Assembly: GCA_027067855.1 (NCBI GenBank)
Contig: JAMOUX010000026.1
Span: 80,473 to 144,472 of the forward strand
DNA: 64,000 bases
Origin: Candidatus Fermentibacteraceae bacterium
Lineage (GTDB): Bacteria; Fermentibacterota; Fermentibacteria; Fermentibacterales; JCC-6
Direction: 5' to 3'
Shown: positions 1 through 64,000 of the stretch, piece by piece
Numbering within the stretch: position 1 is the first letter of the stretch
How the letters are laid out: every line of letters begins with the position of its first letter
Made by a program: the position numbers and the translations under genes
The notes under the pieces: model-generated
What the model saw: only the letters and a program-made list of their open reading frames with translations
Databases searched by the model: none
Told to the model about the DNA's origin: nothing

Positions 1-18
1 ATTTCCGGCCTGAAAAAG

Positions 19-52
19 GGAGCCCGCGACCGGCGCGGGCTCCTACTTTTTC
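19..52. terminator. Bidirectional intrinsic terminator
   Basis: A 10-bp perfect stem (19-28 with 34-43) closes a 5-nt loop. It is followed by a T-rich tract on the plus strand (45-51) and preceded by an A-run (13-17) that becomes a T-run on the minus strand. It can therefore end both an upstream plus-strand gene outside the window and the minus-strand suhB-like gene, whose stop codon lies at the base of the stem. Confidence 0.8.
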
Positions 53-837
53 AGGGATGATTCCACTCCCTTCCGCAGAGCGTCGTGTATGTGTTTCCCG
101 GAAGCCGCCACCCCTCGGGAAGCCATGGTCCATTCCCCGCCCTCGTACGCGGTTACTCTCCCCCCCGCTTCGCGTACCAGGAGGATTCCCGCCGCCATAT
201 CCCACGGTTTCAGGGATTCCTCGTAGAAGCAATCCAGTCGACCGCAGGCCACGTAGGCAAGGTCCAGGGCTGCGGAACCGGCTCTCCGGAGACCTTGCAC
301 CCTTTCCAGGAAGTAGGCCAGGACGGAGAAATCGACCCCGGGGTTTCCGGGGCCTCTCCTGTAAGGAAAACCGGTGGCTACCAGGCACTCGGAGAGAGAA
401 GTCCTGTTGGTGCAGTGGATTGCGGTGCCGTTAAGGAAGGCCCCTCCTCCCTTTGAAGCGGAGAAGGTTTCGTTTCTCAATGGATCGTGGATGCAGGCGA
501 AGGAGATACTGTCTACGTCCCGGTAAGCGACACTGACGGCGAACACGGGGAACCCGTGGGCGAAATTGTTGGTTCCGTCCAGAGGATCCACCACCCAGAA
601 CGGCGGTGAAGGCGATGTCCCTTCACTGCTCTCCTCGCCCAGGAAACCCGCTCCGGGATCCAGAGCGGTGAGTTTTTCCCTTAGAAAACGTTCCGAAGCG
701 AGGTCCGCCGTGGTGACCAGTTCGTTGGAACTTTTCTTTTTCGTGCCGATTCCCCGATCAGCCGTCTCCAGGATGATTCTTCCCGCCTGGAAGACGATTC
801 TCTCGATACTTTTCAGAAAGCCCGGATGTTCGTTCAT
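43..837 (-). CDS. suhB: Inositol monophosphatase family phosphatase (SuhB-like)
   Basis: Predicted 264-aa cytoplasmic Mg-dependent phosphatase of the inositol monophosphatase/CysQ/FBPase superfamily. Both family signatures are visible: GEES at 67-70 and DPLDGTNNFAHG from 84 (motif A, metal ligands), and WDMAAG around 212-216 (motif B). Length is normal for the family. An ATG five codons upstream exists, but the sequence GGAAAGGTG sits ideally before the ATG at 837, so I chose that start. Substrate could be inositol-1-phosphate, a nucleotide phosphate (CysQ-like) or fructose-1,6-bisphosphate; sequence alone does not decide. It is a single gene divergent from the next one and ends in a terminator. 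Confidence 0.85.
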   Translation of the reverse strand: MNEHPGFLKSIERIVFQAGRIILETADRGIGTKKKSSNELVTTADLASERFLREKLTALDPGAGFLGEESSEGTSPSPPFWVVDPLDGTNNFAHGFPVFAVSVAYRDVDSISFACIHDPLRNETFSASKGGGAFLNGTAIHCTNRTSLSECLVATGFPYRRGPGNPGVDFSVLAYFLERVQGLRRAGSAALDLAYVACGRLDCFYEESLKPWDMAAGILLVREAGGRVTAYEGGEWTMASRGVAASGKHIHDALRKGVESSLKK

Positions 838-963
838 GAAACACCTTTCCATGCGGGTGCACAGGTTATCCCGGAAAGATTATCTTCAAGTATACATGAA
901 GGTAATATCCGGAATAGAAGGCGGGCGGTCGAACGTCCCGTATTCATCGCGGAAGGGAAACCT

Positions 964-1710
964 ATGCCTTACAAACTGTCGATGGCGCTTTCCGTTATCC
1001 TGGGCATACTGGCTATGGTGGTGGGAGCGACGGTTATGGCGGCATCCCTCCTGGGATGGGAACCCGCCCGGAACGGTCTCCTGTCGATAGCCGAGGGATT
1101 GAGAAGCGCCAATGCCGCAGTGGAGTTGCTGGGAGGGGATTTCGGGTCATCGTCGTCGCTCTTCGCCCAGGTGGGTACTTCGGTCAGGAATACCGCCCGC
1201 GTGGTGAGGGAGACCGGCGAAACGGTGGATGAGATATGCCGGATGACCGAAAACATGAGGGGGATGATCCTGGTGATCAAGGAAAGTCTCGAAAACCTTC
1301 CTCCCGGTATTACCGCAATGATGGGGAGAAATTACTTCGACGAAACGATATACGGTCTCGATAACACTTTTTACTCGTCAGGGGAACTGGTTACCCGGCT
1401 CGAACACCTGTCGGGTACCCTGGAACCGGTTGAACCCGTGCTGAATCACGTGGCGGATCAGGTGGATTCATTGGCGGCTGATCTTTTTTCCACCGAGGAA
1501 GCCTTCGGAGAAGCGGTGACCCACCTGGAGAAGGCGGCTGCCGCCCTGGAAGACGCCGCGAGGTCACGGGTACTGCCCATGTTGCTCCTGCTTGCCGGTG
1601 CTATACCGTTGCTGGTGGGAATTCACCTGTTGTTACAGGCGGCGATGCTGAAAAGAATCTATAGCGAAAGGGCGCAGCAACCCTCGGGGGACAGCGAACA
1701 AAGCGACTGA
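964..1710 (+). CDS. Two-TM membrane protein with a long extracytoplasmic helical domain
   Basis: 248 aa, family not recognised. An N-terminal hydrophobic segment (about 5-27) and a C-terminal one (about 205-228) flank a mostly helical region rich in Leu, Glu and Val with heptad-like spacing, suggesting a coiled-coil or four-helix domain between two membrane anchors, somewhat like a chemoreceptor sensor domain or a PilJ-like stalk but without a signalling domain. The start at 964 follows GGAAGGGAAACCT; the reading frame extends upstream, but no other start is well placed. Its 3' end overlaps the convergent acyltransferase gene by about 50 bp. Function unknown. Confidence 0.6.
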   Translation: MPYKLSMALSVILGILAMVVGATVMAASLLGWEPARNGLLSIAEGLRSANAAVELLGGDFGSSSSLFAQVGTSVRNTARVVRETGETVDEICRMTENMRGMILVIKESLENLPPGITAMMGRNYFDETIYGLDNTFYSSGELVTRLEHLSGTLEPVEPVLNHVADQVDSLAADLFSTEEAFGEAVTHLEKAAAALEDAARSRVLPMLLLLAGAIPLLVGIHLLLQAAMLKRIYSERAQQPSGDSEQSD

Positions 1711-2699
1711 GGATCCGCGATGACTGAAGGATCCCAGTCATCGGGAACAGCTTCCCTTTCCAGTATGACCTCATTCCCGGGAATGTAACCGAGCCTGGCG
1801 ATAGTGTTCGTTTCCCGGTGTCTTATGACGAGGTTCATCCAGTTGTACTGCATCGGGTGATCCATGGCCAGGGATTCAAAGGCGGAGAAGAGTTCCGCCG
1901 TTCCTCCGGCGTTGAAGCCGGAAGGTTCGAATTTCCTGAAATCTATCTCGTATTTCATTCCCGGCATGGTACGGTTAAAGGCTATTACCAGGGAACAACC
2001 CGTCGATTTGGCCAGCCTTACCGGGGACGAAGATGCAAGGACCGGGACACCGAAATTCCACACCCAGTGGCCTTTGGGACCACCGTAACCCGTGGGAGAA
2101 ATCTGTACGATCTCTCCTTTGTCCAGGGCCTCGTACAGCCAGTTGATAGGTTGATTCGGAAATGCCACGTGGTGCCAACGCATGCTGACCCCCAGGCGTG
2201 CTTCCCTGAGAATCTTCGGAGCCCCTTCGTACCTTGAGGATATCACGTGCATCCCGTATCCCTTGATCGCAAGAAGTATGTGCAGCATCCTTTCGTCGCC
2301 GAAATGGGGAACCAGCAGCAGGACTCCCTTGCCCCGGGATACCGCGTCGTCGAGGATTTCACGGTTTTTCAGAGTCACGATACCGGATACGTTTTTCCTG
2401 GATATGCGCCTGGCGAAGAACAAACCCAGGAAAGCTCTCTGGTGAACCCTCCAGTATGATTTCAACATTCTTGTCAGTTCTTCCCGGTTCCTGTCCGGGA
2501 AAATTCTCGAGAGGTGGCCAATATAGTAAGGGTTGAGCCGCCGGTTCAGGAAGAAACGTACCCGGGACAGGATCAGGGCGAGTCGTTCCAGAGTCTTGGG
2601 ATCGGCCTTCTCCGCGAAAGAAGAGAACAGGCGGTAGTAGGTTTCCCTCGTTGAAAGCAAGCATCCTCCGATTCCGGGTTGTCGAGGGTGTAACGACAT
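1659..2699 (-). CDS. LpxL/HtrB-like lysophospholipid acyltransferase
   Basis: 346 aa, LPLAT family of Kdo-lipid A acyltransferases and relatives, expected at the inner membrane and transferring an acyl chain to lipid A or another glycolipid. Family features: an Arg/Leu-rich N-terminal part, a central block GKGVLLLVPHFGDERM holding the catalytic His, and the later NWLYEALDKGEIVQISP and GVPVLASSSPVRLAKSTG blocks where cargo and acyl groups bind. Oddity: the usual His-X4-Asp/Glu catalytic pair is out of register, with Asp at +3 and Glu at +4 and Arg at +5. The ribosome site before 2699 is weak, so a start some 15 codons downstream (near STRETYYRLF) is possible. Confidence 0.75.
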   Translation of the reverse strand: MSLHPRQPGIGGCLLSTRETYYRLFSSFAEKADPKTLERLALILSRVRFFLNRRLNPYYIGHLSRIFPDRNREELTRMLKSYWRVHQRAFLGLFFARRISRKNVSGIVTLKNREILDDAVSRGKGVLLLVPHFGDERMLHILLAIKGYGMHVISSRYEGAPKILREARLGVSMRWHHVAFPNQPINWLYEALDKGEIVQISPTGYGGPKGHWVWNFGVPVLASSSPVRLAKSTGCSLVIAFNRTMPGMKYEIDFRKFEPSGFNAGGTAELFSAFESLAMDHPMQYNWMNLVIRHRETNTIARLGYIPGNEVILEREAVPDDWDPSVIADPQSLCSLSPEGCCALSL

Positions 2700-2711
2700 T
2701 CAGACCCTTAC

Positions 2712-2718
2712 TATACTA
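2712..2718. promoter_or_regulatory. Shared -10-like element between divergent genes
   Basis: The 24-bp gap between two divergent starts contains TATACT on plus (2712-2717), only 6 bases before the ATG at 2724, and TAGTAT on minus (2713-2718), about 14 bases before the ATG at 2699. If used on plus the transcript would be leaderless or nearly so. No convincing -35 on either side. Confidence 0.35.
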
Positions 2719-2723
2719 CAATC

Positions 2724-3251
2724 ATGAGAATCGGAACGACCGTGATCCTTGCAGTGGCCGTGTTGGCGACGCCCCCATCATCGGGGGGCGGATTCTCCCT
2801 GATGAAGGGAGAAATCCTGGAAATTCCCGTTGCCTGCTACAGGGCGATATTCTTCCGGGTACCGGCGGATAAGTCGGATCAACCCGTACTGTCGGGACGC
2901 TTGGCGATTTTTCCCGATACATCTTTCGTGGAGCTGATTCTTATGCATATCGACGATTATGCCGGGTGGACCGGTCTTCCCGGAAGAGAAGCCGTGGATA
3001 CCATTTCCTACGCCCGGGTCTCCGGGGAAGATTTCAGGATGAATGCGGCGAGCCTGGGTGATTATGTTCTCGTTATCTGCAACAGGACCAACTACCTGCC
3101 GGTGACGGTGCGGATGGATCTGGACCTGCTTTTCCGGGGACCCGGTTCCGGAGATCCTCTTCCTTCCGCTGTCGGGATGGCGATGCTGGTGGTATTGTTG
3201 GGTGTGTCGGTGGCGACCGCAATTGCAATCTTCCTGCGTTACAAGGGATAA
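2724..3251 (+). CDS. Exported protein with C-terminal membrane anchor, unknown
   Basis: 175 aa, not recognised. A signal peptide covers about residues 1-22 and a hydrophobic segment (about 149-170, ending in RYKG) should anchor the protein with the bulk of the chain outside the cytoplasm. The exported part has alternating hydrophobic residues and the segment DYVLVICNRTNYLPVTVRM typical of beta-sandwich folds. No catalytic motif or cysteine pair seen. It lies alone upstream of the Fe-S assembly operon; no ribosome site is visible, consistent with a leaderless start. Confidence 0.55.
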   Translation: MRIGTTVILAVAVLATPPSSGGGFSLMKGEILEIPVACYRAIFFRVPADKSDQPVLSGRLAIFPDTSFVELILMHIDDYAGWTGLPGREAVDTISYARVSGEDFRMNAASLGDYVLVICNRTNYLPVTVRMDLDLLFRGPGSGDPLPSAVGMAMLVVLLGVSVATAIAIFLRYKG

Positions 3252-3256
3252 AGGGA

Positions 3257-3286
3257 TTGACCGAAGAGCTCCGAAGGTATTATAAC
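3257..3286 (+). promoter_or_regulatory. Sigma-70-type promoter of the Fe-S assembly operon
   Basis: TTGACC at 3257-3262 and TATAAC at 3281-3286 (spacing 18, or TTATAA at spacing 17) lie about 45 bp before the Rrf2 regulator start. The match to the housekeeping consensus is good and the dyad operator begins exactly at the end of the -10. Confidence 0.7.
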
Positions 3287-3304
3287 ATTACTTAGAAGGT
3301 AATG
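3286..3304 (+). promoter_or_regulatory. Dyad operator, likely Rrf2/IscR autoregulatory site
   Basis: CATTAC at 3286-3291 and GTAATG at 3299-3304 form a perfect 6-bp inverted repeat around a 7-bp centre. It covers the predicted transcription start, so binding would block initiation. Position directly upstream of the Rrf2-family gene suggests autorepression, the usual logic for IscR-type regulators. Confidence 0.65.
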
Positions 3305-3332
3305 ATAGAATAAGCATGGAGGTTGGTACGGT

Positions 3333-3791
3333 ATGTTGATTTCCACAAGGAGCAGGTATGCGCTCCGGGCACTGGCACGGATGGTGATGGTAGCCGGTGA
3401 AAATGGAGGGGTTCCCGTATCCCTCTCGCTGGTATCCGGGGAGGAGCGGGTTTCCATAAGGTACCTGGAACAGATTTTCGGTATCCTCCGGGCGGGAGGG
3501 CTTGTGAAAGGCAAGCGGGGGCCCGGCGGCGGGTACGTCCTCGGCAGGGAGCCCGGCGAGATAACCGTCCTGGAAGTCGTGGAAATGCTGGAGACGGATT
3601 TTCTGCCGGCTTCGTGCATGGCGGAGGGAACCACCTGTTCCCCTGAACCGGGCGGAGAGAAAAGAGGATGTTCCCTGGAAAAGACGTGTGTTACCAGGCC
3701 CCTGTGGTTTATCATGAAGAACATGTACTGTGACTTGATGGGAAGTATTACCATTGAGGACCTGGTGGAGAGAAGGGTGGATAGGAACTAA
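3333..3791 (+). CDS. Rrf2 family regulator (IscR-like)
   Basis: 152 aa. N-terminal winged helix of the Rrf2 family: STRSRYALRAL at 4-14, the recognition helix region IRYLEQIF at 42-49 and the beta-wing GPGGGYVLGRE at 63-73. The C-terminal part has cysteines at 95, 102, 113 and 119; three of them could hold an Fe-S cluster as in IscR, though spacing is longer than the classic C-X5-C-X5-C. It heads an operon with nifU and nifS, so it very likely senses Fe-S status and controls cluster assembly. GGAGG lies 10 bases before the ATG. Confidence 0.85.
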   Translation: MLISTRSRYALRALARMVMVAGENGGVPVSLSLVSGEERVSIRYLEQIFGILRAGGLVKGKRGPGGGYVLGREPGEITVLEVVEMLETDFLPASCMAEGTTCSPEPGGEKRGCSLEKTCVTRPLWFIMKNMYCDLMGSITIEDLVERRVDRN

Positions 3792-3792
3792 G

Positions 3793-4380
3793 ATGTGGAA
3801 TTATTCCAAAAAACTGATGGAACACTTCATGAATCCCAGGAATTCCGGCCAATTGCCGAATCCCGACGGCCGGTCGGAAGTAGGTTCACCCCAGTGCGGA
3901 GATGCGATGACACTGGACATCGAAGTGGACGACGACGACAGGATAACGGATGTCCGGTTCATGACCTTCGGGTGTGCCGGGGCGATTGCATCGGCATCGG
4001 CGCTCACGGAAATAGTTAAGGGGAAAACCCTGGATGAAGCGTTGTCGGTGACCAACGAAATGGTCGTCGAGTATCTGGGAGGCATGCCGGAGGAGAAGTT
4101 TCATTGCTCGGTGATGGGACACGAGGCCCTGGAGGGGGCCGTACGGGACTTCAAGAGGAAGAGGAACACGGTGAGGAAACACCTGGAGGCCATGTTCCGG
4201 GATCTTTCCTGGGATTCCGCCGGTGTTCTCGGTGGAACTCCACCCGGAATCGCTCATGTTCACCCTTCCAGGGTTTTGCTGGAATTCCCCGGTGATCCCG
4301 GCGAAGGCGCCGTGGAAGCCGTAAGCCGGGAACTGTCCGGAAGGGTGGGCAGGACGGTGGAAGTGAAGGTGAAGCGATGA
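3793..4380 (+). CDS. nifU: NifU/IscU-type Fe-S cluster scaffold with C-terminal extension
   Basis: 195 aa. The IscU-type scaffold domain (about 1-125) has the three cluster-binding cysteines C35 (PQCGD), C61 (FGCAG) and C105 (FHCSV) and the conserved Asp37. A cluster is built here from sulfur delivered by the downstream cysteine desulfurase. An additional C-terminal part of about 50 residues (from about 150) looks like a small alpha/beta domain; it lacks cysteines, so it is not the CxxC Nfu domain of full NifU. Start at 3793 lies one base after the Rrf2 stop, behind GGAACTAAG; the gene overlaps nifS by ATGA. Confidence 0.88.
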   Translation: MWNYSKKLMEHFMNPRNSGQLPNPDGRSEVGSPQCGDAMTLDIEVDDDDRITDVRFMTFGCAGAIASASALTEIVKGKTLDEALSVTNEMVVEYLGGMPEEKFHCSVMGHEALEGAVRDFKRKRNTVRKHLEAMFRDLSWDSAGVLGGTPPGIAHVHPSRVLLEFPGDPGEGAVEAVSRELSGRVGRTVEVKVKR

Positions 4381-5525
4381 AGGCTTATCTGGATAACAAC
4401 GCTACCACCATGATCGCGCCGGAGGTGTTGGAGGAAATGATGCCCTTCCTTACTCATCGGTATGGAAATCCTTCCAGCTTTCATTCCTTCGGCGGAGAGG
4501 TTATGAAGGAAGTGGAGAAGGCCAGGAGCAGGGTAGCCCGTCTGATCGGAGCTGAACCGGAAGAGGTCTTTTTCACATCGGGTGGCACCGAGAGTGACAA
4601 CACCGCCCTCCGGGGAGGATGTTCGATCAATCCCCTACGTTCCGGGCTCCTGGTGAGCATGGTGGAGCATCCCGCGGTTCTGAATACGGCGAAGAAGATG
4701 ATGCGGGACGGCACCCCCGTGGGATTCGTGCCCGTAGGAGGGGACGGACTCCCGGACATGGCCGCATTGGCTGAAATGCTGGTCCCGGAAACCGGGTTGG
4801 TCTCCATCATGACGGCCAACAATGAAACCGGGACCAAGTTTCCCCTGGCGGAAGTGGCGGAGATAGTTCACCCGTCGGGAGTTTTGCTTCATACCGACGC
4901 GGTGCAGGCACCGGGCAAGATGGAACTGGACGTCAAGGCCATGAATGTCGACATGCTCAGTCTCTCGGCTCATAAATTCCACGGTCCCAAGGGAGTCGGG
5001 ATACTTTACGTAAGAAGGGGTGTTGACCTTCCTCCTTTCATAGTCGGCGGACACCAGGAGTCGGGAATGAGGGCGGGAACCTATAACGTTCCCGGTATAG
5101 TCGGCATGGGTAAAGCGGCTGAGATGGCGCTGGAGGAACTGTCCGCGGTCGCCGGGAATATGAAGGCGGCCAGGGATCGCCTGGAGGAGGGCATCCTCGA
5201 AAGTTGTCCCGGAGCTTCGGTGGTTGCCCGGGACAGCGATAGACTGCCCAATACCTGTACTGTTCTCTTCAAAGGGGTGGAGAGCGAAGCGGTGATGACC
5301 ATACTGGACATGGAAGGGATTTGCGTTTCATCGGGTTCGGCGTGCAGCACGGGAGAGATCGCCCCGAGTCACGTACTCACCGCCATGGGCATAGATCCCA
5401 TGACGGCGAATACGGCGATACGTTTCAGCCTCAGCAGGTATACGTCCGGGGAAGAGATCGACGTTTTGCTCGACATTCTTCCTGGAATAATAGAGAAGCT
5501 GCGCAGGATTTCACCCTACGCTTGA
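4377..5525 (+). CDS. nifS: Cysteine desulfurase, NifS/IscS class I
   Basis: 382 aa, usual length. Pyridoxal-phosphate enzyme that converts cysteine to alanine and carries the sulfur as a persulfide to the scaffold. Visible: DNNATT at 6-11, SGGTESDN at 68-75, His98 stacking on the cofactor (VEHP), the PLP lysine K200 in LSAHKFHGPKG, and the catalytic loop SSGSACSTGE with Cys323. Last gene of the Rrf2-nifU-nifS operon, start overlapping the nifU stop by 4 bases. Convergent with the next gene across a 12-bp gap in which no terminator is visible. Confidence 0.93.
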   Translation: MKAYLDNNATTMIAPEVLEEMMPFLTHRYGNPSSFHSFGGEVMKEVEKARSRVARLIGAEPEEVFFTSGGTESDNTALRGGCSINPLRSGLLVSMVEHPAVLNTAKKMMRDGTPVGFVPVGGDGLPDMAALAEMLVPETGLVSIMTANNETGTKFPLAEVAEIVHPSGVLLHTDAVQAPGKMELDVKAMNVDMLSLSAHKFHGPKGVGILYVRRGVDLPPFIVGGHQESGMRAGTYNVPGIVGMGKAAEMALEELSAVAGNMKAARDRLEEGILESCPGASVVARDSDRLPNTCTVLFKGVESEAVMTILDMEGICVSSGSACSTGEIAPSHVLTAMGIDPMTANTAIRFSLSRYTSGEEIDVLLDILPGIIEKLRRISPYA

Positions 5526-5537
5526 TTCCCCGCGGTA

Positions 5538-6302
5538 TCAGAACCCGGAGCCGATCCAACTGACTCCGCCGGCGAGAAGGAAGTTCTCCCCGCCCGAGAG
5601 ACCGATCTCGGCCGTTCCGAAGATGGCGATCCTGTCGATGCCGTAGTACGTTACCGATCCGTTCATGCCCGCGAAGCCGGTGGTTTCTCCTCTCATTCCG
5701 GCGGTCAGCCGGATGTTTTCGCAGATGTAGCTGGAACCGCCCGTGGAGAATCTCAGGAAATCGTTCATGTCACCGTCGAAAGGATCGTGCCCTCCCGCGA
5801 TAACGAAGGATCCGGCCGTGTGAAGGCGAAACAGTCTGAAGGTCGTGGCCGTGGCCGCACCGACTTCCAGTTCCGATCCCCTGTCCCTTTCCTCTTCTCC
5901 GGATGGAAGACGGAGATTTCCCCTTACCGTCAGGGAAGAGCCGCCCCTGGCGGTTTCGTACAGGTATCCGCAGGAGAGAGTAATGTCGCCCAGGAAGTTG
6001 TTCCCGTCCGAGGGGTCGTCCGGGTAGAAAGGAATTTCACAGCCGAGTTCCAGGTGTTTTACCGCTCCCCAGGTCACGTTGATCGGGAGTTTGAAGAAAG
6101 GGTCGGAATATACCTCGGTATCCAGGAGTTCCAACCTGCCCTGGAACATGAGGTCTCCCACGTCCAGGATCTTGCTCTCGGGGAGGAAGAGGAACCCGCT
6201 GAGCCCACCGAGGGCGGCTGTTCCTCCGGGCGGATCTTCCGCCGGGGCGGAGGAGACGATGAATAGAATGAACAGGATGACAATCAGACCGAGTTTCGAC
6301 AT
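5538..6302 (-). CDS. Outer-membrane beta-barrel-like protein
   Basis: 254 aa with a clear signal peptide (about 1-21, cleavage after APA). The mature chain alternates polar and hydrophobic residues in short strands separated by charged turns and ends in Phe (WIGSGF), the pattern recognised by BAM for outer-membrane barrels. Segments such as LTVRGNLRLPSGEE and VGAATATTFRLFRL resemble the MetA-pathway/transporter-type barrels seen in many diderms, but no family can be named. GAGGTGAAAG precedes the ATG at 6302. Divergent from the next gene. Confidence 0.6.
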   Translation of the reverse strand: MSKLGLIVILFILFIVSSAPAEDPPGGTAALGGLSGFLFLPESKILDVGDLMFQGRLELLDTEVYSDPFFKLPINVTWGAVKHLELGCEIPFYPDDPSDGNNFLGDITLSCGYLYETARGGSSLTVRGNLRLPSGEEERDRGSELEVGAATATTFRLFRLHTAGSFVIAGGHDPFDGDMNDFLRFSTGGSSYICENIRLTAGMRGETTGFAGMNGSVTYYGIDRIAIFGTAEIGLSGGENFLLAGGVSWIGSGF

Positions 6303-6364
6303 CTTTCACCTCGTAAGGAACCTGAGTTCGAAGGGTAGACACTGACCGGAGACAATAAACAAAA

Positions 6365-6757
6365 ATGAAGTGGGGAGAAATAGGAGTACTGCTCCTGATA
6401 GCTTCCGGCGCGGTAGGGCTCGCCGTGGTTCTTACCATGGGGGCGGGCGCGGAATCCCTGGAAGAATCGATGGAACCGGCGGATCCGCTGGAACTTCTTG
6501 AGGAAGACCTGGTCCGGCTCATGTACGGACCGGGTTTCAGGACGGTCCCCGCGGCGCCTCCCGACACTTTGGTGAGGGCGATGGACCTGAAGGACGACAT
6601 TCCCCTCTGCCAGGCGAACCTTTTCATTACCAGGTCGCTGCGATCCCGGGGGTTTGATCATGGCTTCACCGTGGGAGGAGATAACGGCCTCACTTTCGTG
6701 GGAACCACCCCTTCGGGAGAGCCGTTCAGACTCGAATTGAAACGCGGGCGGTTGTGA
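6365..6757 (+). CDS. Small single-TM protein, unknown
   Basis: 130 aa, unrecognised. An N-terminal hydrophobic helix (about 6-26) should be an uncleaved anchor or signal; the rest is acidic near the membrane (LEESMEPADPLELLEEDL) followed by a small mixed domain with one cysteine. GGAG lies 13 bases before the ATG, rather far, so the exact start is uncertain. It is directly upstream of secDF but separated by about 170 bp containing a promoter-like element, so it need not be co-transcribed. It occupies the position YajC has in other genomes, but shows no YajC similarity that I can see. Confidence 0.5.
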   Translation: MKWGEIGVLLLIASGAVGLAVVLTMGAGAESLEESMEPADPLELLEEDLVRLMYGPGFRTVPAAPPDTLVRAMDLKDDIPLCQANLFITRSLRSRGFDHGFTVGGDNGLTFVGTTPSGEPFRLELKRGRL

Positions 6758-6805
6758 ATGAATGGGACAGCGCGCTCCGGTTGACGGCGAACAGGCCCGG
6801 CTGTA

Positions 6806-6833
6806 TTCATCTTCTTCCAGCAAGTAGTATATT
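6806..6833 (+). promoter_or_regulatory. Putative secDF promoter
   Basis: TATATT at 6828-6833 with TTCATC at 6806-6811 (spacing 16) lies about 95 bp before secDF. The block GTAGTATATTC around it is repeated before pepP at 29348-29358, suggesting a real -10 context. Confidence 0.45.
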
Positions 6834-6929
6834 CGTCCTGTTTCACTATTGAACACCGCCCGGAACCAAGGGCGGTCGCTTGTAACGCCGGTGGTCCGGC
6901 TTTCCAGGAGTCCTCGGAGGTTATCGGAT

Positions 6930-9752
6930 ATGGCTAAAGTCGCCAAGTGGCGCTATTGGAGTTCTCTGGTTCTTTTAGTTGTTTCCGCGCTGATGGTCTG
7001 GCCCACGGTGCGATGGTACTTGATGCCCGCCGGAGAGAGGGATCGTGCCGAGGCGAGCGTGCAGCCGGGCACCAACAATCCGCATTATATGGCGATTCTC
7101 GATACTCTCCAGCGGCAGGGTGGAGAAGAACTGATCGCACGGTACAGGGACCTCTATTCCATTAGCGAAGGTACCATCAAACTGGGGTTGGACCTGCAAG
7201 GCGGGATGTACCTTTCCTACACGGTCTCCCCCGCTCCGGGCATGGATGCCGACGAGGCGATAGACCAGGCTCTGGAGGTCATAAGGAACAGAATAAATGA
7301 ATTCGGAGTTTCCGAGCCCTCGATAACCCGGCAAGGTGACGACCGGATTGTTGTCCAGCTGCCGGGGGTCAGAGACCCGTCCAGGGCAAGAGCCATAGTC
7401 GAGAGACAGGCGCTCCTGGAGTTCAAGATGATAGCGTATCCCGACGAAGAGCATCCCACCGTCTCCAGTGTTCCGGTACTTCGAAGGATAGAGAACCTTC
7501 TGACCGGAGGGGAAGCAGAGGAAACCCTTCCGGAGAGTGATGCTCCGGATGAACAGGTCGTTCCTTCCTCCGGGGAGGATGCGGTACGGGATACCTCCGA
7601 GGGGTTCTCATTTGCGAAACCCGATTCCATGCAGGAAGGAATCGATCTCGAGATACCCTCGGCGGCCAGACCCGGGAGTCTCGCCGACCTTATTCACATC
7701 GCCGACGAGGAGATTGCCAGAGTTTCCTCCGGGATATCCCCCGGAGACTGGATCGTCTGGGCCGGCGAGGACATGGATAAACTGAACGACATCCTGAACC
7801 GGGCTGACGTGGATTCCATAATGGCCGAAGCCAACCTGGATTTCTTCTTCGGTAGGATGCAGGAGACTCCCATGGGTTCGTTCCGTGCCCTGTACCTCCT
7901 CCCCAGGGACGCCACACGGGGATGGGAAAGGCAAGCGGACCAGGTGAGAGAGGAGTACCTTCTCACCGGAGCCAACCTGACGGACGTCAGGATACGCGTC
8001 GGAGGCTCCGGATCCATTACCAACGAACCGTATCTTATCCTGGAGTTCGATTCGCAGGGAGCCGACAGGTGGGAGACGATAACCGGTGAGAATGTCGATA
8101 AGAGGGTGGCCATCGTCCTCGACGGCACGGTCTATTCCGCGGCTGTGATAAGGGAGCGGATCTCCGGGGCCGGGACCAGGTTGTCCGGGGGATTCACCAC
8201 GGACGAGGCAAGGGACCTGAGGCTGGTGCTCAAGGCCGGTTCACTGCCTGCAAAGCTCGAGATAGCCGAGGAGCAGACCATAGGCCCCAGCCTGGGAAGC
8301 CAATCGATAAGAAGGGGAATAATCGCCGCCGTGGTGGCCATGCTGCTGGTGGCGGCTTTCATCATAGCCTATTACGGTACCGGGGGAGTGATAGCGATCC
8401 TGGCGCTCGCCTTCGACATGCTGCTGATAATGGCCGTTCTCTGCTTCCCGGGGCCTCTCGCCCGGCTTGGGGTTCACGGACTCAATGCGACGCTTACTCT
8501 TCCGGGCATAGCGGGTATCATCCTAACCATAGGAATGGCGGTGGATGCCAGCGTGCTCATTTACGAAAGGGTGAGGGAGGAACAGCGTGCCGGCAAGGGG
8601 ATCAAAACCGCGGTCAAGGCAGGCTACTCCAGGGCTTTCGTCACCATACTCGACGCGAACCTGACCACACTCATAACGGCCTTGGTGCTCTACAAGTTCG
8701 GCACCGGGCCGATAAGAGGATTCGCCGTGACCCTATCCATAGGTATTCTTTCCAGCATGTTCTGTTCTCTGGTGTTTTCCAGGGCGCTGATCGAACTGTG
8801 GCTGTCCTGGAGGAACGATATAAGCTTCGGAAAATGGCACCTGCTGGGAGAGAGAAAGTTCAATTTCGTGAAGGCCAGGAAGAAGATGTACCTGGTTTCC
8901 CTCGGAGTGATGTTGCTGGGCGCCGTGGCGTTCGTGGTCAATGGCGGGCTCGACATGTCCATAGACTTCACCGGGGGATTGGAGACTAATGTCGTGAGCG
9001 CCGGGGTGATATCCTCGGGAGAATTGAAGGAGATGCTTCAGGAGGAAGGTCTTCCCGACGTGCAGGTCCAGGAACTTATGGATTACGCCGGGGAAGAGGG
9101 TGCCGTGGCGTTCGTGGTAAGGACGTCGGAGACCGACAAGGAAAAGGTATATGCGGCGTTGGACAAGGCCGGTTGCGTTCCCATGGAACTCGAAGAGGCC
9201 ACGGAGGGACTCTCCTTCATCAAGCAGATAGGACCGCGGGTGGGCGAGGAACTCAAGACGAAGGCAGTGAACGCCATCTTCATGGCCATGTTTTTTATCG
9301 TCCTCTACGTTTGGTACCGCTTCCAGTTCAAATGGGGAGTGGCCGCCGTAGCCGCGTTGGTTCATGATACGCTGATAACGGTCGGGATGCTCGCGCTCCT
9401 GCGCATAGACGTGTCACTCACGATAATAGCCGCCATACTCACCATCGTCGGTTATTCCATAAACGACACGATAGTTGTTTTCGACAGGATCAGGGAGGAT
9501 CGGAAACTCCGGAAGGGCAAGACTTTCGAGGAGACGGTCAACATCTCCATAAACGAGGTGCTGAGCAGGACGGTCATAACATCTCTCACGACATTCATGG
9601 CCGCTTTCATTCTCTTCGTCATATCCGGAGGAGTGCTGTCCGATTTCGCCCTGACCCTGATGATCGGAATAGTGGTAGGCACCTATTCGTCCATATTCAT
9701 AGCAAGCCCGATCCTGGTGGATTGGCGGGCCAAGATGAAAAAGAAGATCTGA
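6930..9752 (+). CDS. secDF: SecD-SecF fusion protein translocase subunit
   Basis: 940 aa inner-membrane RND-type protein that uses the ion gradient to pull exported proteins out of SecYEG. SecD half: first TM at about 10-27, LGLDLQGGMYLSY (D1 motif), a long periplasmic head, then TM block with AGIILTIGMAVDASVLIYER (D4). SecF half begins near 645 with GERKFNFVKARKK, followed by SIDFTGG (F1) and TIVGYSINDTIVVFDRIRED (F4). An acidic, low-complexity insertion of about 170 residues (roughly 185-340) enlarges the SecD P1 region compared with typical proteins. GGAGG stands 9 bases before the ATG at 6930. Fusion is common in Bacteroidetes-type and Gram-positive bacteria. Confidence 0.93.
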   Translation: MAKVAKWRYWSSLVLLVVSALMVWPTVRWYLMPAGERDRAEASVQPGTNNPHYMAILDTLQRQGGEELIARYRDLYSISEGTIKLGLDLQGGMYLSYTVSPAPGMDADEAIDQALEVIRNRINEFGVSEPSITRQGDDRIVVQLPGVRDPSRARAIVERQALLEFKMIAYPDEEHPTVSSVPVLRRIENLLTGGEAEETLPESDAPDEQVVPSSGEDAVRDTSEGFSFAKPDSMQEGIDLEIPSAARPGSLADLIHIADEEIARVSSGISPGDWIVWAGEDMDKLNDILNRADVDSIMAEANLDFFFGRMQETPMGSFRALYLLPRDATRGWERQADQVREEYLLTGANLTDVRIRVGGSGSITNEPYLILEFDSQGADRWETITGENVDKRVAIVLDGTVYSAAVIRERISGAGTRLSGGFTTDEARDLRLVLKAGSLPAKLEIAEEQTIGPSLGSQSIRRGIIAAVVAMLLVAAFIIAYYGTGGVIAILALAFDMLLIMAVLCFPGPLARLGVHGLNATLTLPGIAGIILTIGMAVDASVLIYERVREEQRAGKGIKTAVKAGYSRAFVTILDANLTTLITALVLYKFGTGPIRGFAVTLSIGILSSMFCSLVFSRALIELWLSWRNDISFGKWHLLGERKFNFVKARKKMYLVSLGVMLLGAVAFVVNGGLDMSIDFTGGLETNVVSAGVISSGELKEMLQEEGLPDVQVQELMDYAGEEGAVAFVVRTSETDKEKVYAALDKAGCVPMELEEATEGLSFIKQIGPRVGEELKTKAVNAIFMAMFFIVLYVWYRFQFKWGVAAVAALVHDTLITVGMLALLRIDVSLTIIAAILTIVGYSINDTIVVFDRIREDRKLRKGKTFEETVNISINEVLSRTVITSLTTFMAAFILFVISGGVLSDFALTLMIGIVVGTYSSIFIASPILVDWRAKMKKKI

Positions 9753-9767
9753 TTCCTGTCGGGGAAA

Positions 9768-9808
9768 GAGCGGCGGGGCGATTACCGTCCCGTCGCTCTC
9801 CTTTTTTC
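9768..9808 (+). terminator. Intrinsic terminator after secDF
   Basis: A 10-bp stem with one G-T pair (9768-9777 with 9789-9798) is followed by TCCTTTTTTC. It ends 16-56 bp after the secDF stop. Confidence 0.85.
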
Positions 9809-10029
9809 GGAAACCCCGGAAACGGCTGGAAACTTCATTTTGGAACCTTCGTGAAGCGAATCGACTATGAAATCGTATCGCCGGAAATATTCCCGAAGGG
9901 TTGAAAGTGACCCCCCGTCGTCCGGTTCGGGAATCTTCCCGCCGGCCGATGGTCTTGCGCGGTGTTTTATTCTATAGTGAAATATTCTATGGGAGAACCG
10001 CGGGAAATCATTTCGAAAGGTTGGATGTC

Positions 10030-10587
10030 ATGATATTCATTTTGCTGTTGGCTGTTTCAGTTTCCTCTGTCCCGGGTTCCGAAGCGCAACCTGTCTACGT
10101 ACTGGAGTATCCCGGGGTCGCCTTCGGGTATCTCCCCGAGGTCATGGTTCCCCCGCTGGAGGGTACCCTGACGGAGGAGAGCGGAGTCTTGACGAACCGG
10201 CCCAACGAACAGGGAGTGGAAGTACACCTCTATTACTGGAAAGAAGACCTGGGCACGGATCTCAGGAAGGATCACTGGTTGTCCAACAGGTTTAGGGACA
10301 TAGTGCCGCCGGACCTGTTTTCCTCCATGGTAGTGGGTTTCGTGGACTGGATGCAGTGCGGAACGGGTCCCGGAGAAGCAGGGACCGGTCCCGTGGGACT
10401 GGTGCCCCGGTTGAATTTCAACATCATAGACGAATCCGGAAAGATCAGAGCCCGGGGAAGAGCCTTTGCCGCTTTCACCGGGGATTATTCCCTGCTGTTC
10501 TATATCCTGGTTCCCGAAGGGGTTGACGTGGACGTGGAGAAAGAACTCACCGAAACGGTCGACAACATGTATCTCCTGTTGGACTGA
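10030..10587 (+). CDS. Secreted protein, unknown function
   Basis: 185 aa. Signal peptide (about 1-20, ending VPGSEAQ), then a soluble domain of alternating strands and helices. Residues EVHLYYWKEDLGTDLRKDHWLSNRF and an end segment LLFYILVPEGVDVDVEKELTETV look like a compact alpha/beta exported domain; I recognise no family. The frame is open upstream, but the signal peptide begins at the ATG at 10030, preceded by GAAAGGT, which decides the start. A single gene between the secDF terminator and the convergent ABC permease; the two stops are adjacent. Confidence 0.55.
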   Translation: MIFILLLAVSVSSVPGSEAQPVYVLEYPGVAFGYLPEVMVPPLEGTLTEESGVLTNRPNEQGVEVHLYYWKEDLGTDLRKDHWLSNRFRDIVPPDLFSSMVVGFVDWMQCGTGPGEAGTGPVGLVPRLNFNIIDESGKIRARGRAFAAFTGDYSLLFYILVPEGVDVDVEKELTETVDNMYLLLD

Positions 10588-11310
10588 TCAATTCCTGCTC
10601 AGGGACAGTTCGAAAAGAATTCTTCCTCCCACCAGGGCCAGCAACGCGTGGACCAGGAGGATGGAAGCGAGTAGAAGGCTTTCCGGCAGGTTGATGCCCG
10701 AGGAAACAAGACTTCCCAGGGGAGGCAGGAGCCTGGTCACCCAAACGGGGACATGCGAAATCCGTTCAAGAGGAACCGACCCCGCTACGAACCAGGCGAT
10801 CATGAGGACCACGGCGCCGGTTCTCGATGTGAGCATTCCCAGGAAGGCTCCCACGGATACGGCCCACAGCACGGGAACGTAGGTCTCCAGTAAAAGAAGG
10901 GTCAGGGGGAATACGCGCATACCCGGCAGGGCTGCCAGAACGGCGCCGACGGTAAGGGCGTAAACCGAGGTTGATACGGTGAGAACGGCGAGGAAGGGGC
11001 CCCAGAAAGCGGAAGCCCGTTTCACCGGGAGAGCCAGGGAATTCAACATCCACCTGCTTTCCCAGATTCCGGAGAGGAAAAGACAGGACTCGATTCCGGA
11101 GATGAGGGCCACCAGGAATGATGCGTGCCAAAGGGCCAGGGAGGTGTTCCCCCATGGAAGAAGTTCGAGGGACTGGAGCGATGGAGGAACCAGGATGCCC
11201 AGTCGTACGATTATCGCGAGCATCGGGGGAATCAGAAGATAGGGAGCGACCCACCGTGTTTTGAGCGCTATGCCCAGACTCTGTCTGAAATGGTACATTC
11301 CTCCTTTCAT
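10588..11310 (-). CDS. ABC-2-like membrane protein, partner of the adjacent ATPase
   Basis: 240 aa with about six hydrophobic segments and short loops, resembling a small ABC-2-type permease. It overlaps the upstream ATP-binding protein gene by the sequence ATGA, so the two almost certainly form one transporter or regulator complex. Substrate unknown; small ABC-2 pairs often export lipids, peptides or polysaccharide, or protect against antibiotics. No periplasmic domain. An in-frame ATG five codons further is preceded too closely by AAAGGAGGA to be preferred. Confidence 0.6.
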   Translation of the reverse strand: MKGGMYHFRQSLGIALKTRWVAPYLLIPPMLAIIVRLGILVPPSLQSLELLPWGNTSLALWHASFLVALISGIESCLFLSGIWESRWMLNSLALPVKRASAFWGPFLAVLTVSTSVYALTVGAVLAALPGMRVFPLTLLLLETYVPVLWAVSVGAFLGMLTSRTGAVVLMIAWFVAGSVPLERISHVPVWVTRLLPPLGSLVSSGINLPESLLLASILLVHALLALVGGRILFELSLSRN

Positions 11311-11918
11311 CCCAGGGTCACCACCTTGTCCGCCTTTCCGACTAGATAAGACCCGGGTTGTACCAGGGAAACCACGGCACCCCTGTCCAGGAAGGAATAA
11401 AGTATTTCCATGGTGATTTCCAGGGCCGATGGAGACAGGAAGACTGCGGGCTCGTCCAGGACGGCTACTTGGTGCCGCCCCAGGGCGAGGGGAGCGAGGG
11501 AGAAGAGTTGCAGGTCGGAGAGATTGAGCATTTCAGGGAAGAGATTCATGACCCGGCCGAGCCCGGCATCGAGGCACCATCTCGAGATATCTTCCCGGAA
11601 TGTGCGGGGAGAAGAATTCCCGTAAACGGCCAGGCGTCGTTCCAATTGGATTCTCACCGGGATACCGGGAGTGAAGTTGTCTTCCTGGAATACGAAGACG
11701 CAAGACCGTCTTGCCCTGAGAGTACCGGCCCTGGAACCCATTACCTTGATGGATCCCGCGGCGGGTTTCCTGATGCCGGCAATGGAATGGATAAGGTTGC
11801 TTTTCCCGGACCCGGGGGGAGCGGTTACCGCGACCATTTCTCCCGGAGATACTTCCAGGGAGAAGCATGGTACCGTCGGCGGATCCGAGTATCCGCCGAT
11901 GGAAACATATGGAGGCAT
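11307..11918 (-). CDS. Degenerate ABC transporter ATP-binding protein
   Basis: 203 aa. Walker A is intact (APPGSGKSN, about 36-44), as are the Q-loop (VFQEDN) and Walker B (VAVLDEP). The signature LSGGQ is replaced by LSDLQ, and the switch His is replaced by Gln in SLVQPG, so ATP binding looks preserved but hydrolysis doubtful. The start at 11918 is set by AAAGGATC just upstream, 17 codons inside the longest frame. Translationally coupled to the membrane protein that follows. The promoter is probably near 11990, where TATAGT/TATTAT lies on the minus strand. Confidence 0.7.
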   Translation of the reverse strand: MPPYVSIGGYSDPPTVPCFSLEVSPGEMVAVTAPPGSGKSNLIHSIAGIRKPAAGSIKVMGSRAGTLRARRSCVFVFQEDNFTPGIPVRIQLERRLAVYGNSSPRTFREDISRWCLDAGLGRVMNLFPEMLNLSDLQLFSLAPLALGRHQVAVLDEPAVFLSPSALEITMEILYSFLDRGAVVSLVQPGSYLVGKADKVVTLG

Positions 11919-12369
11919 ATGATCCTTTCGAAGAGAACATTCCGGAATTCCGTTTCCGGGAGATCGCAATCGTTTTCGCAGTCGTTACTATAATAGCAGC
12001 CCGCACCGGAGAGGGAAGATGCTCCCGGAATCGAATCGGTCTCCTGTTCGTCATGACGGATCGCCAGGTAAAAGCAGGGAATGTCCTGTAGTTTCCGGTA
12101 CCTTCCCTCCCGATCCAGGCGAGTATGTCCGGTCCTTTTTCCGGAAGCGGTGTTGCCTTGCCGGTTTTCCCGTGAAAGTAGGAATTCGTCATCCGGAACG
12201 AATGTCGAGAGTAGCGATCCTCCTCCCGTCACGGAAAGGTCCTGTCCGGTGGAAGATCTGCAACCGGGTGCGGATACGGTATTTGCCCATAACGTACCTT
12301 GCCAATGACCGTGTACTTGACCGATGACGGAGCAAGAGATTAGTATTACCCTCCAAAGCAGTCATCGGT
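11919..12369. other. Intergenic region, 451 bp, no gene found
   Basis: No reading frame here has a signal peptide, motif or ribosome site that convinces me. It carries a possible -10 for the minus-strand ABC operon (ACTATAATA at 11987-11995) and the plus-strand tRNA-Arg promoter at its right end. The remainder shows nothing I can name. Confidence 0.5.
12317..12346 (+). promoter_or_regulatory. Promoter of tRNA-Arg
   Basis: TTGACC at 12317-12322 and TAGTAT at 12341-12346, spacing 18. Predicted start about 16 bases before the mature tRNA. Confidence 0.65.
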
Positions 12370-12446
12370 GCGCCCGTAGCTCAATTGGATAGAGCGTCTG
12401 GCTACGGACCAGAAGGTTCCGGGTTCGAGTCCTGGCGGGCGTACCA
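12370..12446 (+). tRNA. tRNA-Arg(ACG)
   Basis: Full cloverleaf: acceptor GCGCCCG pairing with CGGGCGT (one G-T pair), D arm GCTC..GAGC, anticodon stem TCTGG/CCAGA around loop CTACGGA giving anticodon ACG, T arm with GGTTCGAGTCC, and encoded CCA at 12444-12446. The A34 anticodon implies inosine formation by a TadA-type deaminase; one such gene lies at 30646. Confidence 0.95.
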
Positions 12447-12545
12447 CTCACCTGCTCCGGTTGTTTTACCGTCCGGTTTTCACGGAATGCCTTCACACGG
12501 CATATCCACCGTTTCTTGTGCAAAAGCCGTGAAGAAAGACGGATC

Positions 12546-15272
12546 TCAGTCGTTGTTTATTCCGAAATCGGGACCTAGAATCGTTATCTCGTCGTCGCCG
12601 GCCGGCAGGTTCGGTTTGTCGGACACCTTCTTGACCCTTTTCCTGGTTCGGGGAGGCGACGCGGGTTCGTCGGGGGTCGTCCTCAGGAATTCGATGGTGT
12701 CCCTGAGAGCCGCAAGCAGGTTCCGATCGATCCTGCTCTTCTTGAAGAGTCCGCCGGCAACCTCGTCTCGGATGTTTTCCAATATAGGCAGGTCTCCGGT
12801 TTTCCCATGCTTCCTCATCAACTTCAGCGCTCCGTCGAGCAGGTACGGGTCTTCGAATAGCAATCCCGCCGGACCCTCGTTCAGATGGATCCTGATGAGG
12901 TGCATGATTTCCCTGTTATTGCCCAGGGACAGGAATGTTTTCATCAAATCATGCCGGATACCCGGGTTTTTCGTAAATGCTTCCACGAGCCTGGATACGA
13001 ATACAGGTTTTTTTCGGGCTTGCTTGCTCAGCATGTCCACGGCTATGCCGGCCACATCGGGGGAATCGTCGAAAACCAGCTGCATGGCCAGGCTTTCCGC
13101 CGTTGCCGGGGCCACCTTCATCAATGCGAGAAGACATTCCCTGCGGATTCTCGGATCCGGAACCATGCAAAGTTCGGCAAGGACGATTCCGCTTTCCTGG
13201 GAGCCTATTTCACGTAATACCTGTATGATATTCCTGGAAACGTACCAATCCTTGTCCGGGATGGTGAAGGTCTTGTCATTCATGTAGGGTTTGAACGCCG
13301 CGGCGGTCTCCTTGAGTTTGGAGTGCATGGCCGACAACCCCCTGGCTCCCATCTTGACCAGCATCTGGAAGGCCTTGGATCTCATTCTCCTGTTGTCGTC
13401 GTGGAAGACGGCCGCCAGTCTGGACACCAGGTTGTCGGGGGGAGCTATCATGGCCAGTTTCCTGGCTTCCCGGGCGACCACTTCGTCTTCCGAGAGCAGT
13501 TTTTCCACCAGGGCCTCCGCCGATTCCATAGTGTCCATCTTCCTGGAAGCTTCCAGGAGCGCCCTTTTCCTGGCTGTTTCCATTTCGGTCCTGGGAAATC
13601 TCTTGGCTTCGAAATCCAGGAGGACCTTACCCGTTTCCAGTGCAAGGGACATCATGCCGCGTTTCATGAGCATTTCCATCATGGATGCGATGAGGGTGAT
13701 CCCCCTGTAGAGTACGTCGGGATCCTTCTCTCTCTTCAGCATGATCGATACGCTTTCGATTATCTGTATGGTGGAATTCTCCTTGCCCCTTCTTATGGAA
13801 ACTCCGGCCATGTCCAGCAGCCTCCCCAGGCTTTCGTGCCTGATGTCGGGATCGGGGGAGTTCAAGTCCACGAGGAGCCTGTCGAGCATCTTCCGCACGA
13901 CTTTCCAGGCCATGCTTCTCTGTACGGCCTTGTTGGAGAGGAGTCCGCTCTCCAGGAGTGAAGGATCAAGGGCAAGGACGAACCTGGCTATCATAGCCCT
14001 CTGCTCTTCCTTGTTCTCCTTGGCGGCGGCCAGGACGGACTTGAGGGCGTCACCTATCTTGCTGCCCGGGATGGAATCTATTCCTTCTCCTCTTTCGAGC
14101 CTGTCTATGAGTTCGGAGAAGATCGCGTCTTCTATGGTGACCTCGCCCCTGACCAGGGTATCCTCGGAGTCTCCGTCCTCGGATATCAGCTTGTAATGGA
14201 AACGGTTGACGGATATCGAATCGATGCTCCTCGATTCCAGGAGTTTTCCCATGCCGCCGTGTTCCAGTATATAGGCCGGTGGACGGTTGAATAGCTTGGC
14301 GAAGGTCTTTATTTCGTCGGGGGAGATCTCTCCACTGAAAGTGAGACTGCTCATCTGTCGCTCATTGAACGACCGTACGAACCCGAGAATACTGCGGTTC
14401 CTGGATTCCACCTTCACGTCGTTTACCATGATGGTGCCTCCCAGGATGGAGAGGGTGACCTGGTCCTTTTCTCCCATGAGCTTGGTCAGCACGGTGAGGA
14501 AAGCGTCGGCCGCCGGATCGATGGAAGGATGCCCGGAGGGAAACATTTGCAGGGCCTTCAGGAGCAGATCGAGCCTCTTTACCAGGTTTTCCGCCATTCT
14601 TTGCGCCACGGCGGCGGAGATTTTGCCGGTTCCCAGGTGAGCGGCAATGTTCGCCCCCGATGCGTACTTCTTCAACAAATCTTTGAACATGGTGAAATAC
14701 CAGGAACCGGGGGTTTTTTCGATAAAATCCAGTTCGGAGAGGATATCCTTCAGAAATTTTCTCACGGACACGGGGTAGGAAGCGAGTTTGACGACGAAAT
14801 TGGGATCGCTCACATTCCCTTTTTCCAGTACCCTGGCGGCCATGTGGGGGCCGGTGCATTCCATGTCGGTCTCCGGGTCCAGGAGTTCGTCCTCGATAAG
14901 GAGGTGGAATATCTCTATGAGCATGGATATCTTGGCGGTGGCGGCCTCCTTCTCGGAAGGGGTCAGCCTGCCGAAAACCTTCCAGACCTCTTCCATCTTG
15001 GTTTTCACGAAATGATCCTGAAGGGCGGACCAGTTCCAGTTCGGCTCCCGCCGGGCAAGTTCCCCGAGATCCATCAGGGCCAGGAAGGAGAGCCCGGCTT
15101 CCGGGTTTGTACAGGTGTCCGCAACCAGGAGGTCCAGCACGGGGACTATCCGTTCGGGTTTGTAGCCCGTGATGAATTTGGCCAGGGCGTCCATCCTTTT
15201 CCCCGGATCCTCCAGGACGGAAACGGTGGAGGCGAGCCTAGCGGCCGCCGCGGAATCGCTGGATTTCCCCAT
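12546..15272 (-). CDS. Large HEAT-like alpha-helical repeat protein
   Basis: 908 aa, no signal peptide and no membrane segment, so cytoplasmic. The chain is almost entirely helical; in the last third helical pairs with HEAT character are clear (DDNRRMRSKAFQMLVKMG, DPRIRRECLLALMKVA, DDSPDVAGIAVDML), suggesting a solenoid for protein binding. A basic patch RTRKRVKKV precedes the C-terminus. The middle contains an HD-GYP/phosphorylation-like segment without catalytic residues. Start at 15272 follows GGGGGAGTG. Tail-to-tail with tRNA-Arg. Scaffold role is inference from fold. Confidence 0.6.
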   Translation of the reverse strand: MGKSSDSAAAARLASTVSVLEDPGKRMDALAKFITGYKPERIVPVLDLLVADTCTNPEAGLSFLALMDLGELARREPNWNWSALQDHFVKTKMEEVWKVFGRLTPSEKEAATAKISMLIEIFHLLIEDELLDPETDMECTGPHMAARVLEKGNVSDPNFVVKLASYPVSVRKFLKDILSELDFIEKTPGSWYFTMFKDLLKKYASGANIAAHLGTGKISAAVAQRMAENLVKRLDLLLKALQMFPSGHPSIDPAADAFLTVLTKLMGEKDQVTLSILGGTIMVNDVKVESRNRSILGFVRSFNERQMSSLTFSGEISPDEIKTFAKLFNRPPAYILEHGGMGKLLESRSIDSISVNRFHYKLISEDGDSEDTLVRGEVTIEDAIFSELIDRLERGEGIDSIPGSKIGDALKSVLAAAKENKEEQRAMIARFVLALDPSLLESGLLSNKAVQRSMAWKVVRKMLDRLLVDLNSPDPDIRHESLGRLLDMAGVSIRRGKENSTIQIIESVSIMLKREKDPDVLYRGITLIASMMEMLMKRGMMSLALETGKVLLDFEAKRFPRTEMETARKRALLEASRKMDTMESAEALVEKLLSEDEVVAREARKLAMIAPPDNLVSRLAAVFHDDNRRMRSKAFQMLVKMGARGLSAMHSKLKETAAAFKPYMNDKTFTIPDKDWYVSRNIIQVLREIGSQESGIVLAELCMVPDPRIRRECLLALMKVAPATAESLAMQLVFDDSPDVAGIAVDMLSKQARKKPVFVSRLVEAFTKNPGIRHDLMKTFLSLGNNREIMHLIRIHLNEGPAGLLFEDPYLLDGALKLMRKHGKTGDLPILENIRDEVAGGLFKKSRIDRNLLAALRDTIEFLRTTPDEPASPPRTRKRVKKVSDKPNLPAGDDEITILGPDFGINND

Positions 15273-15320
15273 GATACACTCCCCCGGCATGCTTGAATTG
15301 ATATGCTTACAATGCTAATA

Positions 15321-15349
15321 GGAATATGGAAACGAACGTTCTTCGTCAA
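15321..15349 (-). promoter_or_regulatory. Putative promoter of the HEAT-repeat gene
   Basis: On minus, TTGACG (15344-15349) and TATTCC (15321-15326) at spacing 17, about 50 bp before the start at 15272. The spacer contains the palindrome GAACGTTC. Confidence 0.45.
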
Positions 15350-15359
15350 ACCCCGGCGT

Positions 15360-16256
15360 TCACGGATATTCGATAAGGGTACGCAGCCTGTTCCATATGT
15401 CCGCCACGGCCGAGGCCGCCGGACTTTCCGGGAAGGCCGCGGTGACTGGAACTCTCATGGACAACGCCTTCATTACGTTTTCGTCGAAAGGGATGTCGCC
15501 GAGGAAGGTTATCCCCTCGCCGGAACAGAATTCCACGATTTCATTCCGCCTTTTCGGGTTGATGTCGCTCTTGTTGATGCAAACCGCCGGTTTCACGTGG
15601 AAGAGGGCCAGGGTTTCCGCCACCCGAACGAGGTCGTGGATGGATGATATTCCCGGTTCCGTGGTAATCACGGCTGCGTCAACCCCGGAGCAGGATGCGA
15701 TAACGGGACATCCCACGCCTGGAGGGCCGTCCACGAGAACCAAGTCGCAACCCGTGGATACACATGCTTCCGCAGCCTCCTTCCGGACTATGGAAACCAA
15801 CTTTCCGGAGTTTTCTTCTCCCGCGTTCATTTCGGCATGAAAGAGGGTTCCGTAAGGAGTCGAGGACCTGAACCACTTTCCAGCCACGGGCCTGTAATTG
15901 GATATGGCCTTCTCGGGACACTGGTATATGCAGGTGTTGCAACCTTCGCATCGCGACTCGTCCACACCGTAGGTTTTACCGGAAGGCTTCGGCTCGATCA
16001 CGGCGCCGAACCTGCATACCTCGAAACACCTGCCGCAAGCGGTACAGGCTTCCCCGTGAATTACGGCCTTGAATCCTCCGGTGAAGTCATGTTCCTCCAA
16101 CTTCTCCGGATCGAGAAGGAGGTCCAGGTTGGCGGCATCGACGTCGGCATCCGCAAGCACCAGGTTCATCCCGGCGTGTGCCAGGTGAGCCAGGGCTGCG
16201 GTGAGAGAGGTCTTTCCCGTTCCTCCCTTACCGCTGAGAATGACTACCTGTTTCAC
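15360..16256 (-). CDS. MinD/Mrp-type ATPase with internal 2x[4Fe-4S] ferredoxin domain (Orp-like)
   Basis: 298 aa. A deviant Walker A GKGGTGKTS at 10-18, a DADVDAANLDLL switch region, then an inserted dicluster ferredoxin: C-X2-C-X2-C-X3-C motifs in CTACGRCFEVC and CEGCNTCIYQCP (about 70-115), then the ATPase core resumes with DLVLVDGPPGVGCPV. Such CbiA/MinD-ferredoxin proteins occur in pairs in ORP (orange protein) operons of Desulfovibrio and other anaerobes. The start codon is GTG at 16256, overlapping the previous stop as GTGA. Last gene of the operon; no terminator is visible behind it. Confidence 0.85.
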   Translation of the reverse strand: MKQVVILSGKGGTGKTSLTAALAHLAHAGMNLVLADADVDAANLDLLLDPEKLEEHDFTGGFKAVIHGEACTACGRCFEVCRFGAVIEPKPSGKTYGVDESRCEGCNTCIYQCPEKAISNYRPVAGKWFRSSTPYGTLFHAEMNAGEENSGKLVSIVRKEAAEACVSTGCDLVLVDGPPGVGCPVIASCSGVDAAVITTEPGISSIHDLVRVAETLALFHVKPAVCINKSDINPKRRNEIVEFCSGEGITFLGDIPFDENVMKALSMRVPVTAAFPESPAASAVADIWNRLRTLIEYP

Positions 16257-17116
16257 GAGGATGTCTCCTTCCGGATCCTTTCAAGGAGTTCGGCGAAAAG
16301 CGGTCGGTATCCGGGGAGACCGTCCGTGAGGGCCACTCCTTCGGACAGGGTTTCCGCTATCCTCCTGTCCATGGGTATCTTTGCCAGGACCGGCAGCTCT
16401 TTTTCCCTGCAGAATCCTTCCACATCATCGCTTCCGGCACCGTAGCGATTGATCACTACGCCGGCGGGTATGCCGAGTTGGTCCCTCACCACGTTGACCA
16501 TGGCAGCCAGATCATGGAGCCCGAAGGGAGTGGGCTCGGTGACCAGTACGACATAATTCGCGGGTCTTATCGTTTCCACCACGGGGCAGGAGGTTCCGGG
16601 AGGAGCATCCAGGATGACGGTTCTTTCCTGCGAGTCGTCGAGAAATCGATCCAGCAGAGACGAAATTATGGGTACCGCCATGGCCTGGCCGGTATTGAGG
16701 ATTCCCCCGGCGAAGTCCACTCTTTCGGATGTACCGCTTTCCAGGTAGCCCGAGACGTGGAGTTCTTCCGTGACGGCATTTCTGGGACAGGCCAGGGCGC
16801 AACCTCCGCATCCATGACACATATCCTTGAATACCAGGACTTTTTCACCGGCTACGGCGATCGCATGCCAAGCGCAGACTTCGGCGCACCTTCCGCAGAA
16901 ATCGCATTTTCCCGGGTCCACCACGGGGACCCGGACCCCGGTTTCGATTTTCGCCTCGTACTCGATATTCAGGAACAGTCCGGCATTGGGTTCCTCTACG
17001 TCACAGTCCAGTAGCAGGGGTTTCGGTCCGGAAGTCCCGGCGGCGGCCAGCGCGAGACTCACCGCCACCATGGTTTTACCGGTACCGCCCTTGCCTCCGG
17101 CAACGACAATGACCAT
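16253..17116 (-). CDS. MinD/Mrp-type ATPase with internal 2x[4Fe-4S] ferredoxin domain (Orp-like), paralogue
   Basis: 287 aa, same architecture as its downstream neighbour: GGKGGTGKTM at about 7-16, DCDVEEPNAGLFL, ferredoxin insertion with CDFCGRCAEVC and CHGCGGCALACP, then TVILDAPPGTSCPV. The two ATPases probably form a heterodimer that loads or releases the metal-binding NifX-type proteins encoded upstream. Start at 17116 is preceded by AGGAAGTAAG and lies 5 bases after the zinc-ribbon stop; the frame remains open upstream but covers that other gene. Confidence 0.85.
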   Translation of the reverse strand: MVIVVAGGKGGTGKTMVAVSLALAAAGTSGPKPLLLDCDVEEPNAGLFLNIEYEAKIETGVRVPVVDPGKCDFCGRCAEVCAWHAIAVAGEKVLVFKDMCHGCGGCALACPRNAVTEELHVSGYLESGTSERVDFAGGILNTGQAMAVPIISSLLDRFLDDSQERTVILDAPPGTSCPVVETIRPANYVVLVTEPTPFGLHDLAAMVNVVRDQLGIPAGVVINRYGAGSDDVEGFCREKELPVLAKIPMDRRIAETLSEGVALTDGLPGYRPLFAELLERIRKETSS

Positions 17117-17121
17117 TCGTC

Positions 17122-17280
17122 TTACTTCCTGGCCAGGGAGGCTCCGCACTTGGGACAGCGGATGGCATGACACGGTTGGCCGGCACGGTGTTCCTGCCCG
17201 TATCCGCACGACAGGCACACGCAAAATCCTCCGGGTCCCGTGCCTCCGCCGGGGCTCCTGTTCGTGCCTTTCCCCTTAAT
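17122..17280 (-). CDS. Tiny zinc-ribbon protein with apparent ATT start
   Basis: 52 aa, too short for ordinary ORF calling. After a Gly-rich head (about 1-18) the chain reads as a zinc or iron ribbon: Cys at 20, 22, 25, then 37, 42 and 45 (CVCLSCGYG and CPKCG). Similar small ribbons accompany NifX-MinD clusters in other anaerobes. In frame there is no ATG, GTG or TTG between the upstream stop and the ribbon, but AGGAG sits 6 bases before an ATT codon at 17280, so ATT is the best start; a base-call error turning ATG into ATT is the alternative. It fits exactly between its neighbours. Confidence 0.75.
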
Positions 17281-17291
17281 GCTTTTCTCCT

Positions 17292-17732
17292 TTACGGTTT
17301 CGTTTTTCCGTTCGTCAGGCGGCCTGTCGCGTCATTCGGTCGGAGGCGGGTGTGAGATTCCGTTCCCGAAGAATGTTCGATGCTTTCCCTGCATGGTGAA
17401 GCTGCGGCCGATTTTCCCGACAGGAATGTTTCCACCACGCTTCTGACGGTGCCGGAAACCCCGGAGACACACTCGATTCCGGCCCCGGAGAATGCATCGA
17501 TGGCTCTTCGTCCCATTCCCCCGGCCAACATGACCTGTGCTCCCAGGTCGACTACGAAGGATGGCACCTGTCCGGGCGAGTGGCTTTCGTAGAAGGGATT
17601 CCTTACCGCTTCAGAAGCTATTATCTCCTCTTCCCGGACATCCACCAGGATAAAGAAGGGACATCGTCCGAAATGGCGGCTCACCGGACTGTCCAACCCT
17701 CGGTCGTCGTCGGACGAAACGGCTATCCTCAT
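17292..17732 (-). CDS. NifX/NifB-family dinitrogenase cofactor-binding-like protein (Orp-like)
   Basis: 146 aa. The N-terminal 105 residues form the RNase H-like NifX/NifY fold: [27 protein letters not shown] start, conserved [13 protein letters not shown] loop and a Cys in IECVSG. Proteins of this family bind metal-sulfur cofactors, for example the Mo-Cu cluster of ORP in Desulfovibrio. The last 40 residues are polar and probably disordered. Overlaps its upstream paralogue by ATGA; GGGGAGGAAAA precedes the start. Confidence 0.82.
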
Positions 17733-18223
17733 TTTTCCTCCCCCGGCAGTTCCGCTATTTCTTCCAGCAATTTCTCGACCTGTCCCCTGAGTTTCCCGAG
17801 CTTGGAAGTCAGTTGGTCGAGATGCCGGTCTGTGCTTTCCCCGGAAATTTCCCTTTCGGGAATCGGTTTGCCGTGGCCCGGCGAACCGGACGAGGAAAGG
17901 GGTTGAAGTTTTCCTTTTTCGAAGTCACGTACCGCGTCCTTCACGGTACCCTTTCCGGACGAGTAACATGGAAGGGACGCAGCCTCGAGTACTTCGAACG
18001 CCTTTGGTCCCAGTTTGGGAGCAAGAAGGATATCGGGTTCGTGAGCCAGAACGAGTTGGGCCGCCTGTACGCCGGCCCCGCCGGTCTGGTTCCCGGCCGG
18101 ATTTTCGACGACTTCGAATGAGAAATCCTCGGTATCCACCAAGATGAAGTAGGGAGTTCTTCCGAACACGTCACCGACGGGTGAATCCAAGGTCGCTTCC
18201 CGGGCGCTCACCATCACCTTCAT
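17729..18223 (-). CDS. NifX/NifB-family protein with C-terminal coiled coil (Orp-like)
   Basis: 164 aa. A NifX-type domain (about 1-110: MKVMVSAREATLDSPVGDVFGRTPYF, NQTGGAGVQAAQLV, LAPKLGPKAFEVL, CYSSGKGTVKDAV) followed by a predicted coiled coil (about 133-160, HLDQLTSKLGKLRGQVEKLL). The coiled coil may pair with the similar tail of the neighbouring DUF5320 protein, holding the complex together. Overlaps the DUF5320 gene by ATGA. Confidence 0.8.
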   Translation of the reverse strand: MKVMVSAREATLDSPVGDVFGRTPYFILVDTEDFSFEVVENPAGNQTGGAGVQAAQLVLAHEPDILLAPKLGPKAFEVLEAASLPCYSSGKGTVKDAVRDFEKGKLQPLSSSGSPGHGKPIPEREISGESTDRHLDQLTSKLGKLRGQVEKLLEEIAELPGEEK

Positions 18224-18570
18224 TGCTTGTTTCCACGCTTATCTGCGTTCTTGATCCGTTCGATTCCGCCGGCGATCCTTTCCAGGATCTCCGAAACGAA
18301 ATCCAGTTGCCGCTTGATGCTTTCCGTATCAGTTTCCCGGGAGTATCCCGGTCGGCACCGGTGCGGGTGATGCATCCGGCAGGGAATATCGGCTTCATAG
18401 TATCGATGTCGGTAACCACCGCCCCGACAGGGTCTTGCATGATGTCCGCAACGACCTTCCCGGCCGGGAGAGGTCACGTATCCTCCTTCGTGATGACCGG
18501 AGCATCTTCCAACGCCTCTTCCGCTGCGGGGTCCTTCTCCCAAGGGTCCGGTTCCGTCTCCTCCGGGCAT
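18220..18570 (-). CDS. DUF5320 protein
   Basis: 116 aa. The start MPGGDGTGPLGEGPRSGRG is the signature of DUF5320, a short Gly/Arg-rich protein regularly found next to NifX-MinD (ORP-type) clusters. A middle part rich in Cys, His and Arg (RCSGHH, RCGHHARPCRGGG) may bind metal, and the C-terminus is a short coiled coil. AAAGGAGAAATC precedes the ATG; 12 bases follow the PadR stop. Function unknown beyond the association. Confidence 0.8.
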   Translation of the reverse strand: MPGGDGTGPLGEGPRSGRGVGRCSGHHEGGYVTSPGREGRCGHHARPCRGGGYRHRYYEADIPCRMHHPHRCRPGYSRETDTESIKRQLDFVSEILERIAGGIERIKNADKRGNKQ

Positions 18571-18582
18571 GATTTCTCCTTT

Positions 18583-18984
18583 CTAATCGTTTTCTCCGTG
18601 GAAAATTTCCATGTGGCGTCTGTACTTCTTCAAAAATGTCTGCAGGATATGGCGTGTCTTCTTCAGTTCTTCCACCCATGATTTCAGGTAGAGGTTTCCC
18701 TCGTCGGTGAGGGAGTAGACCCTGCGGGCGGGACCGGCGTCACCCTCGTTCCACCTGGATTCGACCAGATTCCTTTCCTCCAGACTCCGAAGCATCCTGT
18801 AGATGGTGCTGGAGTCCGCCGGGACTTCATGGAAACCGAATTTTTCAAGGTCTTCCAGAAGTTGGTAACCATGAGATTCCTTCCCGTGGAGAAGGAGTAG
18901 CAGGCATGGTTCGAGGAAGCCGTATATGCTCCGTCTTCTACATCTTTTCCTGTTCTCGCTTCCGCATCTTCCCCGACCCGGCAT
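18583..18984 (-). CDS. PadR family transcriptional regulator of the ORP-like operon
   Basis: 133 aa. N-terminal head with Cys and many Arg (MPGRGRCGSENRKRCRRR), then the PadR winged helix: GFLEPCLLLLLHGKESHGYQLLEDLEKFG, DSSTIYRMLRSLEERNLVESRW, and the wing GPARRVYSLTDEGNLYL, with a C-terminal dimer helix. Start at 18984 is set by AGAGGAA; the frame is open for 21 more codons, but those would cover the operator. First gene of the operon, directly behind a promoter with a dyad, so autoregulation is likely. The N-terminal cysteines may sense metal or redox. Confidence 0.85.
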   Translation of the reverse strand: MPGRGRCGSENRKRCRRRSIYGFLEPCLLLLLHGKESHGYQLLEDLEKFGFHEVPADSSTIYRMLRSLEERNLVESRWNEGDAGPARRVYSLTDEGNLYLKSWVEELKKTRHILQTFLKKYRRHMEIFHGEND

Positions 18985-18998
18985 AGTGTTCCTCTCAT

Positions 18999-19019
18999 CT
19001 ACATGCAAAATGCACATAG
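18999..19019 (-). promoter_or_regulatory. Dyad operator before padR
   Basis: A 21-bp near-palindrome of form CTA-N2-TGCA-N3-TGCA-N2-TAG, 14 bp upstream of the padR start and one base downstream of the -10. Likely the PadR binding site blocking initiation. Confidence 0.65.
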
Positions 19020-19047
19020 ATGATAATAGGATTTCGGCAACGGTCAA
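19020..19047 (-). promoter_or_regulatory. Promoter of the ORP-like operon
   Basis: On minus, TTGACC (19042-19047) and TATCAT (19020-19025) at spacing 16. A housekeeping promoter, whereas the known Desulfovibrio orp operon uses sigma-54; no -24/-12 element is present here. Confidence 0.65.
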
Positions 19048-19196
19048 CCCCGGGACTACCGCAGGATATGTTCCCCCGAAGGCCGCTTCGGATGCCTGGT
19101 CGGATCAACGGTGAAAACTTGACCGGCATCCGCCAAGGCGAGAGCGATGATAATGAACATGAAAATCCTTTCTCCATGCCGGTATCTTCCGGAGAG

Positions 19197-19238
19197 GGTT
19201 CCGGAACCTTGTGATTTACCGGTAACGGATGGTATACT
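19197..19238 (+). promoter_or_regulatory. Promoter of hybrid kinase with flanking palindrome
   Basis: TTGTGA (19209-19214) and TATACT (19233-19238), spacing 18, precede the kinase gene by about 45 bp. Immediately upstream of the -35 is the perfect 12-bp palindrome GGTTCCGGAACC (19197-19208), a position suited to an activator. Confidence 0.5.
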
Positions 19239-19281
19239 ACACTCGTAGTTCCGGCCCATCCATCCAAGAGGATTTGCTTGT

Positions 19282-22011
19282 ATGACCTTAGAATCCCTGT
19301 CCGGACGTAAGGACAATATCTCCGCACCGGAAGACAAACTGCGTCTCTTTCGTTCGAAACTCCAGGCTTTGATGAAACTCAGCAACGATTTCATAGCGAT
19401 CCTGGACAGGAACGGTATCATCGTCGACCTGAGCGAAAACGCCGCCGTTCTTCTTGAAACGGACGTAAACGACGTCATCGGGAAGTTCCACTGGGAAGAT
19501 TTCCTTCCCGAGGAAGAGAAGCCCAGGCTTGCCGGTTATTTCTTCAGCAGGGCCAACGGCACGGGAGACCCGCCTTCTTCCTATACGTTGAGGCTCAAAC
19601 TTCCTTCGGGAGAGCGGTTCATGAGAGCCAAGGTGGACTTCATTCCGGGCACTGAAGACAGGATAGTCGTCCTCAAGGATCTCAGCGAGGTCGTGGAGGA
19701 AAAGAGAAGAACGGCGGAAAGCGAGGAGAGGTATCGGGCGGTGGTGGAGAACACCAACGACGGCATCCTCATATGCACCATGGAGAGAACCCTCTTCGCC
19801 AACACGAGTTTCTGCAACATGACCGGTCTTCCCAGGGAAGAAGTCTACATGCTGTCGCCCATGAGGTTGTTCCATGATTCCGACAGGAATAAACTGGAGG
19901 AACTCTTTCCCGTGGTTGGCGATCGGGCGGGGCACCGCGGGGTTTTCGAGGTGAGGGTGAGAAAAAGAAGCGGATTCCTTCCCGCCGAGCTGTCTTCGGT
20001 TGCAATAAACTACAGGAACACCGAAGCGGTGCTTTTTTCCGTGCGTGATCTGACCCGTAGAAAGGAAGCCGAAAAAAAGCTGAAAGAGCAGCACGAACTG
20101 CTGCAGGCCATAGTCGATAATTCCCCGGTGGGAATTTCCGTGTACGACAGCAAGGGAACTCTTCTCATGTTCAACTCATCCTGGGCGACCATATGGGGCA
20201 AGACGCCGGAGCAGATAGAAGAATTGAAAGTGCCGAAGAAGGAGTTGCGCATCGACGACAGCGACTCCTATCTGGGAGATTACCTGGAACAGGTGGTCAA
20301 GGTATACCGAGAAGGCGGTTATCTCTACATACCCATCCTGAAGACGGACAACTTTCTTTCCGGTGCGGCGGAATATATATCCCATCACTTTTACGCCCTG
20401 AAGAACGAAGATGGTACCGTGGACAAGGTGATCGTTCTCACTCTGGACCTCACCGAGACCCTGAAGGTCAAGGATGAACTGAAAGAAACCAGGGACAGGT
20501 ACGATCAGCTCTTCAGCGAGGTTCCCGTGGCCTTGTACAGGACGACTCTGGATCCCGACAGCAAAATCATTTCGGCGAATCCCAAGATGAAAAAACTTTT
20601 CTTCGATCCGGAGAATCCGGGTGAAATCGACGGAGTACGCGTCAGTGATTTGTACCGGAATCCTCAGAAACGCAGGGAATTCCTGAAAAAACTCGAAAGG
20701 GAGAAAGAGATCCAGGGATTCGAGATAGAATTTCGCAGGATGGACGGATCCACGTTCCTGGGCAGCGTATCCGCCCGCATGGTCAAGGGGCGAAACGGCG
20801 GACAAGATTACATAGAGGGAATGATTCTCGATGTTACCGAGCAGAAGAAGAGGGAAGAGGAACTTCTTAAGATAGAACAGCTGGAGACCATCGGCACTTT
20901 GGCGGGGGGGATAGCCCATGATTTCAACAACCTTCTCATGGCGATACAGGGTTCCATCTTCCTTGCGATGGAGGAGAGGGACCCGGAAAAGATCCGCCGG
21001 CGGCTCGAGGAGGCCGAGAGTGCCGTGGAGGAGGCGGCGGTGCTCACCGGACGACTCCTGACCTTCACCAGAGGCGGGGCGCCCATGAGGAAACTGGTTG
21101 ACGTGGAATCGTGCGTGCGTGAACCGATCCTGTTCTGCCTGAGCGGATCCCTGGTCAAGGCGGAGTTCCGTTTCGACGACAATCTTTTTCCTATATATGC
21201 CGACCAGGAGCAGGTATCCCAGGCTGTGAGGAACATAGCCTTGAATGCGGTCCAGGCCATGCCCGACGGGGGCAGGATCACGGTGACCTGCGGCAACGTC
21301 ATCCTCGAAAAGGGAAACATCCGGGCGCTGAATCCCGGGGAGTATGTAAAAATATCGATTCGTGACGAAGGCCCCGGTATACCGCCGGATGACATGAGAA
21401 AAGTGTTCAATCCGTACTTCACCACCAAGCCGGACGGGACCGGCCTGGGTCTTGCCACCAGTTTTTCCATAATCAAGAAGCATTCCGGGGCGATAAGCGT
21501 TTCTTCCGTGGAGGGCGAGGGAGCGGAGTTTACCATATATCTTCCCGCGGAAACCGGGGCCGTCGCCGGAGAGGAAGATGAGAAGAAATGGCCCCGGGGT
21601 GGGGAAGTGGGGGCGCTGAGCATCCTTATCATGGATGACGACGACAAAGTCAGGAAGGTCCTCAAGGAAATGCTCCTCAGTCTGGGTCACGACGTAGAGG
21701 AGAGCAGAAACGGTAACGAGGTGGTGGAAATTTACGGAAAGAGGCTGGAGGAAGGAAGACCTTTCGATCTGGTGATATTGGACCTGACCGTGTCCGGCGG
21801 AATCGGCGGGGAAGCCGCCGTGGCCTCCCTCAAGGAGATGGATCCGGATGTTAAGGCCATAGTCTGCAGCGGGTACACCAATAACCCGGTGTTGGCTGAC
21901 CACAAAGAGTACGGGTTTTCGGGGAGTCTCGTCAAACCGTTCAGTTTTTCCGCCCTGGAGGAAGAGATACGATCCGTCATGGGGGCCGCCGGCCTGTTCG
22001 AAAGGGGCTGA
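19282..22011 (+). CDS. Cytoplasmic multi-PAS hybrid histidine kinase with receiver
   Basis: 909 aa, no membrane segment. Order: about four PAS domains (roughly 25-135, 148-265, 275-400, 405-525), HisKA with the phospho-His in GGIAHDFNNLL, HATPase with N-box NIALNAVQAM, G1 DEGPGIPP and G2 GTGLGLATS (about 640-755), then a receiver (about 785-900) with acidic pocket MDDDD, phospho-Asp in LVILDLT and Lys in LVKPFS. The receiver keeps its key residues but no output domain follows, so it may phosphorelay or self-regulate. Signal unknown. AAGAGGA precedes the ATG; the phosphomannomutase starts 2 bases after the stop. Confidence 0.92.
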   Translation: MTLESLSGRKDNISAPEDKLRLFRSKLQALMKLSNDFIAILDRNGIIVDLSENAAVLLETDVNDVIGKFHWEDFLPEEEKPRLAGYFFSRANGTGDPPSSYTLRLKLPSGERFMRAKVDFIPGTEDRIVVLKDLSEVVEEKRRTAESEERYRAVVENTNDGILICTMERTLFANTSFCNMTGLPREEVYMLSPMRLFHDSDRNKLEELFPVVGDRAGHRGVFEVRVRKRSGFLPAELSSVAINYRNTEAVLFSVRDLTRRKEAEKKLKEQHELLQAIVDNSPVGISVYDSKGTLLMFNSSWATIWGKTPEQIEELKVPKKELRIDDSDSYLGDYLEQVVKVYREGGYLYIPILKTDNFLSGAAEYISHHFYALKNEDGTVDKVIVLTLDLTETLKVKDELKETRDRYDQLFSEVPVALYRTTLDPDSKIISANPKMKKLFFDPENPGEIDGVRVSDLYRNPQKRREFLKKLEREKEIQGFEIEFRRMDGSTFLGSVSARMVKGRNGGQDYIEGMILDVTEQKKREEELLKIEQLETIGTLAGGIAHDFNNLLMAIQGSIFLAMEERDPEKIRRRLEEAESAVEEAAVLTGRLLTFTRGGAPMRKLVDVESCVREPILFCLSGSLVKAEFRFDDNLFPIYADQEQVSQAVRNIALNAVQAMPDGGRITVTCGNVILEKGNIRALNPGEYVKISIRDEGPGIPPDDMRKVFNPYFTTKPDGTGLGLATSFSIIKKHSGAISVSSVEGEGAEFTIYLPAETGAVAGEEDEKKWPRGGEVGALSILIMDDDDKVRKVLKEMLLSLGHDVEESRNGNEVVEIYGKRLEEGRPFDLVILDLTVSGGIGGEAAVASLKEMDPDVKAIVCSGYTNNPVLADHKEYGFSGSLVKPFSFSALEEEIRSVMGAAGLFERG

Positions 22012-22012
22012 C

Positions 22013-23359
22013 GTGGGTCCTTTCAAGGCTTACGACATCAGGGGCGTGTACGGGAAGGATTTCGACCGCGGGACGGTCTACGCCGTGGGTCGGCACCTGC
22101 CGGGTCTTCTGGAGGCGGACAGGGTCCTGGTCGGTTATGATTGCCGTAAGTCGTCGCCGGAGATCTTCGAGGCCCTGACGGAAGGTATATTGGATGCCGG
22201 AGCTGACGTCGAGGATATGGGACCCGCCACCACTCCCATGGTCTATTACGTTACCGCGACCGGAAATTTTCCCGCATCGGTGCAGATAACCGCATCGCAC
22301 AATCCCGGGGAATACAACGGTATGAAGATTTCCCGCAAGGGGGCCCTGCCCGTAGGTTACGACACGGGATTACGCCGGCTCGAGGAAATGGTCCGAAAAG
22401 GAACTCCTTCTCCGGCGGCTTCCAGGGGTAAATTGAGGAGGCTCACCGGAGCCAGGGAGGATTACCTTTCATTCCTGGCCGGGTTTCTCGGGGACTTGTC
22501 TCCCCTCCGTGTCGCCGTGGATTGCTCGAACGGCATGGCTTCCCTGCTGGCCGCCGATCTATTCGGACGGAACGTGACTTACATCTATGATACAATGGAC
22601 GGCAATTTCCCGAATCACGATCCGAATCCTCTGGTGGAGAAGAATACCGCTGATCTCAAGGAGTTGGTACTGAAAGAAGGAATGGATGTGGGGGCCATTT
22701 TCGATGGCGACGGGGACAGGGTGGTGTTCGTGGATGAAAACGGCGGCTTTGTCCGCCCCGACATCATGACCGCCGTGCTGGGAGAAAGCCTGCTGGAGAA
22801 AAACGGAGAATGGGTTCTTCACGACGTCAGAACATCCCGGGGAGTTATCGAGAGGATAAGAAACCTTGGTGGAAAGCCTTACATGTGGAAAGTAGGGCAT
22901 TCTCACGCGAAAATGAAAATGAGGGAACTCGGGGCGGCTTACGGGGGAGAGCTCGCCGGACATTATTACTTCAGACATTTTTTCAATTGTGATTCGGGAA
23001 TGTTGGCGGCGATCCACGTCCTGAACATTCTTGCCGCCCGCGCCGAAGCCGGGCGATCATTTTCCGAACTCGTGGAAGAAATAGACGTTTACTCCAATTC
23101 CGGGGAAGTGAATTTTATCGTGTCGGACAAGGCGGCTGCAATGAATGCCGTTGTCCGCCATTTTTCATCCCGGGAGATTCCTTCCAACGTGTACGATTTC
23201 GATGGGTATCGGCTTGAATTCCGTGAATGGTGGTTCAGTCTCAGGCCGTCCAATACCGAACCGTACCTGAGATTGGTTGCCGAAGCTTCCTCTCCCGGAC
23301 TCCTGGAGGAGAAGCTCCGGGAGATAAGAACCATCCTGGACGATTTCCGGGAAGATTGA
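22013..23359 (+). CDS. Phosphomannomutase/phosphoglucomutase
   Basis: 448 aa, alpha-D-phosphohexomutase family (ManB/AlgC type), moving phosphate between C6 and C1 of mannose or glucose for nucleotide-sugar synthesis. The four loops are present: phosphoserine TASHNPGEYNG, metal loop DGDGDRV, sugar loop GGELAGH and phosphate loop RPSNTEPYLR. It begins KAYDIRGVYG, typical of the family. GTG start behind AAAGGGG, 1 base after the kinase stop, hence probably co-transcribed with it. Mannose-1-phosphate could feed the gmd gene at 50822. Confidence 0.92.
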   Translation: MGPFKAYDIRGVYGKDFDRGTVYAVGRHLPGLLEADRVLVGYDCRKSSPEIFEALTEGILDAGADVEDMGPATTPMVYYVTATGNFPASVQITASHNPGEYNGMKISRKGALPVGYDTGLRRLEEMVRKGTPSPAASRGKLRRLTGAREDYLSFLAGFLGDLSPLRVAVDCSNGMASLLAADLFGRNVTYIYDTMDGNFPNHDPNPLVEKNTADLKELVLKEGMDVGAIFDGDGDRVVFVDENGGFVRPDIMTAVLGESLLEKNGEWVLHDVRTSRGVIERIRNLGGKPYMWKVGHSHAKMKMRELGAAYGGELAGHYYFRHFFNCDSGMLAAIHVLNILAARAEAGRSFSELVEEIDVYSNSGEVNFIVSDKAAAMNAVVRHFSSREIPSNVYDFDGYRLEFREWWFSLRPSNTEPYLRLVAEASSPGLLEEKLREIRTILDDFRED

Positions 23360-23367
23360 TTATTACG

Positions 23368-25806
23368 TTATTGCAACACCACCGCCTTGACCGTCCGGGA
23401 TTCGTCCCCGGATAAGATGGTGACGAAGTAGAGCCCCGGCACCACCGGTTTCCCCGATCTGCTCATACCGTCCCACCAGGTCGTGTGACTTCCCCCCGGT
23501 AACTCTCCCAGGTCCGATTCTCCGACCAGCCTTCCGAAGACGTCGTATATCCTTACGGTAACGGAACAGCGGTTTCCGATCGAGAAGGGCAGGTTGAATC
23601 CCCGGGTGGAAGGGTTGGGGAAAGGTGGACGGACCACCAGACCTGGCCCCGGGGACCCGCCGTCTTCCACTCCTTCGTGAGGAACGGCATATATCTCGAC
23701 ATCGTCGATGTTCCATCCGCAATAGGTCCATCCTCCGTCGGTGGCTCCCATGGTCCACCTGATGATGATTCGTGGTTCGTCATCGGCTTCTTTGGAGATA
23801 TCGAAGGTTTGTCGTACCCATTCGCCGTCTTCAACGTAATCCTCGTTGGCCCACACGTCGATCCAGTTTTTACCGTCGGTGCTTATCCGGACATATGCGT
23901 GGTCGTACTCCGGGGACTCCACCCCCAGCCACCTCCAGAACACGAGGTGCGAATCGTACATTCCCTCGAACGACAGGGGTTCCGTGGTAAGATGGGTTTC
24001 CGGAAGGTTGTTGGGGTAATCGCCGGAGAGATTGTAACCATAAACGTTCGTGCCCGTGTGGCCGGAGGAAGGGTCCGGGTACCCTTGCTGTCCTCCCCCG
24101 CCCTGTGGTATTCCGAATTCCCACTTCCCTTCCGTCGTCCACCCCGGGTCGGTTGAGAAGTCCCATGAATACAACAGGGTGGGATCGCCCACCACGAGCA
24201 CCACGTCCCTGTAGGTGTCACCCTGGTGAGTGGTGAGGTTCTTGAAATTCACCCGTTCGGTGTAGGCTCCATGCGGGAGGGAAGCCGCGGATTCTCCTAT
24301 GGATAGCGTAATCGAGACGGGCTCATAGGGAAACAGGTAGCCGGAGGTATCGGAAATCTCCAGCCAGTCGGCGCCGCCCTCGGTGGAGACGAGATATTCA
24401 ATGGTTCCGTTTCCATGGTTGGTCATGGTGTAATCCATGGACGACGGTTCGAAAGGACCTCCCTCGTCACCCCCGGAAGTAAAACCGGCGTCGGGATCCA
24501 GTTCCAGTCCCACTTGGTTCGCAAGAGCCTTGATGCAGAAATTTGCAGTGGTGTCTACCTCCTGGAGGTCGACCCAATCGTAACCTTCCCTGAAGAAACT
24601 TTCGCCCGGATCCGCCCTGGACTCGACTATCACCCTGTAGTCCGCGCCCAGGAGTACCGGAACATCGGATGTGCAGTCGTATGGTTGTCCGCCGCCGGAA
24701 AGGTACAGGTACACGTAGAAATCATCGCCTTCTTCCAGGATGAAAGGAGAAGAAAAGTCCACCGTGTGGAAGCCCGCATGGTCCGTCGTGCCGGATGCCC
24801 GTGCCAGTATGCCGGATAGTTCTCCCTCGGTGAAATCATCATACACGACGATATTGTAGGAAATCCCGGGAAGCGCCGAATAGAAACTTGCCGCCTCGAT
24901 CATCTGGTCCCCGACGCATATGAAGGCGTTGAATGCCTCGGTGGCGGAGGAGAGAGTATCCCTCCATCCGTGGTAGTCATGATAATAAACCTTTGAATAC
25001 CGCATGTACTCGACAGCGATGTGGGACACGGCCCCCATGGTCGGATTCCTGCAGGCATGCTTATCGTAGTACGAGATCCAAAAATACCCGTCGTTTCCCC
25101 AACCGGATCCCCAGCTGTTTTTGACGAGCCATGCCCCGGGTTTCGGCGCCTGGGTTTCCCGCCCGTCGTCCCAGCCCACGATAGCGACGGCGTGGTTGGG
25201 ATCCATGGAACTGGAGGGAGGCTGGTAGTGTTCGTACTCGTTATTGATGAAGGTGCTGTTGTAGCACATGCACGTTCCCATGACCCCGTGGTCCATGATA
25301 GCCTGTTTTATGACCTCTATATTTTCCAGCCCGGTTCCGATGTCGTACCATGCGATTTCACGGGGATAATAGTAGTGGTAGGAATCCGTCGTTCTTGCGG
25401 GAGGGTTTTCGAAAGATTGACCGTCGCTGTCCCTGACGGCACCCTCCCCCCTGGTAAGATATGCCGCTCCTACCAGGTAGTCTCCCCCCTGGTGAACCGC
25501 CAGGCCGCTGCCGGTGGGGGGAGTGAGATCGTCGTTGTTGTGATTATTGAACCCGTTCCACCAGTCCAGGTGGTACTCGGCCAGGTTGGGTTCGCCCGTT
25601 TCCCGGGCTTCCTCCCAGGCACCGTTCATGAGAAGATTTCCCTCCATCGAAGCCATTATGGCATGGGTCCAGCAGGTGCCTCCCTGCTGTCTCTTGACGG
25701 ACGTCACGTAATTTTCTCCCTCCACGTCCCGAAGATCGAAGACCGGGGGTAATTTCGTACCGAACCATGTGACGAGCGTGATCACGGACAACGACAGCGG
25801 AATCAT
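23368..25806 (-). CDS. Secreted C1A (papain-family) peptidase with adhesive domains and C-terminal sorting domain
   Basis: 812 aa. Signal peptide (about 1-17), then a papain-like domain to about 280 with catalytic Cys in QGGTCWTHA, His in NHAVAIVGWDDG and Asn in WLVKNSWGSGWGNDGYF. Next come a CBM/lectin-like beta region, a BACON-like stretch and a jelly-roll/MAM-like domain (from about 560: SWDFSTDPGW). It ends in a FlgD-Ig-like/type-9 sorting module (IYDVFGRLV, GLYFVTILS), common on surface proteins of FCB bacteria. ATG at 25806 has GGAGG six bases upstream. Convergent with the phosphomannomutase gene, gap 8 bp. Confidence 0.88.
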   Translation of the reverse strand: MIPLSLSVITLVTWFGTKLPPVFDLRDVEGENYVTSVKRQQGGTCWTHAIMASMEGNLLMNGAWEEARETGEPNLAEYHLDWWNGFNNHNNDDLTPPTGSGLAVHQGGDYLVGAAYLTRGEGAVRDSDGQSFENPPARTTDSYHYYYPREIAWYDIGTGLENIEVIKQAIMDHGVMGTCMCYNSTFINNEYEHYQPPSSSMDPNHAVAIVGWDDGRETQAPKPGAWLVKNSWGSGWGNDGYFWISYYDKHACRNPTMGAVSHIAVEYMRYSKVYYHDYHGWRDTLSSATEAFNAFICVGDQMIEAASFYSALPGISYNIVVYDDFTEGELSGILARASGTTDHAGFHTVDFSSPFILEEGDDFYVYLYLSGGGQPYDCTSDVPVLLGADYRVIVESRADPGESFFREGYDWVDLQEVDTTANFCIKALANQVGLELDPDAGFTSGGDEGGPFEPSSMDYTMTNHGNGTIEYLVSTEGGADWLEISDTSGYLFPYEPVSITLSIGESAASLPHGAYTERVNFKNLTTHQGDTYRDVVLVVGDPTLLYSWDFSTDPGWTTEGKWEFGIPQGGGGQQGYPDPSSGHTGTNVYGYNLSGDYPNNLPETHLTTEPLSFEGMYDSHLVFWRWLGVESPEYDHAYVRISTDGKNWIDVWANEDYVEDGEWVRQTFDISKEADDEPRIIIRWTMGATDGGWTYCGWNIDDVEIYAVPHEGVEDGGSPGPGLVVRPPFPNPSTRGFNLPFSIGNRCSVTVRIYDVFGRLVGESDLGELPGGSHTTWWDGMSRSGKPVVPGLYFVTILSGDESRTVKAVVLQ

Positions 25807-25954
25807 GACAGCCTCCATGAATATTTGCGGACAGGATCCTCCCGGTAATGAAAAATTGCGACCGGGTACGTACGGGTCAATGACGGAGATGGACGATGAG
25901 GTAATATTAGAAAGTCAAGCCGCGAATCCGCAGAAAGAAGAAAGGAGCATTCCC

Positions 25955-27319
25955 ATGCTGGGCAGGCTCGAATCCATGATTCGGGAAGTCGACGCCGATT
26001 TCGTCGACATAAGGTACGAGATCAAGACCGAAACGGTGGTTTCTTTCGTGGGCCGGGAAATTAAGAGCGTAGGTTCCAACACGACGGACGGTTTCGTTGT
26101 GCGGGTGCTGAGAGAAGGAGGGTTTTCCTCCGCCACGGTTACCAGGGAGGAGGATGTTCCCGCGTCCATCCGTCTTGCGTTGGAAGGAGCGGACACCATC
26201 AGGAAGACCGGAGGGAAAAGGGTTACCCTGGCTGATGTCCCCGTGGTGGAAGACGTGGTGAAACCTCCGCTGGACATCGATCCCCGGGAAGTGGAAATAG
26301 ACGAGAAGATAAGGCTGACGGAGAAATACAACGAAATCATGCTGGATCGGCCGGAAACGGTTACCACCAGGCTCACCTACAGGGAGGTGGCGAGGGACAA
26401 GCACTACGTGAATTCCCAGGGGACCGCCGTATCGGAGGTGCTGGTCACCACCAACATACTGGGCGAGGTGATAGCCGGGAAAGACGGCGTATCGCAGAAC
26501 GTGAGAGTCGCCATCGGCGGGGCGGACGGATTCCGCAAACTGTTGGACCGGGAAGAACTGTTTCATGAAAGGAGCGGAATCGCGGCCGGCCTTCTGGATG
26601 CGAGATCCGTCAAGGGCGGAACGTACGACGTGGTTCTGAATCCCGGCCTTGCCGGGGTTTTCACCCATGAGGCCTTCGGGCATTTCAGCGAGGCGGACAT
26701 CATAGAGGACAATCCCGGTCTCAGGAACAAAATGGTCCTGGGAGCGGAACTGGGGTCCCGGGAGGTGACCATAGTGGCCGATTCCACCCTGCCCGGGCAG
26801 GTGGGCTACTACAAGTACGACGACGAGGGTGTGCTAGTGAAACCGGTGACCTTGATGAACGAAGGCGTGCTGACGGGAAGGTTGCATTCCAGGGCGACCG
26901 CGGCGGGCTTCGGGGAACCTCCCACCGGACATGCGGTGGCGGAGGACATGAGGTTCGAACCCATAGTCAGGATGGGTACGATCTTTATCAAACCCGGTGG
27001 ACACACTCTTGAAGAACTCCTCCGGAAACTGGGAGACGGTCTGTACCTCCTGGATGGCAAAGGGGGACAAACCAGCGGGGAAAATTTCACGTTCGGCGCT
27101 CAATACGGGTTCATCGTTGAAGGGGGCAAGGTGGGTCCGATGATCCGGGATGTGAACATAATGGGCAACCTCTTCACCACGTTGAAAAGTATAGAGGCCG
27201 TAGGTAACGAAATGGTGTTGTCGGAATCCGGGGGGTGCGGGAAGGGTCAGATTAACATAAAATCGGCGCTTGGAGGACCCAGTGTACTCATCCGGGAAAT
27301 GGTGGTGGGAGGTGCCTGA
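25955..27319 (+). CDS. tldD: TldD-type metalloprotease subunit
   Basis: 454 aa. TldD carries the metal site of the TldD-TldE heterodimeric protease that degrades unfolded peptides and processes modified peptide precursors. The HEXXXH motif is visible in HEAFGHFSEAD. Upstream frame extends 62 codons, but the domain begins at MLGRLESMI and AAAGGAG lies 8 bases before this ATG. A TAATAT box near 25903 may be its -10. tldE starts one base after the stop. Confidence 0.9.
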   Translation: MLGRLESMIREVDADFVDIRYEIKTETVVSFVGREIKSVGSNTTDGFVVRVLREGGFSSATVTREEDVPASIRLALEGADTIRKTGGKRVTLADVPVVEDVVKPPLDIDPREVEIDEKIRLTEKYNEIMLDRPETVTTRLTYREVARDKHYVNSQGTAVSEVLVTTNILGEVIAGKDGVSQNVRVAIGGADGFRKLLDREELFHERSGIAAGLLDARSVKGGTYDVVLNPGLAGVFTHEAFGHFSEADIIEDNPGLRNKMVLGAELGSREVTIVADSTLPGQVGYYKYDDEGVLVKPVTLMNEGVLTGRLHSRATAAGFGEPPTGHAVAEDMRFEPIVRMGTIFIKPGGHTLEELLRKLGDGLYLLDGKGGQTSGENFTFGAQYGFIVEGGKVGPMIRDVNIMGNLFTTLKSIEAVGNEMVLSESGGCGKGQINIKSALGGPSVLIREMVVGGA

Positions 27320-27320
27320 G

Positions 27321-28649
27321 ATGACGGATAAGACGGGAATGAGAAAACTTCTGGATCTGGCCGCCGATAAATCCGACCAGGCCGAGGTATTCCATTACAG
27401 GAGCGATTACGGCTCCCTCTCCGTGAGGAACGGCAGGGTGACGGATATGTCCGCCGGCATACAAACCGGGTATGCTCTCAGGATCATAAAGAACGGGAAA
27501 CTGGGTACGGCATACACGAAGAATCTTCTGGATCCCCGGAAAGTGGCGGAGAACGCCGGGATCTCCATGAAAGGACACGTGGAAGCCGGTTTTTCATTTC
27601 CCTCTCCCTGCGATCTTCCCCCTCCGCCTTCCATGGATGGAACGGTGGCGTCCATGGGATTCGATGACCTGTATTCGTATTCCGACAAGGCGTACGAGTA
27701 TCTGTCCGACAGGGTCGAGGGCCAGGTGGACATTGCTGCGGAGAGAAGCGTGACCGATGTAAGCATAATGAACAGCAACGGCCTGGACGTGACTCGCCAT
27801 TCTCCGGTCATGTATCTGTTCGCGTCGGTGCTTTTTCCGAACACCGAAACGGCGGTGAGAAAGATTTACCGTTCTTCTTCGGCATCGGAGTTTCCCGGCG
27901 AAGACCTCGAAGAAATGGCGGAACTATACCGCGCGGGACTGCCGGAGGTCGAGGTGCACGGCGGCAGGATGCAAGTGATGTTCACCCAGGATACCATGTT
28001 CACGCTTTTGTGGAGACTTTCGGCCGGTGCTTCCGGCATGGCGTTCCACAGCGGTATTTCACCGTTGCTGAAGAAGAGGGGGAAGAAGGTATTGTCGGAA
28101 AAGTTCACCCTCTACGACGACCCCACGGATACTTCCCGGCCGGAAGCGAGCTTCTTCGACGACGAGGGAGTGAAGACCCGGAAACACGTCGTGTTCCGGA
28201 ACGGTATTTTCGAGAACCTGATTCTCAACCTGGACTATGCCGCCAGGCTGGGAGAGGAGCCTACCGGTAACGGTTACCGCGAAAGCATGTGGGGCGGGGA
28301 GACCGTGGCGATACAGCCGGCACCCCTGCTCAAAACCCCGGGAATCGCTCCCGGGAAAGCTTCCTTTCGCGACATGGTTTCCGGGATGGACAGGGGGGTC
28401 ATCGTCATGGGGGTGCTCGGAGCCCACTCCGGGAACATAAACAACGGGGACTTCTCCGTGGGGCTTAATCCCGGGTATTACGTGGAAAACGGGAAGATAA
28501 AGGGAAGAATCAAGGACGGGATGGTGGCTGGAAACGTCTACGAAGTCCTTCGTAACGTGGTCGCAGTGGAAGATGAGCTCCATGATTCTCTTACGGGAGG
28601 GCGTTTTCCCGCTATTCTCCTGGAAGACGTCAGCGTTTCCGCCAGATAA
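27321..28649 (+). CDS. tldE: TldE/PmbA-type protease subunit
   Basis: 442 aa, partner of TldD; same fold but lacking the HEXXXH metal site, as expected. Characteristic stretches: QAEVFHYRSDYGSLSVRNGR near the N-terminus, and near the end RGVIVMGVLGAHSGNINNGDFSVG. ATG at 27321 with GGGAGGTGCC just upstream, one base after the tldD stop. No RiPP precursor gene is recognisable near this pair. Confidence 0.9.
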   Translation: MTDKTGMRKLLDLAADKSDQAEVFHYRSDYGSLSVRNGRVTDMSAGIQTGYALRIIKNGKLGTAYTKNLLDPRKVAENAGISMKGHVEAGFSFPSPCDLPPPPSMDGTVASMGFDDLYSYSDKAYEYLSDRVEGQVDIAAERSVTDVSIMNSNGLDVTRHSPVMYLFASVLFPNTETAVRKIYRSSSASEFPGEDLEEMAELYRAGLPEVEVHGGRMQVMFTQDTMFTLLWRLSAGASGMAFHSGISPLLKKRGKKVLSEKFTLYDDPTDTSRPEASFFDDEGVKTRKHVVFRNGIFENLILNLDYAARLGEEPTGNGYRESMWGGETVAIQPAPLLKTPGIAPGKASFRDMVSGMDRGVIVMGVLGAHSGNINNGDFSVGLNPGYYVENGKIKGRIKDGMVAGNVYEVLRNVVAVEDELHDSLTGGRFPAILLEDVSVSAR

Positions 28650-28756
28650 TGCGTCATTATGGCGCACGGTTTCCCGTCATCGGAATATTTTCCACGGGAA
28701 CGACCCGGTGTCGCGGATATTCAGGCGATGATCTTCGCGAAAGGGGGAGCCATATC

Positions 28757-28773
28757 CTGGCAAGACTTTTGCT
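28757..28773 (+). promoter_or_regulatory. Sigma-54-type promoter before hsp20
   Basis: CTGGCAAGACTTTTGCT matches the -24/-12 consensus TGGCAC-N5-TTGC with only one mismatch in the core; the GG and GC are spaced exactly one helical turn apart. Predicted start near 28785, about 40 bp before the hsp20 start. An enhancer-binding activator site was not identified. Confidence 0.6.
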
Positions 28774-28810
28774 TCTCTTCTACGTGGAAAGTCACGGAAA
28801 ACGTAAAAGG

Positions 28811-28846
28811 AAGGAGGTATCGAAGATGAAGGAGGTATCCAAGATG
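28811..28846 (+). repeat. Tandem duplication of a ribosome site plus start codon
   Basis: Two adjacent 18-bp units (28811-28828, 28829-28846) differ at one base. Each is AAGGAGGTATC(G/C)AAG followed by ATG, so each is a complete translation start in the same frame. The second unit encodes residues 1-6 of the longer protein form. Confidence 0.85.
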
Positions 28847-29275
28847 AGGGATGATGAAAGCAGACTCACCAGGAGAAGTCTTCTTTCTCCCATGGAACTC
28901 GTGTTCAGGAACATCGCTCCCGAGTTCGATGTTTTCAACTTCCAGAGGGAATGGGTTCCCGATGTGGACATAATGGAAGACGCCGAGTCCATCATCGTCA
29001 GGACCGAGCTTCCCGGGATGAAGAAGGAAGATATCGAAGTGGACGTGGCCAATGGTGTTCTCACCATCAAGGGCGAGAAGAAGGAAGAGCAGGAAGAGGA
29101 TAAAAAGACCTGGCACCGCAGGGAGGTCAGGTACGGATGTTTCGCAAGGTCCTTCACCCTTCCCGCCGACGTCAAGAGCGACGAGGCGAAGGCCACTTAC
29201 GAGAACGGTGTTCTGACCATCGTGCTTCCCAAGGAGGAGAAGGCCCTTCACAGGAAGATCGAGATCAAGGGATAA
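28826..29275 (+). CDS. hsp20: Hsp20/alpha-crystallin small heat-shock chaperone
   Basis: 149 aa (or 143 from the second start at 28844). The alpha-crystallin domain runs from about 45: VPDVDIMEDAESIIVRTELPGM, then GVLTIKGEKKEE, and ends with the A-x-x-x-NGVLTI-x-LPK signature (ENGVLTIVLPKEE) and C-terminal IEIKG tail. ATP-independent holdase of unfolded proteins. Preceded by a sigma-54-like promoter and a duplicated start, followed by a strong terminator, so monocistronic. Confidence 0.95.
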   Translation: MKEVSKMRDDESRLTRRSLLSPMELVFRNIAPEFDVFNFQREWVPDVDIMEDAESIIVRTELPGMKKEDIEVDVANGVLTIKGEKKEEQEEDKKTWHRREVRYGCFARSFTLPADVKSDEAKATYENGVLTIVLPKEEKALHRKIEIKG

Positions 29276-29296
29276 GACGGTATCCCCTTCAGGCGG

Positions 29297-29321
29297 AGGC
29301 GGGCTTCGGCCCGCCTTTTTT
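29297..29321 (+). terminator. Intrinsic terminator after hsp20
   Basis: An 8-bp perfect stem AGGCGGGC/GCCCGCCT around a TTCG tetraloop, then seven T. Begins 21 bp after the stop. Confidence 0.95.
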
Positions 29322-29347
29322 TACGGCGGCCGGAAGCGGAATCTCAG

Positions 29348-29358
29348 GTAGTATATTC
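29348..29358 (+). promoter_or_regulatory. Putative -10 of the pepP operon
   Basis: GTAGTATATTC, with TATATT at 29352-29357, 42 bp before the pepP start; the same 11 bases precede secDF. No good -35 is visible. Confidence 0.35.
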
Positions 29359-29398
29359 TCGTGAGAGACGGCGACCGCGAACCTGAGTGGAGGTCAAG

Positions 29399-30649
29399 AT
29401 GTTCAACCGTTCCGTTTATGCCGGAAGAAGGAAGAGACTGCTGGAGAAGATGCCCGGGCAGTTCGCCCTGGTAATACCGCCGGCGACGCCCAAACCCTCC
29501 AGCGCGGATGCGGAATTTCCCTACGTCCCCAACAAGAACCTGGTTTATCTCACCGGTATCGACCAGCAGGGAACCTGGCTGGTGATCCATCGGAAAAAGG
29601 GAGGGGATATAAGGGAAGATCTTTTCATAGCACCTTACGACGAGGTCCGGGAGAAATGGATCGGTTCCGTCCTCACTGTGGAAGAGGCCGGCGGGATCAG
29701 CGGAGTTGAAAACGTCTCCTTCAACACGGCCGTAGAGGAATGGATAGACAGGTTGTTGAACAAATGGGGTATCACCGAGGTCCGGGTGGATTATCCGGTC
29801 GGGGGACTGACGGGACATCGCGGTGGAAGACAGGGTTTCGTAGAGAGGCTTCTCGCCGCCTATCCGCACCTGGCATTCAAAAGACTCTCTCCGGAGATTT
29901 TCAGGTTGAGAATGGTGAAGGAACCGGGAGAGCTGGAGAAGATGAGGCGGGCGATAGACATCACCGCCCGGGGGTTCTCGCGGGCATTGAGAAGACTGCG
30001 GCCCGGAATGAGAGAGTACGAATTCGAAGCGGAGATGCTCTATGAATTCATGCTTAAGGGGGAGAAGACACCGGCCTTCCCCCCGATAGTCGCCGGCGGA
30101 GAACGGGCCACCTGCCTGCACTATTCGAAAAACGACGAGATATTGGAAGAGGGTACCCTCCTCCTGGTGGATTTCGGTGCCAGTACGGAATTCTATAACG
30201 CGGACGTGAGCAGGACGGTGCCGGTGAACGGCGGGTACACCCCGAGGCAGCGTGAACTGGTGGAGATGGTGCTGGAAGTGCAGGAAGAGGCGATAAGACT
30301 GTTGCGCCCGGGGAAACTCTATTCCCGGTGGAACGCGGAAGTGAAGGAATTTTACGCATCCATGCTGCTGGAGCGGAAGTTTACGGATTCCCCGGAGGAG
30401 ATCGGAAAGTACTATTATCACAACATCGGCCATCACATAGGCCTCGATACCCATGACGAGAACGTTTCCGGGGAGGAACTCCGTCCCGGAATGGTTTTGA
30501 CGGTGGAGCCCGGGTTCTACTCCCGCGAGGAGGGTGTGGGCATTCGAATAGAGGACGACGTGCTTATCGGGGAGAACGGCAATGAAATTCTTACCGCTGG
30601 AATTCCCCGTACTCCCGATGAGATAGAAGATGTGATGAGGGGAAAATGA
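29399..30649 (+). CDS. pepP: M24 family Xaa-Pro aminopeptidase (PepP-like)
   Basis: 416 aa. N-terminal creatinase-like domain to about 160 (FPYVPNKNLVYLTGIDQQG), then the pita-bread catalytic domain. Metal ligands: Asp in LLVDFGAS and NADVSRTVPV, His in HNIGHHIGLDTHD, Glu in TVEPGFY and RIEDDVLI. Dinuclear metal enzyme removing an N-terminal residue before proline. ATG at 29399 directly after GGAGGTCAAG. Overlaps tadA by ATGA. Confidence 0.92.
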   Translation: MFNRSVYAGRRKRLLEKMPGQFALVIPPATPKPSSADAEFPYVPNKNLVYLTGIDQQGTWLVIHRKKGGDIREDLFIAPYDEVREKWIGSVLTVEEAGGISGVENVSFNTAVEEWIDRLLNKWGITEVRVDYPVGGLTGHRGGRQGFVERLLAAYPHLAFKRLSPEIFRLRMVKEPGELEKMRRAIDITARGFSRALRRLRPGMREYEFEAEMLYEFMLKGEKTPAFPPIVAGGERATCLHYSKNDEILEEGTLLLVDFGASTEFYNADVSRTVPVNGGYTPRQRELVEMVLEVQEEAIRLLRPGKLYSRWNAEVKEFYASMLLERKFTDSPEEIGKYYYHNIGHHIGLDTHDENVSGEELRPGMVLTVEPGFYSREEGVGIRIEDDVLIGENGNEILTAGIPRTPDEIEDVMRGK

Positions 30650-31167
30650 ATTTCCGGGAGCCGGGCGTAGTCGACGGGTATTGGATGGAAAAGGCCATGG
30701 AAAAAGCCAGGGAAGCTTTCCGGGTGGGAGAGGTTCCCGTGGGAGCCGTATTGGTGGACTCCTCGGGCAGGTTCTTCGCCGACAGGAACAGGACTTCCGA
30801 GACCGGCCTGGCCACGGCTCACGCCGAGCACCTGGTCATAACCGCCGCGTCCGGAGACAGGAAAGACTGGAGACTCGCGAACTGTACTCTGTACACCACC
30901 CTGGAACCATGCTTGATGTGTGCCGGCCTTGTAGTGCTGTCGAGAGTTTCCCGGGTGGTCTTCGGCGCTCCGGACCTCAGGTTCGGAGCATTCGGTTCCG
31001 TAACGAACGTTCTGGAGATGCCCAATCTCAATCACTATCCGCAGGTGACGGGAGGATGCCGCGAAGAGGAAAGCGCCCGCATCATGAGGGAGTTCTTCAG
31101 GCGGGGACGGGCCGCTGCCGGTATCCGTCGGTCCCCGGGATCACTTTCCGAGGAAGAGGGAACTTAG
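30646..31167 (+). CDS. tadA: TadA-like tRNA adenosine deaminase
   Basis: 173 aa, cytidine/deoxycytidylate deaminase superfamily. Zinc site: HAEH (about 58-61) with catalytic Glu and PCLMCAG (about 82-88); VGEVPVGAVLVD near the N-terminus and the tail GGCREEESARIMREFFRRGR are typical TadA. It would convert A34 to inosine in tRNA-Arg(ACG), which is encoded at 12370. Its 3' end overlaps the convergent prs gene by 27 bp. Confidence 0.88.
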   Translation: MNFREPGVVDGYWMEKAMEKAREAFRVGEVPVGAVLVDSSGRFFADRNRTSETGLATAHAEHLVITAASGDRKDWRLANCTLYTTLEPCLMCAGLVVLSRVSRVVFGAPDLRFGAFGSVTNVLEMPNLNHYPQVTGGCREEESARIMREFFRRGRAAAGIRRSPGSLSEEEGT

Positions 31168-32181
31168 ACTCTTACCCTCGTGAATCCTCTTGATCGCTTC
31201 CGCGAAGATCCTGGCCACGGACAGGGTCTCGATCTTCTTCGGAAGCCCGCCTACCACCTTCTCGGCCTCCTCGGTATTGAACTCGACGGTGTCGGTGACG
31301 TACAGCTTGGTCAGGACACTCTCCTCTATCATCCTGACGGCGTCGCCGGAGAGAATGCCATGGGTGACGAAGGCGTAGATATCCTCGGCTCCCCGTTCCT
31401 TCGCTATCCCGGCGCATTGTACCAGGCTTTTACCCGACAACGTCTCGTCGTCGTTCATTATGACGGTGCGTCCCGAAAGATCGTCCACTCCCTCCACGGA
31501 CCTCACGTGCGGAGTTTCGCTGTCGTCCACCCTGATCTTCTTCACGTATCCCGTTTCGATGTCCGGAGACATGCCCTTTTTCCGCATGAACCTGCCCACG
31601 TGCATGGCCAGGAAGTCGTTGTTGAGAATACTGCCTGAATCGGGGGCGATGAAGGCCAGTTTCTCCTTTCCCAGGGAGACTATGGTGTCGAGAAAGACCT
31701 CGTCGGCGTGAAGCTGGTCCACGGGGATATTGCTGAAGCCCTGGCTCTGGGGGCAGTGGAGAGTCATGGTGAGTACCCGGTCGGCCCTGACCGCTTCCAG
31801 CATGTCGAACATCATCTTGGCTGCGATGGCTATCCTCGGTTTGTCTTTCTTATCGCTCCTGGCGTAAGGGAAATAAGGTGTCACAGCCGTTATGCGTCCC
31901 GCGCTGTCCTTGATGGCATATATCATCTGGAGCAGTTCGAGGATGTCACCCGAGACGGTTCCGTAGGCCAGGTCCCGGTCCTGGAGTATCGATCTCTCCC
32001 CGGATTGGATCACGAAGACGTCTTTCTCCCTCACGGTATCACCCACGAAGTTGACCATAAGATTACCGTTCGAGAATCTGATGAACTCGACCGGTTCGGG
32101 TTCTATCCCGAGTATTTCACATATGCGCAGTCCCAGGGGCTGGCTCGCACGTCCGCAACAAATGGCTATCTTGCCGAACAT
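31141..32181 (-). CDS. prs: Ribose-phosphate pyrophosphokinase family protein
   Basis: 346 aa. Makes PRPP from ribose-5-phosphate and ATP. Seen: RFSNGNLMVNFVGD near the N-terminus, RSDKKDKPR (ATP loop) around 107, the flag MTLHCPQSQGFSNIPVDQL around 137, and the PRPP loop VIMNDDETLSGKSL around 235. The PRPP loop has NDDETLSG where most enzymes have VDDMIDTGGT, so this is a divergent class. Two ATGs are adjacent; the second (32181) is 5 bases from GGAGG and is preferred. Same strand and 21 bp behind the exported YbjN-like gene. Confidence 0.85.
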   Translation of the reverse strand: MFGKIAICCGRASQPLGLRICEILGIEPEPVEFIRFSNGNLMVNFVGDTVREKDVFVIQSGERSILQDRDLAYGTVSGDILELLQMIYAIKDSAGRITAVTPYFPYARSDKKDKPRIAIAAKMMFDMLEAVRADRVLTMTLHCPQSQGFSNIPVDQLHADEVFLDTIVSLGKEKLAFIAPDSGSILNNDFLAMHVGRFMRKKGMSPDIETGYVKKIRVDDSETPHVRSVEGVDDLSGRTVIMNDDETLSGKSLVQCAGIAKERGAEDIYAFVTHGILSGDAVRMIEESVLTKLYVTDTVEFNTEEAEKVVGGLPKKIETLSVARIFAEAIKRIHEGKSLSSLFLGK

Positions 32182-32202
32182 CATGACCTCCGTTGTCGGA
32201 TG

Positions 32203-32661
32203 TCAAAGGGAAGCAAGTGTTTCCCAATTTTCGTCCACGGTTCCCAACAGGATCTTGATCATAATAGAAAAAGCCTCGAAACCCAGGCCGTTTTCCGTAG
32301 AGAAAGTGTACATGGCGGAAACCTCGCCGGTTTCCGGATCGGCGGTGAATTTCACCCAGGTGTTATCCCAGTTGAGCTGGGCCAGTGTTTCCAGCGCGGT
32401 GGTGCGTTCCGGCCCCGATTCGGGAATCACACCGGGAGTCAGGGCGACCAGGAGGACTCCTTCCATCTCCGGGTCCGCGAGGATGTACATGTAGGGTACC
32501 GTGGTATCGCCCTGCACGGCCATGAGGACGAACTCGTTCCCGTCCCTGTCGTAGACCATGTCTTCCCCTATCATGTCCAGGTATTCCGCGATCGTGTCCC
32601 CGGAAATTTCGGCTGCGGAAATCCCGGAAATAACGGAGAGAATAATGATCACTTTTTTCAA
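32203..32661 (-). CDS. Secreted YbjN-like domain protein
   Basis: 152 aa. The start is TTG at 32661: it is six bases after GGAGG and begins a perfect signal peptide (MKKVIIILSVISGISA). The mature part resembles the YbjN/type III secretion chaperone-like fold: DGNEFVLMAV strands, TTALETLAQLNWDNTWVKFTADP, and a final helix FSIMIKILLGTVDENWETL. Such domains bind protein partners; an exported one is less common. TATAAT on minus at 32703-32708 may be its -10. prs follows at 21 bp. Confidence 0.6.
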   Translation of the reverse strand: MKKVIIILSVISGISAAEISGDTIAEYLDMIGEDMVYDRDGNEFVLMAVQGDTTVPYMYILADPEMEGVLLVALTPGVIPESGPERTTALETLAQLNWDNTWVKFTADPETGEVSAMYTFSTENGLGFEAFSIMIKILLGTVDENWETLASL

Positions 32662-32810
32662 AACAAACCTCCAGACTGGGTTATGCGGGCCGTCGGATGA
32701 CAATTATATTATCTCAATTCCCAGGGCTCCCGGAAAGTGCCCGAACGATGTTCCCGGAAGATTTCACCTGAAAATCGACGGGAAAGGGTTTTCATCCACC
32801 GGAGGATTTG

Positions 32811-33212
32811 ATGGAACGGAAAATCAGGGTCCTGATAGGAAAACCAGGGCTCGACGGCCATGACAGGGGTGCGAAGTTCATCGCCCGCGCCCTGCGGGAT
32901 GCCGGAATGGAAGTTATCTACACGGGTATCCGGCAGACACCCGAGGCTATAGCGAATACCGCCATACAGGAAGACGTGGATTTCGTCGGACTTTCCTTGC
33001 TTTCCGGGGCTCACAATCACCTGTTTCCCCAGGTCGCCCGTTTGATAAGGGAGAAAGGCGGCGACGACATAATCCTGTTCGGTGGCGGAGTGATTCCCGG
33101 CGAGGACATCCCGGGACTTGAGGAAGCCGGCTTCAGGGCCATCTTCACCCCGGGAACACCTGCTTCCGATGTAGTGGAATTCATTCACGAAGAGATGAAG
33201 AACCGCCGGTAG
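32811..33212 (+). CDS. Methylmalonyl-CoA mutase small (B12-binding) subunit
   Basis: 133 aa, a stand-alone cobalamin-binding domain. The motif DGHDRG at about 14-19 supplies the lower axial His, with GLSLLSG and [10 protein letters not shown] contacting the nucleotide tail. Works with a separate catalytic subunit to interconvert succinyl-CoA and methylmalonyl-CoA; that subunit is not in this window. ATG at 32811 behind GGAGGATTTG. First gene of a seven-gene run ending at 38158. Confidence 0.9.
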
Positions 33213-33239
33213 GCGGTTGACCCGGCACGGCTGGATACG

Positions 33240-34187
33240 TTGAATACGGTTCACGAACTCGCCGAAGGCATCAGGAGCGGTGACGGCAGGACTCTGGCGC
33301 GGGCCCTTACCATGGTGGAGAACGGGGATCCCCGGGCCGCCGTACTGTTGCACGAACTTTACGATCCGTCGGCAACCGCCCTCACGCTTGGTGTCACCGG
33401 CCCTCCGGGGGCGGGAAAGAGTTCCATGGTAAACAGGCTCATCGCCTACTGGAGGGGAAAGGGGAAGAAGGTGGGAGTATTGGCGGTGGACCCTTCGTCA
33501 CCGTTTTCCGGAGGAGCCCTGCTGGGTGACAGGATAAGGATGCAGGAGCATGCTACGGATGCCGGTGTTTTTATAAGAAGCATGGGCAGCCGCGGTCACC
33601 TTGGAGGACTGTCGGGCTCCACCAGGGATTCTCTGGAATTGATGATCGCCGCCGGTTACGATCCCGTTATGGTGGAAACGGTGGGGGTGGGGCAGGCCGA
33701 GGTCGAGGTAGCCTCCCTGGCGGACCTCACCATCCTGGTTCTGGTTCCCGGCGCCGGTGACGAGGTGCAGACGATGAAGGCGGGTATCATGGAGGTAGCC
33801 GACGTGATTGTACTGAACAAGGCGGACGCCGGCGGCATGGATAGGCTGCAGACAGCAGTGGAATCCAGCCTGGAACTGGTCCCCGATGGTATCGGGAGAC
33901 CTCCGGTGGTGAGGTTTTCGGCAAAAACGGGCCAGGGACTGGAGCTTCTCGTGGAAAAGATTCTGGAGGAAGCGTCTTCGAAGACCGGTGACAGCCGGGG
34001 TGCTCGAAAGAGGGCCATGCTGGTGCTGGAGAGTGTCCTCAGGGAGAAGGGGAGAAAGATGGCCGCTTCGAAAGTGGAGGAAATGTTCGGTGGAATGGAG
34101 AAAGCGATCGATTCCGTACTCCGGGGGGAAACCACTCCGTACGGAATCGGGGAACTCCTGGACAAGTCCTTCGGGGAGGAAGATTGA
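33240..34187 (+). CDS. meaB: MeaB/ArgK GTPase, methylmalonyl-CoA mutase chaperone
   Basis: 315 aa G3E-family GTPase that guards and reloads the B12 mutase. P-loop GPPGAGKSS at about 54-62, then VDPSSPFSGGALLGDR, ETVGVGQAEVEVA, and NKADAGG for guanine. The N-terminus ELAEGIRSGDGRTLARALTMVE is the normal ArgK start, and the only available initiator before it is TTG at 33240; its ribosome site is weak. Sits between the mutase small subunit and the epimerase, as in many propionate operons. Confidence 0.92.
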   Translation: MNTVHELAEGIRSGDGRTLARALTMVENGDPRAAVLLHELYDPSATALTLGVTGPPGAGKSSMVNRLIAYWRGKGKKVGVLAVDPSSPFSGGALLGDRIRMQEHATDAGVFIRSMGSRGHLGGLSGSTRDSLELMIAAGYDPVMVETVGVGQAEVEVASLADLTILVLVPGAGDEVQTMKAGIMEVADVIVLNKADAGGMDRLQTAVESSLELVPDGIGRPPVVRFSAKTGQGLELLVEKILEEASSKTGDSRGARKRAMLVLESVLREKGRKMAASKVEEMFGGMEKAIDSVLRGETTPYGIGELLDKSFGEED

Positions 34188-34189
34188 AC

Positions 34190-34618
34190 ATGGGAGTCAA
34201 GGGAATTGATCACTTGGGAATAGCGGTCGAAAACCTGGAGGAAGCGATCCCCTTTTATCGTGATCTTCTGGGCCTCGAGTTCATGGGAATGGAAGAAGTA
34301 CCGGAACAGAAGGTGAGGATCGCCATGTTCCGTGTAGGGGAATCCAGAGTGGAACTCCTGGAGCCCACTTCTCCCGACAGTCCGGTGGCCAAAGCTCTGG
34401 AGAAGCGGGGTCCGGGGATACACCACGTCGCTTATTCCGTGGATGACCTGGAAGACAGGATCGCGTTCCTGGAGGAAAAGGGCGTGAGAATGATAGATTC
34501 CAGGCCGAGGGAAGGCGCCGGGGGCTCACTGATAGCATTCCTGCACCCGTCTTCCAGTGGCGGGGTATTGACGGAGATGTGCCGGCGCCCCGGTCACGAA
34601 GGGGGAAAAGGTCCGTGA
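34190..34618 (+). CDS. mce: Methylmalonyl-CoA epimerase
   Basis: 142 aa vicinal-oxygen-chelate protein converting (R)- and (S)-methylmalonyl-CoA. Metal ligands visible as His in [10 protein letters not shown], His in GIHHVAYSV and Glu in VLTEMC. Normal length. ATG at 34190 follows GGAGGAAGATTGAAC located in the end of meaB. Overlaps mmdA by GTGA. Confidence 0.93.
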
Positions 34619-36165
34619 GTTCCCTGGAGAAAGCCGACAAGCTTAGGGCTCTTAGGGAAAAAGCCTTCGCGGGGGGCGGAGAGGACAAAATCCGGAAGCA
34701 GCATGAAAAGGGTAAGCTGACCGCCCGGGAGCGGATAGAGTTGCTGCTTGATGACGGCAGTTTCGAGGAATTCGATATGCTGGTGACCCACAGATCCACG
34801 AGCTTCGGTCTGGACAAGCGGAAATATCCGGGTGACGGGGTGGTTACGGGTTACGGAACCATCGACGGAAGACAGGTATACGTATTTTCCCATGATTTTA
34901 CCGTACTGGGCGGCAGCTTGTCGGAAACTTTCGCAGAGAAAATCATAAAGGTAATGGATATGGCCGCCATGAACGGCGCTCCTCTGATCGGACTTAACGA
35001 TTCCGGGGGAGCGAGAATACAGGAAGGCATAGAAAGCCTCGCAGGTTACGGGAAGATCTTCCTCAAGAACGTGCTTTATTCCGGGGTGATCCCGCAGATA
35101 TCCGCGATACTCGGTCCCTGCGCGGGGGGAGCCGTCTACAGCCCGGCGATCACGGATTTCACGATAATGGCGAAGAACACCAGTTACATGTTCGTTACCG
35201 GGCCCAACGTGGTGAAAGCCGTGACCGGGGAGGAAGTTACGAAGGAGCAGCTAGGAGGAGCCGACATTCACGGCAAGAGGAGCGGCGTCTGCAATCTCGT
35301 CTGTGACGGCGAAGAAGAGGCCCTCCTGCTCATAAGGAAGCTCCTCAGTTACATCCCCCAGAACAATATGGAAGAGCCCATGAGGATCACCTGTACGGAT
35401 CCGCCCGACAGGACGGAAATGTGGCTTGACGAAGTGGTGCCGGATAATCCTAACAGGCCTTACGACATGCGCAGGATACTGGAGGCCGTGGTGGACCACG
35501 GAGAGTTCCTGGAGATACAGCGGATGTACGCTCCCAACGTGATAATCGGTTTCGCCAGGATGAACGGTTACTCGGTGGGAATAGTGGCCAACCAGCCTTC
35601 CTTCCTTGCCGGGGTGCTGGATAATGATGCCTCGGTCAAGGCGGCGCGCTTCGTAAGGTTCTGCGATGCCTTCAACATACCGATACTGACCTTCGTGGAT
35701 GTTCCCGGCTTCATGCCCGGCACCGTGCAGGAGTACGGGGGAATAATCAGGAACGGGGCGAAGCTGCTTTTCGCTTTCGCTGAAGCCACTGTTCCCAAGA
35801 TCACCGTAATAATAAGGAAGGCCTACGGGGGGGCGTACGACGTCATGAGTTCCAAGCACATAAGGGCCGACATCAATTATGCCTGGCCCACGGCCGAGAT
35901 AGCGGTGATGGGGCCCGAGGGCGCCGTGGAGATAATCTTCAAACGCGAGATACGCGAGGCGGCGGATCCCGAGGCGAAGAAACGGGAACTTGTTCAAAGG
36001 TACCGGGAAAAGTTCGCCAACCCTTATGACGCGGCTTCCAGGGGCTATCTGGACGATGTCATCATTCCTTCGAATACCAGGTTCAAAGTGATAAAAGCTT
36101 TGGAAATGCTGTCCAACAAACGTCAGACCATACCACCCAAGAAGCACGGGAACATCCCGCTGTGA
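34615..36165 (+). CDS. mmdA: Methylmalonyl-CoA decarboxylase/propionyl-CoA carboxylase carboxyltransferase subunit
   Basis: 516 aa crotonase-fold acyl-CoA carboxyltransferase. [20 protein letters not shown] near the N-terminus, the oxyanion loops [14 protein letters not shown] and [12 protein letters not shown], and in the second half [14 protein letters not shown] and [13 protein letters not shown]. Neighbouring gamma, biotin and beta subunits show it acts in a sodium-pumping methylmalonyl-CoA decarboxylase and not in an ATP-driven carboxylase; no biotin carboxylase is nearby. Start GTG at 34615 overlaps the epimerase stop. Confidence 0.92.
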
Positions 36166-36515
36166 ATGGCGGGGATATGTTCGGGAGGGTGTCCACCGGG
36201 GCGGGGATAGCCTTGGTGGGTATGGTGATGGTGTTTGCGGGGCTCATCGTGCTGGCCCTGCTTCTTCCCGTTCTGAAGAGGTTGGTGGAGGGCGGAGGAA
36301 CCGCGGATGATAAGAAAGATGGCGGAAAGGCGCCGACGCCGGAAGAAGTGGCGGCGATCAGCGCGGCGATTCATGCGCATTTCTGCCTGATGGATCGGAT
36401 TGAGAACATGAAACTCACATGGGAAGCTTACGAAAAACCATACACGCCCTGGAGAGTGGCCGGGCGTGCGCAGTTGCTTCAGGAATGGGGATTTCTCAGG
36501 AACAGGAGTCGCTAG
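36162..36515 (+). CDS. mmdD: Decarboxylase gamma/delta subunit (OadG family)
   Basis: 117 aa. One TM helix (about 13-36, [21 protein letters not shown]) with the GMxxVF pattern of OadG, then an acidic linker and a cytoplasmic helix [13 protein letters not shown] that tethers the carboxyltransferase and biotin subunits to the membrane beta subunit. The C-terminal [14 protein letters not shown] is typical. GTG at 36162 overlaps the mmdA stop as GTGA; the ATG at 36177 is an alternative start. Confidence 0.82.
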
Positions 36516-36962
36516 ATGCCGGAGTACAGGGTAACCGTCAACGGCAGGACCTACACCGTGAACATAGGCAGGGTGACCGACGACATGGTAAATGTTACGC
36601 TGGACGGCAAGACCTACGACGTCAGGGTCGAGATTCCCGCCGGGAAACCGTCGAAGACCCCGGTTATAACGAGAAGTAAGACGGTGGTCGATGCGGCTGA
36701 AAGTCCTTCCAGGACGGCTCCTCCCGGGGCTATGGCTGCCGGCGGTACGGTTACTTCCCCCCTGCCGGGAGTCGTTTTGAAAGTCCTGGTTAAGGAGGGG
36801 GAAACGGTGTCGGAAGGGCAGCCGGTGGCCGTACTCGAGGCCATGAAGATGGAGAACGAAATAGAAGCTCCGGTTTCGGGCAAAGTGGAGGAAGTGCTGG
36901 TGAAGGAAGGGGATAACGTCCTCGAGAACGCGGCGCTGATCAGGATCGGAAGCGGAGAATGA
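36516..36962 (+). CDS. mmdC: Biotin carboxyl carrier subunit
   Basis: 148 aa. N-terminal beta-rich segment, a Pro/Ala/Ser-rich swinging linker (about 55-78), then a biotinyl domain with the biotin-accepting Lys in EAMKMEN and PVSGKVEEVLVKEGDNV. Carries CO2 from the carboxyltransferase to the sodium pump. Starts immediately after the gamma subunit stop; overlaps mmdB by ATGA. Confidence 0.94.
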   Translation: MPEYRVTVNGRTYTVNIGRVTDDMVNVTLDGKTYDVRVEIPAGKPSKTPVITRSKTVVDAAESPSRTAPPGAMAAGGTVTSPLPGVVLKVLVKEGETVSEGQPVAVLEAMKMENEIEAPVSGKVEEVLVKEGDNVLENAALIRIGSGE

Positions 36963-38158
36963 CTCATTCGTGCACGGCGGCGATGCTGACCGGTGTTCCG
37001 GGGGAAAGCGGCCCAGGATTGTTATCGTACCTTGGAAACACCGGTTTCGGGCAGGTGGAGCCTGGTAACCTGGTGATGATGGTTATCGGGCTGGCAATGA
37101 TATACCTGGCGGTGAAAAAGGATTACGAACCCCTGTTGCTGGTGCCCATAGGTTTCGGGATAATAGCGGGGAACGTACCCTATAATCCCCAGCTCATGCC
37201 CATAGGTTATCAGGACGTCTTAAACGGTCAGCCGTCGGTGTTCAACCTGTTTTACTCCGGGGTGAGGAGCGGACTTTTCCCCCCGCTGATATTCCTCGGT
37301 ATCGGGGCCATGACCGATTTCAGCGCACTCCTTTCCAACCCTAAGCTCCTGCTGTTGGGTGCTGCCGCCCAGATCGGGATTTTTCTCACCCTCATCGGTT
37401 CGCTCCTCCTGGGATTTGATCTCAGGCAGGCGGCGGCGATAGGTATTATAGGAGGAGCCGACGGCCCCACGGCGATTTTCGTAGCCAGTCAGATGTCCCC
37501 GGCGTTGCTGGGGGCCATCGCCATCGCCGCGTATTCCTACATGGGTCTTGTTCCGGTAATTCAGCCGCCGATAATGAGGCTTCTGACCACCAGGGAGGAG
37601 AGGCGTATAAGGATGCAGCCGGTGAGAGCCGTTTCCAGAACGGAAAAGGTACTTTTCCCCGTGCTTGCGTTCCTTGTAACGGCGTTCATTGCTCCCGGGG
37701 CCATAACCCTGCTGGGAATGTTGTTCTTCGGCAACCTCCTCAAGGAAAGCGGCGTGACGGAGAGGCTGGCCAAGAGCGCCCGGGAGTCGCTGAACAATAT
37801 CGTCGTGATCCTGTTGGGATTTTCGGTGGGAACCAGCACACAGGCCGAGTACTTCCTCACGCTGGATTCACTTAAGATATTCGCACTGGGAGCGGCGAGT
37901 TTCGCGGTGGCCACGGCGGGAGGTATCCTCTTCGCCAAGTTCATGAACATCTTCCTGGATGATGGACGGAAAATAAATCCTCTCGTGGGGGCGGCGGGTG
38001 TCTCGGCGGTTCCCGACGCGGCGAGGGTCGTCGAGATGGAGGGAAGAAAGTATGACAGGAACAATCACCTGCTGATGCACGCCATGGCCCCCAACGTTGC
38101 GGGGGTGATAGGCAGCGCCATCGCCGCCGGCGTGCTTCTCAGCGTCGTTCCCCACTAA
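36959..38158 (+). CDS. mmdB: Sodium-pumping decarboxylase beta subunit (OadB family)
   Basis: 399 aa with about ten membrane segments; releases CO2 from carboxybiotin and exports Na+. Family motifs: LIFLGIGAMTDFSALLSNP, the GGADGPTAIF loop with the essential Asp, SYMGLVPVIQPP, and GAAGVSAVPDAARV near the end, plus NNHLLMHAMAPNVAGVIGSA. Complete, normal length. Closes the methylmalonyl-CoA operon; 9 bp to the next gene. Confidence 0.95.
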   Translation: MTHSCTAAMLTGVPGESGPGLLSYLGNTGFGQVEPGNLVMMVIGLAMIYLAVKKDYEPLLLVPIGFGIIAGNVPYNPQLMPIGYQDVLNGQPSVFNLFYSGVRSGLFPPLIFLGIGAMTDFSALLSNPKLLLLGAAAQIGIFLTLIGSLLLGFDLRQAAAIGIIGGADGPTAIFVASQMSPALLGAIAIAAYSYMGLVPVIQPPIMRLLTTREERRIRMQPVRAVSRTEKVLFPVLAFLVTAFIAPGAITLLGMLFFGNLLKESGVTERLAKSARESLNNIVVILLGFSVGTSTQAEYFLTLDSLKIFALGAASFAVATAGGILFAKFMNIFLDDGRKINPLVGAAGVSAVPDAARVVEMEGRKYDRNNHLLMHAMAPNVAGVIGSAIAAGVLLSVVPH

Positions 38159-38167
38159 GGAGGAAAC

Positions 38168-39169
38168 GTGCCTGGAACCGGCGAATACGATTACCTGGTG
38201 ACCGGAGGCGCCGGGTTCATCGGATCACACCTGTGCGAGTTTTTCCTGGACCGGGGGAACAGTGTACTGGTGCTCGACGATCTTTCCACCGGGGTTATTT
38301 CGAACCTGGACGGATGCGTCGGAAGGGATGGATTCGGATTCGTGGAAGGATCGGTGCTCGATGAGCCGCTGACTGCGGAACTGGTACACCGGAGCCGCGG
38401 TGTGGTGCATTTGGCGGCAGCCGTGGGGGTGGAGAACATAATCCGCCGTCCGGTCGAAACGATAGAGACCAACGTAAGCGGAACCGAAACCGTATTGAAA
38501 GCGGCGCTGAACACGGGAGTTCCCGTTTTCATCGCATCGACATCGGAGATATACGGCAAAAGCGACTGCGTACCATTCAGGGAAGACGGCGACATAGTCC
38601 TGGGCGCCACCAGTCGAAGCAGGTGGAGCTACGCGTGTTCCAAGGCGATGGACGAGTTCCTCGCTTTTGCATACTGGAAGGACAAGGGCCTTCCGGTGGT
38701 GGTGGGCAGGCTGTTCAACACCGTGGGTCCCAGGCAGTCGGGCAGGTACGGCATGGTCCTGCCCCGGTTTATAGCCCAGGCGCGGGACGGGAAACCGTTG
38801 ACGGTTTTCGGAGACGGCCGGCAGACAAGGTGTTTCAGCCTGGTATACGAGGTCGTCGAGGCGATAACCTCCCTTATTAACAAGCCCGGGGCGGTGGGAA
38901 AAGTTGTGAACATAGGTTCCACCCAGGAGATTTCCATTCTCGAGTTGGCCCGGAGGGTCATCCGTCTGTCCGGTTCCGATTCCACTATAGAGCTGATTCC
39001 TTATGAGAAAGCCTATCCCGGGGATTTCGAAGACATGCTCCGACGGGTTCCCGACGTTTCCCTCCTGAAGTCTCTTGTAGGCAAGGTTCCCGAAGCTGAC
39101 ATCGACGAGATAATCAGGAAAATCCTGGAGCAACGAATCTCCGGGTCTGCGGAGAAGTACGGGGAATGA
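38168..39169 (+). CDS. NAD-dependent nucleotide-sugar epimerase/dehydratase
   Basis: 333 aa extended SDR. Rossmann motif GGAGFIGSHL at about 13-22, catalytic Ser/Thr in ASTSEIYG and YACSK (Tyr-Lys pair), GRLFNTVGPRQSG, and a substrate loop FGDGRQTRCF. Closest in pattern to UDP-glucuronate decarboxylases and UDP-glucose 4-epimerases. GTG start at 38168 with AAGGAGG 5 bases ahead. The close spacing behind mmdB suggests read-through, but the function belongs to envelope polysaccharide. Confidence 0.88.
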   Translation: MPGTGEYDYLVTGGAGFIGSHLCEFFLDRGNSVLVLDDLSTGVISNLDGCVGRDGFGFVEGSVLDEPLTAELVHRSRGVVHLAAAVGVENIIRRPVETIETNVSGTETVLKAALNTGVPVFIASTSEIYGKSDCVPFREDGDIVLGATSRSRWSYACSKAMDEFLAFAYWKDKGLPVVVGRLFNTVGPRQSGRYGMVLPRFIAQARDGKPLTVFGDGRQTRCFSLVYEVVEAITSLINKPGAVGKVVNIGSTQEISILELARRVIRLSGSDSTIELIPYEKAYPGDFEDMLRRVPDVSLLKSLVGKVPEADIDEIIRKILEQRISGSAEKYGE

Positions 39170-39945
39170 TGATGGCGGTGACTTCCCGCTCCAACGAGAA
39201 GTTGAAGATTACCAGAAAGTTGCGCTCTTCACGGGATATCAGGCGCTACGGACTTTTTCTCATGGAGGGCCCCAGGTTCGTAACGGACAGGCTGGAAGCC
39301 GGAACGGTGCCGTTGTGGACGATTCTCTCCGAGGAAGCCGGGAAGAACGCCGTGATCACCGCCTCCGAAGTGGAAGCCGCGGGCGGCGAAGTCCTGGTGA
39401 TTCCCCGGGAAATCTTCGGCGGACTGGCTGACACGGAAACGTCCCAGGGATTGATGGCGGTGTTCCGATTACCGGAACTGCGGATTCGTCCCGGAAGAAC
39501 CGTGCTCATCCTGGACGGGGTTTCGGATCCCGGCAATGTGGGCACCCTGATACGATCGGCGGCGGCCTTCGGCTGCGGAGGAGTCGTGACGGGAAAGAAC
39601 ACGGCCTTTCCGTTCGCTCCCAAGGTCACCCGGGCGTCCGCCGGGCTCAACGCGGCGCTTCCCATCGAATACGACGTGGATCTGCCGGCGATGGTACGGG
39701 AAAACGGGTTGAACCTGGAGTTCGTGGGGATGGACCCGAAGGGAGATGACCCGGAGACCTTGAATGGGTTGGAAAGACCCCCCGGAATCGTGGTGGGTTC
39801 CGAGGCCCGGGGGATTTCCCGGGAAGTCGGTTCCCTTTTCGACAGGCGCGTGGCGATTCCCATGGCGCCGGGAGTGGAATCCCTGAACGCCGCCGTCAGC
39901 GGATCGATACTGCTGTTTTACGTTTACAGGTCATCGAGGAACTGA
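39166..39945 (+). CDS. TrmH-family (SPOUT) RNA methyltransferase
   Basis: 259 aa. N-terminal substrate-binding part (ITSRSNEKL-like start, FLMEGPRFV), then the trefoil-knot SPOUT domain: LDGVSDPGNVGTLIRSAAAFG, PPGIVVGSEARGIS and PMAPGVESLNAAVSGSILLF, binding S-adenosylmethionine. Probably 2'-O-methylates rRNA or tRNA. Three ATGs in tandem at the start; the first overlaps the epimerase stop by ATGA. Overlaps the convergent next gene by 22 bp. Confidence 0.9.
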   Translation: MMMAVTSRSNEKLKITRKLRSSRDIRRYGLFLMEGPRFVTDRLEAGTVPLWTILSEEAGKNAVITASEVEAAGGEVLVIPREIFGGLADTETSQGLMAVFRLPELRIRPGRTVLILDGVSDPGNVGTLIRSAAAFGCGGVVTGKNTAFPFAPKVTRASAGLNAALPIEYDVDLPAMVRENGLNLEFVGMDPKGDDPETLNGLERPPGIVVGSEARGISREVGSLFDRRVAIPMAPGVESLNAAVSGSILLFYVYRSSRN

Positions 39946-40358
39946 GAACGTTTCGAACCGATGCCGTTCCCCGGTGATCCGGGTATCCCGAAGGGATCGC
40001 CGATGAGCCACTTCAAGGCTTCCTCCCTGTTTCTGAAAACTCTGATCATGTTACCCCGGTTCATGAATACCGTTTCGAGGAAGCGTATAGTCTGGTCGAC
40101 CTTCCGTACCAACAGCGCTCTTTTAACCTTACGCGGTATGCCGATTTCCCGGGCGAGCGAAGGCATGCGGTAGAGGTCCGTGATGGAAATATTTACGGAA
40201 GCGCGGGAAAGATCGTTCAGCACCTTGTTGCATTTGTATTTTTCAAGTTGTTCCCTGACCCCGAAACAGAGTTTCTTGAATTCATCCAGGGTGAATTTTC
40301 CCTTTACGGTTACAATGATGTAATCTCCGGGTTCGTCGTATTCCACTGAAAAAGACAT
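39924..40358 (-). CDS. STAS/SpoIIAA-like small protein
   Basis: 144 aa, cytoplasmic. MSFSVEYDEPGDYIIVTVKGKFTLDEF starts a SpoIIAA-like alpha/beta fold; the segment VLNDLSRASVNISITDLYRMP occupies the site of the usual phosphoacceptor loop, and FRNREEALKWLIG is the typical last helix. Proteins of this group often act as switches or bind lipids, but no kinase or phosphatase partner is adjacent. GGGGGAACGATA precedes the ATG. Confidence 0.65.
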   Translation of the reverse strand: MSFSVEYDEPGDYIIVTVKGKFTLDEFKKLCFGVREQLEKYKCNKVLNDLSRASVNISITDLYRMPSLAREIGIPRKVKRALLVRKVDQTIRFLETVFMNRGNMIRVFRNREEALKWLIGDPFGIPGSPGNGIGSKRSQFLDDL

Positions 40359-40377
40359 TATCGTTCCCCCTGTTTTA

Positions 40378-40407
40378 AGGATACCTGAACGGGAACCGGT
40401 TCGTCAA
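40378..40407 (-). promoter_or_regulatory. Promoter of the SpoIIAA-like gene
   Basis: On minus, TTGACG (40402-40407) and TATCCT (40378-40383) at spacing 18; the spacer contains AACCGGTT. About 20 bp before the start. Confidence 0.55.
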
Positions 40408-40632
40408 TGAAGGAAGAAAACGGTTTACGCTTTTTTCTTCGGTGCCTTCTCCGGCGTTCTCTCCGGGGAAGACCTGTTGCGGTTATGGAAACGAAAACCC
40501 CGTCCGGATCCGGGTACATCGGTGACGCGAAAGCCGAAGGCAATGCTCGGGATATGGTCACCGATGCTCGTGTCATGGTACTGCGGATCTGATTTTCCCG
40601 GAAGAATCCCGCCGACTCCGCACCTGTGATAC

Positions 40633-40723
40633 TGGCGGAGGGGGTGGGATTCGAACCCACGGACCTCAAGAAGAGGTCAACGGTTTTCGAGACCGTCCCG
40701 TTCAACCGCTCCGGCACCCCTCC
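40633..40723 (-). tRNA. tRNA-Ser(CGA)
   Basis: Class II tRNA on the minus strand: acceptor GGAGGGG/CCCCTCC, anticodon stem ACGGT/ACCGT with loop CTCGAAA (anticodon CGA), a long variable arm with stem GACCTC/GAGGTC, T arm GGTTCGAATCC, discriminator G and encoded CCA at 40633-40635. Confidence 0.95.
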
Positions 40724-40734
40724 GCAGGCACTGG

Positions 40735-40763
40735 AATATATCTCCGGTGGTGTTTCCCGACAA
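40735..40763 (-). promoter_or_regulatory. Promoter of tRNA-Ser
   Basis: On minus, TTGTCG (40758-40763) and TATATT (40735-40740) at spacing exactly 17, 11 bp before the tRNA 5' end. Confidence 0.65.
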
Positions 40764-40881
40764 ACGCGGCGGCCTCCGGAGAAGTCGCGTTCTGCATCGG
40801 TATGTTGGTGTGCCGACTTGTGGAAGGCCGGATAGCCTGTATATTTTCTTGGAACGTGAAATTGATCGAAGGAGTGTGGAA

Positions 40882-41703
40882 TTGAAAAAGACAGACGCAA
40901 TTTTCGCTGCGCTGGCCATTTCATTCCTGGCGGTGTCCTGCCTTCCCGGAGAGAATCCACCGGGCATAGGTCCCGATCTCAACACGGTTCTCCTGGTGGA
41001 TACGGGGCCCACTTACGGTGAGCTCGCTCCGGGTACGTCGTCGTCTTTTTCCCTCAGGTGGACGCCGGCGGAGGATGCCGAATGGTACGACGTCAGAATA
41101 TCGCCCTATCCTATAGACGAGAATACGTGGGATCAGGCCCTGCGGATAGACTCGGTACCCGCCGTGGATACCACCGAAATGGTTGTTCAGGTCCAGGTGC
41201 AGCCCGAGGTTTACCGGAACACCTGCATCGCCTGCGGATTGTGTGTCAAAGCCTGCCCGCAGAATGCCATAACCCTGGTGGATGGTAAAGCCCTGATAGA
41301 CCTGGGGAAATGTACGGCCTGCGGTCAGTGCGTCGAGGTTTGTCCCGTAAACGCCGTCGCCGACAGCAGGTTCGGCCAGGCGTACTATTTCGCGGTAAGG
41401 GCTATGGGTCCCGGGAATACCTGGTCCGAGGTGATATCCACGGATGCCAGGTACAGGCTCAGGTACATGAACAACAAGCAGTGGTGCGGAGATTGCGCCA
41501 CCGAGTGTTACATACTTCTCGATTCCTGCGGTCCCGGATGTCCCGTGGACGCCATCTGGTTCTCCCCTGACTGGAGTATCCCGGGAGAAGACTCGGGGCT
41601 AATTCACATTGACTACGACAAGTGTATAGACTGCGGGCAGTGTTTCATACAATGCCACCAGTACGGGCTTTGGTCTATTATGAAGGAGGTTGTGAAAGAA
41701 TGA
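40882..41703 (+). CDS. Exported lipoprotein with FN3-like fold and two dicluster-ferredoxin modules
   Basis: 273 aa. TTG start at 40882, seven bases after AAGGAG, opening a lipoprotein signal with Cys20 (FLAVSC; Ala at -3 is unusual). Residues about 45-110 and 155-190 resemble the two halves of a fibronectin-III fold (WTPAEDAEWYDVRIS and YYFAVRAMGPGNTWSEV), and between them sits a ferredoxin with CIACGLCVKACP and CTACGQCVEVCP. A second Fe-S module follows: CGDCATEC..CGPGCP and CIDCGQCFIQC. Up to four [4Fe-4S] clusters outside the cytoplasm. First of five overlapping or abutting genes; the next start overlaps by ATGA. Confidence 0.8.
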   Translation: MKKTDAIFAALAISFLAVSCLPGENPPGIGPDLNTVLLVDTGPTYGELAPGTSSSFSLRWTPAEDAEWYDVRISPYPIDENTWDQALRIDSVPAVDTTEMVVQVQVQPEVYRNTCIACGLCVKACPQNAITLVDGKALIDLGKCTACGQCVEVCPVNAVADSRFGQAYYFAVRAMGPGNTWSEVISTDARYRLRYMNNKQWCGDCATECYILLDSCGPGCPVDAIWFSPDWSIPGEDSGLIHIDYDKCIDCGQCFIQCHQYGLWSIMKEVVKE

Positions 41704-42200
41704 AGATCCTGACGACGGCGGTGTTCCTGTTCTGGACCGCCTCTGCTTTCGCATCGGTCGTGTTCACCCAGAATGAAGATGGCGGGCTGTTGGAATGGGA
41801 TGCTGTCGAAGGAGATTACGAGAGCCTTGTCATCAGGGCCGGAGATACCGTGTACGATCCCGATGACGATGCCCGATGGGGAGCCCTCGTTGTTACCGTG
41901 AAACCCGATGAGGACGGGATTTTCCCCGACTCGGTCCAACTTTCTCCTTCCTATATCGTGGACAAGAGCAAGTGTATAGCCGACGGTCTCTGCGTGGAAG
42001 CCTGTCCCACGGGGGCGATTTCCGTGGATGCCGACGGCAAAGCGGTCATAGATCCGAACAAGTGCATCGCTTGCGCGATCTGTGTTTCGGTGTGTCCGGT
42101 AAATGCCATATTCACGCCTGATGAAGACATGTTCTACGCCCTTTTCGGTGTCGACTGTGAAGGCGGGGAGGTGTTCCTGCAGGGAGGCGTCGTCGAATGA
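41700..42200 (+). CDS. Exported FN3-like/ferredoxin protein
   Basis: 166 aa. Cleavable signal peptide (about 1-19, TASAFA). As in the previous protein, beta strands (GLLEWDAVEGDYESLVIRAG and, after the clusters, MFYALFGVDCEGGEVF) surround an inserted ferredoxin: CIADGLCVEACP and CIACAICVSVCP. In the first motif the second Cys is replaced by Asp (codon 41982), the arrangement known from Pyrococcus furiosus ferredoxin, which gives a labile fourth iron. ATGA overlap upstream and downstream; GGAGG is 13 bases before the ATG. Confidence 0.8.
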   Translation: MKILTTAVFLFWTASAFASVVFTQNEDGGLLEWDAVEGDYESLVIRAGDTVYDPDDDARWGALVVTVKPDEDGIFPDSVQLSPSYIVDKSKCIADGLCVEACPTGAISVDADGKAVIDPNKCIACAICVSVCPVNAIFTPDEDMFYALFGVDCEGGEVFLQGGVVE

Positions 42201-42436
42201 TGACCCGCAAGGCGGTCGCCGTGGCCTGCATATTGTTTCTAGCAGCGGCGGCGGCCTTTGCCGGGGGTATCACCTTCAGGGTGGATCGTGCCTCCTGTAC
42301 CGGTTGTGGCGACTGTGCGTCCGTTTGTCCCGTGGGGGCGGTGGAGCTGGTGGACGGTAAATCCCATATAGACCCGTATAAGTGCATCGGCTGCGGTTTT
42401 TGCCATGGAGTGTGCGGTTATGACGCGATACGCTGA
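42197..42436 (+). CDS. Minimal exported 2[4Fe-4S] ferredoxin
   Basis: 79 aa (78 if the second ATG is used). Signal peptide about 1-23 (ACILFLAAAAAFA), then only a bacterial-type ferredoxin: CTGCGDCASVCPVGA and CIGCGFCHGVCGYDA. The usual Pro after the last cysteine is Gly in the second motif. Extracytoplasmic electron carrier by position; partners are presumably the flanking ferredoxins. Overlaps both neighbours. Confidence 0.85.
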   Translation: MMTRKAVAVACILFLAAAAAFAGGITFRVDRASCTGCGDCASVCPVGAVELVDGKSHIDPYKCIGCGFCHGVCGYDAIR

Positions 42437-42677
42437 ATACCTGCTGCCGGTTGTGGTGGTAGTAGTAGGCCTGGTGTTACTGGCCGGCTGCCGGGGTCCG
42501 GTGGAATCCACGCAACTCGTGGTTGACACCGACAGCTGTCTCGGTTGCGGCGAATGTGTTGAAGTATGCCCCTACGGCGCGATAGAAATAATAGATGGTG
42601 ATGCCGTGATAGATCCTTCACTTTGCCATTTCTGCTACAGGTGCGTGGAGCAATGCCCGGAGGGAGCGATATACTGA
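42420..42677 (+). CDS. Lipoprotein 2[4Fe-4S] ferredoxin
   Basis: 85 aa. A long hydrophobic signal ends in a perfect lipobox, LLAGC, so the protein should be membrane-anchored by lipid at Cys24. The mature part is a small linker plus ferredoxin with CLGCGECVEVCPYGA and CHFCYRCVEQCPEGA. ATG at 42420 lies 17 bases inside the preceding gene, with GGAG 9 bases upstream. Overlaps the barrel gene by one base (TGATG). Confidence 0.83.
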   Translation: MTRYAEYLLPVVVVVVGLVLLAGCRGPVESTQLVVDTDSCLGCGECVEVCPYGAIEIIDGDAVIDPSLCHFCYRCVEQCPEGAIY

Positions 42678-43882
42678 TGAATATCGTAACATTGCTTCTG
42701 GCGGTACTTCCTCTTACGGCAGCGGGCTCCGCGCTGGATGGTTGGCTGGACGCTGCGACCGGCGGTGACAGCCTTTCCCCGGGGATGGGAGTCATCGAGG
42801 GGGGAGGCATGCTCCGGGGAGATTTATGGAACCTGACGGTACAAGGAAAGTACGTTGTTACGGACACTACCGAGATAACACGGAAGTTTCTGGATGAATA
42901 CTCGGTGATCGACGTGAATTTCAAAGTGCGGGAAGGGGCCACTATCGTGAACCCCGACCTGGTGTGGATCATGGATTTCAACGAGAAAACTCCGAAAATG
43001 GTCCTTCCCGACCAGGGAGGAATGGCGTTCAGACATGGTTATTACAGACCGGGCCTTGGTCTGGAAACCGCGTTTGTAGAGAATTTCAGGTTGAACATGA
43101 GGGGCCTGTACTGGAACCTGGCGGCCGAGCACGAAGACGGGAGCGACCTGGGCTGGACCGGTTTCATGTTGGATGGCCGGATTACGTGGGACTCGCCGTG
43201 GAACACCTCATTCCAGGCGGGTGCGGTTACCCGTAAGTCCGCCATCAACAAAACGGGATACGCCAAGACTTGGAACAGGTACGACGTGGGCGTGTCACTC
43301 CACCCGGGAGGAATGCCCAGGAATATGTATCTTACAGGTGGAGTCACCTATTCCGTTTACGACGGCAGGGATTTCCTTCAAAGGGACATACCGGACAGAC
43401 TGATCGCCAGGATCAGGCTCATGCAGATGGGTGTGCTTCCTTCGGTGACGGCCGGCACCAGCTTCGAGTCGGTTTTCGATTTTGATGGAAACGAAATCCG
43501 CATGGCCTGTACCGCCCTGGAGGCTGGGTTGATATGGAAATTCATGAAAAAAGCCCGGGTTCCATCCACGGCCATCCTCTCGGGCAAACTGACCAGATCG
43601 GCCATCAGAACGCAGACCGCACGTTTGTTTACGAGAGTGCACGTTTTCCGTGGTCTGTCGGTGCTCGCGCAGGCGCGGGCGAGGATTTCACCTACGTACG
43701 TGGCGGGAGCCGGTCCGTACAGAAAGAGTTACGTGGCGGGGCCGGGACTGGAATACAGGTTCGGGAACAAAATCAGGATCTGGGGTATTATCGAGCACGA
43801 GAGGACTAACCTGACCGGTAACGAAAACTGGTGGAGGATAAAGTCCGGACTGGAGTTGTACCCCGGAACCGTTTCTTTCTAA
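42677..43882 (+). CDS. Outer-membrane beta-barrel encoded with exported ferredoxins
   Basis: 401 aa. Signal peptide about 1-18; the mature chain consists of many amphipathic strands (RLNMRGLYWNLAAEH, NMYLTGGVTYSVYDG, KIRIWGIIEHERTNL) with glycine-rich turns and ends in Phe (GTVSF), as BAM substrates do. No plug, TonB box or haem motif. Starts one base inside the lipoprotein-ferredoxin stop, with GGAGGGAGC upstream, so it is translationally coupled to four ferredoxin genes. A porin-conduit role is inference. Confidence 0.65.
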   Translation: MNIVTLLLAVLPLTAAGSALDGWLDAATGGDSLSPGMGVIEGGGMLRGDLWNLTVQGKYVVTDTTEITRKFLDEYSVIDVNFKVREGATIVNPDLVWIMDFNEKTPKMVLPDQGGMAFRHGYYRPGLGLETAFVENFRLNMRGLYWNLAAEHEDGSDLGWTGFMLDGRITWDSPWNTSFQAGAVTRKSAINKTGYAKTWNRYDVGVSLHPGGMPRNMYLTGGVTYSVYDGRDFLQRDIPDRLIARIRLMQMGVLPSVTAGTSFESVFDFDGNEIRMACTALEAGLIWKFMKKARVPSTAILSGKLTRSAIRTQTARLFTRVHVFRGLSVLAQARARISPTYVAGAGPYRKSYVAGPGLEYRFGNKIRIWGIIEHERTNLTGNENWWRIKSGLELYPGTVSF

Positions 43883-43931
43883 CGCGCCCGGGACAGCTTC
43901 CGAGCCGGATACATTGAAAGGATTCCTTCCG

Positions 43932-45032
43932 ATGGACGGTTTCGGAACGGGCCTGACCCTGGGGCTTGCGACTGGTACGGCGTGCTTGGCTTCCTGCGGA
44001 CCCATCTACGCGACCTACCTGTTGGCCGAAAAACGCACGGGATTCCAATCCCTTTGGATAATCCTGAAACTCAATGCCGGACGTTTTTTGGCATATGCGT
44101 TGTTTGGCGCCATGGTAGGCCTGTTGGGAGGAAGTATACCGGTCAGGCTGAGGATGGCGCTGGCTTTTTCGGGGTACGTCCTTTTTTCCCTTTACCTGTT
44201 TCTTTCGGTGGTGAGGGTAAAAAGGACCTGTTCCGGGTGTAGTAACGGTAGATTTCTGAAACTAACGAAGAGCCCTTTCCTCCTGGGCATACTCACCGGC
44301 TTTTCCATATGCCCGGCCTTCCTTATCGCCGTTACCAGGGCTTTCGATTCCGGAGGCCCCGTCAACGGTGCCCTGATGTTCAGCGGTTTCTTTTTCGGAA
44401 CCACGGTTTACATGTTGCCCTTCGCCCTCTTCGGCCTGCTTACCGTGCAGACCTGGATCACGAAGGCGGCCAGGGTGCTCGCCGTGATCGTGGCGGTGTA
44501 CTTCCTTGCCCTGGGCATTAGGGGTTTTGTAACCTGGCTGAACATGCGGGAGCCTTATGGAGAAGAGACGTCCGGAAGTTACGTCTTTTCCGTGGAGGAC
44601 GCGGATACTCTTTACATACTGACGTTCGGGAACGATATGGATGACAAGGGAGCCCTTCTGGCCGGGGACATGCCGGCGGATCTCCTGCCTCCGGTGGTGG
44701 TGGTGGAGGTATCCGGGGAAAGTTTCGGCGAAGCGGTGGAGTCCATACCGGAACTTTCCGCAGTGATAACGCCTCCATGGGTTGATTCCAGGTACGAAGC
44801 GGCGGATACGGAGCCGTGGCAGGATTCCCTGGCGGCGATGATCCGGAAGCGGAGATTCCGGACGTTTGCCGTGGAATATCAGCCGTACTGCCTGGACAGA
44901 GCCCGGGGAATCGAGTCTTTCCTCCATAGGTACGATTTCAAAATCGATCCGGATTCGGGATTCATCTTTCTCATGCTGAATCCCTTGGCCTGCGACCCCC
45001 TGGACTGTTCGACCTGCGGTATTCCCCATTGA
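43932..45032 (+). CDS. DsbD/TauE-like (DsbD_2) membrane protein with C-terminal exported Cys tail
   Basis: 366 aa. The first about 205 residues hold six membrane segments with TGTACLASCGPIYATYLLAE and GFSICPAFLIAVTRAF, the cysteine-bearing helices of the DsbD_2/UreH-like family that passes reducing power or sulfur/metal across the membrane. A cluster CSGCS follows the third helix. The soluble C-terminal domain ends in CDPLDCSTCGIPH. Start taken at 43932 (AAAGGA 9 bases ahead); TTG at 43914 is possible. Forty-nine bases after the barrel gene, so likely the sixth gene of that operon. Confidence 0.7.
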   Translation: MDGFGTGLTLGLATGTACLASCGPIYATYLLAEKRTGFQSLWIILKLNAGRFLAYALFGAMVGLLGGSIPVRLRMALAFSGYVLFSLYLFLSVVRVKRTCSGCSNGRFLKLTKSPFLLGILTGFSICPAFLIAVTRAFDSGGPVNGALMFSGFFFGTTVYMLPFALFGLLTVQTWITKAARVLAVIVAVYFLALGIRGFVTWLNMREPYGEETSGSYVFSVEDADTLYILTFGNDMDDKGALLAGDMPADLLPPVVVVEVSGESFGEAVESIPELSAVITPPWVDSRYEAADTEPWQDSLAAMIRKRRFRTFAVEYQPYCLDRARGIESFLHRYDFKIDPDSGFIFLMLNPLACDPLDCSTCGIPH

Positions 45033-45438
45033 GCGTGGATGATATCATACAGAAGACGAGTTTCACGGGGTGAGTCGTTTCGGATTCGGCAGGGTTCTTC
45101 GGGAGTTGACGGATGCCCGGTGTGTTGTCCGGGGGGCTGGGAACGTGGAACCGGGGAAGCTGGGAATGCCGCTGACGGCGCTTTGAGATTCGGTATCCCT
45201 TCCCCTTGACCCGGCGGAAATATGCCGCCGGGGAAACCCCGCCCCAGTTTCGGCACATCACGTAAAATAAACTCCGGTCGGGACCTGTGGAGGTCGGCAC
45301 GAATATCGTCCTGTCGTTCCGGATGTCTCTTTTCGGGATCGGGATTTATTTCTTTCCATGTATATATCTGTTTTCATGAGAGCGGCGCGGAAAAATTTTA
45401 CAGGGATGGCGACCGGGGCCGGGAGAGAAGGCCCGCAG
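45033..45438. other. Convergent intergenic region with strong hairpin
   Basis: 406 bp between two converging stops. It holds a perfect 8-bp GC-rich hairpin (CCCGGCGG 45210-45217, CCGCCGGG 45225-45232) without a T-run on either side, perhaps a transcription pause or rho-assisted terminator. An AT-rich patch (45345-45375) follows. I see no gene, ribosome site with a convincing frame, or known RNA. Confidence 0.45.
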
Positions 45439-47007
45439 CTATGAATCCGCTTCTTCGTCGTCATCGCAGTACGTGGGCAGTCTCATACTGTTTATCCGGT
45501 TCCAGAGTCCGACCCTGCCGAAGAAGCTCAGTATGGCGCCGTAGAAGCAGAGGTACTTGCAGAAGAATCGGGGGAAGAAAATCAGGAAACTCATGGATAT
45601 CACGGCGGCGGCCAGCGAGCCCACTACGAATAAAGAAAACACCGTGTGGAAAGGATCGATGTTACAGAAGAAAGGTTGGAGCGCTATTTTCGGGAAATAC
45701 CCGCTGGTAATCAGCATCGCGAATCCGATGAACAATATGACCAGCAGATATTTCAGCCCGGCAAGGAAGTTGTGTATCCTCCTGGGGATTTTTGGAGGCC
45801 TGGGTACCGGAATCTTGCCCAGTAAATCCTGCAGGGCGCCGAAGGGACAGACCCAGCCGCAATATATCCTGTCGAAGAAGAGGCTCCACAACATCGGCAG
45901 AATCAGTATTCCGATGCCCAGCAAGCCGAGAAATACCAGGCTGGAAGGAAGCATTATGTACTGGATGAGTCCGATGGGGCAGAAACATCCCTGCACGAAG
46001 AAACCGAGAACCAGCAGGGCTATCACCTGGACGGTTACATGGGCGATGGTTCTCTTCTTGCGCATTTTCCTTCCCCTGCCGCAGAGATGCTTTTTCAGCA
46101 GAGTCGATGCTCCCAGGAGCACGAAGGTGGCTGCGAGAATTATGCCGGCCCTTGCCATTCCTCCTCCCCTGGGATTGACACAGCCGTTTTTATCCCGGTA
46201 ATGAGCGCAAAGACGGGTTTCCGGCGTGGGACACGCGATTTCGGGGGGAAGTCCCAGAGGGCAGCCTCCGGCCACCGGAACGAGGCCGTATTCCCGCCCC
46301 GAGACCCTGACGGTATCTTCCCCGGGGAGACCGGGATTGTCGCAGAACCCGTCGCCGTTCGTATCGGTGAAGAAGGCGCAGATCGGAGATTCGACCGCAC
46401 AGGCCTCCTCCGGGGTGAATTTCATGGGACAGTTGATGGAAACGGTCTCCTCCACCACGACCGTGTCCACACGTACCGAGTCCTCCAGCAATTTGACTTG
46501 TATTTTACCGACTATCCTGGACGAATCGGTAACTCTTTCCGTAAATTCCCAGATAACGACGTTGCCGCCGGTAACGGAACTCCTGGGATCCAGGCAGAAC
46601 GGAGCCCCGCAAAAATTGTTCGTTACCTTTACCAGGTCACCTATCACGATAGGCTCGCTGCCGGCTTCCGATTCCTCTTCGGGTTCGGGGACGGAAGGGG
46701 CGGACGATGTATGAGTAGAGGTTTCCCGGGGTGGTTCTTCCATCGGGGAAGGAGGGAATTCATCCGGTTCCGGTGGTGGTTCTTCCTCCGAAACCTCCGG
46801 AATGGTTTCTTCGGCTTCGGGTTCCTCTTCTGCTGCATCTTCGCCGGGTGGTGCGGCGTTGTCGCAACGACCGTCATCGTTTCCGTCATTGAAAAGAGCG
46901 CAAGTGGGATCATCCGCGGGGCACGCCTGGTCGGGTGAATAGCCCAGGGGACATTGTCCCAGGCCGATCGAAGTCACCAACAGAAAGACGATCCCCAAAA
47001 TCTTCAT
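45439..47007 (-). CDS. NapH-like polytopic 4Fe-4S membrane protein with Ca-loop-like repeats
   Basis: 522 aa. Signal peptide, then an exported region of about 290 residues with three related units: CP-x-G/K-x4-ACP...C-A-x-F/Y-x-D-x-N-x-DG-x-CD, the DxNxDGxCD loops resembling calcium-binding thrombospondin-3 or EF loops; the first and second units are separated by an acidic Pro/Glu-rich linker. The C-terminal half is a NapH/NosR-type membrane domain (Fer4_5) with CGWVCPFGALQD and CKYLCFYGAIL motifs, C-X3-C-P pattern. Quinol- or ferredoxin-linked electron transfer is likely. AAAGGTTC before the ATG; promoter with dyad upstream. Confidence 0.8.
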   Translation of the reverse strand: MKILGIVFLLVTSIGLGQCPLGYSPDQACPADDPTCALFNDGNDDGRCDNAAPPGEDAAEEEPEAEETIPEVSEEEPPPEPDEFPPSPMEEPPRETSTHTSSAPSVPEPEEESEAGSEPIVIGDLVKVTNNFCGAPFCLDPRSSVTGGNVVIWEFTERVTDSSRIVGKIQVKLLEDSVRVDTVVVEETVSINCPMKFTPEEACAVESPICAFFTDTNGDGFCDNPGLPGEDTVRVSGREYGLVPVAGGCPLGLPPEIACPTPETRLCAHYRDKNGCVNPRGGGMARAGIILAATFVLLGASTLLKKHLCGRGRKMRKKRTIAHVTVQVIALLVLGFFVQGCFCPIGLIQYIMLPSSLVFLGLLGIGILILPMLWSLFFDRIYCGWVCPFGALQDLLGKIPVPRPPKIPRRIHNFLAGLKYLLVILFIGFAMLITSGYFPKIALQPFFCNIDPFHTVFSLFVVGSLAAAVISMSFLIFFPRFFCKYLCFYGAILSFFGRVGLWNRINSMRLPTYCDDDEEADS

Positions 47008-47051
47008 GAAAAGAACCTTTCCGTGTTCCGGACTGTCTCATCCACCCGGGA

Positions 47052-47087
47052 TTTCCTGAAAATAGGAAAACCTGCCGCCGCGGCCAA
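47052..47087 (-). promoter_or_regulatory. Promoter with dyad for the NapH-like gene
   Basis: On minus, TTGGCC (47082-47087) and TATTTT (47059-47064), spacing 17. The -10 lies inside the inverted repeat TTTCCT-N6-AGGAAA (47052-47069), so a repressor there would block the gene. Confidence 0.5.
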
Positions 47088-47437
47088 GTGCTGCCGGTTT
47101 GCACGAAAGTCTACTTACCGCGAATGAAGGCTTTATGACGCCGTCCGGGTCCGGATCGTTCGTTACCATAAAGGAAAGTAACGGTCGATCGAAGATGTTA
47201 TCGATGTTGAAAATGAGCCGTATTCTCCGTAGGTACGGATCTTTTTTTCTCCGAGGCGACCGTTTCCGGGCGTAGATGGTTCCCGCCTTGATTTTCCCGG
47301 TCAGGCATGCTGCCGCGAGCTCCGTAACGGCGGGCGAGTATTTCTTCATATTCAATTCGTAGGTTCGGTTACGACCTCCCTGATGAATTATACGGTGTGC
47401 ATTTCTCCGGAAACGGGAGTTCCCGGAAACGGGTTCC
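47088..47437. other. Intergenic region with direct repeats before tRNA-Asp
   Basis: About 350 bp without a supportable gene. At its right end two copies of GGAAACGGG(AG)TTCC (47409-47423 and 47425-47437) abut the -35 box of tRNA-Asp. Open frames here lack starts with ribosome sites. Confidence 0.5.
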
Positions 47438-47467
47438 TTGACATTTCCTCCAGAAATAGAATATTCC
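47438..47467 (+). promoter_or_regulatory. Promoter of tRNA-Asp
   Basis: Consensus -35 TTGACA at 47438-47443; the -10 is within AATATTCC (47460-47467), spacing 16-18 depending on the hexamer chosen. Confidence 0.6.
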
Positions 47468-47481
47468 AATCCCATCTGAGC

Positions 47482-47558
47482 GGTCCGGTAGTTCAATTGG
47501 TTAGAGCACCGGCCTGTCACGCCGGAAGTTGCGAGTTCGAGTCTCGTCCGGACCGCCA
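47482..47558 (+). tRNA. tRNA-Asp(GTC)
   Basis: Acceptor GGTCCGG/CCGGACC, D arm with AATTGGTT loop, anticodon stem CCGGC/GCCGG around CTGTCAC (anticodon GTC), T arm GAGTTCGAGTCTC, discriminator G and encoded CCA (47556-47558). Confidence 0.96.
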
Positions 47559-47652
47559 GATCCTTTCGCCCCGACTCTCCTGGACGAGTGAACCCGGTTC
47601 TTGAATAATTGGCACAGGCCCGCGTCGAGTTCATTCAATTCCGGGAGGAACG

Positions 47653-48957
47653 ATGAAACATCTCATGTTGTTAGCGCTGCTGGTGATTTCCACAGGTCCG
47701 ATCTCCGGGGGCAACATCGATTACTTGGGCAACAGGAGCGTGGCTTACCTGAGAAACTTCGCCAGGAACGCCGCTGTGGATGGAGCCGACATGGCTACGT
47801 ACGACCCGGCGGGCCTGGTCTTCCTTGATGAGGGTTTACATTTGGAACTGGGAAACCAGTTGCTTCTCAAGAATTATTCCATCGAAACGGTGCCGTTCTG
47901 GGATTCCACGACCGTGGAGAAATACGATTCCCGGGAGCCGACGTTTTGCCTGCCGGATTTTCACGCGGCTTACAGGACCGGACCGCTGGCCGTTTTCGGA
48001 TCGTTCACCGTACCGGCGGGAGGAGGGTCGCTGGTGTACGAAAAAGGATTGTACGTAATGTCTCTCCTGGAAACCGGCTATCAGCAGGCCGTCCGTGGCG
48101 GTTCGGATTTTTTTGCAGTCATGTCCCGGGGTGACGTCACCATGTCTTCCGTTTACATGGCGGGAACGTTGGGAGCGTCTTACGCCGTGAGCGACGTGTT
48201 GTCCCTGGGACTGTCCGGCAGGTACGTTACCGCCGAGAGAAACGTGGAGGGCCGGGCCGATTTCGTGGTCTACGGTCCGGATTCGACGGGAACGGTGGTG
48301 CCGGTGGACACCACGTCGAGATCCCTGGATGTTCGGAAAGCGGCCGACGGTATGGGCGGAGCTTTGAGTGTTCATCTTAAGCCCACTCATGACCTGGACA
48401 TCTCCCTGAGATTCGAAACTCCGGTGCCCCTCGAATTCGTAACCGATGTTTTTGCCAACGACTGGGAGGCGGCCGCCCTGCCGGATTCCAGTTTTACGGA
48501 CGGATACGTCCGTCGAAGGGATCTGCCGGCGATACTGGCCGGGGGGATTTCGTTTGGTATATCCCCGGAATTGAGGCTTGGCACCATGTTCAATTACTAT
48601 TTCGTCGAATGGGCCGACAGGGGAGAAGAAGACGGCTTGGACGACGATTACGAAAACGGATCGGACATCGGCATAGGCCTGGACTGGAAAGTTTCTTCCA
48701 GGCTGACGGCGAGTGCCGGTTATCTCTGGAGCGACCAGGGCGGCGGCAGCGATACCTACCGGGACATGGAATACAGCCTGGATTACCATTCTCTCGGAGG
48801 AGGTGTCGAAATCCGGACCTGTGATGCGGTCGCCCTGGATCTTGCCGGCGGACGCAATTTCTACCTGGAAGGTTCCGGTTCCGGGGTATACGGGAACAGC
48901 ACCTACTACAAGTCGGTCTGGTTTTTTGGACTGGGAGTGAAGATACATCCCAGGTAG
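47653..48957 (+). CDS. OmpP1/FadL-like outer-membrane protein
   Basis: 434 aa. Signal peptide (about 1-19), then ARNAAVDGADMATYDPAGLVFLDEG, which is the N-terminal hatch region typical of FadL/TodX hydrophobic-compound channels (A-x-x-NPAG pattern, here YDPAGL). The remainder forms antiparallel strands; it ends FGLGVKIHPR. Probably a long-chain fatty-acid or hydrocarbon channel. GGGAGGAACG before the ATG; it may be transcribed from the tRNA-Asp promoter or its own. Confidence 0.8.
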   Translation: MKHLMLLALLVISTGPISGGNIDYLGNRSVAYLRNFARNAAVDGADMATYDPAGLVFLDEGLHLELGNQLLLKNYSIETVPFWDSTTVEKYDSREPTFCLPDFHAAYRTGPLAVFGSFTVPAGGGSLVYEKGLYVMSLLETGYQQAVRGGSDFFAVMSRGDVTMSSVYMAGTLGASYAVSDVLSLGLSGRYVTAERNVEGRADFVVYGPDSTGTVVPVDTTSRSLDVRKAADGMGGALSVHLKPTHDLDISLRFETPVPLEFVTDVFANDWEAAALPDSSFTDGYVRRRDLPAILAGGISFGISPELRLGTMFNYYFVEWADRGEEDGLDDDYENGSDIGIGLDWKVSSRLTASAGYLWSDQGGGSDTYRDMEYSLDYHSLGGGVEIRTCDAVALDLAGGRNFYLEGSGSGVYGNSTYYKSVWFFGLGVKIHPR

Positions 48958-49110
48958 CCGTTTCCGGAGTAATGGAATCCCGGGTTTCGAATATTTTGAA
49001 AGTTCGCGGGTACTTCCGGGAGGATCGGAATTTGCCGATGAGCGGGAAAGAGGCGGGAATTAGCGGCCGGACCCGGTAACGGCGCGATATGGAAACACCT
49101 GGAGGATGAA

Positions 49111-50787
49111 ATGAACGAAATTCCCAGCGACATTGAGATAGCACGCAGGGCCAAAGCGTTGCACATAACCGAGGTAGCGGCGAAACTGGGACTGGGACGG
49201 GAAGATCTGGACCTTTACGGGGATGACAAGGCTAAGATTCACCCGGATACCCTGGAGAAGAGGAAAAGGGGGCAAGGGAAGCTTATTCTGGTTTCGGCGA
49301 TCACTCCCACGCCTGCCGGAGAGGGGAAGACCACTGTGACCATAGGCCTGACGCAGGGTCTTGGAAGGATGGGAGAGTCTGCTTCGTGCGCCATCAGGGA
49401 ACCTTCCCTCGGACCCATCTTCGGCGTGAAGGGAGGAGCGGCGGGAGGAGGTTATTCCCAGGTGATTCCGATGGAGGATATAAACCTCCACTTCACGGGG
49501 GATATGCACGCCATAACTGCGGCGAACAACCTGCTGTCCGCCGCACTGGACAACCAGCTTCATCAGGGTAATCCCCTGAGGATGGATCCCAGGACGGTGG
49601 GTTTCCGGAGGGTGATGGACATGAACGACCGTTCCCTGAGAAACATCATCATCGGTTTGGGAGGCCGGACACAGGGCGTTCCGCGCGAGGCGGGATTCGA
49701 CATAACGGCCGCCAGCGAGGTGATGGCGATACTGGCTCTGGCGGACGGTATGGAAGACCTTAAGGCCAGGCTGAAAAGAATATTCATAGGTCTTACCTAC
49801 GACAGGGAGCCCGTGACCGCCGAGGATATAAAGGTGACCGGCGCGATGGCGATGCTGCTGAAGGATGCTATCAAGCCGAACCTGGTTCAGACTCTCGAGG
49901 GTGATCCCGCTTTCGTTCATTGCGGTCCGTTCGCCAACATAGCCCATGGTTGCAATTCCATATTGGCCACGAAAATGGCGGTGGCGTTCTCGGATTGGGC
50001 GATAACCGAGGCGGGATTCGGATTCGACCTGGGAGCGGAGAAGTTCTTCGACATAAAATGTCAATACGGGAAGCTCTGCCCTAGTCTTGTGGTACTCGTG
50101 GCTACGTGCAGGGCGTTGAAGATGCACGGAGGAACCGGCAGGAAACAGTTGGCCGAGCCCGATCCGGATGCGGTGGAGGCCGGTCTTCCAAACCTGGAGA
50201 AGCACCTGGAGAACATAGCCAAGTTCGGACTGCCTGCGGTGGTATGCGTGAATAGGTTCCGGGACGATACGGACGAGGAGATAGAAGTCGTTAAAGCCAG
50301 GTGCCGGGAACTCGGCATTCCGGTGGCGGTAGGTATGGGTTACGCCCGTGGCGGAAGAGGAATGAAGGAATTGGCGGCTCTGGTGATGGAAAACGCCAAG
50401 GATTGTTCCGGTACGTTCAAGCCGCTGTATGACTGGAATTGGAGTGTCGAGGACAAGATCGCCAAGGTGGCCAGGGAGATATACGGAGCCGAGTACATCG
50501 ATTACACCCTTCTTGCAAAGAAAGATCTTCGCACGGTTAAGAAACTGGGATATGATAAGTTGCCGGTATGTATAGCCAAGACGCAGAAGTCCCTGTCCGA
50601 TAATCCGGCACTTTTGGGAAGGCCCAAGGACTTCGTAGTGACCGTGCGGGAAATCGAAATAGCCGCCGGCGCCGGTTTCCTGGTTCCCATAACCGGTAAC
50701 ATCATGAGGATGCCTGGCCTGCCGAAGGTGCCGGCCGCCAATTTCATGGACGTGGACGAGAACGGTGAGGTGAAAGGGCTCTTCTAG
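49111..50787 (+). CDS. fhs: Formate-tetrahydrofolate ligase
   Basis: 558 aa, full-length monofunctional enzyme joining formate to tetrahydrofolate with ATP; entry of the methyl branch of one-carbon or Wood-Ljungdahl metabolism. Visible: TPTPAGEGKTTVTIGL P-loop (about 65-80), REPSLGPIFGVKGGAAGGG, DMNDRSLRNI, and the C-terminal GNIMRMPGLP. GGAGGATGAA before ATG 49111. The 153-bp leader shows no tetrahydrofolate riboswitch that I can recognise. No other pathway gene lies in the window. Confidence 0.97.
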   Translation: MNEIPSDIEIARRAKALHITEVAAKLGLGREDLDLYGDDKAKIHPDTLEKRKRGQGKLILVSAITPTPAGEGKTTVTIGLTQGLGRMGESASCAIREPSLGPIFGVKGGAAGGGYSQVIPMEDINLHFTGDMHAITAANNLLSAALDNQLHQGNPLRMDPRTVGFRRVMDMNDRSLRNIIIGLGGRTQGVPREAGFDITAASEVMAILALADGMEDLKARLKRIFIGLTYDREPVTAEDIKVTGAMAMLLKDAIKPNLVQTLEGDPAFVHCGPFANIAHGCNSILATKMAVAFSDWAITEAGFGFDLGAEKFFDIKCQYGKLCPSLVVLVATCRALKMHGGTGRKQLAEPDPDAVEAGLPNLEKHLENIAKFGLPAVVCVNRFRDDTDEEIEVVKARCRELGIPVAVGMGYARGGRGMKELAALVMENAKDCSGTFKPLYDWNWSVEDKIAKVAREIYGAEYIDYTLLAKKDLRTVKKLGYDKLPVCIAKTQKSLSDNPALLGRPKDFVVTVREIEIAAGAGFLVPITGNIMRMPGLPKVPAANFMDVDENGEVKGLF

Positions 50788-50821
50788 CCGGCGACAGCCA
50801 CACCACGGGGTTGCGTTTTCG

Positions 50822-51814
50822 TCAAGGAGTCCGACCGGAGAAGCGGGAGATTTCGTAGTCCACCATTTCGTCCACCATCTTCTCGAAGCTTATCTCCGGT
50901 TCCCAACCGAGGACCCTGCGTGCTTTGGAAGCGTCCCCCATCAGTGCATCCACTTCAGTGGGCCTGAAGTACTGCTGGTCGATAACCACATAATTACGCC
51001 AGTCGAGATCCAGCCTGCCGAATGCCCTGTCCAGGAGATCCTTTATGGAATGGGTCCTGCCGGTGGCTATAACGAAGTCGTCCCCCCTGGGTTGCTGCAG
51101 CATGAGATGCATCGCCCGGACATAGTCCTTCGCGTGCCCCCAGTCTCTCTTGGCCTCTATGTTTCCCATAGCCAGTTTATCCTGGAGGCCCAGCTTTATT
51201 TTCGCCGCCGCCTCGGCCACTTTGCGGGTTACGAAATTCCGGCCCCTGCGCGGGGATTCGTGGTTGAACAGTATGCCGCTGGATGCGTGCAGGCCGTACC
51301 CGTCCCTGTAGTTCACCACTATCCAATGGGCGAAAAGTTTGGCCGCGGCATAGGGGCTCCTGGGTTGAAAGGTGGTGTTCTCGTTCTGGGGGGGAGGCGA
51401 GGAGCCGAACATTTCGCTGGTTGATGCCTGGTAGAATCTGCATTCCCCCAACAAGCCCGTTTCCCTTATCGCGTCCAGGAGCCTCACCGTTCCCAATGCG
51501 TCTACGTCGGCGGTATATTCGGGAACGTCGAAAGAAATACGTACGTGGCTCTGGGCGGCCAGGTTATAAATTTCGTCGGGCTTAACTTTTTCCAGTATCC
51601 GGTTGATGGAGCTGGAATCGGTCATGTCGCCGTAATGAAGGAACAGCCGTTGGCCGTAGATTTCCGGATCCCGGATGAGATGATCAATCCTTTCCCGGTT
51701 GAAGCAACTCGACCTGCGGACTATTCCATGTACCTCGTATCCCGTGTCCAGGAGCAACTCGGCGAGGTACGATCCGTCTTGTCCGGTAATACCGGTTATG
51801 AGCGCTTTCTTCAT
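50822..51814 (-). CDS. gmd: GDP-mannose 4,6-dehydratase
   Basis: 330 aa extended [15 protein letters not shown] at about 7-18 is the characteristic Gmd nucleotide motif, then [21 protein letters not shown] (catalytic Thr/Ser-Glu), and [10 protein letters not shown] (Tyr-Lys). Makes GDP-4-keto-6-deoxymannose for fucose/rhamnose-type surface sugars. GGAGGATTTC before the ATG at 51814; the longer frame adds seven codons without support. Convergent with fhs. Confidence 0.95.
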
Positions 51815-51946
51815 GTAAGAAATCCTCCATCCCATATCTCGTGGCTTCCGGGTTATGTACTGATCTTCATGATTGCTTGATCAACAACGATAATAACACT
51901 GGAGAACCGTCGAGAACATGGGATCGGGGAAACGGCATACGATTTC

Positions 51947-51975
51947 TTGCAGGTGCCGGCGGCGGCGGGTATAAT
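51947..51975 (+). promoter_or_regulatory. Promoter of the GT2 gene
   Basis: TTGCAG (51947-51952) and consensus TATAAT (51970-51975), spacing 17, about 60 bp before the start. Confidence 0.7.
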
Positions 51976-52034
51976 CCCCGATAGGTCCGCGCGGAACCGG
52001 CGGAACGGCCTTTCGAAGCAGGAAAGGATTCCCA

Positions 52035-53033
52035 TTGCCTGAACCGTCCCCCGCAATCCCGGATCTTCCGCTCCCGGCAGGAGAGCCGGTACGGCTTTCG
52101 ATCCTGATAGTCAACTATAACGGCGGAACTCAACTTCGTGATTGTCTTTCGTCCGTCTACGAGACCGTGAAGACCGCTCCCATGGAAGTTATCGTTGTGG
52201 ACAATGCTTCGAGCGACGATTCCGTGCGTGAGGCGGCCGGAGCTTTCCCACAGGTGAAGTTCATAGAGAACGACGAGAACCGCTGGTTTACCGGGGGCAG
52301 CAATCAGGCGGCGGCGGCCTGCTCCGGGGAATACATGCTTTTCCTCAATCCCGACACCGTGTGCCATGAAGACGCCGTCGATGCCCTGGTAAGATTCCTC
52401 GACGACAATCCCCGTGCGGGGATCGTGGGTCCCAGGCTGCTCAACGGTGACGGAACGTTGCAACCTTCCTGCAGGAAATTCCTGAAATCCAGGTATCTGG
52501 TCCTGAAGCACCTTCTGCCCTGGTCCGTCCTTCCGGATTCCTGGAAGAGAAGGATGATTCTCGAATACTGGAGTCACGACGAGACCGTGGAAGTCGACTG
52601 GTTGGTCGGGGCATGCCTCCTTGCCAGGAGGAAGGCGGTCGCGGAAGTGGGATTGAAGGACGAGGGTTTTCCGATGTTCCATGAAGAAACGGATTGGTGC
52701 TACAGGATGAAGGAGAAGGGTTGGAGCACCTGGTTTCTGCACACCGCCCGGATCACGCATTTCGGGAGTCAGTCCACGTCGAAAAGGTGGGGGGACAGGC
52801 TCATACTGGAGTTCTACAGAGGCAAGCACAGGTTCATCCGCAAACATTTCGGGCCTGCGGCTCTTTTCGTTCACAGGGTGCTCCTGGCCGGGCTCCTCGG
52901 GGCGAGGCTCGTGGCGGTGACTGCCAGGAGATTACTGGAAGACGATGAAGCCCTCCGATCCGAGATTTCCTTCCTGCTGGGAGGGATAGCCATTCAATTG
53001 GGGTTGGGTGGTGATGATCGTGGAGAGGACTGA
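52035..53033 (+). CDS. Family 2 glycosyltransferase
   Basis: 332 aa. GT-A fold: LSILIVNYNGGTQLRDCL (about 22-39), VVDNASSDDSV, LFLNPDT (DxD-like metal site) and VGACLLARRKAV with EETDWCYRMKEKGW, typical of rhamnosyltransferase-like GT2 enzymes. A C-terminal amphipathic/hydrophobic helix (about 275-300) may bind the membrane. TTG start at 52035 behind AGGAAAGG. Overlaps the following gene by 20 bp. Confidence 0.9.
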   Translation: MPEPSPAIPDLPLPAGEPVRLSILIVNYNGGTQLRDCLSSVYETVKTAPMEVIVVDNASSDDSVREAAGAFPQVKFIENDENRWFTGGSNQAAAACSGEYMLFLNPDTVCHEDAVDALVRFLDDNPRAGIVGPRLLNGDGTLQPSCRKFLKSRYLVLKHLLPWSVLPDSWKRRMILEYWSHDETVEVDWLVGACLLARRKAVAEVGLKDEGFPMFHEETDWCYRMKEKGWSTWFLHTARITHFGSQSTSKRWGDRLILEFYRGKHRFIRKHFGPAALFVHRVLLAGLLGARLVAVTARRLLEDDEALRSEISFLLGGIAIQLGLGGDDRGED

Positions 53034-53817
53034 TTCTTCCGTCGAAGCTTCCACCGGGCTCCGATGGAGACCGGCGGCGCATTCCCTGGAGGAACTGCTG
53101 AAGGAGGCCGGGAATACCGGCTACGTTCGTTCCCTGGTGGTCGACCCGCCGATGGGAGGTCCGAACCCCAACCTGCCGGGATTCCTCAACTCGGGCGGGT
53201 TGCTGGGGAAGGGAGTTTGCTGGTGGTATTCGAGGTTCACCAGGAACGCCCTCTACCTGGCCTGTTTCCTGCCGGATGAAGAACCTCCCGTGAGATCATC
53301 GGCAAGGAAAATGGCCGTGAAGCTGATGAAAGCGCGGGAGGTTGTGGCGGTGCCGGGTTACGGGAATCTCAGGGATTTTTCCCTGGATTACGAGAAGGAG
53401 ATACGACGGGTCCTGGAAAATCACCAGTTGGCGGACGGGGTGTTCCGGTTCGCCTGGATAAACGGACTCTCGGGTTCCTCCATGATGGCTCCCGGGAAGC
53501 TGGAAGCCATCATGGACGATATTCACGAGATGTCTTCACGGGGTATGGTATACGCAAAATTCCAGACTCCGGGGCTTGATGCGCACTCCATTCTCGTGAC
53601 CGGAATGGAAACGCTTCCCCATGGATACCGCGTTCGTTACCTGGACAGCAATCACTACGGGGAAAGAATACTGGAATACGGTAGGGGCGACCGTTTTCTC
53701 GTCCTCGAGGGGGGGATGACCGGAATCCCTTATCCCCAGCGTGGTCGGGAACTTGAAAGAATGAAAAAAGTTCTCCGGTCCACTGCGATCCGGTTGGGAA
53801 CGGAACCGGGTCAGTAG
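53014..53817 (+). CDS. Unknown protein with possible papain-like catalytic triad
   Basis: 267 aa, cytoplasmic by lack of signal. I recognise no named family, but three conserved-looking spots are in papain order: Cys in GKGVCWWYSRF (about 68), His in DAHSILVTG (about 190) and Asp/Asn in RVRYLDSNHYG (about 207), with strands between. This suggests a C39/transglutaminase-like or amidohydrolase fold. Start at the ATG 53014 (GTG at 53008 or 53011 possible), overlapping the glycosyltransferase and so co-expressed. Its stop overlaps the convergent GT4 gene. Confidence 0.5.
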   Translation: MIVERTDSSVEASTGLRWRPAAHSLEELLKEAGNTGYVRSLVVDPPMGGPNPNLPGFLNSGGLLGKGVCWWYSRFTRNALYLACFLPDEEPPVRSSARKMAVKLMKAREVVAVPGYGNLRDFSLDYEKEIRRVLENHQLADGVFRFAWINGLSGSSMMAPGKLEAIMDDIHEMSSRGMVYAKFQTPGLDAHSILVTGMETLPHGYRVRYLDSNHYGERILEYGRGDRFLVLEGGMTGIPYPQRGRELERMKKVLRSTAIRLGTEPGQ

Positions 53818-55103
53818 GTTTTGCCCGCAGTTATTTCCGACAGGAAAGCGGCCATCTCCAGGCCGCCCTTATCCATATCCATTTCATCGCCCAGTTCCGA
53901 CGGGTCCATGAGAATCCTGAATCTTCCCTTCGAAATATCGTCGTGTATCTCCTCGATTGCCCCGCATATGGATTCGGGATCGTGCGAGGCCGTGTAGCCT
54001 GCGCCCAAGGTGCGTATCAGGTTCGTAAGATCCCCCGGAGGAGCGACCGCCAGGATGGGTCTCCTTGCAAGGAGGTATTCCACTGTCTTGGAAGGGTTTT
54101 TCAGCTCGTTTCCCCGGTCCGGAGGCAGGAGCAGCAGGAGAACGTCGGAATCGATCTGGTACTTCCTCACCTTCCCGAAAGGAACAGGCCCGAGCAGTTC
54201 TACATTGTTCTCGATCCCAAGGTCCACGGGAAGATTTTCGAAGGCTCCGAATTCTCCCGCCACCCTGAACTTGACCGGAAACTCGGGGTGTTTCTCCAGG
54301 AACAGTTTGAATCCCCTGAGAAAGTATTCGGGGGTCTGTTTGCCCATGAAGAATCCCGTGTAAGTGATGACGAATTCCCGTCCCGGATACCTGGGGGCAT
54401 CGGGATTCCATAGGGCTTTTCTCTCCCGGGAGGTTACTCCGTTCCAGAGGGTGTGCGCCGGGGGACACCGGCGTCCGTAAGTCTCCCTGAAATAGCGGGT
54501 CGAACCGGGGGTGGTGGTGATTATGCCGTTCGCTGAGGAGATTACTTTTTTCTCGAACAGGGGGGTCAGGCCGCGTCTCACTGGGGATAGGCTGTTCCAA
54601 TCCACGCATCCGTCCATGGCCCAAAGATCTCCGAAATAGGCGACCCAGGGTTTCCCGGAGAACAGGGAGAGCGTCATCCCCACCAAGTGGACGGAATGGG
54701 GCGGTCCCAGGGTTATGATCAGGTCGGCGTCCGTTTCATCCATCCGGTCCAGGGCGGCAGTAAACGCCCACGGAAACCAGGTGATGTACCTGTCGGGCTG
54801 GAGCATGGTTTCAAGGAGAAATTTTCTCAGCCCCCTTCGCCGGCCCGCCGTCGGGGTTCGACGGAATTTCCGCTTCCCTCTTCCGTTCCGGGGAGATGTT
54901 CCTCCGATTCTGAGTATCTCAACGTTCTCGGGAAGACGGGATATCAAAGAAGGATCCATCGGCATGTTGCCGGCCTTGTCGGTGGTGATCACATTGGGCC
55001 GCCATCCGTTGCGGACGAAGATATCCATGAGCCTCAGGTTCAAGGGAGCGGAACCCGTGGATACCGGCGGAAAAGTGTAAGCGATGAATAAGAGGTTTTT
55101 CAA
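53811..55103 (-). CDS. Family 4-like glycosyltransferase
   Basis: 430 aa GT-B fold. N-terminal domain: LLFIAYTFPPVSTGSAPLNLR, then ADLIITLGPPHSVHLVG; C-terminal domain: VITYTGFFMGKQTPEYFLRGF, VELLGPVPFGKV and NPSKTVEYLLARRPILAV, where the Glu of the EX7E-like motif is partly kept. Transfers a sugar in surface polysaccharide synthesis. Start is TTG at 55103 (TTGA overlap with the upstream gene), four bases behind AGAGGAG. Confidence 0.85.
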   Translation of the reverse strand: MKNLLFIAYTFPPVSTGSAPLNLRLMDIFVRNGWRPNVITTDKAGNMPMDPSLISRLPENVEILRIGGTSPRNGRGKRKFRRTPTAGRRRGLRKFLLETMLQPDRYITWFPWAFTAALDRMDETDADLIITLGPPHSVHLVGMTLSLFSGKPWVAYFGDLWAMDGCVDWNSLSPVRRGLTPLFEKKVISSANGIITTTPGSTRYFRETYGRRCPPAHTLWNGVTSRERKALWNPDAPRYPGREFVITYTGFFMGKQTPEYFLRGFKLFLEKHPEFPVKFRVAGEFGAFENLPVDLGIENNVELLGPVPFGKVRKYQIDSDVLLLLLPPDRGNELKNPSKTVEYLLARRPILAVAPPGDLTNLIRTLGAGYTASHDPESICGAIEEIHDDISKGRFRILMDPSELGDEMDMDKGGLEMAAFLSEITAGKTY

Positions 55104-56419
55104 GGTTCTCCTCTTCTCCGCGGGGCGGGCGGCGTCGTGCCCAATACCCTGGAATAGACCCGGTGCAGGACCTCCGCCGCGTTATTCCAGGAGTAGTTCT
55201 CCACGGCGGCGGCACGGCCACGCATGCCCATTTTCCGTGCCTTGTCCGGATGTTCCGCCATGTACCTCATGGCGGAGGCTATCGAGGATGGGTCCGAGGA
55301 ATCCACCAGGATACCGCAATCGTGTTTTCCGATGACTTCCGCTATTTCGGGTAGGTCGCACGCCACTATGGGAAGTCCGGCCATCATGTATTCGAACAGC
55401 TTGTTGGGCAGCGAATAGACATGGTTGAGGCAGGTTCCCCTGAACAGCAGGAGCCCGCAATCCGCGGAGCCGGTTATCCGGGGCAGTTCCTCCGAAGGCA
55501 CCGGGGGCAGAAAAGTAATCATGTCACCGGCATTTTTCGAATCGACGCGGGCCGGTATGGCTCCTCTCGAGGCATCGTGTCCGACGAAGGTTACCCGTAC
55601 CGGGAGATCCCGGAGAAGCGGCGTTGCGTCCACGAGTTCCTCGAGTCCCCTGTGAAGTCCGAGTATTCCCTGGTAGAGGAAGATGAAGCGGGGTTCGGCT
55701 TCCTCGCCCATCATACGTCTTGTTCGGGGATCCGCTTTCGTAAGAGGCGCCGCGGGAGGATAGTTGGGTAGGACATCCGGTTCCGCCATACCGGGATACA
55801 TGTTTTTCATGACTTCCGCCCTTTTCGGGGTGACGGCCATGATTGCGTCCGCGTAGGGGACGAACAGGGCCTCGGAGAGTTTTTCGAGGAACATGAACGG
55901 TTTCGATGTCTCCAGGATGTGTCTTCTGCTGTGCAGCCAGAGTTCGTGGGAGTCGTACACCAGGGCGGAAGAGGTAAGGAATGCCGCAACGGCGCATACG
56001 GGCAGGGTATCCAGGTCGTGGGCGTGGTAGACCCTTGCGCCGGTGGCCAGAGCGTGCCGGAGGAGCCTCGCCTGGTGGAGTACGGAATGGAATAGATTTC
56101 CCAGGAACCTCTTGACCGGGTTTCTCCTGAAAGCGGAAGTCATTCTTCCCCGGAAAGTTTCTTTTCCGGTCGCCCCGTCCAGAAACTTCCGGACCCCGGA
56201 TTTCAGAAGCCCGGATCTCGGCACTCTTATGATGGTGATTCCTTCCCGTTCCTCCCTTTCGGGAGCGCCTTCCTCGGGATATGCGATTACCGTTACGGAG
56301 AACCCCATCTTCACCACGGAGGCGGCTTCCTTCTTTACCCTGGCATCGTTCCAGAGCTGGTTGTTCACCACCATGCAGACATCGGTCCTGCCGTTTTCGT
56401 CCAAGGGATAGTCTCTCAA
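55100..56419 (-). CDS. Family 4 glycosyltransferase
   Basis: 439 aa GT-B protein. VCMVVNNQLWNDARVKKEA at the N-terminus, HAHDLDTLPV (substrate loop), LYQGILGLHRGLEELV, and SLPNKLFEYMMAGLPIVACDLPEI, the EX7E nucleotide-sugar site. Ends with a basic tail. Start is TTG at 56419 behind GGATGG; a later start near DVCMVV is less likely. First gene of a two-gene operon with the following glycosyltransferase; TATAAT on minus at 56488-56493 is a likely -10. Confidence 0.87.
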   Translation of the reverse strand: MRDYPLDENGRTDVCMVVNNQLWNDARVKKEAASVVKMGFSVTVIAYPEEGAPEREEREGITIIRVPRSGLLKSGVRKFLDGATGKETFRGRMTSAFRRNPVKRFLGNLFHSVLHQARLLRHALATGARVYHAHDLDTLPVCAVAAFLTSSALVYDSHELWLHSRRHILETSKPFMFLEKLSEALFVPYADAIMAVTPKRAEVMKNMYPGMAEPDVLPNYPPAAPLTKADPRTRRMMGEEAEPRFIFLYQGILGLHRGLEELVDATPLLRDLPVRVTFVGHDASRGAIPARVDSKNAGDMITFLPPVPSEELPRITGSADCGLLLFRGTCLNHVYSLPNKLFEYMMAGLPIVACDLPEIAEVIGKHDCGILVDSSDPSSIASAMRYMAEHPDKARKMGMRGRAAAVENYSWNNAAEVLHRVYSRVLGTTPPAPRRRGEP

Positions 56420-56487
56420 AAGGCCATCCTCCGAAATCCGGATTTACCATGAAAAACGTGAGCGCCGGGTGCGCCGACGTTCCTTCT

Positions 56488-56493
56488 ATTATA
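56488..56493 (-). promoter_or_regulatory. -10 box of the GT4 operon
   Basis: Consensus TATAAT on minus, about 70 bp before the TTG start at 56419. The -35 region (TACGCC) is poor. Confidence 0.45.
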
Positions 56494-56614
56494 CGGTGCG
56501 GAGGTTCCGTGGCGTACGTGCGGCCGCCGGAACTTGCGTCACGGGGCATGGTGATGAATTGTAGGTGCCGAAGCCCGCAGCGTGTGCGGCTGAACAGGAA
56601 GGAGGTCGGCGGAT

Positions 56615-57037
56615 TTGCGGATAGTCCACGTGGTCCTGGATTTCGTCCGAAGGTACAGGTACGCCATAGGGGGAATTTCCACCGCCATGTTCGTGGTATC
56701 GGCGTTGCTGGTGCCGGTTTTCATCCAGATACTTCCTGAAGATTATTTTGTGAAGGAAAAGATGAAGTCCAGGATTTCCTGGGTTCCGTTTCCCCTGCAT
56801 GTGCTGTACCTTGTGTTCAAGAACGTCGTGGGCGTATTGCTCATAATTCTCGGCCTGGCCATGCTGGTGCTCCCGGGGCAAGGCTTGCTGACCATAATGG
56901 TAGGGGTGATTCTCGCCGACATTCCCGGCGAACGGCAGGTGTTTCTGTTCATATTGCGGAAAACGCCCGTCCTAAAGATGATGAACTGGCTCAGGGAGAA
57001 GAAAGGAATTCCGCCTTTCCGTCTCCCCGAGCCCTAG
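56615..57037 (+). CDS. PGPGW-type small membrane protein
   Basis: 140 aa with about two to three membrane segments; the segment AMLVLPGQGLLTIMVGVILADIPGERQ matches the PGPGW family (PF09656-like) of uncharacterised membrane proteins. The N-terminal amphipathic helix is basic. TTG at 56615 is the start, eight bases behind AAGGAGG. Function unknown. Convergent with the M42 peptidase, 12 bp between stops. Confidence 0.7.
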   Translation: MRIVHVVLDFVRRYRYAIGGISTAMFVVSALLVPVFIQILPEDYFVKEKMKSRISWVPFPLHVLYLVFKNVVGVLLIILGLAMLVLPGQGLLTIMVGVILADIPGERQVFLFILRKTPVLKMMNWLREKKGIPPFRLPEP

Positions 57038-57049
57038 TATCGATTTTCC

Positions 57050-58111
57050 CTAGATAATGAAGTCTTCCACGGACTTTATGCTCATTATGGTTTTGGCCAG
57101 CAGAAGAGCGCAGTTTTCCACGTCTTCCAGTGACACTACCTCCACCGGGGTATGCATGTACCTGTTGGGGATGCTCACCAGCGCCGTGGCGGTTCCACCC
57201 CTGGAAAGCTGTATGGCGTTGGCGTCGGTGCCGGTTCCCCTACTTTCCGCCACCACTTTATGGGGGATATTATTATCCTTGGCCGTTTTCAGCAGGAGGT
57301 CGAAGAGCCTGGGATTTACGTTGGGCCCCCTGGTAATGACGGGGCCGTCGCCCAACTTGATGTCTCCGAACAAGTCCTTGTCCACTCCGGGGATGTCGGA
57401 TGTGTGGGTCACGTCCACCGCGAAACCCACGTGAGGGTCGACGTTGTAAGAGCTGGTTATCGCTCCCCGGAGACCTATCTCCTCCTGGACCGTGGCTACG
57501 GCGGTCACCCTGTGATTCAGATTCTTTTCCTGCGAGAGGATCCTGAGGGCTTCCACCACGGTGAAGGCCCCTATCCTGTCATCGAACCCCCTGCCTACGT
57601 AGATACTTCGGCGGAGCTTCTGAAAACCCACCGCTATGGTGGCCACATCACCTATTTCCACCAGTTTCTCCGCATCCTTGCGGTTCTTTACTCCGATGTC
57701 TATCCACATGTTCTTGATCTTGGTGACCTTCGAACGTTCTTCTTTTTCCAGGAGGTGGATGGCTTTTCTTCCCAGGACTCCGAGTATGGGGCCTTTCTTC
57801 GTGTGCACGTACACCCTCTGTCCCGCGATTACATGCGGGTCGACCCCCCCCACGGGGGATACCTTCAGGAATCCCTGTTCAGTGATCGACTTGACCATCA
57901 GGCCTATCTCGTCTATGTGGCCGGTCATCAGTATCGACGCCTTGCCCTGGGGATTGAGCACCGCGTAGGAATTGCCGTGGAAATCCCCCTTGACTTCGTG
58001 GGAGAATCCATATGCGTATTCACGCCAGACAGAGGCCGCGGAATTTTCGTAACCGGAAGGACTCGATTCCTTCATGAGCTTTTTGAGGAAGTCTCTTGAC
58101 GTCTTTTCCAA
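57050..58111 (-). CDS. M42 family aminopeptidase
   Basis: 353 aa co-catalytic metallo-aminopeptidase (TET/FrvX/PepA-like), usually a dodecamer clipping peptides. Metal ligands: His in TGHIDEIG, Asp in GRGFDDRIG, catalytic Glu-Glu in QEEIGLRG, Asp in VDVTHTSD, and His in NRYMHTPVE. Start is TTG at 58111, six bases after AAAGGAG; the longer ATG frame begins before the ribosome site. The upstream 80 bp are AT-rich (TATATT and TATGAT on minus). Separate from the tungsten operon by a 169-bp gap. Confidence 0.92.
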   Translation of the reverse strand: MEKTSRDFLKKLMKESSPSGYENSAASVWREYAYGFSHEVKGDFHGNSYAVLNPQGKASILMTGHIDEIGLMVKSITEQGFLKVSPVGGVDPHVIAGQRVYVHTKKGPILGVLGRKAIHLLEKEERSKVTKIKNMWIDIGVKNRKDAEKLVEIGDVATIAVGFQKLRRSIYVGRGFDDRIGAFTVVEALRILSQEKNLNHRVTAVATVQEEIGLRGAITSSYNVDPHVGFAVDVTHTSDIPGVDKDLFGDIKLGDGPVITRGPNVNPRLFDLLLKTAKDNNIPHKVVAESRGTGTDANAIQLSRGGTATALVSIPNRYMHTPVEVVSLEDVENCALLLAKTIMSIKSVEDFII

Positions 58112-58280
58112 TTTTTTCTCCTTTGCTCTGATTGGTGAGTACAAAATTTATCATAAATATATCAAAACATAACCGGCGGGTTGAATCGAGTATTCCGAAC
58201 CGGAGACGAACCGCCACGTTCTTCCGGATGTCCCGGCGCAAGCCGGCGATAACTCCCGGAACATGGGATCGTTCCGCCGG

Positions 58281-58901
58281 TCAGGGCCGATCCTTCTCCG
58301 GCTTTTCGGCCGTCATCCTTATGGTTACCGGTGAACTCCTGCTGAACCCCTTGAAGGTCGAAAGAAGGCCTCTCAGCGTTCCTTCCAGCATCTGTGCGGG
58401 AAACCCGCCCAGCGCCAGCTTCCGGCCGTCTTGTATAACCTCGACGTTTCCGCCCGGAGCATAGAAACAGTCCCCGGGGTCCTTCAAGCCCGCGAGAACG
58501 GCGGCCGCCAGTTTCCGGCAATCCATACCGCACCTGCCGCATTCACCGCGGGATTTCTGGGGCAGGAGATCGAAGGTACGGTGGAATATTCCATGATAAT
58601 CTCCGGGAAGGATCTTTCCGGTGCAATGGCGGATGACCAGAGGTTCCACCTCCGGGGGAGGCGGATCGGAAGCACACCATACCACCGGGGCCGCGAGGGA
58701 TGTGAAACCGGCCGCCACGACGATTGCCGGGGGCATTGAAAGAAGGGTCGCGGCGGGGTCTTCGACTCCGGGACGCTCCAGAACGATACCACCGTGATAT
58801 TTCCTGAGGATGAAAAGGGGAATCGGCTCCAGGTTTTCGATCATTCCCGATACGAAGTCTTCCACCGATCTTTCGTTACCCGATACCTGCAGACATTTCA
58901 T
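58281..58901 (-). CDS. Cysteine-rich protein linked to tungstate transport, probable Fe-S
   Basis: 206 aa, not firmly recognised. The central block CGRCGMDCRKLAAAVLAGLKDPGDC places four cysteines as C-X2-C-X3-C-...-C, like the Fe-S modules of MobB-type and related cofactor proteins of anaerobes. The first 110 residues look alpha/beta without a P-loop. It follows tupC by 19 bp on the same strand with AAGGAAACG as ribosome site, so it is the fourth gene of the tungstate operon and may act in tungstopterin delivery. That role is inference. Confidence 0.5.
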   Translation of the reverse strand: MKCLQVSGNERSVEDFVSGMIENLEPIPLFILRKYHGGIVLERPGVEDPAATLLSMPPAIVVAAGFTSLAAPVVWCASDPPPPEVEPLVIRHCTGKILPGDYHGIFHRTFDLLPQKSRGECGRCGMDCRKLAAAVLAGLKDPGDCFYAPGGNVEVIQDGRKLALGGFPAQMLEGTLRGLLSTFKGFSRSSPVTIRMTAEKPEKDRP

Positions 58902-58920
58902 CGCGTTTCCTTGAAAAAAC

Positions 58921-59967
58921 CTAGAAAGTTCTGACGGAACTCGCCTTGAACGACACCCAGACCTCGCGTCCCGGTTCCAGCGCCAGTTCCTTCGTCGCGG
59001 CTTCCGTCAATGAAGATACGAACAGTACCCCGGCGCAGTCCACTTCCAGGTTCATGAGCGAACCGTTCCCGGTGATGGAAACCACCCTTCCGGGGAAGCG
59101 GTTCCTTTCGCTGGTGGAATTCTTGTTCAGGGAGATCGTCACGGATTCCTTCGGGACGGCCAGGTAACCACTGCCTTCCCTGTCGCCGGGATGGTGAATG
59201 TAAAGTGTGTTCACCATGGCCTTTCCTCCCGAGAACTTCGCCTTGAAAACGTTTCCTAAACCTACGAAGGCGGCGGTGAAGGGGGATTCCGGTTTTCTGA
59301 ACAGATCGTCGATGGCTCCGGCCTGTTCCACGCGGCCGTCCTTCATCACCGCTCCATGCGTTCCAAGAGACAGCGCCTCGGTAAAATCATGGGTCGCCAT
59401 GACGAAGATCGCTCCCCATTTCCGGTGGAGCCCGGAAATTTCCCGCACCAGCTCCTTGCGGAGCTCCGGGTCCGCCGACGTGGTCGGTTCATCCAGCAAC
59501 AGGATCCGCGGTTTCAGTACCAATGCCCTGGCCAGGGCGGTTCTCTGGATTTCACCACCCGAGAGGGTGGATACGTTTCTAAGGGAGAGGTGCGACAGGT
59601 TCAAGGTGTCGAGGATTTCATCCGTTCTTCTCCCGGCTTCACGAGTCTTCACGCCTCTGAGTTTCAGACCCCATTCGATATTGGATCGGACCGTTCCTCC
59701 GAAAAGGACCGGGTTCTGGAAGAGAGTCACCACGTCGCGTCTTACCCGCATCCCGGATCTTTTCCCGGGAGATGCGGGGACTCCGTCGAGAAGCACGCGT
59801 CCCCGGGCCGGACGGTCAATGAGGCCCGCAATGCGTAACAATGTGGTTTTGCCGCATCCCGTGGGTCCCATGAGGATGAAGAAGGAACCCGGTTTCATCT
59901 CCAGGTTTACCCCGCGGATGATACGGACCCCGTTTTTCACCTGCTCGATGTCTTCAAGGCGCAGCAT
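58921..59967 (-). CDS. tupC: Tungstate ABC transporter ATP-binding protein
   Basis: 348 aa. NBD to about 225: Walker A GPTGCGKTT, signature LSGGEIQR, Walker B ILLLDEPTTSADP, switch THD. The C-terminal 60 residues are a TOBE domain that may bind the oxyanion and regulate transport. The start at 59967 (AAAGGAATCG upstream) overlaps the permease stop by one base; the frame is open further upstream but that part covers tupB. Confidence 0.9.
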   Translation of the reverse strand: MLRLEDIEQVKNGVRIIRGVNLEMKPGSFFILMGPTGCGKTTLLRIAGLIDRPARGRVLLDGVPASPGKRSGMRVRRDVVTLFQNPVLFGGTVRSNIEWGLKLRGVKTREAGRRTDEILDTLNLSHLSLRNVSTLSGGEIQRTALARALVLKPRILLLDEPTTSADPELRKELVREISGLHRKWGAIFVMATHDFTEALSLGTHGAVMKDGRVEQAGAIDDLFRKPESPFTAAFVGLGNVFKAKFSGGKAMVNTLYIHHPGDREGSGYLAVPKESVTISLNKNSTSERNRFPGRVVSITGNGSLMNLEVDCAGVLFVSSLTEAATKELALEPGREVWVSFKASSVRTF

Positions 59968-60662
59968 CAACGATTCCTTTCCGGGTCGAGGAAAGTAAGG
60001 GTGACGTTGACCGAGAGGGCCAGGAGGAGGAGGACCATGCCCAGGGCAATGGAACGGGCGACCTCGCCTTTTCCCACCGCGAGCACTATGGACGTGGTGA
60101 GGGTTCTGGTGTATCCCGCGATGTTTCCTCCGACCATTACGGCTATCCCGACCTCCGAGACTGCTCTTCCGAACGCGACCAGTACGGTGGTGAGAAGTAC
60201 CTGTCTCTTTTCCGAAAGAACCTTGAGTACGGCGGTCCATCTTCCCGCTCCCAGGGAAAGGGCGGTCTCGGCCAGTTCATGACCCCCGGTACGAAGGGCG
60301 GAGAAAGTGAGTCCCGTTATTATGGGAGCCACCAGGATAGCTTCACCGATCGCGATGGCCGCCGGCGTGAAGAGCAGCCCCAGGTTTCCCAGGGGCCCTG
60401 TCCTGGAAACGGCGAGAAAAACCAGCATTCCCACGAGCACGGTGGGTATTCCATACAGGGTACGCACCACTTCCGTTACCAATTTCTTTCCGGGGAAGGA
60501 AGAAAAATACAGGAACGCTCCCGCCGGAATGAAGAACAACGATGAAAGAGCCGTGGCCGTGGCCGAAATCAACAGGGTCCGCAAAGTGGTGGCGTAGAGC
60601 ACCGGATCCCCCGAAGTGATCATTTTCAGAGCAAGGCGAGCCGCCTCCGCCAGATCTTTCAA
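59967..60662 (-). CDS. tupB: Tungstate ABC transporter permease
   Basis: 231 aa with five to six membrane segments and the EAA-type coupling loop ETALSLGAGRWTAVLKV; typical TupB pattern RTLYGIPTVLVGMLVFL and GRAVSEVGIAVMVGGNIAGYTR. TTG start at 60662 overlapping the tupA stop as TTGA. Confidence 0.92.
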   Translation of the reverse strand: MKDLAEAARLALKMITSGDPVLYATTLRTLLISATATALSSLFFIPAGAFLYFSSFPGKKLVTEVVRTLYGIPTVLVGMLVFLAVSRTGPLGNLGLLFTPAAIAIGEAILVAPIITGLTFSALRTGGHELAETALSLGAGRWTAVLKVLSEKRQVLLTTVLVAFGRAVSEVGIAVMVGGNIAGYTRTLTTSIVLAVGKGEVARSIALGMVLLLLALSVNVTLTFLDPERNR

Positions 60663-61531
60663 GGCTGATCGGGCTCCTCTCCCCCGCAGGGGTGGAACAA
60701 CGATGTTCCGTATTCGTCCACGCCGTATCGACCCAGGAGTTCCTGGCCCTCGTCCGACAGCAGGAATTCCACCAGGGCTTCCGCTCCATCCATATTGTCG
60801 GTGCCGCTCACTATTATGGCCGAGTAAACGTTGAGCAGCGCATTGCCGCTGTCCACCAGGGGAACCAGATCCAGATCGTTTCCGTAAGAAAGGAATGTGC
60901 CTACATCTGAAAGGGTATAAGCTCTCATCTGGTCCGCCATTACCAGGGTGGGCCCCATGCCGTTTCCCCCTTCCACGTACCAGTCGCCCGAGGTTCTGAC
61001 GTCATCGTAGTCGAGACCCGCGGAGATCCATATGGATTTTTCCCGGGAATGGGTTCCCGAATCGTCTCCCCTGGAAACAAAGACGGGACCGGCCATGCCG
61101 TGCAGCCTGGTGAAGGCTTCTTCGGGAGACAATCCTCCGATTCCGGCGGGGTCGTCGGGAGGACCGACTATCAGGAAGTGATTGTATGCGAAGGGTATTC
61201 TTTCAAGGCCGAGTCCTCTTTCCACGAAGGTTTCCTCCCGGGACCTGTCGTGGATCGTCAGTACGTCCACGTCTCCCCTTTCACCCCATTCCAGGGCCTT
61301 GCCGGTGCCGGCGTAAAGGACGTCGAGTTCCATACCGTATTTTTCTTCGAACAATGGTTCCAGGACGTTCCATAGACCGGTGTCGTAAAGGCTGGTGGTG
61401 GTGGCCACCCGTAGCCTGGCATCGACGGATTCCGTCTGGGCGACGGTGTTTTTTTCGATGTTTTCGCCGGGGCCGGGAGCACAGGAAGAAAGAGTCAGGA
61501 TGCCGATCACGATGGTTGCATAGCGTACCAT
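60659..61531 (-). CDS. tupA: Tungstate-binding lipoprotein
   Basis: 290 aa. Lipoprotein signal with lipobox-like LTLSSC (Cys17), then a periplasmic binding fold. RVATTTSLYDTGLW carries the TTTS oxyanion motif of TupA, followed by VLYAGTGKALEWGERGDVDVL and SRGDDSGTHSREKSIW. High-affinity WO4 or MoO4 uptake; TupA type favours tungstate. ATG at 61531 has GGAGG 7 bases ahead. First gene of tupABC. Confidence 0.93.
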   Translation of the reverse strand: MVRYATIVIGILTLSSCAPGPGENIEKNTVAQTESVDARLRVATTTSLYDTGLWNVLEPLFEEKYGMELDVLYAGTGKALEWGERGDVDVLTIHDRSREETFVERGLGLERIPFAYNHFLIVGPPDDPAGIGGLSPEEAFTRLHGMAGPVFVSRGDDSGTHSREKSIWISAGLDYDDVRTSGDWYVEGGNGMGPTLVMADQMRAYTLSDVGTFLSYGNDLDLVPLVDSGNALLNVYSAIIVSGTDNMDGAEALVEFLLSDEGQELLGRYGVDEYGTSLFHPCGGEEPDQP

Positions 61532-61562
61532 GGAGCACCTCCGGGTTTGATTTGAATTACGA

Positions 61563-61591
61563 AATATATCCGATATGTCTATCGGACACAA
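61563..61591 (-). promoter_or_regulatory. tupA promoter with dyad filling the spacer
   Basis: On minus, TTGTGT (61586-61591) and TATATT (61563-61568), spacing 17. The spacer is almost exactly an inverted repeat, TCCGATA-N4-TATCGGA (61569-61586), the expected place for a tungstate/molybdate-responsive repressor. It differs from the classic ModE box. Confidence 0.6.
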
Positions 61592-61621
61592 CCAACCTGA
61601 AGGCGGATATCCGGGGAATTT

Positions 61622-62233
61622 TCAGCGGGAATTCTCCAGTAGATGTTCGATTACTTCGTTGGCGATCATAGCCGCCACCAGGGCGATCCTCGAAGAAAGG
61701 GTTCCCTGGGAGGGGTCGCTCGTCTGGTCGCCCACGATGGTGAGGCCGGCCCTCCGATCCACCCGGATGGCATCCGTGTTCCCGTGGCCGGACACCCCGG
61801 AGCAGGAGAACACGTGTACACCGGGCATGTTCCTCATCCAGGTTTCGATGACGGCCACCTTGGTTTCCCCGGCGTCGACCGCCTCGATGAGAACGTCGCA
61901 TCCGGCGAAAGGTTCGCATGCGTTCTCCGGGGTCAGCCTTGCCTCCACGGCATGGAAATGCAACGCGGGGTTTATCCTGGCGAGGTTGGCCCGGAGAGCC
62001 GGAACCTTGGACCGTCCCACCTGGTCGAGAAAATAGAATTGCCTGTTGAGATTGGAGATTTCGACGATGTCGAAATCAGCTACCACGAGCCCTCCCATGC
62101 CGGCCCTGGTCAGGAGGACGGCCACGTTGGAGCCTATGCCTCCGGCTCCCGCTATTCCCACGGTGCATGCCTCGAGTACGGCGGTAAGGCCGGGGGGATT
62201 GCAGGCGAACAAGTCTCCGGGAATCGGTTCCAT
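61622..62233 (-). CDS. ThiF/MoeB-like E1 adenylyltransferase
   Basis: 203 aa, short E1-like enzyme. Nucleotide-binding AGAGGIGSNVAVLLTRAGMG (about 30-49), DFDIVEISNLNRQFYF with catalytic Asp and Arg, and DVLIEAVDAGETK. It lacks the CxxC zinc pairs and C-terminal rhodanese of full MoeB, and resembles the ThiF-like enzymes of the ThiS/MoaD pathway in anaerobes. Activates a sulfur-carrier protein, plausible for molybdopterin supply to the adjacent tungsten enzyme. ATG at 62233, no clear ribosome site. Confidence 0.82.
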   Translation of the reverse strand: MEPIPGDLFACNPPGLTAVLEACTVGIAGAGGIGSNVAVLLTRAGMGGLVVADFDIVEISNLNRQFYFLDQVGRSKVPALRANLARINPALHFHAVEARLTPENACEPFAGCDVLIEAVDAGETKVAVIETWMRNMPGVHVFSCSGVSGHGNTDAIRVDRRAGLTIVGDQTSDPSQGTLSSRIALVAAMIANEVIEHLLENSR

Positions 62234-62282
62234 GAGCAAACACTAAGAAACATCACGTATCCACGCCAGGGGCACGGCAGGC

Positions 62283-62311
62283 TTGATTCGCCCAATAGGA
62301 GGTTTTAGTAT
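62283..62311 (+). promoter_or_regulatory. Promoter of the AOR-nuoEF genes
   Basis: TTGATT (62283-62288) and TAGTAT (62306-62311), spacing 17, about 50 bp before the start; the same -10 hexamer serves tRNA-Arg. Confidence 0.55.
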
Positions 62312-62367
62312 TCTTGGGAATCAATGGATATGTTCCGTTCCGAAAAAAACCAGCAGAGGAGATTTTC

Positions 62368-63180
62368 ATGGCGCAAGAAATCACCGCCGAAGACGTCCTG
62401 TTCAGCCAGGAGGTCAGGTACACGCTGGAGTACGATCCCAAACCGGCGATCCGCGGGTACACGGGAGAAATATTGCGCGTGGATCTTACGAAGGAATCGG
62501 CGTCCATCCTGCCGGTCACCGACAAGATGAAGGAAGTGTTCACCGGTGGTAAGGGTTTCGACCTCTGGCTGTTGTGGAACGAGGTCACTCCGGATACGAA
62601 GTGGGACAGCCCGGAGAACGCGATCTGCATTGCATCGGGACCCCTGGGCGGCACCACTTCCTTCGCCGGTTCCGGTAAATCCATAGTCACCACCATTTCT
62701 CCCACGACCGGGTCGGTGGTGGATTCCAACGTCGGCGGGCATTTCGGTCCCCTCCTTAAATTTTCCGGTTTCGATGCGATGGTCATCAGGGGCAAGGCCC
62801 GCGAGGAGACGGTGATTTTCATAGACGGAATGTCCGGTAAGGTCAACATCATGACTTCGCCCGATCTGCCCGTGGATTCTCATCTGGCCGCCGAGATCCT
62901 GGCCGATATGTATTCCGATGACGATGACGACAAGAGGCACGTATCCACCGTCTCAGCGGGGTCGGGGGCGGATCACGCCTGGATAGGCTGCCTCAATTTT
63001 TCCTGGTGGGACTGGCGCAGGCGCACCATGCGGTTGAAACAGGCCGGCAGGGGAGGTACCGGAACCGTTTTCCGCAACAAGCAACTGAAGGCGCTGGTGG
63101 TTAAGGCACCGCGTACCAGGCCGGTATGGAAGATGAAGACCTCCTCCACGGGTATTGAAGGAGGTGTCTCCGGTGATTGA
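62368..63180 (+). CDS. Aldehyde:ferredoxin oxidoreductase N-terminal domain as a separate protein
   Basis: 270 aa. After a 45-residue lead (ITAEDVLFSQEVRYTLEYD) comes the AOR N-terminal domain that binds the tungstopterin: GYTGEILRVDLTKES, GGKGFDLWLLWNEV, ASGPLGGTTSFAGSGK, VDSNVGGHFGPLLKFSGFDA and QAGRGGTGTVFRNKQLKALVV. Family proteins are about 600 aa; here the chain stops just past the domain end with no frameshift sign, because the next gene begins 8 bases before its stop. So the catalytic/Fe-S half must be elsewhere, perhaps beyond the window. GAGGAGATTTTC before the ATG. Confidence 0.85.
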   Translation: MAQEITAEDVLFSQEVRYTLEYDPKPAIRGYTGEILRVDLTKESASILPVTDKMKEVFTGGKGFDLWLLWNEVTPDTKWDSPENAICIASGPLGGTTSFAGSGKSIVTTISPTTGSVVDSNVGGHFGPLLKFSGFDAMVIRGKAREETVIFIDGMSGKVNIMTSPDLPVDSHLAAEILADMYSDDDDDKRHVSTVSAGSGADHAWIGCLNFSWWDWRRRTMRLKQAGRGGTGTVFRNKQLKALVVKAPRTRPVWKMKTSSTGIEGGVSGD

Positions 63181-63637
63181 TATCGAAAAGGTGGACGAGA
63201 TTATCGACAAGTGGGGCTGCGATCCCGACTTCGTCATAGAAATGTTTCAGGACGTCCAGGATCATTTCAGGTACATTCCCAGGAAAGCTTTGGAAAGAAT
63301 TGCGGACAGGACGGGCAAACCCAGGGGAAAACTCTTTCATATCGTCACCTTTTACAAGGCCTTCAGCCTGGAACCCAGGGGCGAGAAGGAGATCCAGGTC
63401 TGCATGGGAACGGCCTGCTACGTCAGGGGAGCCCCGGACGTGCTTGCGGCCATGGAGAGGGAGTTGGGAATCAAAAGCGGGAAGACCACCGCGGATGGTA
63501 AGTTTACCCTTTCGGAAGTGAGGTGCCTGGGTGCTTGCGGAATGGCTCCGGTGGTAACGGTGGACGGTCGGGTCTATGGAAGGGTCGGATCGTCCGACAT
63601 ACCGGGAATCATCAGGGAGATGAGGAGGCCGCAATGA
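63173..63637 (+). CDS. nuoE: NuoE-like [2Fe-2S] subunit
   Basis: 154 aa thioredoxin-like ferredoxin (24-kDa subunit of complex I and of bifurcating hydrogenases). Cluster cysteines as C-X4-C in QVCMGTACYVRG and C-X3-C in RCLGACGMAPV. N-terminal helical bundle present. GTG start at 63173, eight bases after AAGGAGG, overlapping the AOR-domain gene by 8 bp; overlaps the NuoF gene by ATGA. Would pass electrons between NuoF flavin and partner Fe-S proteins. Confidence 0.92.
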   Translation: MIDIEKVDEIIDKWGCDPDFVIEMFQDVQDHFRYIPRKALERIADRTGKPRGKLFHIVTFYKAFSLEPRGEKEIQVCMGTACYVRGAPDVLAAMERELGIKSGKTTADGKFTLSEVRCLGACGMAPVVTVDGRVYGRVGSSDIPGIIREMRRPQ

Positions 63638-64000
63638 CCATAGATGAACTCAGGGACATCCGTAAGAGGGCCCTCGAGAGTTACGGGCGATATGAGGCGG
63701 CCCTCATGGTATGTACCGGAACCGCGTGCGTGGCCAACAGGGCCTTCAGTCTGGTGGATGCCTTCAGGGACGAGTTGAAGAAAAGGAATCTGGTCGACCG
63801 GTTCCTCGTGGTTCCCACCGGATGCAACGGTTTCTGCGCCCAGGGTCCCGTGGTCGTGGTACAGCCCGAGGGAATCTTTTACGCGAAGGTGTCCGGGGCC
63901 GATGCGGAAGAGATAGTTGAGAAACACCTGCTGGGCGGGGAACCCGTGCAGAGGCTTCATTACAGGGTGAACGGCGTTCCCGTTCCCCTCATGAAGGACA
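63634..64000 (+). CDS. nuoF: NuoF-like NADH-binding flavoprotein subunit (5' part)
   Basis: At least 122 aa, running off the window end. What is present is the N-terminal thioredoxin-like [2Fe-2S] domain found in HndC/HydB-type NuoF proteins: CTGTACVANRA (C-X4-C) and PTGCNGFCAQGP (C-X3-C), followed by the link LHYRVNGVPVPLMKD. The flavin and NADH sites would come next. GGAGGCCGCA before the ATG. Coupled to nuoE and the AOR domain, suggesting a NAD-linked or electron-bifurcating aldehyde oxidoreductase. Confidence 0.88.
   Translation, partial: MTIDELRDIRKRALESYGRYEAALMVCTGTACVANRAFSLVDAFRDELKKRNLVDRFLVVPTGCNGFCAQGPVVVVQPEGIFYAKVSGADAEEIVEKHLLGGEPVQRLHYRVNGVPVPLMKD

Follow-up and report, generated by a model that had tools for sequence, protein, structure and literature searches.

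What does an operon resembling the ORP gene clusters of Desulfovibrio do in a bacterium of the phylum Fermentibacterota, and how is it switched on and off? To our knowledge, nearly all work on the ORP system concerns Desulfovibrio, and what it is for in that genus is not settled. The operon considered here lies in a 64,000-nucleotide stretch (the window) of a contig from Candidatus Fermentibacteraceae bacterium, and an earlier inspection of that stretch without database searches (the sequence-only reading) had likened it to the ORP clusters. We find it to be a variation on a known theme, not a system in its own right, because it is ORP-like but sits on a different branch and carries its own simple on/off switch. 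New in this analysis are a palindrome over the -10 box of the promoter and the conservation of that palindrome.

The seven genes and their products

The existence of a seven-gene operon at positions 15360-18984 is confirmed: all of its minus-strand reading frames are uninterrupted and run in the same direction with short gaps or overlaps between them, and together with the Pfam matches (Table 1) they bear out the order given by the sequence-only reading, which from the promoter runs padR, DUF5320, NifX, NifX, zinc ribbon, ferredoxin-MinD (MinD-Fd), MinD-Fd. This arrangement is not due to chance, since the gene order is almost unchanged across the genus; padR comes first in the cluster there and in a further genome, G006. 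The zinc-ribbon frame has an apparent ATT start (17278-17280) behind an AGGAG site, at a position where its orthologues in the genus have ATG. Both MinD-Fd proteins are identified by Pfam as CbiA/ParA-type ATPases with 4Fe-4S ferredoxin motifs, and the residues of their ferredoxin and deviant Walker motifs are invariant across the phylum (alignment A1). A search of plasmids for distant DNA matches gave none, and none of the window's genes that were inspected belongs to nitrogenase.

Table 1. Genes of the operon and elements of its promoter region (positions in the window)
Feature	Position	Strand	Evidence
padR-family regulator, 133 aa, Arg-rich N-terminal tail	18583..18984	-	PF03551, E 1.5e-16, 60.6 bits against a cut-off of 27
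DUF5320 protein, 116 aa, Cys/His/Gly-rich, helical C-terminus	18220..18570	-	PF17253, E 1.1e-15
NifX-1, NifX/ORP-fold small protein, 164 aa	17729..18223	-	PF02579 (Nitro_FeMo-Co/NifX), E 3.9e-17
NifX-2, NifX-fold small protein, 146 aa	17292..17732	-	PF02579, E 2.6e-19
Gly-rich zinc-ribbon protein, ~52 aa, four Cys	17122..17280	-	52-codon frame and Cys read directly
MinD-Fd 1, Orp4 position, deviant Walker A GKGGTGKT, two Cx2Cx2Cx3C ferredoxin motifs	16253..17116	-	Pfam, clade MinD1
MinD-Fd 2, Orp3 position, GKGGTGKT, two ferredoxin motifs	15360..16256	-	Pfam, clade MinD2
-35 box TTGACC	19042..19047	-	first five bases identical in 16 genus genomes
-10 box TATCAT	19020..19025	-	conserved in genus
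Probable PadR operator (predicted), inverted repeat TCATCTAYRTGCA-N3-TGCAYRTAGATGA, overlapping the -10 box	18995..19023	.	11/13 arm positions

A palindrome at the promoter and control by PadR

The sequence-only reading had also described a PadR gene behind a sigma-70-like promoter, and this holds as well. The promoter, TTGACC-16-TATCAT at 19047-19020, agrees at 10 of 12 positions and is the best of four matches, against an expectation of 1.5 from shuffles. The palindrome that overlaps it was equalled by a repeat as good in 4 of 1000 shuffles, and among 16 genomes its mean pairwise identity is 0.87, compared with 0.31 upstream. No sigma-54 element was found upstream of the operon with the pattern used; the genome does possess rpoN.

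PadR-type repressors are a known class, and the locus has both the winged-helix domain and the inverted repeat at its own promoter that mark an autorepressed member. Since 15 further genomes of the genus keep both promoter and palindrome, and the genome itself contains no second operator site even when up to 3 mismatches are allowed, PadR would most likely repress its own operon; a PadR regulon reaching beyond this operon is rejected by that same search. PadR bound to this palindrome, covering the -10 box and the start region, would keep its own operon silent; a signal, probably sulfide or Fe-S status, would then release the repressor. Most PadR proteins of the genus share a cysteine pair on the N-terminal side (CxRR...FLEPC), which invites the tentative and rather doubtful proposal that this pair makes PadR a direct sensor of sulfide, persulfide or Fe-S status and the representative of a new metal-sulfide-responsive class, one that took over from OrpR and sigma-54 when the lineage acquired this clade of the cluster horizontally. 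Our literature search returned no relevant paper linking PadR to NifX/MinD-Fd clusters.

Relation to the ORP system and its relatives

In Desulfovibrio, the ORP genes form two divergent operons (orp1/orp2; DVU2103-2105 and DVU2107-2109) around a PAS-sigma-54 activator (DVU2106/OrpR), whereas the window has a single operon with padR first, and its control by PadR and a sigma-70-type promoter takes the place of OrpR and sigma-54. Both systems have a MinD-Fd pair of the Orp3/Orp4-type clades, a DUF5320-like gene and a protein of the NifX/ORP fold, while the window differs in its additional zinc ribbon and in having two separate NifX proteins, which branch elsewhere. The Desulfovibrio-type loci L164 and L172 have the divergent operons and the PAS-sigma-54 activator that the window locus lacks, and there too, as judged by eye, a DUF5320-type gene begins the MinD-Fd operon. 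The Mrp NTPase-NifX fusion MrpORP has no match in the genome above the 450-bit cut-off, the best hit being an Mrp without a NifX domain on a different contig.

The phylogenies locate the operon more closely. The MinD-Fd proteins fall into two paralogue clades with 100% support (MinD1 and MinD2), each of which holds window and Desulfovibrio-type proteins; within these clades those of the window group with Anaerolineae (support 99-100). The nearest solved structures to NifX-1 are MTH1175 (3.9e-17), TM1290 (6.7e-15) and D. gigas ORP, 2WFB (8.7e-12), and in a tree built on 125 columns, whose deeper forks are weak, NifX-1 stands outside the 26-row clade (97/83) of 2WFB and the Orp8-type proteins of L164 and L172. 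NifX-2 is nearest to PH0822 (5e-29) and TM1816 (6.8e-26), and its group is the sister of these two structures in one clade (98/88). An NCBIfam match had suggested that NifX-2 is a detached C-terminal domain of MrpORP; this is rejected by the tree, which places the MrpORP domains in a separate clade (100/99). The ORP resemblance thus stands for the MinD-Fd pair, which belongs to the same two paralogue clades; with NifX-1, NifX-2 and the MinD-Fd proteins branching elsewhere and MrpORP missing, a reading of the operon as ORP itself is not supported. The check that the sequence-only reading had proposed, a phylogeny against characterised ORP proteins, accordingly puts the proteins partly in another clade, and that clade has no established function.

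The sequence-only reading drew attention to the occurrence outside sulfate reducers, and the genome indeed has no dsrA above the cut-off (best 21.8 bits against 392.85). The occurrence is nevertheless not exceptional: the operon core recurs in about 20 phyla, archaea included, and the complex is called anaerobe-specific in the literature, to go by a title cited in PMC3897727. MinD-Fd genes are present in 38 of the 42 genomes of the phylum. PadR-headed clusters of Anaerolineae/Chloroflexota (L033, L037 and L039) share with the window the upstream PadR gene, NifX and a MinD-Fd pair of the window's clade, but have another operator sequence and their small genes in another order; L037 and L039 have a palindrome of their own at a -35/-10-like promoter. 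In other genera of the phylum, the cluster is under sigma-54 control and branches differently: L195-L197 share the MinD-Fd pair and NifX genes, but adjoin a PAS-sigma-54 activator, have -24/-12-like elements and carry MinD-Fd proteins on another branch. A single vertically inherited cluster in the phylum is rejected, as a tree forced to unite the 11 rows concerned is worse by 241.6 log-likelihood units (p-AU 7.8e-65).

What the operon may do

We propose, with confidence and doubt in about equal measure, that the operon is autoregulated and serves an anaerobic complex for the assembly and carriage of metal-sulfide, most likely iron-sulfur. Against iron-sulfur stand the lack of any iron gene adjoining the window operon and the Mo and Cu held by D. 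gigas ORP, a protein of the same fold family as NifX. In this picture an iron-sulfide intermediate would sit on the two NifX-fold proteins, and its loading, transport or delivery would be driven with ATP and electrons by the pair of MinD-like ATPases, with two [4Fe-4S] sites each and perhaps bound to the membrane or a pole; DUF5320 and the zinc ribbon may be scaffolding parts. This proposal is supported by NifX-fold relatives that bind metal-sulfide: IssA of the anaerobe Pyrococcus furiosus is a thioferrate store and, in vitro, reconstitutes the [4Fe-4S] cluster of ferredoxin, and MTH1175 is drawn in the IssA figure of the same paper (PMC5524996). It is supported further by the invariant MinD-Fd motifs and by MrpORP, which hands Fe-S clusters to Orp3/Orp4 in vitro (PMC6345978), as well as by neighbouring genes and published expression. 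Recurrent neighbours of the homologous clusters, counted without a matched genomic background, include the FeoB, Fur and DtxR families, a NifU_N-Mrp-NifX fusion and DUF364. Ddes_1864-1867 of D. desulfuricans drop together with FeoA, FeoB and flavodoxin on nitrate versus sulfate (PMC5701242), expression of Dde_3197-3199 moves with feoA and flavodoxin (PMC10533852), and for Alvin_1737-1741 of Allochromatium vinosum the levels on dissolved sulfide far exceed those on pyrite (PMC11267869), these locus tags being tied to the present clades by annotation and gene order.

Other readings share part of this evidence. The NifX proteins might mineralise or buffer surplus iron and sulfide as thioferrate-like material, as IssA does, with the ATPases mobilising it. 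The proximity of NifX-1 to MTH1175, the response of the Alvin genes to dissolved sulfide and a hydrophilic C-terminal tail of NifX-2 beyond residue 110 fit such storage, but both NifX sequences lack the Gly-rich, aromatic, cationic C-terminal tail described as the hallmark of IssA (PMC5524996), and the tree took in MTH1175 as its only IssA-related entry; we regard storage as unlikely. Somewhat less probable still is a true ORP complex, with a Mo-Cu sulfide cluster on NifX-1 and a role in septum placement for the MinD-Fd pair, as proposed for Desulfovibrio. The shared paralogue pair, DUF5320 and ORP-fold protein and the significant match of NifX-1 to D. gigas ORP speak for it; the position of NifX-1 outside the ORP/Orp8 clade, the missing MrpORP match and the missing divergent operons and adjacent sigma-54 activator speak against it, and the division role is itself its authors' hypothesis (PMC4672049).

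It is very unlikely that the MinD-Fd ATPases place cell components in a redox-dependent manner with the NifX proteins as sensors: they do have MinD-family ATPase domains, and MrpORP is reported to be polar (PMC6345978), but the operon has no partner of the MinC, MinE or ParB type, and the conserved linkage is to cluster-binding proteins. Least probable of all is the handling of a Mo or W enzyme cofactor, which the sequence-only reading had thought plausible from the nearby tungsten genes. A solute-binding protein, an ABC/TOBE ATPase and an AFOR_N (aldehyde ferredoxin oxidoreductase) protein do lie in the window at 58-64 kb, but about 40 kb and many unrelated genes separate them from the operon, and they do not recur beside its homologues (no match to the solute-binding protein and one to AOR among 105 other loci), whereas the recurrent neighbours and the published transcriptomes point to iron.

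For the family as a whole, the locus shows that the ORP MinD-Fd core is a module widely shared among anaerobes, and that within one phylum it can be under at least two interchangeable kinds of control. The predicted operator would offer a simple handle on the signal, and thereby on the function, of a family found in many phyla.

Gene order and control of the operon

The seven genes of the operon lie on the minus strand in the order set out by the sequence-only reading, and overlap or lie close together, as would be expected of a single transcript. Six of the seven exceed Pfam cut-offs; the zinc-ribbon protein is too short for a useful model match, but it agrees with its genus orthologues in position, in having four cysteines and in its Gly-rich N-terminus. 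Its frame has an apparent ATT start behind an AGGAG ribosome-binding site, where the orthologues have ATG; either a rare start codon or a mistake in the assembly could explain the difference. The PadR N-termini of related loci (L033, L039 and the genus loci L178-L193) bear Gly/Arg-rich tails resembling those on the zinc-ribbon and DUF5320 proteins encoded alongside them, and a cysteine pair around CxRR...FLEPC is common to PadR of most genus members.

Features of the operon and related regions (window positions unless a locus is named)
Feature	Position	Strand	Remark
padR	18583-18984	-	first gene of operon
DUF5320, NifX-1, NifX-2, zinc ribbon, MinD-Fd 1		-	in this order between padR and MinD-Fd 2
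Apparent zinc-ribbon start codon	17278-17280	-	ATT
MinD-Fd 2	15360-16256	-	last gene of operon
Promoter			TTGACC-16-TATCAT, upstream of padR
Inverted repeat	18995-19023		13-base arms, 3-base centre; overlaps -10 box
Hybrid PAS histidine kinase	19282-22011		with receiver domain
NifU_N and aminotransferase genes	3754-5525		adjoining
Tungsten-type genes	58-64 kb		solute-binding protein, ABC/TOBE ATPase, AFOR_N protein; about 40 kb from operon
AOR gene	62314-63180		AFOR_N domain
NifU_N-Mrp/NUBPL-NifX fusion	L167, 8032-9726		one 565-residue ORF

The control region was compared across 16 genomes of the genus, counting that of the window. All of them share the first five bases of the -35 box, and over the middle 27 bases of the repeat pairwise identity averages 0.87, vs 0.31 over the 35 bases lying furthest upstream; when the window's sequence was shuffled, an equally good repeat arose in 4 of 1000 cases. 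A genome from another family of the order (G006) also encodes PadR and has a repeat laid out in the same way, and in two Chloroflexota clusters where padR lies upstream (L037, L039) a distinct palindrome is found at what resembles a promoter. No second copy of the site was found in the window's genome with up to three mismatches allowed. The simplest reading is that PadR represses its own operon, presumably by binding the repeat until a signal relieves repression. The histidine kinase gene is transcribed divergently from padR.

Relationship to the ORP system

MrpORP, an Mrp NTPase fused to a NifX domain, was searched in 395 genomes of the phylum of G047, reached via a Desulfobulbaceae locus, to obtain true ORP loci; 67 passed the cut-off. 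In loci L164 and L172 one strand carries MrpORP and an ORP-type NifX, the other carries DUF5320-like, MinD-Fd 1 and MinD-Fd 2 genes, and a PAS-sigma-54 activator lies in between; from this layout, together with published descriptions (PMC6345978; PMC4641369), we infer that they are Desulfovibrio ORP loci. Whereas these loci have the activator, the window's operon has PadR and a sigma-70-like promoter without sigma-54 control, and since its genome encodes a sigma-54 factor this is a trait of the operon, not of the organism.

The claimed ORP resemblance holds for the MinD-Fd paralogues, which separate fully in a tree of 222 proteins with window and ORP-type members on each side, but does not extend to closer kinship. 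In concatenated MinD-Fd trees the genus of the window clusters with Anaerolineae and one Chromatiaceae genome (99 and 100/100), the ORP-type pair is placed apart, and other genera of the window's phylum form yet another clade; a single clade of all phylum members was rejected, costing 241.6 log-likelihood units. In three genomes of those other genera (L195-L197) a PAS-sigma-54 activator adjoins the cluster and -24/-12-like elements are present, most clearly in L197 (TTGGCACCTGCCTTGCT). Most probably the cluster was transferred between lineages and its regulator replaced; a less likely history is that old copies were lost differentially.

NifX-2 groups with the solved proteins TM1816 and PH0822 (98/88), apart from the separate clade of MrpORP C-terminal domains (100/99), and NifX-1 falls outside the clade of D. 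gigas ORP and Orp8-type proteins (97/83), branching at about the depth of MTH1175 and TM1290. The tree has only 125 usable columns and the solved proteins entered as fragments, so its deeper forks are weak. The proposed phylogenetic check sets the NifX proteins outside the ORP clade, and, since no function is established for the solved relatives of NifX-2, moves the window from ORP without giving another known function.

MinD-Fd genes occur in 38 of 42 genomes of the window's phylum, and the full cluster including padR recurs within the genus. Scanning the named genome collection with the MinD-Fd 1 alignment gave at least 314 confirmed relatives, of which the 80 kept span about twenty phyla, including Chloroflexota, Bacillota, Planctomycetota, Omnitrophota, Bipolaricaulota, Spirochaetota and Pseudomonadota, with Methanobacteriota, Bathyarchaeota, Thorarchaeota and Heimdallarchaeota as further groups; the second MinD-Fd gene and NifX genes adjoin in nearly all 80, where the contig allows. 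Given this spread, occurrence outside sulfate reducers is ordinary, and the published name of the complex, as cited in PMC3897727, already says anaerobe-specific.

The metal and the proposed function

Molybdenum or tungsten had been thought plausible from genome proximity, which the distance to the tungsten-type genes argues against; among 105 other loci the solute-binding protein has no match and AOR one. In the window's AOR gene we saw the N-terminal AFOR_N domain and none of the catalytic domains; a thioredoxin-like [2Fe-2S] ferredoxin gene follows directly. Recurrent neighbours of the clusters include FeoB (9 loci), Fur (9), DtxR (5), DUF364 (9), DUF134 (22) and a protein of the metallo-beta-lactamase fold (23), raw counts in which enrichment is an impression. 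The single-ORF fusion in G254 (L167) would link an Fe-S scaffold to ORP-type proteins.

In published expression studies, whose genes we equated with the cluster by annotation and gene order, D. desulfuricans Ddes_1864-1867 (annotated NifX, cobyrinic acid synthase, ferredoxin and NifX) are lower on nitrate vs sulfate, as are FeoA, FeoB and flavodoxin (PMC5701242); D. alaskensis Dde_3197-3199, near MrpORP Dde_3202 by locus number, vary together with feoA and flavodoxin (PMC10533852); and A. vinosum Alvin_1737-1741 are far lower on pyrite vs dissolved sulfide (PMC11267869). Neighbours and expression together favor, short of proof, iron and sulfide rather than Mo or W. The window's NifU_N scaffold gene adjoins a class-V (cysteine desulfurase-like) aminotransferase gene, and this pair may supply the operon with Fe-S.

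The best-supported reading, for and against which we see the balance as even, is that the operon, autorepressed by PadR, encodes a complex for assembling or carrying Fe-S (metal-sulfide) clusters, which would move its cargo by ATP-driven transfer. The analysis establishes the genes, their motifs, the promoter, the conserved palindrome and the phylogenetic placement, while PadR binding, the signal, the metal and the ATP-driven transfer are inferred. The module itself is known and widespread; what is new here is the regulation and phylogenetic place of this operon.

Follow-up and report, generated by a model that had tools for sequence, protein, structure and literature searches.

Genes at the locus

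The window, a stretch of 64,000 nucleotides from Candidatus Fermentibacteraceae bacterium (GenBank assembly GCA_027067855.1, contig JAMOUX010000026.1), holds a row of four genes for predicted exported ferredoxins (F1 to F4), coupled to the gene of a Phe-ended beta-barrel and accompanied by genes for a DsbD_2-family and a NapH-like membrane protein (Table 1). All seven genes lie where the original prediction had placed them, and the overlaps between successive genes in the run from F1 through the barrel gene are 4, 4, 17 and 1 nt (1 nt for F2/F3 if F3 starts at 42200). A motif scan finds nine C..[CD]..C...C motifs, three in F1 and two each in F2, F3 and F4, which with an irregular fourth Cys group in F1 agrees with the roughly ten clusters predicted. 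That the products carry only ferredoxin motifs does not hold for F2 or for F1, which has a fibronectin-III-like domain.

Table 1. Features of the locus in window coordinates.
Feature	Coordinates	Strand	Basis or remark
F1, predicted lipoprotein ferredoxin, 273 aa	40882..41703	+	TTG start; lipobox Cys 20
Modelled ferredoxin at residues 105-162 of F1, nested inside the Fn3-like domain	41194..41367	+	structure match
F2, predicted exported protein, 166 aa, two ferredoxin motifs (aa 92-132)	41700..42200	+	ORF, motif scan
F3, predicted exported 2[4Fe-4S] ferredoxin, 78/79 aa	42197 or 42200..42436	+	motifs; two possible starts
F4, predicted lipoprotein 2[4Fe-4S] ferredoxin, 85 aa	42420..42677	+	lipobox Cys 24
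BB, predicted outer-membrane beta-barrel, 401 aa, C-terminal Phe	42677..43882	+	structure model
DsbD_2-family membrane protein, family match aa 8-192	43932..45032	+	PF13386, E 3.6e-21
NapH/NosR-like membrane protein	45439..47007	-	PF12801; convergent to operon

The six-gene order F1-F2-F3-F4-barrel-DsbD_2 is found in 27 of 34 Fermentibacterota loci; six of the others are cut by contig ends and one lacks F1. The barrel and DsbD_2 are jointly present in 36 of the 42 genomes of the order and jointly missing from the other six, three of which are at least 90% complete. Beyond Fermentibacterota, a core of F3, F4, a barrel candidate and DsbD_2 occurs at 27 of 36 Cloacimonadota loci, counted as assessable with at least 1.5 kb of upstream sequence, and at 6 of 11 Fibrobacterota loci; the Cloacimonadota count includes L171 and L167, the latter with its F3 about 0.5 kb before its F4. 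Homologues of the lipoprotein ferredoxin and the barrel thus form one operon in three phyla, as the predicted co-occurrence demanded. Outside the order, DsbD_2 also stands beside a ferredoxin gene with no recognised whole barrel (5/36 Cloacimonadota loci, the Fibrobacterota locus L110 and L196, from a further genome outside the order; in one locus of this kind, L186, ferredoxin export is not visible), and DsbD_2 has neither a ferredoxin nor a barrel next to it at 4 of the 36 Cloacimonadota loci and 4 of the 11 from Fibrobacterota.

Chance open reading frames were ruled out by the conservation of genes and order across the 34 loci. A mobile island between two tRNA genes was likewise rejected: synteny of the unit holds throughout the order, so the tRNAs are taken as ordinary neighbours. 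A plasmid search with F1 returned eight records, none spanning 80% of the protein. In the window and six further stretches of the same genome, which together cover about 171 kb of its 1.86 Mb, 17 ORFs have at least two ferredoxin motifs; a script scored as signal-like F1, F2, F3 and one 676-aa ORF, which we take to be a cytoplasmic HdrA-like protein, and gave F4 a negative score despite its lipobox.

Cysteine ligands and predicted export

Ligand cysteines are kept almost throughout. All eight are invariant in F3 (31/31), and in F4 seven of eight are kept in all 30 sequences and the eighth in 28, both samples being drawn from three phyla. In F2, seven are kept in 31/31 and the eighth is Cys in 27 and Asp in 4, the window protein among the latter: its first motif reads C..D..C...C, with Asp replacing the second Cys. 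The lipobox Cys and 16 ligand-type Cys of F1 are invariant in all 25 sequences, which are from Fermentibacterota only, and include the irregular group C202, C205, C209 and C220. Assignment as 2[4Fe-4S] ferredoxins draws on the presence of two C..C..C...C motifs, with the fold matched for the module of F1 only.

In the model of F1, a fibronectin-III domain has a ferredoxin nested within it; the irregular four-Cys group and a further ferredoxin motif follow in a C-terminal part of poor model quality. In model comparisons, a ferredoxin domain aligns with residues 105-162 over 58 positions (Z 11.0, rmsd 1.0) and Fn3 with residues 29-195, of which just 92 are aligned (Z 9.9, rmsd 2.6); the fn3 Pfam match is weak (E 0.083), the fibronectin-III structure match clear. 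F1-like proteins scanned outside the order (Cloacimonadota L156 and L187, Fibrobacterota L106) have clear fn3 and ferredoxin modules.

The prediction that these ferredoxins are exported rather than cytoplasmic gains support from the lipobox Cys, invariant in F1 (25/25) and F4 (30/30, from three phyla). Lipobox counts for A7 were left out because the pattern matched the ferredoxin motif. A strict test for a positive and then hydrophobic N-terminus was passed by 28/30 F4, 30/31 F3 and 19/25 F1; F3 and F4 starts in the outside phyla were picked by script as signal-like, so their counts lean towards export. A positive n-region would place the ferredoxin outside even with the segment uncleaved.

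Folded Fe-S proteins normally go out via Tat. The predicted lack of a twin-Arg signal was borne out in that none is conserved, RR occurring within the first 12 residues of 6/31 F3, 1/30 F4 and 1/25 F1; two Fibrobacterota F3 (L106, L193) look Tat-like. TatC is present in 22/23 Fermentibacterota, 0/14 Cloacimonadota and 5/6 Fibrobacterota tested, and none of 41 Cloacimonadota genomes carrying a DsbD_2 homologue has it above cut-off. TatC is rare throughout Cloacimonadota (5/124 genomes), which makes its absence a trait of the phylum that is not tied to the operon. Absence from the 41 genomes would imply export through Sec and, provided the clusters bind, their assembly outside the cytoplasm.

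The barrel and the membrane proteins

Modelling of the predicted beta-barrel gave 20 strands at pLDDT 85. MtrB of the Mtr complex heads its Foldseek matches (E 8.4e-8, TM 0.46), with other barrels within about tenfold; siderophore receptors and porins come near the MtrB score and are also high by Z, so the match is not specific and was not used for assigning membership. MtrB was not among the 50 VIA matches listed, which we count as evidence neither way. Pfam and NCBIfam searches with the barrel gave no more than isolated weak hits to generic barrel families, and at E 0.1 none of 32 Fermentibacterota and 25 Cloacimonadota barrels had an MtrB/PioB-family Pfam match. Profile comparisons link the barrels, with 94% for A1-A4 (E 1.2e-7, 301 columns) and 97% for A4-A5 (145 columns), the single control, one sequence of an unrelated outer-membrane protein from the same genome, giving 0.4%; a direct comparison of Fibrobacterota with Fermentibacterota barrels gave no match (0.2%).

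The DsbD_2 protein had been predicted to have six transmembrane segments; a hydropathy count yields five clear windows, and the sixth would be the Cys-bearing first helix. Its C-terminal domain, taken to be extracytoplasmic, ends in a conserved CxxC, and a search for solved structures matching the protein found none. The predicted NapH-like iron-sulfur membrane protein does match Fer4_5 (PF12801, E 3.9e-13, two stretches), yet no C..C..C...C motif occurs in it; three Cys4 modules lie in its N-terminal region, and 19 Cys are conserved in at least 85% of 22 sequences. NCBIfam NapH scores of the window protein (31.2 and 30.8 bits) are below the cut-offs of 213 and 234, as is that of one Cloacimonadota protein (64.5 against 213). 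A convergent copy of the gene was found at 24 of the 34 loci; at the remaining ten the stretch stops within 3.2 kb of DsbD_2. The gene is separate in Fermentibacterota, and motif-bearing NapH-like genes lie inside some Cloacimonadota and Fibrobacterota operons: the two Cloacimonadota operons scanned encode a NapH-like protein that combines Fer4_5 with a dicluster domain (the latter weak in L187), Fibrobacterota L106 has a NapH-NapG-like fusion immediately after DsbD_2, and a similar Cys-rich protein follows DsbD_2 in L109, L110 and L193.

The cytochrome-c assembly family PF01578 was found in none of 23 Fermentibacterota tested (20 with the operon) and none of 14 Cloacimonadota with the core. 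It is present in 5/6 Fibrobacterota tested, including 3 of the 4 with the core, so the ferredoxin system is no simple substitute there. The seven window proteins contain one CXXCH, in F3, where it overlaps a ferredoxin motif and its His is not kept in other F3. UbiA occurs in 41/43 genomes and is too broad a family to indicate quinones.

Interpretation

We lean, with little more than even confidence, towards the operon encoding a haem-free chain for electron transfer across the cell envelope. The ferredoxin-based conduit of the original prediction has behind it the export signatures, the barrel model and the co-occurrence, while conduction through the barrel, the direction of the electrons, their acceptor, the role of DsbD_2 and a surface position of F1 are points that we only infer. 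At the inner membrane, the NapH-like protein (NapH-NapG-like in some Fibrobacterota) and DsbD_2 would pass electrons outward, DsbD_2 either feeding the exported Cys-rich carriers or keeping them reduced. The small exported F3 and F2 would be the periplasmic electron carriers, and lipoprotein F4 would dock on or in the 20-strand barrel at the outer membrane, with lipoprotein F1, its ferredoxin displayed on a fibronectin-III domain, as the outer redox protein. Such an arrangement would mirror porin-cytochrome logic with [4Fe-4S] ferredoxins replacing multihaem cytochromes, and the electrons would most likely exit to an extracellular acceptor (a mineral, humics, sulphur or a syntrophic partner), giving fermentation a sink for its electrons. 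Against a conduit, no known terminal reductase was found in the operon, and ferredoxins, in contrast to haem conduits, tend to be carriers of low potential. The fuller proposal, that conduit ferredoxins are Sec-exported unfolded, receive their clusters outside the cytoplasm and export fermentation electrons in phyla where cytochrome-c assembly is not detected (and where, in the case of Cloacimonadota, Tat is missing too), is somewhat less likely than not.

The barrel might instead be a substrate channel for ferric iron, a corrinoid or polysulphide, with the exported ferredoxins reducing the substrate at the outer membrane or in the periplasm, so that electrons stay in the cell. Among the folds that best match the barrel are those of siderophore and cobalamin receptors, the loci with ferredoxin and DsbD_2 but no barrel point to a ferredoxin role independent of it, and some DUF3570 flavin clusters have been suggested to take part in assimilating iron (PMC8238504). 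Yet a TonB-receptor Pfam match was found in just 1/25 Cloacimonadota barrels (E 0.00084) and 0/32 Fermentibacterota barrels, no transporter, substrate-binding protein or reductase was recognised in the conserved unit, and the up to five ferredoxins within one operon (L157) would probably exceed what one reductase needs; we regard reductive uptake, or the feeding of a periplasmic reductase, as unlikely, if a serious contender.

The presence of DsbD_2 with ferredoxins at loci that lack a recognised barrel, and the C..D..C...C form of one window motif, would also fit Cys-rich scavengers of metal, sulphide or oxygen, or thiol buffers, reduced by DsbD_2 and forming no electron chain. Thiol buffering would not need the motif spacing and the nearly complete set of ligand Cys kept across three phyla, and the two size classes, one always lipidated, in fixed order next to the barrel argue further against it, which makes this improbable. 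Least credible, at a very low probability, are ferredoxins that face the cytoplasm on uncleaved anchors with the barrel as a chance neighbour: the signals were judged by sequence heuristics and six of 25 F1 fail the strict test, but the invariant lipobox Cys of F1 and F4, the F3-F4-barrel synteny across phyla and the Fn3 domains in F1 all speak for export.

To our knowledge, the known outer-membrane electron conduits use multihaem cytochromes. Surveys take haem motifs as their search target, and a bacterium that has no cytochrome assembly is therefore scored as incapable of extracellular respiration. A ferredoxin conduit, if true, would change that scoring for Fermentibacterota and Cloacimonadota and make the building of [4Fe-4S] clusters outside the cytoplasm a testable question, and the F3-F4-barrel-DsbD_2 signature can serve as a search pattern in further phyla.

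Relation to known systems

No description of such an operon was found in the open-licence PMC papers searched, among them passages of PMC7382037, PMC8359207, PMC4846661 and PMC8238504, and a phrase search there for exported or lipoprotein ferredoxins returned no paper. With MtrCAB and porin-cytochrome (Pcc) systems the operon would share an inner-membrane donor, periplasmic carriers and a barrel beside a redox lipoprotein; unlike them it has no multihaem cytochromes, and its barrel, with 401 aa and 20 strands, has no MtrB-family Pfam match at E 0.1. In flavinylated extracytosolic systems, DsbD or NapH-like membrane proteins have been proposed to feed exported redox proteins, and the DsbD/DUF3570/DUF4266 systems likewise have a DsbD-superfamily membrane protein (PF02683, against PF13386 here; PMC8238504). 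The carriers of the operon are instead ferredoxins, and FMN-binding, ApbE and DUF3570 families had no match among the seven window proteins or the barrels. The NapGH module of periplasmic nitrate reductase resembles the operon in the Fer4_5 NapH-like protein and the fusion in L106, but scores are far under the NapH and NapG cut-offs, no nitrate reductase was seen in the conserved unit, and the carriers include lipoproteins beside a barrel. Clostridial-type 2[4Fe-4S] ferredoxins share the motif and, for the module of F1, the fold, whereas those of the operon are predicted to be exported, lipidated or nested in an Fn3 domain.

Conservation of the operon

The gene system at window positions 40882–47007 comprises seven genes and is real and conserved. 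As far as these searches show, it is also new in kind, and no such operon was found described in the open-licence PMC literature searched. The draft genome that contains the window spans 1.86 Mb and is 98.9% complete. Four predicted exported ferredoxins (F1–F4) had been credited with about ten clusters, which agrees well with the nine ferredoxin motifs and an irregular cysteine group in F1. Across the window and six further stretches of the same genome (approximately 171 kb of 1.86 Mb), 17 open reading frames have at least two ferredoxin motifs; among the 13 lying outside the operon one was flagged as signal-like, which we take to be a cytoplasmic HdrA-like protein.

Genes of the system and flanking tRNA genes in the window
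Feature	Position	Strand	Length	Description
F1			273 aa	predicted lipoprotein; first of five head-to-tail overlapping genes
F2			166 aa	second of five overlapping genes
F3			78 or 79 aa	third of five overlapping genes
F4			85 aa	predicted lipoprotein; fourth of five overlapping genes
Barrel			401 aa	predicted outer-membrane beta-barrel; fifth of five overlapping genes
DsbD_2 protein gene (PF13386)				starts 49 bases after the barrel gene
NapH-like gene (PF12801)	45439–47007	-		convergent to the operon
tRNA-Ser	40633–40723	-		flanks the block
tRNA-Asp	47482–47558	+		flanks the block

The operon is one conserved unit. Searching with the DsbD_2 alignment gave 44 loci, 32 of them under names that we take to be Fermentibacterota (Aegiribacteria, Fermentibacteria or Fermentibacter, Fermentibacteraceae, Fermentibacterales, Sabulitectum and Hyd24-12). 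Of the 99 genomes searched, 36 have the barrel, all of them from the order of the window genome. The original prediction had named co-occurrence of the lipoprotein ferredoxin and the barrel as a check. Barrel and DsbD_2 (the latter at E 1e-25) are jointly present in the same 36 and jointly absent in six of the 42 genomes of the order (G004, G005, G008, G012, G015 and G026, of which three are 90% complete or better). Loci were examined in 34 of the 35 barrel-bearing relatives, leaving out G002, which is split over two contigs. The order F1–F2–F3–F4–barrel–DsbD_2 is present in 27 of these 34 Fermentibacterota loci, a count that includes three with F1 cut by the contig end (L034, L056 and L061), one with a split barrel gene (L041) and one with a split DsbD_2 gene (L050). 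The contig begins inside the operon in six of the 34, and at one (L054) F1 was not found in the 2.3 kb upstream.

Distribution in other phyla

Judged by sequence similarity, the gene system spans phyla: the DsbD_2 alignment matched 41 of the 124 Cloacimonadota genomes and 9 of the 167 from Fibrobacterota, with the phylum names taken from the titles of L104, L108, L111 and L106. We examined 40 of the 41 Cloacimonadota loci (G383 was left out), of which four had less than 1.5 kb upstream. At 27 of the other 36 loci F3 and F4 stand in a row with a barrel candidate and DsbD_2 (tallied by reading), a ferredoxin gene occurs without a recognised whole barrel in five (L159, L177, L180, L184 and L186, the last with no visible export signal on the ferredoxin), and neither adjoins DsbD_2 in four (L162, L173, L174 and L191). 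The 11 Fibrobacterota loci, from nine genomes, comprise six with the full core (F3–F4–barrel–DsbD_2), one with ferredoxin and DsbD_2, and four with neither. One of these four contigs (L107) has F3–F4–barrel at 835–2742, 7 kb from DsbD_2, and because these genes occur there without an adjacent DsbD_2, their spread may be wider than a search anchored on DsbD_2 shows. Elsewhere outside the order, a predicted exported four-motif ferredoxin directly precedes DsbD_2, with no barrel, in genome G044 (L196), and neither ferredoxin nor barrel was found at the Coatesbacteria locus L114.

All eight ligand cysteines of F3 are invariant in 31 sequences sampled from three phyla. Seven of the eight in F4 are invariant in 30 sampled sequences (L104 and L111 have Asp at the eighth position), and the F4 lipobox cysteine is present in 30/30 from the three phyla; L182 F4 has no lipobox by pattern search, yet the cysteine is there in the alignment.

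Structure of the barrel and F1

The predicted barrel has 20 long strands in a model of mean pLDDT 85, in line with the beta-barrel of the original prediction. The C-terminal Phe also noted there holds for the window, 23 of 25 Cloacimonadota and 21 of 32 Fermentibacterota barrels and does not extend to Fibrobacterota (0 of 6). Barrels of different phyla were joined by profile comparison, with one negative control and one pair that failed. The best Foldseek match is MtrB (6r2q_B, E 8.4e-8, TM 0.46), with TonB receptors and porins close behind, and the best VIA Z is to a siderophore receptor (Z 18.0, rmsd 4.0, 329 aligned). By standard barrel geometry 20 strands would enclose a lumen comparable in size to a small dicluster ferredoxin, for which reason F4 could possibly serve as a plug in the modelled lumen.

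As modelled, F1 is a ferredoxin nested in a fibronectin-III (Fn3) domain, because amino acids 105–162 match ferredoxin domains of the clostridial type (best Z 11.0 over 58 aligned residues; 1fca Z 10.6) inside a region, 29–195, that matches Fn3 domains over 92 aligned residues only (Z 9.9, rmsd 2.6). The F1 model has a mean pLDDT of 71 and its C-terminal Fe-S region is poorly modelled. In Cloacimonadota and Fibrobacterota, the F1-like proteins that were scanned range from 598 to 825 aa and contain clear fn3 domains along with ferredoxin modules.

Export and cofactor assembly

A strict signal test was passed by 30 of 31 F3, 28 of 30 F4 and 19 of 25 F1, with start codons in the outside phyla picked by a script favouring signal-like starts. 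We then drew on 43 chosen genomes, in which single gene absences count little and the evidence is the pattern: 23 Fermentibacterota, of which 20 carry the operon, 14 Cloacimonadota, each with the core, and six Fibrobacterota, four of them with the core. The Tat export component TatC is present in 22, 0 and 5 of these, respectively. Among all 124 Cloacimonadota it exceeds the cut-off in five, and in none of the 41 with DsbD_2, one of which (G350) has a weak match below it. TatC is so rare across this phylum that its carriers must exit unfolded via Sec, with clusters, if any, bound outside. Phyla may differ in export route, given the Tat-like twin-Arg starts of two Fibrobacterota F3 (L106:8142–8417 and L193:4773–5042). 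The cytochrome-c assembly family PF01578 was sought and found in 0 of the 23 Fermentibacterota and 0 of the 14 Cloacimonadota, and in five of the six Fibrobacterota (three of the four with the core).

Function

The best explanation of the system's function is, we predict with slightly better than even confidence, an electron conduit, that is, a haem-free electron-transfer chain through the envelope. Electrons would flow outward from the membrane to F3 and F2, then to F4 with the barrel, and through F1 to an acceptor. This direction is suggested by the NapH-like or NapH-NapG-like proteins in operons, given that PMC8238504 presents NapH-related proteins as thought to move electrons across the membrane from a donor such as quinol. 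NapH-like proteins with Fer4_5 lie within both Cloacimonadota operons scanned (n = 2). In L106 the gene after DsbD_2 encodes a NapH-NapG-like fusion, and L109, L110 and L193 have comparable Cys-rich proteins. Because DsbD_2 accompanies ferredoxins without a barrel (L110, L180 and L196), its placement suggests that it serves the ferredoxins, either as donor or as keeper of reduced cysteines for cluster insertion.

Counted against the conduit are the generic barrel fold and the lack of a reductase in the conserved unit. Its main rival, in which the system would serve reductive uptake or feed a periplasmic reductase, we regard as unlikely. The proposed conduit would work like porin-cytochrome conduits but is not a member of that class, since tests for haem and for the MtrB family were negative. 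The DsbD flavin systems described in PMC8238504 have a similar gene logic but differ, in that none of the operon proteins scanned here matched a flavin-binding family.

Operon surroundings

The NapH-like gene is convergent in 24 of the 34 Fermentibacterota loci, 1.3 to 5.3 kb from DsbD_2, and the other ten stretches end in less than 3.2 kb. The N-terminal half of its product in the window has three modules of four conserved cysteines (aa 19–48, 193–222 and 249–276), the first two with a D.N.DG-like loop; across 22 sequences 11 of the 12 cysteines never vary, and the remaining one is 91% conserved. The DsbD_2 gene of L050 (4231–5393) is split, with an in-frame TAG, and extra F1 copies adjoin the operon in L036, L037 and L050. 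By eye, L162, L173 and L174 share another DsbD_2 context without ferredoxins, with NifU-like, peptidase-like and ABC export genes. The gap from DsbD_2 to the NapH-like gene is 0.4 kb in the window (45033–45438), where genes kept by relatives are missing: L031, L037, L038 and L047 retain varying sets, and the small window genome none. Judged from their sequences, the products of these sets include a GYSGPKVKSD protein of about 400 aa, a 180-aa protein rich in CxxC, one resembling a sodium symporter, and others.
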